Source: Kiritimatiellota bacterium (GTDB lineage Bacteria; Verrucomicrobiota; Kiritimatiellia; JAAZAB01). Taken from it: a stretch of 10,723 nucleotides of DNA. The notes below the pieces were generated by a model that ran no database searches, was not told the DNA's origin, and saw only the letters and a program-made list of their open reading frames with translations. Location of the stretch: positions 1 to 10,723 of the forward strand of contig VSJD01000138.1 of assembly GCA_008636095.1 (NCBI GenBank). The letters are read 5' to 3'. This document shows, in pieces, positions 1-10,723 of the stretch; within the stretch, counting starts at the first letter, position 1, and each line of letters opens with the position of its first letter. The translations under genes were made by a program, and so were the position numbers.

Positions 1-93
1 AGACAGAGATCAGAGGTCAGCGGTCAGCCGGAATAGAAATTAGACTTGAATCTTTGTTTTCGCCCCATCCAGCATTTCCTCTGACCTCTGTCT
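1..93. repeat. Inverted heptamer-type repeat downstream of the AraC gene
   Basis: Bases 1-28 read as four degenerate 7-nt units (AGACAGA, GATCAGA, GGTCAGC, GGTCAGC). Bases 79-93 are the reverse complement of bases 1-15 with one mismatch, so the segment can fold into a stem with a loop of about 63 nt. On the minus strand, bases 81-66 read GAGGAAATGCTGGATG, matching 15 of 16 bases of the start of the composite repeat at 7328-7343. The block begins directly after the stop codon of the AraC gene (94-96), so it may also act as its 3' boundary. There is no T-tract, so calling it a terminator would be speculative. Confidence 0.6.
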
Positions 94-936
94 TCAAGTT
101 GATGACAACGGCAGAGCGACCCGATAAAGGCGCGGGGCAAGCCCAATCTTTTTCTTGAATAGTTTCGAGAACTGCGCCGCATCGTCATAACCGGCCTCCA
201 AGGCAACCTGTTTGACGGAACGTGAGAGGGCGTGCAAGGCGGTGGCCGCATTTTGCATGCGATGGAAAAGCAGATAGTCATGAGGTGCGCGACCGAGCCG
301 ATCTCGAAAGAGACGGCGAAAACGGCTGTAGGATAATCCCATCCGCTTCGCTTCAAGGGGGAAAACAACCGGTGTCAACGGGGTCGCGCGAATGCGAGAT
401 GCGAGCGTATCCAAGGCATCGGCGTATGGCATTGAAGGGGCAATGGCCCGAATTTCAGCCATCAACAGGCACAGCAAACGTTCCAAGAGCGTGACAGCCA
501 GACCTGTCTCCAGCGGGTCGGTTTTACCGATCCGTTGAATGACCGCGCGAAATAACGCGGCCACGGCCTGCGCGTCGCGCACGTGCACATAGCCCGCCGG
601 CGAAAGCGGCATGAATCCCTCTTCGACCAGTCGTCGGGCGCGGCGTCCCTTCATTAAAACCCAGTGATGATACCATCCTTTGCCGTCCATCGCCCCGTAT
701 TGGTAACAATGCCGGGGACTGTGCCAAAAGACGATGGGCGATTCCATCACCACCGGTTCCCCGCCATCGATAGCAAAGGTCATTCGTCCCGACAGCATGA
801 ATTCCACCGACCATGTGCCCATGAAACGGCAATCCAATCGGGTGGTACAGACCGGGACCACCGAGCCGCCAATCAACCGGATATCGTCAAAATAGCGCGC
901 AATCATATTTGCCAACTCATTAATCAGAACTGCCAT
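94..936 (-). CDS. AraC/XylS-family transcriptional regulator
   Basis: A 280-residue protein with the usual AraC layout. Residues 1 to about 165 form a cupin-like ligand-binding/dimerisation domain (a beta-rich stretch around FMLSGRMTFAIDGGEPVVME, then an HSPRHCYQYG segment). The double helix-turn-helix DNA-binding domain spans about 175-275. The second HTH is textbook: VALEAGYDDAAQFSKLFKKK followed by IGLAPRLYR (residues 244-272). Length is normal for one-component AraC sensors, which often bind sugars or other small carbon compounds; the ligand cannot be read from the sequence. The ATG at 936 gives a complete N-terminal domain. It is divergent from the URO-D-like gene at 1023 across 86 bp, so it probably controls that gene and itself; this is inference from layout. 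Family call is firm. Confidence 0.93.
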   Translation of the reverse strand: MAVLINELANMIARYFDDIRLIGGSVVPVCTTRLDCRFMGTWSVEFMLSGRMTFAIDGGEPVVMESPIVFWHSPRHCYQYGAMDGKGWYHHWVLMKGRRARRLVEEGFMPLSPAGYVHVRDAQAVAALFRAVIQRIGKTDPLETGLAVTLLERLLCLLMAEIRAIAPSMPYADALDTLASRIRATPLTPVVFPLEAKRMGLSYSRFRRLFRDRLGRAPHDYLLFHRMQNAATALHALSRSVKQVALEAGYDDAAQFSKLFKKKIGLAPRLYRVALPLSST

Positions 937-954
937 TTACACCTAGATCACCAC

Positions 955-983
955 CATATATTCTATAAATATTGTTTTTGCAA
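955..983 (-). promoter_or_regulatory. Candidate promoter for the AraC gene in the divergent intergenic region
   Basis: On the minus strand TTGCAA (983-978) and TATATG (960-955) are separated by 17 nt, each matching the sigma-70 consensus boxes at 4 of 6 positions, and lie about 20-45 nt upstream of the AraC start. The whole 937-1022 interval is AT-rich compared with the flanking genes and must hold the control sites of both divergent genes. Matches are modest, and the organism's sigma-factor preferences are unknown. Confidence 0.3.
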
Positions 984-1022
984 TAAAAGCCAAAACAGAC
1001 AACCAAGAAAGGGGACGGGCGC

Positions 1023-2126
1023 ATGACCCACGCAAAACAAACCGCATATTCAAACCGCTCGATCGAAGCGCGCAAGCAAAATTGGCGCGCCTTGCTCACC
1101 CGCGGCCAGCGCACAAAAAATCGTTTCTGCTTTATCGTTGCCTATAACGACCCGGCGGCGACGGAGCCCGTGCCCGCGCCCCTCTTCTGGCCTGGTCATG
1201 CCGCGGCGCGCATCGAACGCAAATATCAGGACTACCGGCAAGCCCTTGAACGTTCCATATGGCTCGACGACGATGCCATTCCCTGCCTGAATATGATCAC
1301 CGGAACCGAAATATTTGCCGAAGCCTTCGGGTGTCCAGTGCATCGGCCCGACCCCGGCGCGCCCTTTGCCATGCCCATGATTCATGCGGCCGGCGAGGTC
1401 GCCAAGATCAAGGTTCCCGACCTTGGCTCCTCGACGCTGGCGTATCTTTTCGACATGGCCGACGAGTTGAAACGACGCGCCGGTTCCGACGCCATTCTCG
1501 GAATGGTGGATGTTCAAAGCCCCATGGACATCGCCGCCCTCATTTGGGAAAAAGCGTCCTTTTTTGTCGGCATGATCGAAACCCCTGAGGCTGTCAAGGA
1601 ACTGGCCGGCAAGGCCCGCCAACTGCTGGCCGCGTTTCTCGACGAGTGGTTCCGACGGTACGGAACCGAATTTATCGCGCATTGGCCGGCATACCTGATG
1701 ACCGACGGACTGACCCTGTCGGAAGATGAAGTTGGCGCGGTCAACGCAGACATGTTCGAAGAATTTTTCCTGCCCGAACTCGCCGCGTTGTCGAAGCGTT
1801 ATGGCGGCATTGGCATGCACTGCTGCGCCGATGCCAAGCATCAATGGAATCACTTTCGCCGGATTCCGGGATTACGCTTGCTGAACCTTTTCAATCCGCC
1901 GACACGCCCGCCCGAGTCATATATCAAGGAAGCCTATCCGTTCTTTCGCGACACCTGCGCGCAATGGCATATGGGCTGGCTCCCGTCCGGCAACCCTGAA
2001 ACCTGGCCGAGGCAGTATCCTGAAGGCGCGCGTGTCGTCATCAATGTGGCGGCAAATTCCAAGGAAGACGCCATACGTCTTTGCGCCAAACTTCAAGAGG
2101 TCAGGCAGCGCCTCGACGCCGAATAA
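1023..2126 (+). CDS. URO-D-superfamily protein, probable corrinoid-type methyltransferase relative
   Basis: A 367-residue protein of the uroporphyrinogen decarboxylase (URO-D) superfamily, a TIM-barrel fold shared by HemE and by methyltransferases MtaA, MtbA and CmuA. Supporting features are a QSPMDIAAL segment (165-173), which occupies the place of the GPFTLAA-type strand of this fold, and a GIGMHCCADAKHQW segment (263-275). The H-C-C at 266-268 could be part of a zinc/thiol site as in MtaA-type enzymes. The N-terminal RQAGRY-type motif diagnostic of HemE is absent, so haem synthesis is unlikely. The ATG at 1023 has an AAAGGGG Shine-Dalgarno-like sequence ending about 8 nt upstream (1008-1014). 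The divergent AraC gene suggests substrate-inducible expression, for example use of a methylated or sugar-derived compound. Such proteins are often numerous in Lentisphaerae and Planctomycetes with unknown substrates. Superfamily call is good; the reaction is unknown. Confidence 0.82.
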   Translation: MTHAKQTAYSNRSIEARKQNWRALLTRGQRTKNRFCFIVAYNDPAATEPVPAPLFWPGHAAARIERKYQDYRQALERSIWLDDDAIPCLNMITGTEIFAEAFGCPVHRPDPGAPFAMPMIHAAGEVAKIKVPDLGSSTLAYLFDMADELKRRAGSDAILGMVDVQSPMDIAALIWEKASFFVGMIETPEAVKELAGKARQLLAAFLDEWFRRYGTEFIAHWPAYLMTDGLTLSEDEVGAVNADMFEEFFLPELAALSKRYGGIGMHCCADAKHQWNHFRRIPGLRLLNLFNPPTRPPESYIKEAYPFFRDTCAQWHMGWLPSGNPETWPRQYPEGARVVINVAANSKEDAIRLCAKLQEVRQRLDAE

Positions 2127-2133
2127 ATAACGA

Positions 2134-2151
2134 AGAACAGGCATCTGTTCT
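2134..2151. terminator. Hairpin between convergent genes
   Basis: AGAACAG (2134-2140), loop GCAT, CTGTTCT (2145-2151) makes a perfect 7-bp stem in the 30-bp gap between the stop codons of the URO-D-like gene (+) and threonine synthase (-). Its symmetry and position suit a bidirectional terminator. A clear T-tract is missing on both sides, so efficiency is uncertain. Confidence 0.5.
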
Positions 2152-2156
2152 CTGAC

Positions 2157-3539
2157 TCACGAAATATGTTCGCGGATAAAGGCGCGCACGGCCTGGGCAT
2201 CGGCGGGCAAGACCGTGCGGCGCTGGGGCAGGTTGGCAAGTGCATCGAGTACGGGATGGTGAGCAATATCCTGGCCGGTTGCCTGGCGGATGGCATCGGC
2301 AAATTTAGCCGGATGGGCGGTAGCCAGCGAGAGCATGGGCTCGTCCGGGCTCAGGAACTGGCGTCCCACGTGCACCCCCACGGCACTATGCGGATCCAGA
2401 AGGTATCCGTGCTGTCCGTAAAACTCGCGGATTGTCGCCAACGCGTCGGCTGTCGTACAGGTTCCGGCCGCAAAGAGTGGGTCCACGCCGGTGCTTCTCG
2501 CCCGATCCAGGTGCAGTTGACCGGACTGCGCAAACGCCTCCATCAGCCGACAGACTTCCCGGGGATTACGATCTACCCGATAATACAGATAGCGCTCGAA
2601 ATTGCTCGCGACCTGGATGTCCATGGAAGGACTTAAGGTGGCCTGCACCGTTCCACGTTGATAAACGCCGGTATTAAAAAAACGGGCCAGGATGTCGTTC
2701 TCGTTCGTTGATAGAATCAGGCGGCTGACTGGCAATCCCATGCGCGCAGCCAGGTATCCCGCAAAGATGTCACCGAAATTACCCGTTGGCACCGCGATCC
2801 GGACCGCACGCGCGCCGGTCCGCGCCATGACCTGGAAAGCGCCATAAAAATAGTACACGATCTGGGCCATTAGGCGCACCCAGTTTATGGAATTTACCGC
2901 ACCCAGTTCATAGCGGTCGCGGAACGGCAGATCTAGGAATATCGTTTTAACGATGCTCTGGCAGTCGTCGAAACTACCGCGCACGGCCAGGCAAAAGACA
3001 TTGTCGTCCGGCACGGTGGTCATCTGGCGCTCCTGGGCGGGACTGATCCGTCCATGCGGATAAAGCACAAAGATACGGATACCCCGACGCCCCCGGACAC
3101 CGGCAATGGCCGCACTGCCGGTATCGCCGCTGGTGGCCGCAAGGATGTTCAATCGTCGGCCCGACTGCGCCAGATAATATTCGAACACGCGCCCGAGGAA
3201 TTGCAGGGCCACATCCTTGAACGCCAGCGTCGGTCCATGAAACAGTTCCAGTATATGAATGCCGTTAACGGCCACGACCGGCGTCACATCCGGATGCCGG
3301 AAGGTGGCATAACTGTCGCCGATCATTGCCCGCAGGTCATCCGCGGGCAAATCGGCAAAGCGGCGCATAACCTCCAACGCCAGCGCACCGTAATCCAGGC
3401 CGGCCCAGGCGGACAGGTCGGCACGAACATCGGGAATGAAGTCCGGCAGGAACAGGCCCCCATCACGCGCCAGTCCGGTCAGCACGGCCGTTTGAAAATC
3501 CACCGCGCTCCCGCCGCCCCGTGTGCTGATATAATTCAT
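2157..3539 (-). CDS. thrC: Threonine synthase
   Basis: A 460-residue PLP enzyme converting O-phospho-L-homoserine to L-threonine in the cytoplasm, the last step of threonine synthesis. The N-terminus MNYISTRGGG with DGGLFLPD (26-33) is typical of the longer ThrC class found in E. coli and Pseudomonas. The PLP-binding lysine is K108 in HGPTLAFKDVALQFLG. SGDTGSAA (137-144) and PTGNFGDIFAGYLA (251-264) are the cofactor phosphate and substrate segments, and NSINWVR (216-222) is also conserved in the family. Length is normal and no key residue is missing. The ATG at 3539 overlaps the stop of the upstream kinase gene (ATGA, 4 nt), so the two are probably co-transcribed and translationally coupled. 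That pairing is not a usual thr operon: no homoserine kinase or homoserine dehydrogenase gene is adjacent here. Confidence 0.96.
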   Translation of the reverse strand: MNYISTRGGGSAVDFQTAVLTGLARDGGLFLPDFIPDVRADLSAWAGLDYGALALEVMRRFADLPADDLRAMIGDSYATFRHPDVTPVVAVNGIHILELFHGPTLAFKDVALQFLGRVFEYYLAQSGRRLNILAATSGDTGSAAIAGVRGRRGIRIFVLYPHGRISPAQERQMTTVPDDNVFCLAVRGSFDDCQSIVKTIFLDLPFRDRYELGAVNSINWVRLMAQIVYYFYGAFQVMARTGARAVRIAVPTGNFGDIFAGYLAARMGLPVSRLILSTNENDILARFFNTGVYQRGTVQATLSPSMDIQVASNFERYLYYRVDRNPREVCRLMEAFAQSGQLHLDRARSTGVDPLFAAGTCTTADALATIREFYGQHGYLLDPHSAVGVHVGRQFLSPDEPMLSLATAHPAKFADAIRQATGQDIAHHPVLDALANLPQRRTVLPADAQAVRAFIREHIS

Positions 3540-6500
3540 TCGCGCCAGCGCCTTTCTTGGAATTCTAATTTTCCATTGACCTTCTGCAGTCGGGGCATAC
3601 GTAGCAGGACGGCGGTAAACGCCCGATACGTATCCGCCGACATTTGCTGATTAATATTGTAGTCCAACCAGATTTCCTCAATGGGTGAATTCTGAATGGG
3701 CGACAAATCCCGCACAGCCGATTCGCTGATATCCAGCCACTTCAGTGGCATATCTCGCAAGGGATCCAAATCCTTAACCCGGGTAGCGCGCACGTTCAGC
3801 ATTTCCAGGGCAAGACTACGCACCGGCGACAGATCCCGGATATTGGTTTTGCTCAAGTTCAGCCCCCGCAAAGGCATGTTGGCCAGTGGGGTCAGGTCCC
3901 GCACCCGCGTCTGGCTCAGGTCCAGGTGATCGAGTTTTATACCTTTCAACGGGCTAAGGTCGGCCACCTCGGTGCGGTTGATGATCAACTCCGTGAGCGG
4001 CATTCCCGCCAGAACCGTGATATCGCGGATGCGGCTCGCGGTCGCGATCAGTCGCTTCAGCTTCATACCGGTTAGCGGCGCCAGATCGGATACTTCCGTG
4101 TAGCTGATATTCAGGGACTCCAGCGGCAGACCAGCCAGCGGTTTCATATCCCGAATAGTCAGACGGCTGAGCGTCAGATCCTGCAGGGGCATGCCTTTCA
4201 AAACCGACAAATCCGTAACCCGTGTGCCGGCCAGGTTGAGCTTGGTCAGCGGCATGCCAGTCAGCGGCGCAAGGTCCTTGACCCGTGTGTGACGGACACA
4301 CACTTCCCGCAGAGGCAATCCCTTGAGTGGTGCCAGATCGCTCAGTGGCGCCTTAACCGGTGACTCGTGCCATTCGTCCAGGCGCGTAACGGCGCACACG
4401 ACCGCGCGTAAATCCGGCAAGCCGGCCAGCGGCGAGATATCCTTCAAATCCAAGGCAATCAGTTCGGCCCGCACGATTTTACCGGCATCATCCGTTACGA
4501 GTGAAATATTGAATTCGGTCAGACCAGGATTCCGGTCGAGTAACTCCTGGCGCACGGCCGCGCCATCCGGATGAGTGGTCCTGGCCGTGGCTGACACGGT
4601 TTCAATACGCGTGGTCTCATTCGAATCAGATGCGATCACCGTCGCCTGCTGTAACGCCGCCAAGGCCGGTGCGTAAGCCTGAACAAAGGCTGTCTGTCCG
4701 TATTGCTCCTGGTAACTGGCCACGCTTTTGGCCAGCACCTTGGCCATTGGCGGCGGATATTTTTTTCGATAGATGGCCGCCAGGCATACCTCACAACCGG
4801 GCAAAGGTTCCGCCTTCTCGCCTCGGCGAAGTGCTCTCTCGGAGCCGGGCGCTAAGTCAGGCTCCGCCGAGGCGGGAGTTTCCGTCTTTGCCAAGGCTTC
4901 GCCGGACACGCCGACCGCATCCACCTGGGCGGCGCGCAACAGCAGGATAAAATCACTCCGAGCCTGCTCTTCCCGCTGACGGCTTTTACGCTCTTGCAGT
5001 TTGGCTTTCAGTGGCGCCGACAGGAACGGACCGGCCTGACTCCAGAAGGTTTCGGCCGCAGCCAAGTTTCCGTCGCGGAGGGCCACCAATCCATGCACCA
5101 GTGCCGTGTCCGGCGTCGTATTGGTTCCTAGTCGAGCTTTTTTTTCTTCCAGGGACAAATCCTGTAGTCGGATCACTTTGGGCTGGACAATCTGACCGGC
5201 GCTGACGACGGTAATTTTTTCCACAAGGATTGAGTTGTCCTGCACATCCCGTATTACCAGGCGTTCCGATCCCCTGGTCAAAGCAACGCAAACTTCCTGA
5301 TCCTTTTGCGACCGGAACGAATCCAAGAGGCGCTGATCAGCGCGGCCGGCTTCGGCCAGCATGCTTGCCAGCGTCAGAAGGTCGGACCGGTTTGCGTTCA
5401 ATGCAACCTGATTAGTGGCCTGCTGGGCCACTGCCAGCGCGGCGCCGGGATTGCCATCCAGCAAGCGTGCGGCAATATCGTTAAGTACATCCTGCCATTG
5501 CCGACGCTGTTCCTGCTTCTGTGCCTCGGCCGCCTGACGCATCCCTGTCTGTTGGGCCCTATCTAAATCGAGCCATTCCTGGACTTTGGCATTTCGTTCC
5601 GCCATGGTCTCGGTCTGAAACCGCCCCACATACTGTTCATACATGGTGGCCGCCTCCCGCCATTTATGCCGGTCCAGCAGGGGCTGAACCTTGTCATGCA
5701 GGGCTTTCATATCCGCGGCCAGGGCGGCGCGCTTCTGTTCCCTGATGTGCGCGATTTCGTCCTCGGCCGCCTGGGCATAGCGCGTACCTTTCGATTGCGC
5801 GGCTATCTTTGTAAATTGCTGGATGGCTTCATTGTATTGGCCGGGATTTGCCTGGTACCACTGCGATGCCACTTCTATCCGGTGCTGGGCCAAAACTTCC
5901 TCCTTTGCCAACTCAGGCTCCGCCGGAGCGCTTCCCCCTACGCGAAGCCGCTTCGGAGGGACAAGTTGCCCAGGCAAATCGCCCAGGCGAGTCGGCGCGG
6001 CGAGGGCTTTCGTCTTTGCCAACGTGTCGCCGGACACGCCGTCCTCTGCCGTCTTTCGTCCCGCCTTCGCCAAGGCTTCTGCAGACAGGCCGCCATCCGT
6101 CGTCTGCCCTCCGTTTTGCGGGGTTGCGGCGGACTTGGGCTTCACGAGCATATTCATCACGAGCAGGCAGGGAACTGCTAAGGCTAGGATCATAATCACG
6201 GCGGCCAACCATTCCGGTTTTATCCATTGCCGGGGCCGAGTAATGATATAAGGCACCGGCTCGTCTGGGCGAAGCGCACTTGTCAGGGCGACTTGTCCCG
6301 CCGATGCGTCCAGTTCCTTCAAGTATTGTTCGCGCGCCACACAGCGTTTCATGGTACTGGTGCCGGCCGGCGGCATGGGCCCTTCCGGAAACAGTTCCAA
6401 ACGCGCACGGATCATGTCGCGGATGACCTCCGGCCAGTCCTTCTGGCGATGGGCAGGGTTCTTGGCCATCATTTTTTCAATCAGGCAGGCCACGGCCATG

Positions 6501-7225
6501 GAAGCATGCGGCTGGAGATCCATAATGTCAGGAATCTGATCGGTGATCTGGCAATCCATGATTTCCAGAAGCGGCAGACCCTCAAACGGCATTTTCCCGG
6601 TCAGGCAATGATACAGCATGGCGCCGAGTGAATAGATGTCGGTGCGGCAATCCAGTTCGAGTCGGCCCTGCGATTGTTCGGGGGAAATATAATAAGGCGT
6701 TCCAACCACAATGCCTGTCTGGAATTTGGCCTTGTCCATGACCGAGCGCACACTACGGGCCAAACCGAGATCGGCAACCTTTACGGTGCCGTCGCCGTCG
6801 ATTATGACATTGTCGGGCTTAATGTCGCAATGCACGACGCCAAAGGTTCCCCAGGCGTAATCCAATGCTTCGGCCACGCAGTGTGCGCACAACAAGGTGT
6901 CTTTCACGGAAAGACTTGTTTTTCGCCGAATCCAATCCGCAACGCTGTAGCCGGAAACAAATTCCATGACAAAGTAATAAATACCGTCCGGTGATTTGCC
7001 GAAATCGTATACCTGGACCATATTCGGATGCTTCAACTGGGCCGTGATCTTGGCTTCGGCAAGCAATTTCTCAATATCCACCCCGTCAGCTGCCATGGCC
7101 AGCGGCAATATTTTGAGGACCACCACACGGTCTAACGAAATCTGGCGCGCCTTGAACACAGCGCTCATGCCGCCCTGCGGCAAAGGTGCCAGAATGTCAT
7201 ATCCGGGAATTGTCGGGGTATCCAT
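3536..7225 (-). CDS. Transmembrane Ser/Thr protein kinase with C-terminal leucine-rich repeats
   Basis: A 1229-residue protein from the ATG at 7225 (AGCAGG about 8 nt upstream); an in-frame TTG at 7252 would add 9 residues. Residues 8 to about 275 are a Hanks-type kinase: glycine loop LPQGGMSAVFKA, lysine K38 in VVVLK, catalytic HCDIKPDN (H132-D134), metal-binding DLG (D152), GTPYYISPE (S181-E183) and DIYSLG. All catalytic residues are present, but the HRD arginine is Cys, making it a non-RD kinase. One membrane helix lies at about 340-362 (WLAAVIMILALAVPCLLVM), so the kinase is cytoplasmic and the rest probably extracytoplasmic. About 430-600 is helical, glutamine-rich and coiled-coil or TPR-like. 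Residues 971-1180 are ten back-to-back 21-residue leucine-rich repeats (pattern P-L-x-x-L-x-L-x-x-T-x-V-x-D-L-x-P-L-x-G-M). Two linkers (about 381-442 and 772-805) carry inserted repeat-derived peptides. The LRR may sense a protein ligand; substrates are unknown. Neighbours: thrC overlapped downstream, pilin cluster divergent. Confidence 0.9.
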   Translation of the reverse strand: MDTPTIPGYDILAPLPQGGMSAVFKARQISLDRVVVLKILPLAMAADGVDIEKLLAEAKITAQLKHPNMVQVYDFGKSPDGIYYFVMEFVSGYSVADWIRRKTSLSVKDTLLCAHCVAEALDYAWGTFGVVHCDIKPDNVIIDGDGTVKVADLGLARSVRSVMDKAKFQTGIVVGTPYYISPEQSQGRLELDCRTDIYSLGAMLYHCLTGKMPFEGLPLLEIMDCQITDQIPDIMDLQPHASMAVACLIEKMMAKNPAHRQKDWPEVIRDMIRARLELFPEGPMPPAGTSTMKRCVAREQYLKELDASAGQVALTSALRPDEPVPYIITRPRQWIKPEWLAAVIMILALAVPCLLVMNMLVKPKSAATPQNGGQTTDGGLSAEALAKAGRKTAEDGVSGDTLAKTKALAAPTRLGDLPGQLVPPKRLRVGGSAPAEPELAKEEVLAQHRIEVASQWYQANPGQYNEAIQQFTKIAAQSKGTRYAQAAEDEIAHIREQKRAALAADMKALHDKVQPLLDRHKWREAATMYEQYVGRFQTETMAERNAKVQEWLDLDRAQQTGMRQAAEAQKQEQRRQWQDVLNDIAARLLDGNPGAALAVAQQATNQVALNANRSDLLTLASMLAEAGRADQRLLDSFRSQKDQEVCVALTRGSERLVIRDVQDNSILVEKITVVSAGQIVQPKVIRLQDLSLEEKKARLGTNTTPDTALVHGLVALRDGNLAAAETFWSQAGPFLSAPLKAKLQERKSRQREEQARSDFILLLRAAQVDAVGVSGEALAKTETPASAEPDLAPGSERALRRGEKAEPLPGCEVCLAAIYRKKYPPPMAKVLAKSVASYQEQYGQTAFVQAYAPALAALQQATVIASDSNETTRIETVSATARTTHPDGAAVRQELLDRNPGLTEFNISLVTDDAGKIVRAELIALDLKDISPLAGLPDLRAVVCAVTRLDEWHESPVKAPLSDLAPLKGLPLREVCVRHTRVKDLAPLTGMPLTKLNLAGTRVTDLSVLKGMPLQDLTLSRLTIRDMKPLAGLPLESLNISYTEVSDLAPLTGMKLKRLIATASRIRDITVLAGMPLTELIINRTEVADLSPLKGIKLDHLDLSQTRVRDLTPLANMPLRGLNLSKTNIRDLSPVRSLALEMLNVRATRVKDLDPLRDMPLKWLDISESAVRDLSPIQNSPIEEIWLDYNINQQMSADTYRAFTAVLLRMPRLQKVNGKLEFQERRWRE
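3686..4315 (-). repeat. Ten in-register 63-bp units encoding 21-residue leucine-rich repeats
   Basis: Read on the minus strand, ten consecutive 21-codon units run from residue 971 to 1180 of the kinase with no gap or insertion. The opening residues of successive units are PLREVCV, PLTKLNL, PLQDLTL, PLESLNI, KLKRLIA, PLTELII, KLDHLDL, PLRGLNL, ALEMLNV and PLKWLDI. Each continues with a T-x-V/I-x-D-L-x-P-L-type second half (two units have S for T). DNA identity between units is only moderate, so the array is old or under diversifying change rather than a fresh expansion. A capping segment of 49 residues follows. Confidence 0.9.
4811..4912 (-). repeat. Palindrome-rich element inserted in frame in the kinase gene (copy 3)
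   Basis: Encodes residues about 772-805 of the kinase (VSGEALAKTETPASAEPDLA, then a charged stretch). Bases 4883-4912 match 27 of 30 bases of 6011-6040 in the same gene. CGCCTCGGCG (4819-4828) and CGCCGAGGCG (4865-4874) form a perfect 10-bp inverted repeat, and CGGAGCC/GGCTCCG (4840-4846/4860-4866) a second nested or competing stem. The low-complexity, Ala/Glu/Pro-rich peptide differs from the helical sequence on both sides, which fits an insertion into a permissive linker. Confidence 0.65.
5901..6086 (-). repeat. Two palindrome-rich element copies inserted in frame in the kinase gene (copies 1 and 2)
   Basis: Encodes residues about 381-442, directly after the membrane helix. Copy 1 (6050-6086) gives SAEALAKAGRKTAEDG, and copy 2 (6005-6040) gives VSGDTLAKTKALAAP. 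With copy 3 they share S-[AG]-[ED]-[AT]-L-A-K. The 5901-5962 part holds palindromes GCTCC-gcc-GGAGC (5917-5929) and CGAAGC-c-GCTTCG (5943-5955) and encodes SAPAEPELAKEE, which parallels SAEPDLA of copy 3. Copy 1 is also alike, at DNA level, to the hairpin in the first pilin gene's leader (7376-7410). Confidence 0.65.
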
Positions 7226-7260
7226 GGGAAAAACCTGCTCGTTCACAATCAAGCCGTTTT

Positions 7261-7314
7261 ATGATTGACTTTACAAGCCTATCTGGTTTAAGTAATAAGC
7301 ATATAGGCAATCAT
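7261..7314. promoter_or_regulatory. Nested inverted repeat between kinase and pilin cluster
   Basis: ATGATTG (7261-7267) pairs perfectly with CAATCAT (7308-7314), and inside it CCTAT (7278-7282) pairs with ATAGG (7303-7307); the two right arms are contiguous. The element fills the 115-bp divergent region between the kinase start (7225) and the first pilin start (7341). It is also the only AT-rich part there, so it is the likely site of both promoters and possibly of a regulator. A weak TTTACA (7270-7275), 17 nt, TAATAA (7293-7298) pair lies in it on the plus strand. No regulator can be named. Confidence 0.35.
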
Positions 7315-7327
7315 GTGCAGGGTCAAA

Positions 7328-7333
7328 GAGGAA
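7328..7333 (+). promoter_or_regulatory. Repeat-borne ribosome binding site setting the pilin start
   Basis: GAGGAA lies 7 nt before ATG 7341. The same GAGGAAATG-x-AG-x-ATGCAG arrangement occurs at 10003-10021 before the last gene of the cluster. It supports translation starting in the repeat, because the next in-frame ATG (7482) lies after the processing site and would remove it. Confidence 0.55.
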
Positions 7334-7340
7334 ATGCAGG

Positions 7341-7607
7341 ATGCAGAGAACAGACAACAGACGCCGGCCTGCCCTGCGAAGCCTTTTGGCGAAGCAGGGA
7401 CGACAGACCATCCGGGCTGACGGTTTTTTTCAATCGGAAATCGGAAATCGAAAATTAAAAATTTCTTCACGTGGTCAGGCCATGGCGGAATATGTTATTA
7501 TCGTTGGGTTGCTCATGGCCGCCTTGGGCATTTTGACGTTTTTTTTCGTTACGTTTAAAGAATACGGCGGGCGGATTTTAGCGCTGGTCGCGTCGGAATA
7601 TCCTTAA
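7341..7607 (+). CDS. Flp/type IVb pilin-like protein with long repeat-derived leader
   Basis: An 88-residue open frame from ATG 7341. The part recognisable as pilin is G45|Q46-A-M-A-E-Y-V-I-I-V followed by a hydrophobic helix, with Glu at +5 and Tyr at +6 after the predicted prepilin-peptidase cut, the Flp-family signature. The mature product would be about 43 residues, a normal Flp size. The 45-residue leader is basic and entirely repeat-encoded, far longer than the usual 10-25. No ATG lies between 7341 and the processing site, so the start is either 7341 or a rare codon such as the ATT aligned with the ATG of the 10118 start. It heads the plus-strand Tad cluster and lies 66 bp before the second pilin. 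It could be a minor pilin or a decaying copy. Confidence 0.7.
   Translation: MQRTDNRRRPALRSLLAKQGRQTIRADGFFQSEIGNRKLKISSRGQAMAEYVIIVGLLMAALGILTFFFVTFKEYGGRILALVASEYP
7372..7399 (+). repeat. GAAGCC-TTTT-GGCGAA hairpin within the pilin leader
   Basis: CCCTGC (7372-7377) pairs with GCAGGG (7394-7399) and GCC (7381-7383) with GGC (7388-7390) around a TTTT loop, separated by a symmetric GAA/GAA internal loop. The core resembles copy 1 of the element in the kinase gene (6050-6086, minus strand), including the trailing GGGACGA-x-AGAC, so it appears to belong to the same family placed here outside any conserved domain. Confidence 0.6.
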
Positions 7608-7627
7608 TGCCGAACACCGAACACCTT
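7607..7627 (+). repeat. Short heptamer run after the first pilin
   Basis: ATGCCGA, ACACCGA and ACACCTT follow one another starting at the last base of the pilin stop codon. They belong to the same ACAYCGA-type unit family as the array at 10640-10681, which likewise follows the stop of a repeat-led Tad gene. Confidence 0.5.
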
Positions 7628-7673
7628 GCAAGCAGTTACTCGCGAAATATCTAATAATGAAGGAGGGCACACT

Positions 7674-7907
7674 ATGAATCGCATGCGTAAAGGCAAGCAT
7701 GGCCAGGCTATGACCGAATATATCATTATCGTTGCCATTATCGCCTTGGCGGCGCTGGCGGTTTTTGGTCTGTTTGGCGACCGGATTCGTGCCATGATCG
7801 GCGGCGCCGTCACGGACCTGGGCGGAGACCAGAGTGAAGTTGATACCGCCACGGAAACTAAATCGGCGGACTATCTCAAAACCCTGGGCACCGAAACTAC
7901 TCCCTGA
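7674..7907 (+). CDS. flp: Flp/type IVb pilin
   Basis: A 77-residue protein, the probable major pilin subunit of a Tad pilus. Short basic leader MNRMRKGKHG, then the prepilin-peptidase site G10|Q11-A-M-T-E-Y with the conserved Glu +5 and Tyr +6, then the hydrophobic helix IIIVAIIALAALAVFGLFG and a short polar acidic tail. Length and layout are normal for Flp. The ATG at 7674 has a perfect AGGAGG (7661-7666) seven nt upstream, the best ribosome binding site in the window, which fits high expression; upstream TTG 7626 is unlikely. The stop is 16 bp before the TadE-like gene, so they are probably co-transcribed. After cleavage, N-methylation and assembly at the inner membrane would be expected by the family's biology, but the machinery is not encoded here. 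Confidence 0.88.
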   Translation: MNRMRKGKHGQAMTEYIIIVAIIALAALAVFGLFGDRIRAMIGGAVTDLGGDQSEVDTATETKSADYLKTLGTETTP

Positions 7908-7923
7908 GTGGGCTTACGCCGCC

Positions 7924-8457
7924 ATGGTGCAGACACGTCATGCCGAGGGACAAGCCCTGATTGAATCCTGCATCGTGATCGGCCTGATTTGTCTCCTGCT
8001 GATGGGTATCTTTCAGCTGGCCCAGCTGTTCATGGCCCAGGAAATTCTGGATTACGCCGCCGGACGCGGGGCCCGCGCCAAGGCCGTCGGCTTCAATGAT
8101 TTCATGGTATCGAAAACCGTGCGCATCGGCGCCATCGCCAATGCCGGCGCGCTGATGGTTCCCGAGCGCTCGGGCGGCGGGCCCTGGGCCCAATGGACCC
8201 GCCAAGAATCGCCGCGTATTCCCCACTATATGCAGAGCGACGAATGGGAGCTCGACTTCATCCTGAATTACGCGCTATGGGATACGATTGTGTGGTCTTC
8301 CCCGGCATCGGGCGCCGACATCCTGCATTTCGAGGTAAACCAAGCGGTGCCGCTGATGTTCTTTTCCAACGTGTTCAAGGCGTTTTTCTCCGCATCTGCC
8401 GTTCCGATGCAAGGCGTTGCGGACATTGAAAACCATTATCCTCTTTACTTGCAATAA
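7924..8457 (+). CDS. TadE-like minor pilin (pseudopilin)
   Basis: A 177-residue protein from ATG 7924; the frame stays open further upstream (to 7834) but that would overlap the pilin gene. MVQTRHAEG9|Q10-A-L-I-E-S matches the pseudopilin processing site with Glu at +5. It is followed by the helix IVIGLICLLLMGIFQLAQLFM, then a family-like DYAAGRGARAKAVG segment and about 120 periplasmic residues. TadE proteins are prepilin-peptidase-processed minor pilins needed for Flp pilus assembly in characterised Tad systems. It lies 16 bp after flp and ends 2 nt before the TadG-like gene. Assigned by N-terminal signature; the C-terminal part is not specific. Confidence 0.78.
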   Translation: MVQTRHAEGQALIESCIVIGLICLLLMGIFQLAQLFMAQEILDYAAGRGARAKAVGFNDFMVSKTVRIGAIANAGALMVPERSGGGPWAQWTRQESPRIPHYMQSDEWELDFILNYALWDTIVWSSPASGADILHFEVNQAVPLMFFSNVFKAFFSASAVPMQGVADIENHYPLYLQ

Positions 8458-8459
8458 TC

Positions 8460-10004
8460 ATGACATCTTCCTCCCCAGTCCACCACCCCGCCGCACCGGC
8501 GGCAACGGCCGCATCAGCGGCCAGCCCGCAGTCGCTACGCGCCAGCGTTGCGGGCGGGTGCGTAGCATTGCGAGCAGGTCAAACCATGATTTTCATGATC
8601 ATGGCGCTTTTCATTCTGGCGGTGGTCATTGTCTGGATTTTCGATGTGCACACGGTGTTGCATCTCAAAGCGCGCACACAAAACGCCGGCGACGCTGCGG
8701 CACTGGCCGCGGCGCGCTGGCAGGGCATTTCACTTAACCTGATCGGTGATTTGAACATTCTCCAGGCATTAGCCTTGAGCCGCGGCGACACGAATGCCTC
8801 GGAACAGATAAAGAATGTGCAAGCACGACTATGCTTTGTGGGCCCCCTGGTCGGCCTGCTGGCATCCCAACAGGCGGCGAAAAACAATCGTGCCTACGTC
8901 AACCCCGACTATACGGCCAACCTGCTGGCGCATGCGGACCTCGTGCTGTCCTATTACGCCGCCGACACCAACCGCTTCCGCGAGCCGTATTCCGGCGCCT
9001 GGCCGGAATACGGCGGTATGCTCGCCAACATTGCGGCACAGGGTGTGGCCGCTGGCCCCGACAACACGTGGTATTTTACCGATTCTACTGACAGCCATTG
9101 GCTTCTGTCACGTAATTTTTACGAGGCAGTGGCCGGCCTTGACTGGTGTTGGTTTTACTGGCATGGCCTGACCACCTTGCAATCCTATTCCGATTATCAA
9201 TATTGGCTGGATTTGCCGACTGCCCAACCGTCGCCCAACACCTATAACTGCGAAGTGTTTGGACTCGGCCTGCTCCCGTTCACGGACGTTCTGCCGTATG
9301 GCACCAACGATGTGGAACACATGAACCGCCTCCGGTCCGACCGCGGGATCAGCACAGACACGATTTCCAACGAAGTCGCCGGCATGGTATGCACATGGTA
9401 CGGATATGCTTGGAGCGCATGGACGGCGTTAGCGCCCACTAATGATTTTCCAATGATCTCGGACGTCAAACCGGAATATGATTATACCGGTGCCGATGTG
9501 GTTATCCGCGTCGAAGCTCAGCCTGATTCGCGCATGCCCACTGCCTTTCCTGCGCTGCAACCATTTTTAATAAAAGCCTCACCATCTTCGGGCGCACGCC
9601 TGACCCAGGCCGCCGCCGTCGCCGGGGCCGTGACTTGGACAGCCGCTGGTAAACCGTTCGGGTACCTGGCCGTGGACGGCAGTCCTGTGCGCCCCGATGC
9701 CTACAACCTGGTTCTACCGGCATTTCACAACGTGTGCCTGATTCCCGTGGACACCGCCACGGGATCCAATGCCGGCGCTTACGACTTGGCCTGGCGTAGG
9801 CATACCCAGGATCATCTGCCAACCTATATGCTAAGTGGTCTGGCCGGCTTGGAGGCTGATTGCTGGTATTGCCAGCAAATGCAGACCTGGGAGGATTCTG
9901 CATTCCGCCAGCAGGGCATTGACTGGTTAAGTGACACCAACCATACCTGCACCCCCTCTGAAGGCGGTCCGGGACAACACGGCGGCACACGTCGGGGACA
10001 TTGA
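8460..10004 (+). CDS. TadG-like pilus assembly protein
   Basis: A 514-residue protein. Residues 40-90 show the putative Flp-assembly TadE/G signature: GQTMIFMIMALFILAVVIVWIF as membrane helix, DVHTVLHLKARTQNAGDAAA and LAAAR. The Glu at +5 of true prepilins is replaced by Phe, as expected for TadG, which need not be processed. The remaining 420 residues are probably extracytoplasmic, rich in Trp, Tyr and Asn/Asp, with no von Willebrand A metal site that I can see. The first 39 residues are an Ala/Ser/Pro-rich extension with no counterpart in the family. The ATG at 8460 is 2 nt after the tadE stop without a Shine-Dalgarno sequence, suggesting coupling. The stop overlaps the composite repeat that carries the next gene's ribosome binding site. 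Confidence 0.75.
   Translation: MTSSSPVHHPAAPAATAASAASPQSLRASVAGGCVALRAGQTMIFMIMALFILAVVIVWIFDVHTVLHLKARTQNAGDAAALAAARWQGISLNLIGDLNILQALALSRGDTNASEQIKNVQARLCFVGPLVGLLASQQAAKNNRAYVNPDYTANLLAHADLVLSYYAADTNRFREPYSGAWPEYGGMLANIAAQGVAAGPDNTWYFTDSTDSHWLLSRNFYEAVAGLDWCWFYWHGLTTLQSYSDYQYWLDLPTAQPSPNTYNCEVFGLGLLPFTDVLPYGTNDVEHMNRLRSDRGISTDTISNEVAGMVCTWYGYAWSAWTALAPTNDFPMISDVKPEYDYTGADVVIRVEAQPDSRMPTAFPALQPFLIKASPSSGARLTQAAAVAGAVTWTAAGKPFGYLAVDGSPVRPDAYNLVLPAFHNVCLIPVDTATGSNAGAYDLAWRRHTQDHLPTYMLSGLAGLEADCWYCQQMQTWEDSAFRQQGIDWLSDTNHTCTPSEGGPGQHGGTRRGH
8534..8566 (+). repeat. Stem-loop in the 5' end of the TadG-like gene
   Basis: GCTACGC (8534-8540) and GCGTAGC (8560-8566) pair perfectly around a GC-rich 19-nt loop. 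It lies in the part encoding the non-conserved N-terminal extension, just before the GQTMIF motif, so it may be another short element that joined the 5' end of a Tad gene. No second copy is seen in the window. Confidence 0.4.
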
Positions 10005-10008
10005 GGAA
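10003..10008 (+). promoter_or_regulatory. Repeat-borne ribosome binding site for the last Tad gene
   Basis: GAGGAA begins inside the TadG-like stop codon (10002-10004) and is 7 nt before ATG 10016, the same spacing as at 7328-7343. No such sequence precedes the alternative ATG 10118. Confidence 0.5.
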
Positions 10009-10134
10009 ATGTAGAATGCAGCAACCAGACGACAGACGACGGACGACAGACGACAGATGCCGGACCACGCGGGACGCCGGTTTCTTTCAATCGGAAATCG
10101 AAAATCGAAAATCGAAAATGTATTCCCGCGGCCA
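10003..10134 (+). repeat. Composite repeat forming the leader of the second TadE-like gene
   Basis: The second copy of the module order at 7328-7475: GAGGAAATG with ATG 10016; CAGACGA-type heptamers (10026-10060, degenerating to about 10074); CGGTTTCTTTC; AATCGGA and three AATCGAA heptamers (10089-10116); then ATG 10118 and the codons for YSRGQAM. Because three 7-nt units make 21 nt, the first array encodes a 7-residue peptide repeat (DDRRRTT, DDRCRTT). Confidence 0.8.
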
Positions 10135-10621
10135 GGCCATGGTAGAATTCATGGTAGGCTTGGTGGTGGTGCTTGTGCTTCTGGCGGGCTTGATCCAGAT
10201 TGGCCAACTTACGCATGCGCATACACGTACCATGATTGCCGCTCGTGCACAAGCCGGCCAGCTTGCCATGGCGTCTACGCGGCCAGTGTCCGAAACCGCG
10301 TCGCTCATTTCCGACTGGGTCCTGGGCGTCGACCTGCGGCGGCACACGCATGACGATATGGCCATGGTCACCAGCAATGCCGTTACATTACCCGGCGAAC
10401 TCGTCGGGCAAGCCCATCTGGAACAGGTGCCCAATGCGCCGGTTAGTGCACTGTCCACGCTGAGGGATTCGCCGAACCCGGCCGGCGATTTTTTTCTGGT
10501 CAAGGGGGAAGCATCGGAATCCGTTAACATCCTGCCGATAATCCGCCGCCTGGTGTATGCCCACTCCACGCTGGAGGTGGAAAGCGACGCCTGGCTGGTT
10601 TGGACAAAGGGAATCTACTGA
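10016..10621 (+). CDS. Second TadE-like minor pilin
   Basis: A 201-residue frame from ATG 10016, or 167 residues if translation begins at ATG 10118. The processing site S-R-G|Q-A-M-V-E-F has Glu at +5. It is followed by the helix MVGLVVVLVLLAGLIQIGQL and a TadE-type stretch HAHTRTMIAARAQAGQLAMA, then about 115 extracytoplasmic residues ending in a W-x-x-W-T-K-G-I-Y tail. The 10016 start is favoured by GAGGAA and by the matching arrangement at 7341. The 10118 start gives a conventional 5-residue leader (MYSRG) but no ribosome binding site. It is the last gene in the window and probably in the same operon as the TadG-like gene, whose stop it nearly overlaps. Confidence 0.75.
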   Translation: MQQPDDRRRTTDDRCRTTRDAGFFQSEIENRKSKMYSRGQAMVEFMVGLVVVLVLLAGLIQIGQLTHAHTRTMIAARAQAGQLAMASTRPVSETASLISDWVLGVDLRRHTHDDMAMVTSNAVTLPGELVGQAHLEQVPNAPVSALSTLRDSPNPAGDFFLVKGEASESVNILPIIRRLVYAHSTLEVESDAWLVWTKGIY

Positions 10622-10639
10622 AAACGAAGGATTAAGCAA

Positions 10640-10681
10640 ACATCGAACATCCAACATTGAACGCCGAACGTCCAATAATGA
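10640..10681 (+). repeat. Heptamer array after the second TadE-like gene
   Basis: Six contiguous 7-nt units: ACATCGA, ACATCCA, ACATTGA, ACGCCGA, ACGTCCA, ATAATGA. The array starts 18 nt after the stop codon. There are no spacers, so it is not CRISPR. Confidence 0.75.
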
Positions 10682-10709
10682 ATTAATATACATTCTTTTG
10701 TTTGATTTA

Positions 10710-10723
10710 ATATTCGATATTCG
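10710..10723 (-). repeat. Opposite-strand heptamers at the window edge
   Basis: Two copies of ATATTCG; on the minus strand this is CGAATAT, a close relative of the ACATCGA unit in inverse orientation. With the array at 10640-10681 it forms an inverted pair around an AT-rich core of about 28 nt. It runs off the end of the window. Confidence 0.5.

Follow-up and report, generated by a model that had tools for sequence, protein, structure and literature searches.

Two different prepilin genes of an uncultured Kiritimatiella-like bacterium begin with the same order of Shine-Dalgarno-like site, start codon, 7-bp repeats and cleavage motif, which raises the question of why repeat DNA should stand in the coding sequence at this place. 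Prepilin leaders are hydrophilic, lie in the cytoplasm and are cleaved after a Gly, as outlined in PMC4471445. A first-pass annotation of the window, i.e. the whole 10,723-nt stretch of DNA analysed here, had proposed that one composite repeat supplies ribosome binding site, start codon and in-frame leader to both genes, and that leader removal makes prepilin N-termini a safe landing site for repeats.

Two composite leaders in one window

The features of the window are as follows.

7328..7346, +, left edge GAGGAAATGCAGGATGCAG, Shine-Dalgarno (SD)-like GAGGAA and two ATGs 7 nt apart; 17 other genomic sites with 1-2 mismatches
7341..7607, +, putative Flp-pilin-like prepilin gene (first gene), motif SSRG/QAMAEYVII; motif and homologues, no Pfam match at E<=0.01
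7344..7362, +, heptamer array of CAGACAA type in the leader of the first gene
7421..7436, +, link CGGTTTTTTTCAATCG, exact here and at 10078 only
7432..7463, +, heptamer array of AATCGGA type, the last one ahead of the cleavage Gly (codon 7473-7475), with no start codon in the interval
7610..7625, +, intergenic heptamer array CCGAACA, directly behind the stop of the first gene
7674..7907, +, second Flp-like prepilin, ordinary leader MNRMRKGKHG/QAM without array; weak Flp_Fap match, E 0.011
7924..8457, +, TadE-like gene (PF07811) with an ordinary leader; array leader in the G004 orthologue
8460..10004, +, TadG-like gene (PF13400), leader without heptamer array
10003..10021, +, left edge GAGGAAATGTAGAATGCAG, which overlaps the stop codon of the TadG-like gene before it
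10016..10621, +, TadE-like prepilin gene, here named TadE2 (PF07811, E 8.9e-6)
10026..10057, +, heptamer array CAGACGA in the TadE2 leader
10078..10093, +, link CGGTTTCTTTCAATCG
10089..10119, +, second heptamer array (AATCGAA) of the TadE2 leader, with an alternative ATG in frame at 10118; the Gly codon follows at 10130-10132
10639..10670, +, intergenic heptamer array AACATCG behind the TadE2 gene, score 10

Read directly in the sequence, the two composites start at 7328 (GAGGAA-ATGCAGG-ATG(7341)CAG) and 10003 (GAGGAA-ATGTAGA-ATG(10016)CAG), and both continue with a CAGACNN array, CGGTTTYTTTC and an AATCGRA array up to SRG/QAM, with the Gly codon beginning at 7473 and 10130, respectively. The common order that the annotation had described is thus present at two different genes. 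Hereby, the frames MQRTDNRRR..GFFQSEIGNRKLK..SRGQAM (first gene) and MQQPDDRRR..GFFQSEIENRKSK..SRGQAM (TadE2) are open through the arrays, which lie in frame. From 7406 and 10063 onward the leaders align without gaps and agree at 57 of 73 bases (score 76), the second-best match among the 105 pairs of array-bearing leaders in this genome; the spacer between the first array and the alignable part measures 43 bases in the first leader (7363-7405) and 5 in the second. In the genome searched, no exact copy of the CGGTTTYTTTCAATCG link turns up outside the two genes, a sign of copying from leader to leader. The left-edge pattern GAGGAAATGNAGNATGCAG has no further exact copy; GAAGAAATGCAGAATGCAG makes up 4 of its 17 sites at 1-2 mismatches, and at 3 mismatches there are 34 sites vs 4 for a reversed control pattern.

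Both genes show the features of a class III signal peptide, i.e. a hydrophilic leader up to Gly, Glu5 and a hydrophobic stretch behind the cleavage motif (SRG/QAMAEYVII and SRG/QAMVEFMVG). The first gene is a putative prepilin gene by its motif and its place; in NCBIfam the five tad genes give matches below the cut-off, and two of the window's five Tad prepilins carry a leader array.

The composite is made of degenerate 7-bp tandem arrays and is not one fixed element, contrary to what the annotation implied. Its exact parts are confined to the two window sites, while leaders elsewhere draw on many unit families. Unlike mobile palindromic elements of the MITE or RPE type, the composite shows no constant sequence that recurs with defined ends at many places, and an Rfam search gave nothing at the gathering threshold.

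Heptamer arrays in the genome and in prepilin leaders

Scanning 448 kb of the genome yields 44 arrays at lag 7 (score 11) and 0-4 at lags 5, 8, 10, 11 and 13; at score 13 there are 24 lag-7 arrays vs none in one dinucleotide-resampled copy. Further peaks lie at lag 14 (12, where the same arrays are expected) and lag 18 (19). Most arrays (37/44) are intergenic, and gaps between convergent, tandem and divergent genes hold them in 10/66, 33/345 and 2/89 cases. With a 7-bp period above other periods and random expectation, a mainly intergenic position and rarity between divergent genes, they correspond to heptameric SSR arrays. Among 32 pairs of neighbouring arrays, the order purine-rich then pyrimidine-rich occurs 13 times and the reverse once.

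The annotation had named as evidence against itself a repeat that is found genome-wide without preference for prepilin genes. The arrays are indeed genome-wide and mostly intergenic; the preference, however, is strong. Under one blind rule requiring an open frame at the coding onset, applied to five genomes, 33 of 106 pseudopilins carry an in-frame array at coding onset vs 10 of 686 other called genes (Fisher p = 8e-23; per genome 13/24 v 4/285, 6/22 v 2/133, 5/17 v 2/92, 4/19 v 1/100 and 5/24 v 1/76), a 21-fold difference in frequency. The strictest rule, with no start codon from the array to 30 nt behind coding onset, leaves 10/106 v 2/686 (p = 7e-8). Within the same 3-kb loci, none of the 50 non-pilin genes and 30 of the 92 pilin-like genes have an in-frame array, which rules out regional bias as the source of the enrichment. 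Prepilin leaders are therefore a strongly preferred coding site, as had been supposed.

The gene caller places the array inside the called gene in 5 of 24 pseudopilins. As it starts many of them downstream of their arrays, background starts may be wrong too, which the blind test sidesteps only in part; an early background count (1/322 genes with an array in the first 120 nt) was dropped, since it relied on this same caller. In one background match the array lies at the N terminus of a protein whose motif suggests a MurC/Mpl-like ligase, so that prepilins are not the only genes to tolerate one.

Anchored on the cleavage motif, in-frame arrays precede 32 of the 106 pseudopilins (14/24 in this genome; 6/22, 5/17, 4/19 and 3/24 in the others), and the array ends <=12 nt from the Gly codon in 20 of the 32. 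In this genome 10 of 24 N_methyl matches lack an in-frame leader array; read-through leaders number 14 rather than 15, the L061 array (-187 to -145) falling outside the frame, and two array leaders (L076, L077) score below Pfam's cut-off. The relatives keep 82 of 84 matches after removal of a motif-less G008 N_methyl match and a G004 match that is the TadE2 gene.

In all 32 in-frame pseudopilin arrays, no ATG, GTG or TTG separates array and cleavage residue, and hence a working gene must have its array translated. The same holds from the last array to the Gly of the first window gene. This bears on the view that the arrays are plain intergenic repeats ahead of genes whose true starts are rare or unrecognised codons close to the Gly, as the chiefly intergenic position of the arrays would allow. 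The ATG at 10118, noted before as an alternative TadE2 start, is present and in frame, with no SD-like site, and among 13 array-bearing Tad leaders examined there are 4 in which a start codon follows the array. Set against the 32/32 pseudopilin leaders and the 21-fold excess of open-frame arrays, this view appears very improbable.

We favor, with a probability of roughly two in three, the explanation that arrays are tolerated in leaders because prepilin peptidase removes these, and that the arrays colonise the leaders and replace one another there. The leader would remain cytoplasmic, with the peptidase cutting it off at the conserved Gly, and its length and most of its sequence would for this reason be nearly unconstrained. 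In these genomes, 7-bp tandem arrays from a limited palette would continually arise or move, mostly between genes. Where an array without in-frame stop enters or replaces the stretch from start to cleavage site, the gene would survive, while arrays elsewhere in coding sequence would usually be lost, so that leaders would gather them. Leader arrays would be translated, discarded and, over evolution, swapped for others, and leader parts may also be copied within one operon, as between the two window genes. Leader removal would explain why arrays are tolerated. The data show where the arrays lie, their bias to prepilins, that working genes require read-through of them and that most orthologue pairs differ in their units; we infer from there that the genes are expressed, that prepilin peptidase cleaves their leaders and that the bias reflects tolerance and not use.

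Leader arrays and background arrays have median lengths of 32 and 31 nt, respectively. Leader arrays score higher (17.5 vs 13, p = 1e-4) and are slightly purer (0.88 vs 0.83, p = 7e-4), which pure tolerance does not predict. They are stop-free in all three sense frames in 45/63 cases vs 70/142 background strands (p = 0.004), an excess that is partly circular because leaders were drawn from open frames. A split into 'stop-bearing' unit families (16/71 vs 1/64) was post hoc and partly mislabelled, and was discarded.

The unit length of 7 nt is not divisible by 3, and the arrays sit between the start codon and the mature pilin. One unit more or less would shift the frame, and the arrays might be on/off switches selected in surface-structure genes. 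Their score and purity would suit such phase variation, and the otherwise similar leaders of the metagenome homologues P0079 and P0080 differ in the array by seven residues, which equals three units and keeps the frame. The GCAGA repeats in a leader-peptide gene that control the Pil1 pili of Streptococcus gallolyticus, as presented in PMC3894217, offer a precedent. The arrays are, however, short, degenerate and no longer than background, and no off state was seen in searches for open frames, which would miss one. We regard phase variation as unlikely.

Leader repeats and start signals among relatives

Reciprocal best pairs with in-frame arrays on both sides number 22 of 166, and 17 of the 22 have no unit in common, including pairs whose aligned mature parts are 95% (63 aa), 89% (150 aa) and 86% (158 aa) identical; this supersedes a count with out-of-frame arrays (25 pairs, 20 unshared). 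The pseudopilin leader arrays belong to many heptamer families, mostly different between orthologues. That related genes often carry different leader repeats suggests that the cut-off leader is a safe, fast-changing landing place for repeat DNA. A further step, in which leaders are replaceable cartridges and an active process writes palette arrays into them while the mature pilin, as a separate module, stays nearly unchanged, is a tentative and rather doubtful extension.

Among Tad genes, 9 of 18 TadE2 loci, including that of the window, have leader arrays (score >=9; 18 of 19 relatives' loci taken, cleavage motif located in 17). For first-gene homologues the motif was found in 13 of 21 loci, of which 4, all within the genus, have arrays. 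In two distant genomes with the GAATGCA repeat, no leader array was found in the loci examined (G115 0/14, from 16 matches; G208 0/9, from 124 matches), the motif being absent from 7 of their 30 loci. Among the best 25 matches from 24 other relatives, a single one has an array, upstream at -160 to -132. In metagenome homologues, the leaders show amino-acid identities at lag 7 of 0.147 (Flp-like) and 0.194 (TadE-like), compared to 0.04-0.08 at other lags; the mature-part coverage of the TadE-like set (4%) is left out of use.

The first gene's leader scores 51 against the TadE2 leader of G003 and merely 20-23 against its own orthologues in G002-G004; the TadE2 leaders of this genome and G003 score 80. 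Junction arrays could therefore be short homologies through which leaders and pilin genes are exchanged, the bias arising from shuffling. With this agree the ungapped match of the two window leaders, the unrelated leader units of most orthologue pairs and the CGTCTGT-like arrays at the leader/mature junction of six pseudopilins of this genome. Yet the change that is seen lies in the leader, and copying could be a mere by-product of the repeats; such ports for recombination seem improbable to us.

As to expression signals, GAGGAA is preserved behind the stop of tadG in five genomes from three genera (this genome, G003, G004, G007 and G008; GAAGAA in G002), and at the first gene in 3 of the 4 genomes of the genus. 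Because it is kept while the arrays mostly differ, the ribosome binding site is, judged from these comparisons, probably not supplied by the repeat in general. In favor of the original claim, GAAGAAATGCAG borders intergenic repeats as well. Start codons do sit inside repeat-type sequence, as had been stated, and GAATGCA-type units contain an ATG. Arrays might then serve to bring start codons or RNA structure that tune prepilin translation, for which the conservation of the tadG/tadE2 junction (stop, GAGGAA, array) across genera and the strong folding of some single leaders (z to -7.2) would speak. As a group, however, 33 array leaders are no more structured than 72 array-free ones (mean z -0.89 v -0.84, p = 0.79; L057, at a contig edge, excluded), so that a general hairpin role, suggested by the purine/pyrimidine order of neighbouring arrays and by single leaders such as L253 that resemble long stems, was dropped. 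A supply of start codons in every frame found weak support, with a best p of 0.01 and p above 0.05 in 4 of 6 comparisons. A role as expression elements is accordingly very unlikely.

Known repeats and the prepilin leader

Palindromic elements of Rickettsia are repeat DNA accepted in frame within coding genes. Enterobacterial RU elements likewise lie in frame inside coding genes, as described in PMC2759123 and PMC2229807. Both kinds are longer, defined elements, whereas heptamer arrays in a cleaved leader are concerned here. The S. gallolyticus pilus locus also has short tandem repeats in a translated leader, but according to the available text of PMC3894217 these are 5-bp units that lie in a leader-peptide gene further upstream and act by attenuation, compared to 7-bp units in the prepilin's own leader.

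Intergenic heptamer arrays are already known. The SSRs of Xanthomonas and Nostoc are numerous 7-bp arrays too, mainly intergenic and rare in coding sequence and between divergent genes, but their units are G-rich and quadruplex-forming, and the available text of PMC4692102 does not mention a prepilin-leader niche; in the present genomes, several other unit families occur and there is a coding niche. TAACTGA repeats of Beggiatoaceae, Cyanobacteria and Bacteroidetes are 7-bp direct repeats near starts and stops and, within ORFs, mostly at protein ends. They differ in being a single heptamer, with stops in every frame of its forward form, and in that the available text of PMC4679880 reports no gene-function pattern, whereas the prepilin pattern here is clear. 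In the open-access literature searched, we found no report of heptamer arrays in prepilin leaders.

Since a simple gene caller shortens genes with array leaders, prepilins in these genomes may be mis-annotated, and if the array leaders are confirmed, the range of 6-26 residues that PMC4471445 gives for prepilin leaders would need widening. The arrays represent a measurable case of coding sequence that accepts repeat DNA in a part of the protein that is removed after synthesis. Prepilin leaders would, if this is confirmed, be a natural recorder of repeat birth and turnover.

Composite leaders in the tad pilus operon

Beside an AraC-type regulator, a URO-D-like gene, threonine synthase and a protein kinase with leucine-rich repeats, the window holds part of a tad pilus operon, of which five genes are listed below. 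The first gene has no Pfam match at E ≤ 0.01 and is labelled Flp-like because of its motif and place alone. Named close homologues are few, and those named belong to Kiritimatiellae, Kiritimatiellota or Verrucomicrobia MAGs.

Genes of the tad pilus operon in the window
7341-7607, Flp-like prepilin (first gene), by motif and place only
7674-7907, second Flp-like prepilin, weak Flp_Fap match
7924-8457, TadE-like gene
8460-10004, TadG-like gene
10016-10621, second TadE-like gene, here named TadE2

The first-pass annotation had described one composite (edge, start codon, arrays, link, SRG-QAM) at two of these genes, and both copies are indeed present, with ATGs at 7341 and 10016. An ungapped alignment that starts at 7406 in one leader and at 10063 in the other, leaders being the prepilin parts preceding the cleavage Gly, shows identity at 57 of 73 bases, and the link CGGTTTYTTTCAATCG, which leads into the AATCGRA array in both, has exact copies in the analysed sequence of the source genome in these two leaders only. 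The common stretch also occurs in TadE2 of the relative G003 (scores of 80 against TadE2 here and 51 against the first gene), but is absent from the first gene's leader in G002-G004 (scores 20-23). This distribution makes TadE2 the most likely donor of the stretch and the first gene its recipient, a direction we infer from the compared leaders.

The tadG stop is followed by GAGGAA in the source genome (G000), G003, G004, G007 and G008, and by GAAGAA in G002. Elsewhere in the window, a CAGAGGT-type array lies at the left edge (4-28), with a reverse-complement stretch, TCTGACCTCTGTC, near 80-92 (region 4-92). By eye, the TadG-like leader contains a GC-rich, partly inverted, repeat-like but non-heptameric stretch (8480-8590), and the kinase/LRR linkers (4794-4925 and 5905-6110) contain GC-rich repeat-like stretches such as CTTCGCCAAGGCTTC (+ strand), apparently another kind of repeat accepted within coding sequence.

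Nature and placement of the 7-bp arrays

The repeats of the composite leaders are members of degenerate tandem arrays of 7-bp units. Scanning repeat spacings (lags) in 40 contigs (448,228 bp) of the source genome yielded 44 arrays at score 11 for lag 7, compared to 0-4 at lags 5, 8, 10, 11 and 13. These 44 are placed between called genes in 37 cases, at 3' ends in five, at a 5' end in one and inside a gene in one. In samples of five genomes, with gaps of at least 30 bp considered, arrays occupy 10 of 66 gaps between convergent genes, 33 of 345 between tandem genes and 2 of 89 between divergent genes. Clustering of 135 arrays (64 from leaders, 71 from the background) by unit gives 28 clusters; the nine largest hold 104 arrays, and eight of them mix both origins. 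Of 194 genomes sampled from the phylum, 8 contain an exact 19-bp GAATGCA array.

Compared to background arrays, leader arrays score higher and are slightly purer, while their length is not greater. Arrays free of stop codons make up a larger share in leaders than among background strands, a comparison which is partly circular. The test for start codons in more than one frame ahead of the array gave a weak signal, and RNA structure does not differ for array leaders. At score 13, the lag scan of the 448 kb has another peak, with 19 arrays at lag 18, and at two loci (L031, L036) arrays adjoin gene 3' ends, by eye seemingly providing the stop codon.

Bias of the arrays towards prepilins

Among 24 matches to the N_methyl profile (pseudopilins) in the source genome, 22 of them above cut-off, 14 carry an in-frame array ahead of the residue at the cleavage site; within 150 nt the count is 15, the extra one (L061) being out of frame. 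Four relatives give 6/22, 5/17, 4/19 and 3/24, whereby the G004 count leaves out an N_methyl match that is TadE2. At score 11, a leader array is present in two of the window's five Tad prepilins. No ATG, GTG or TTG separates array and Gly in any of the 32 in-frame pseudopilin cases from five genomes, and in 20 of these at most 12 nt lie between the end of the array and the Gly codon.

For a blind background test, codon usage served to place the coding onset of each gene, pilin or other, and arrays within the open frame were scored relative to that anchor. The enrichment at prepilin genes that the first-pass annotation had proposed to look for is borne out: 33 of 106 pilins have such an array, as do 10 of the 686 remaining genes (odds ratio 31, p = 8e-23), and the strictest rule leaves 10 of 106 against 2 of 686. 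These bias counts rest on partial sequences of five genomes of one family and a home-made gene caller. One of the ten array-bearing other genes is itself a TadE-like prepilin. In another (L096, 6643-6673; source genome, C115), an AATCGAA array encodes an N-terminal MSPIENRKSKIENFS ahead of the domain of an ordinary enzyme, which by its motif we take to be a MurC/Mpl-like ligase. Non-pilin genes that lie in the loci of the pilins have arrays in 0 of 50 cases.

Metagenome homologues of both families show a seven-residue periodicity in their leaders (lag-7 identity 0.147 and 0.194; other lags 0.04-0.08). When the background arrays are translated into words of five residues, these account for 19.6% of 41 Flp-like leaders versus 1.7% of the same leaders shuffled, and at least one such word is present in 24 of the 41 and in 10 of 17 TadE-like leaders. 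P0082, P0084 and P0086 have long leaders with neither an array word nor a visible repeat.

In the more distant genomes G115 and G208, leader arrays were found in 0 of 14 matches examined (of 16) and in 0 of 9 (of 124), respectively, and in 24 other relatives in 1 of 25 top matches, top-scoring matches being ones that favour canonical leaders. The 7-bp excess is small in G115 (10 versus 7 at lag 8) and present in G208 (15 versus 0). Many of the 124 N_methyl matches in the single G208 genome, which is of the same phylum, have near-identical scores.

Turnover between orthologues and expected cost of leader arrays

In-frame arrays stand on both sides in 22 of 166 reciprocal best pseudopilin pairs (five genomes), and whether a gene has an array correlates with the state of its orthologue (odds ratio 4.3, p = 3e-4). 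Nevertheless, 17 of these 22 pairs have no unit in common, even with one mismatch allowed on either strand. The pseudopilin L069 and its G003 orthologue are 95% identical over 63 mature residues, yet their units are GAAAATC and AATCAGC; L073 and its counterpart in G004, with 89% identity over 150 residues, have GTTCTTG/AACGAAG and AATGCAG/CATTCTG, respectively. At 80% identity or more (n = 18), arrays are on both sides in five pairs and on one side only in six. Of 18 TadE2 genes examined, 9 have arrays in the leader, and their units are of several different kinds. In G004 an array also occupies the leader of the first TadE-like gene, which is array-free in the orthologues from the window and from G003. 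In the first-prepilin orthologue L274 (near 1509, G003), the sequence SSRSQALAEY has Ser in place of the cleavage Gly.

Intergenic heptamers are already known from other bacteria (PMC4692102; PMC4679880). There, copies in ORFs lie mostly at protein ends, with no functional pattern reported; in the literature searched we found no earlier account of the prepilin-leader niche of heptamer arrays or of its turnover. The prepilin leader is cytoplasmic, hydrophilic and cut off after Gly (PMC4471445). Because of these properties, an in-frame array in a prepilin leader should come at low cost, a reading that agrees with the arrays often reaching the cleavage site.
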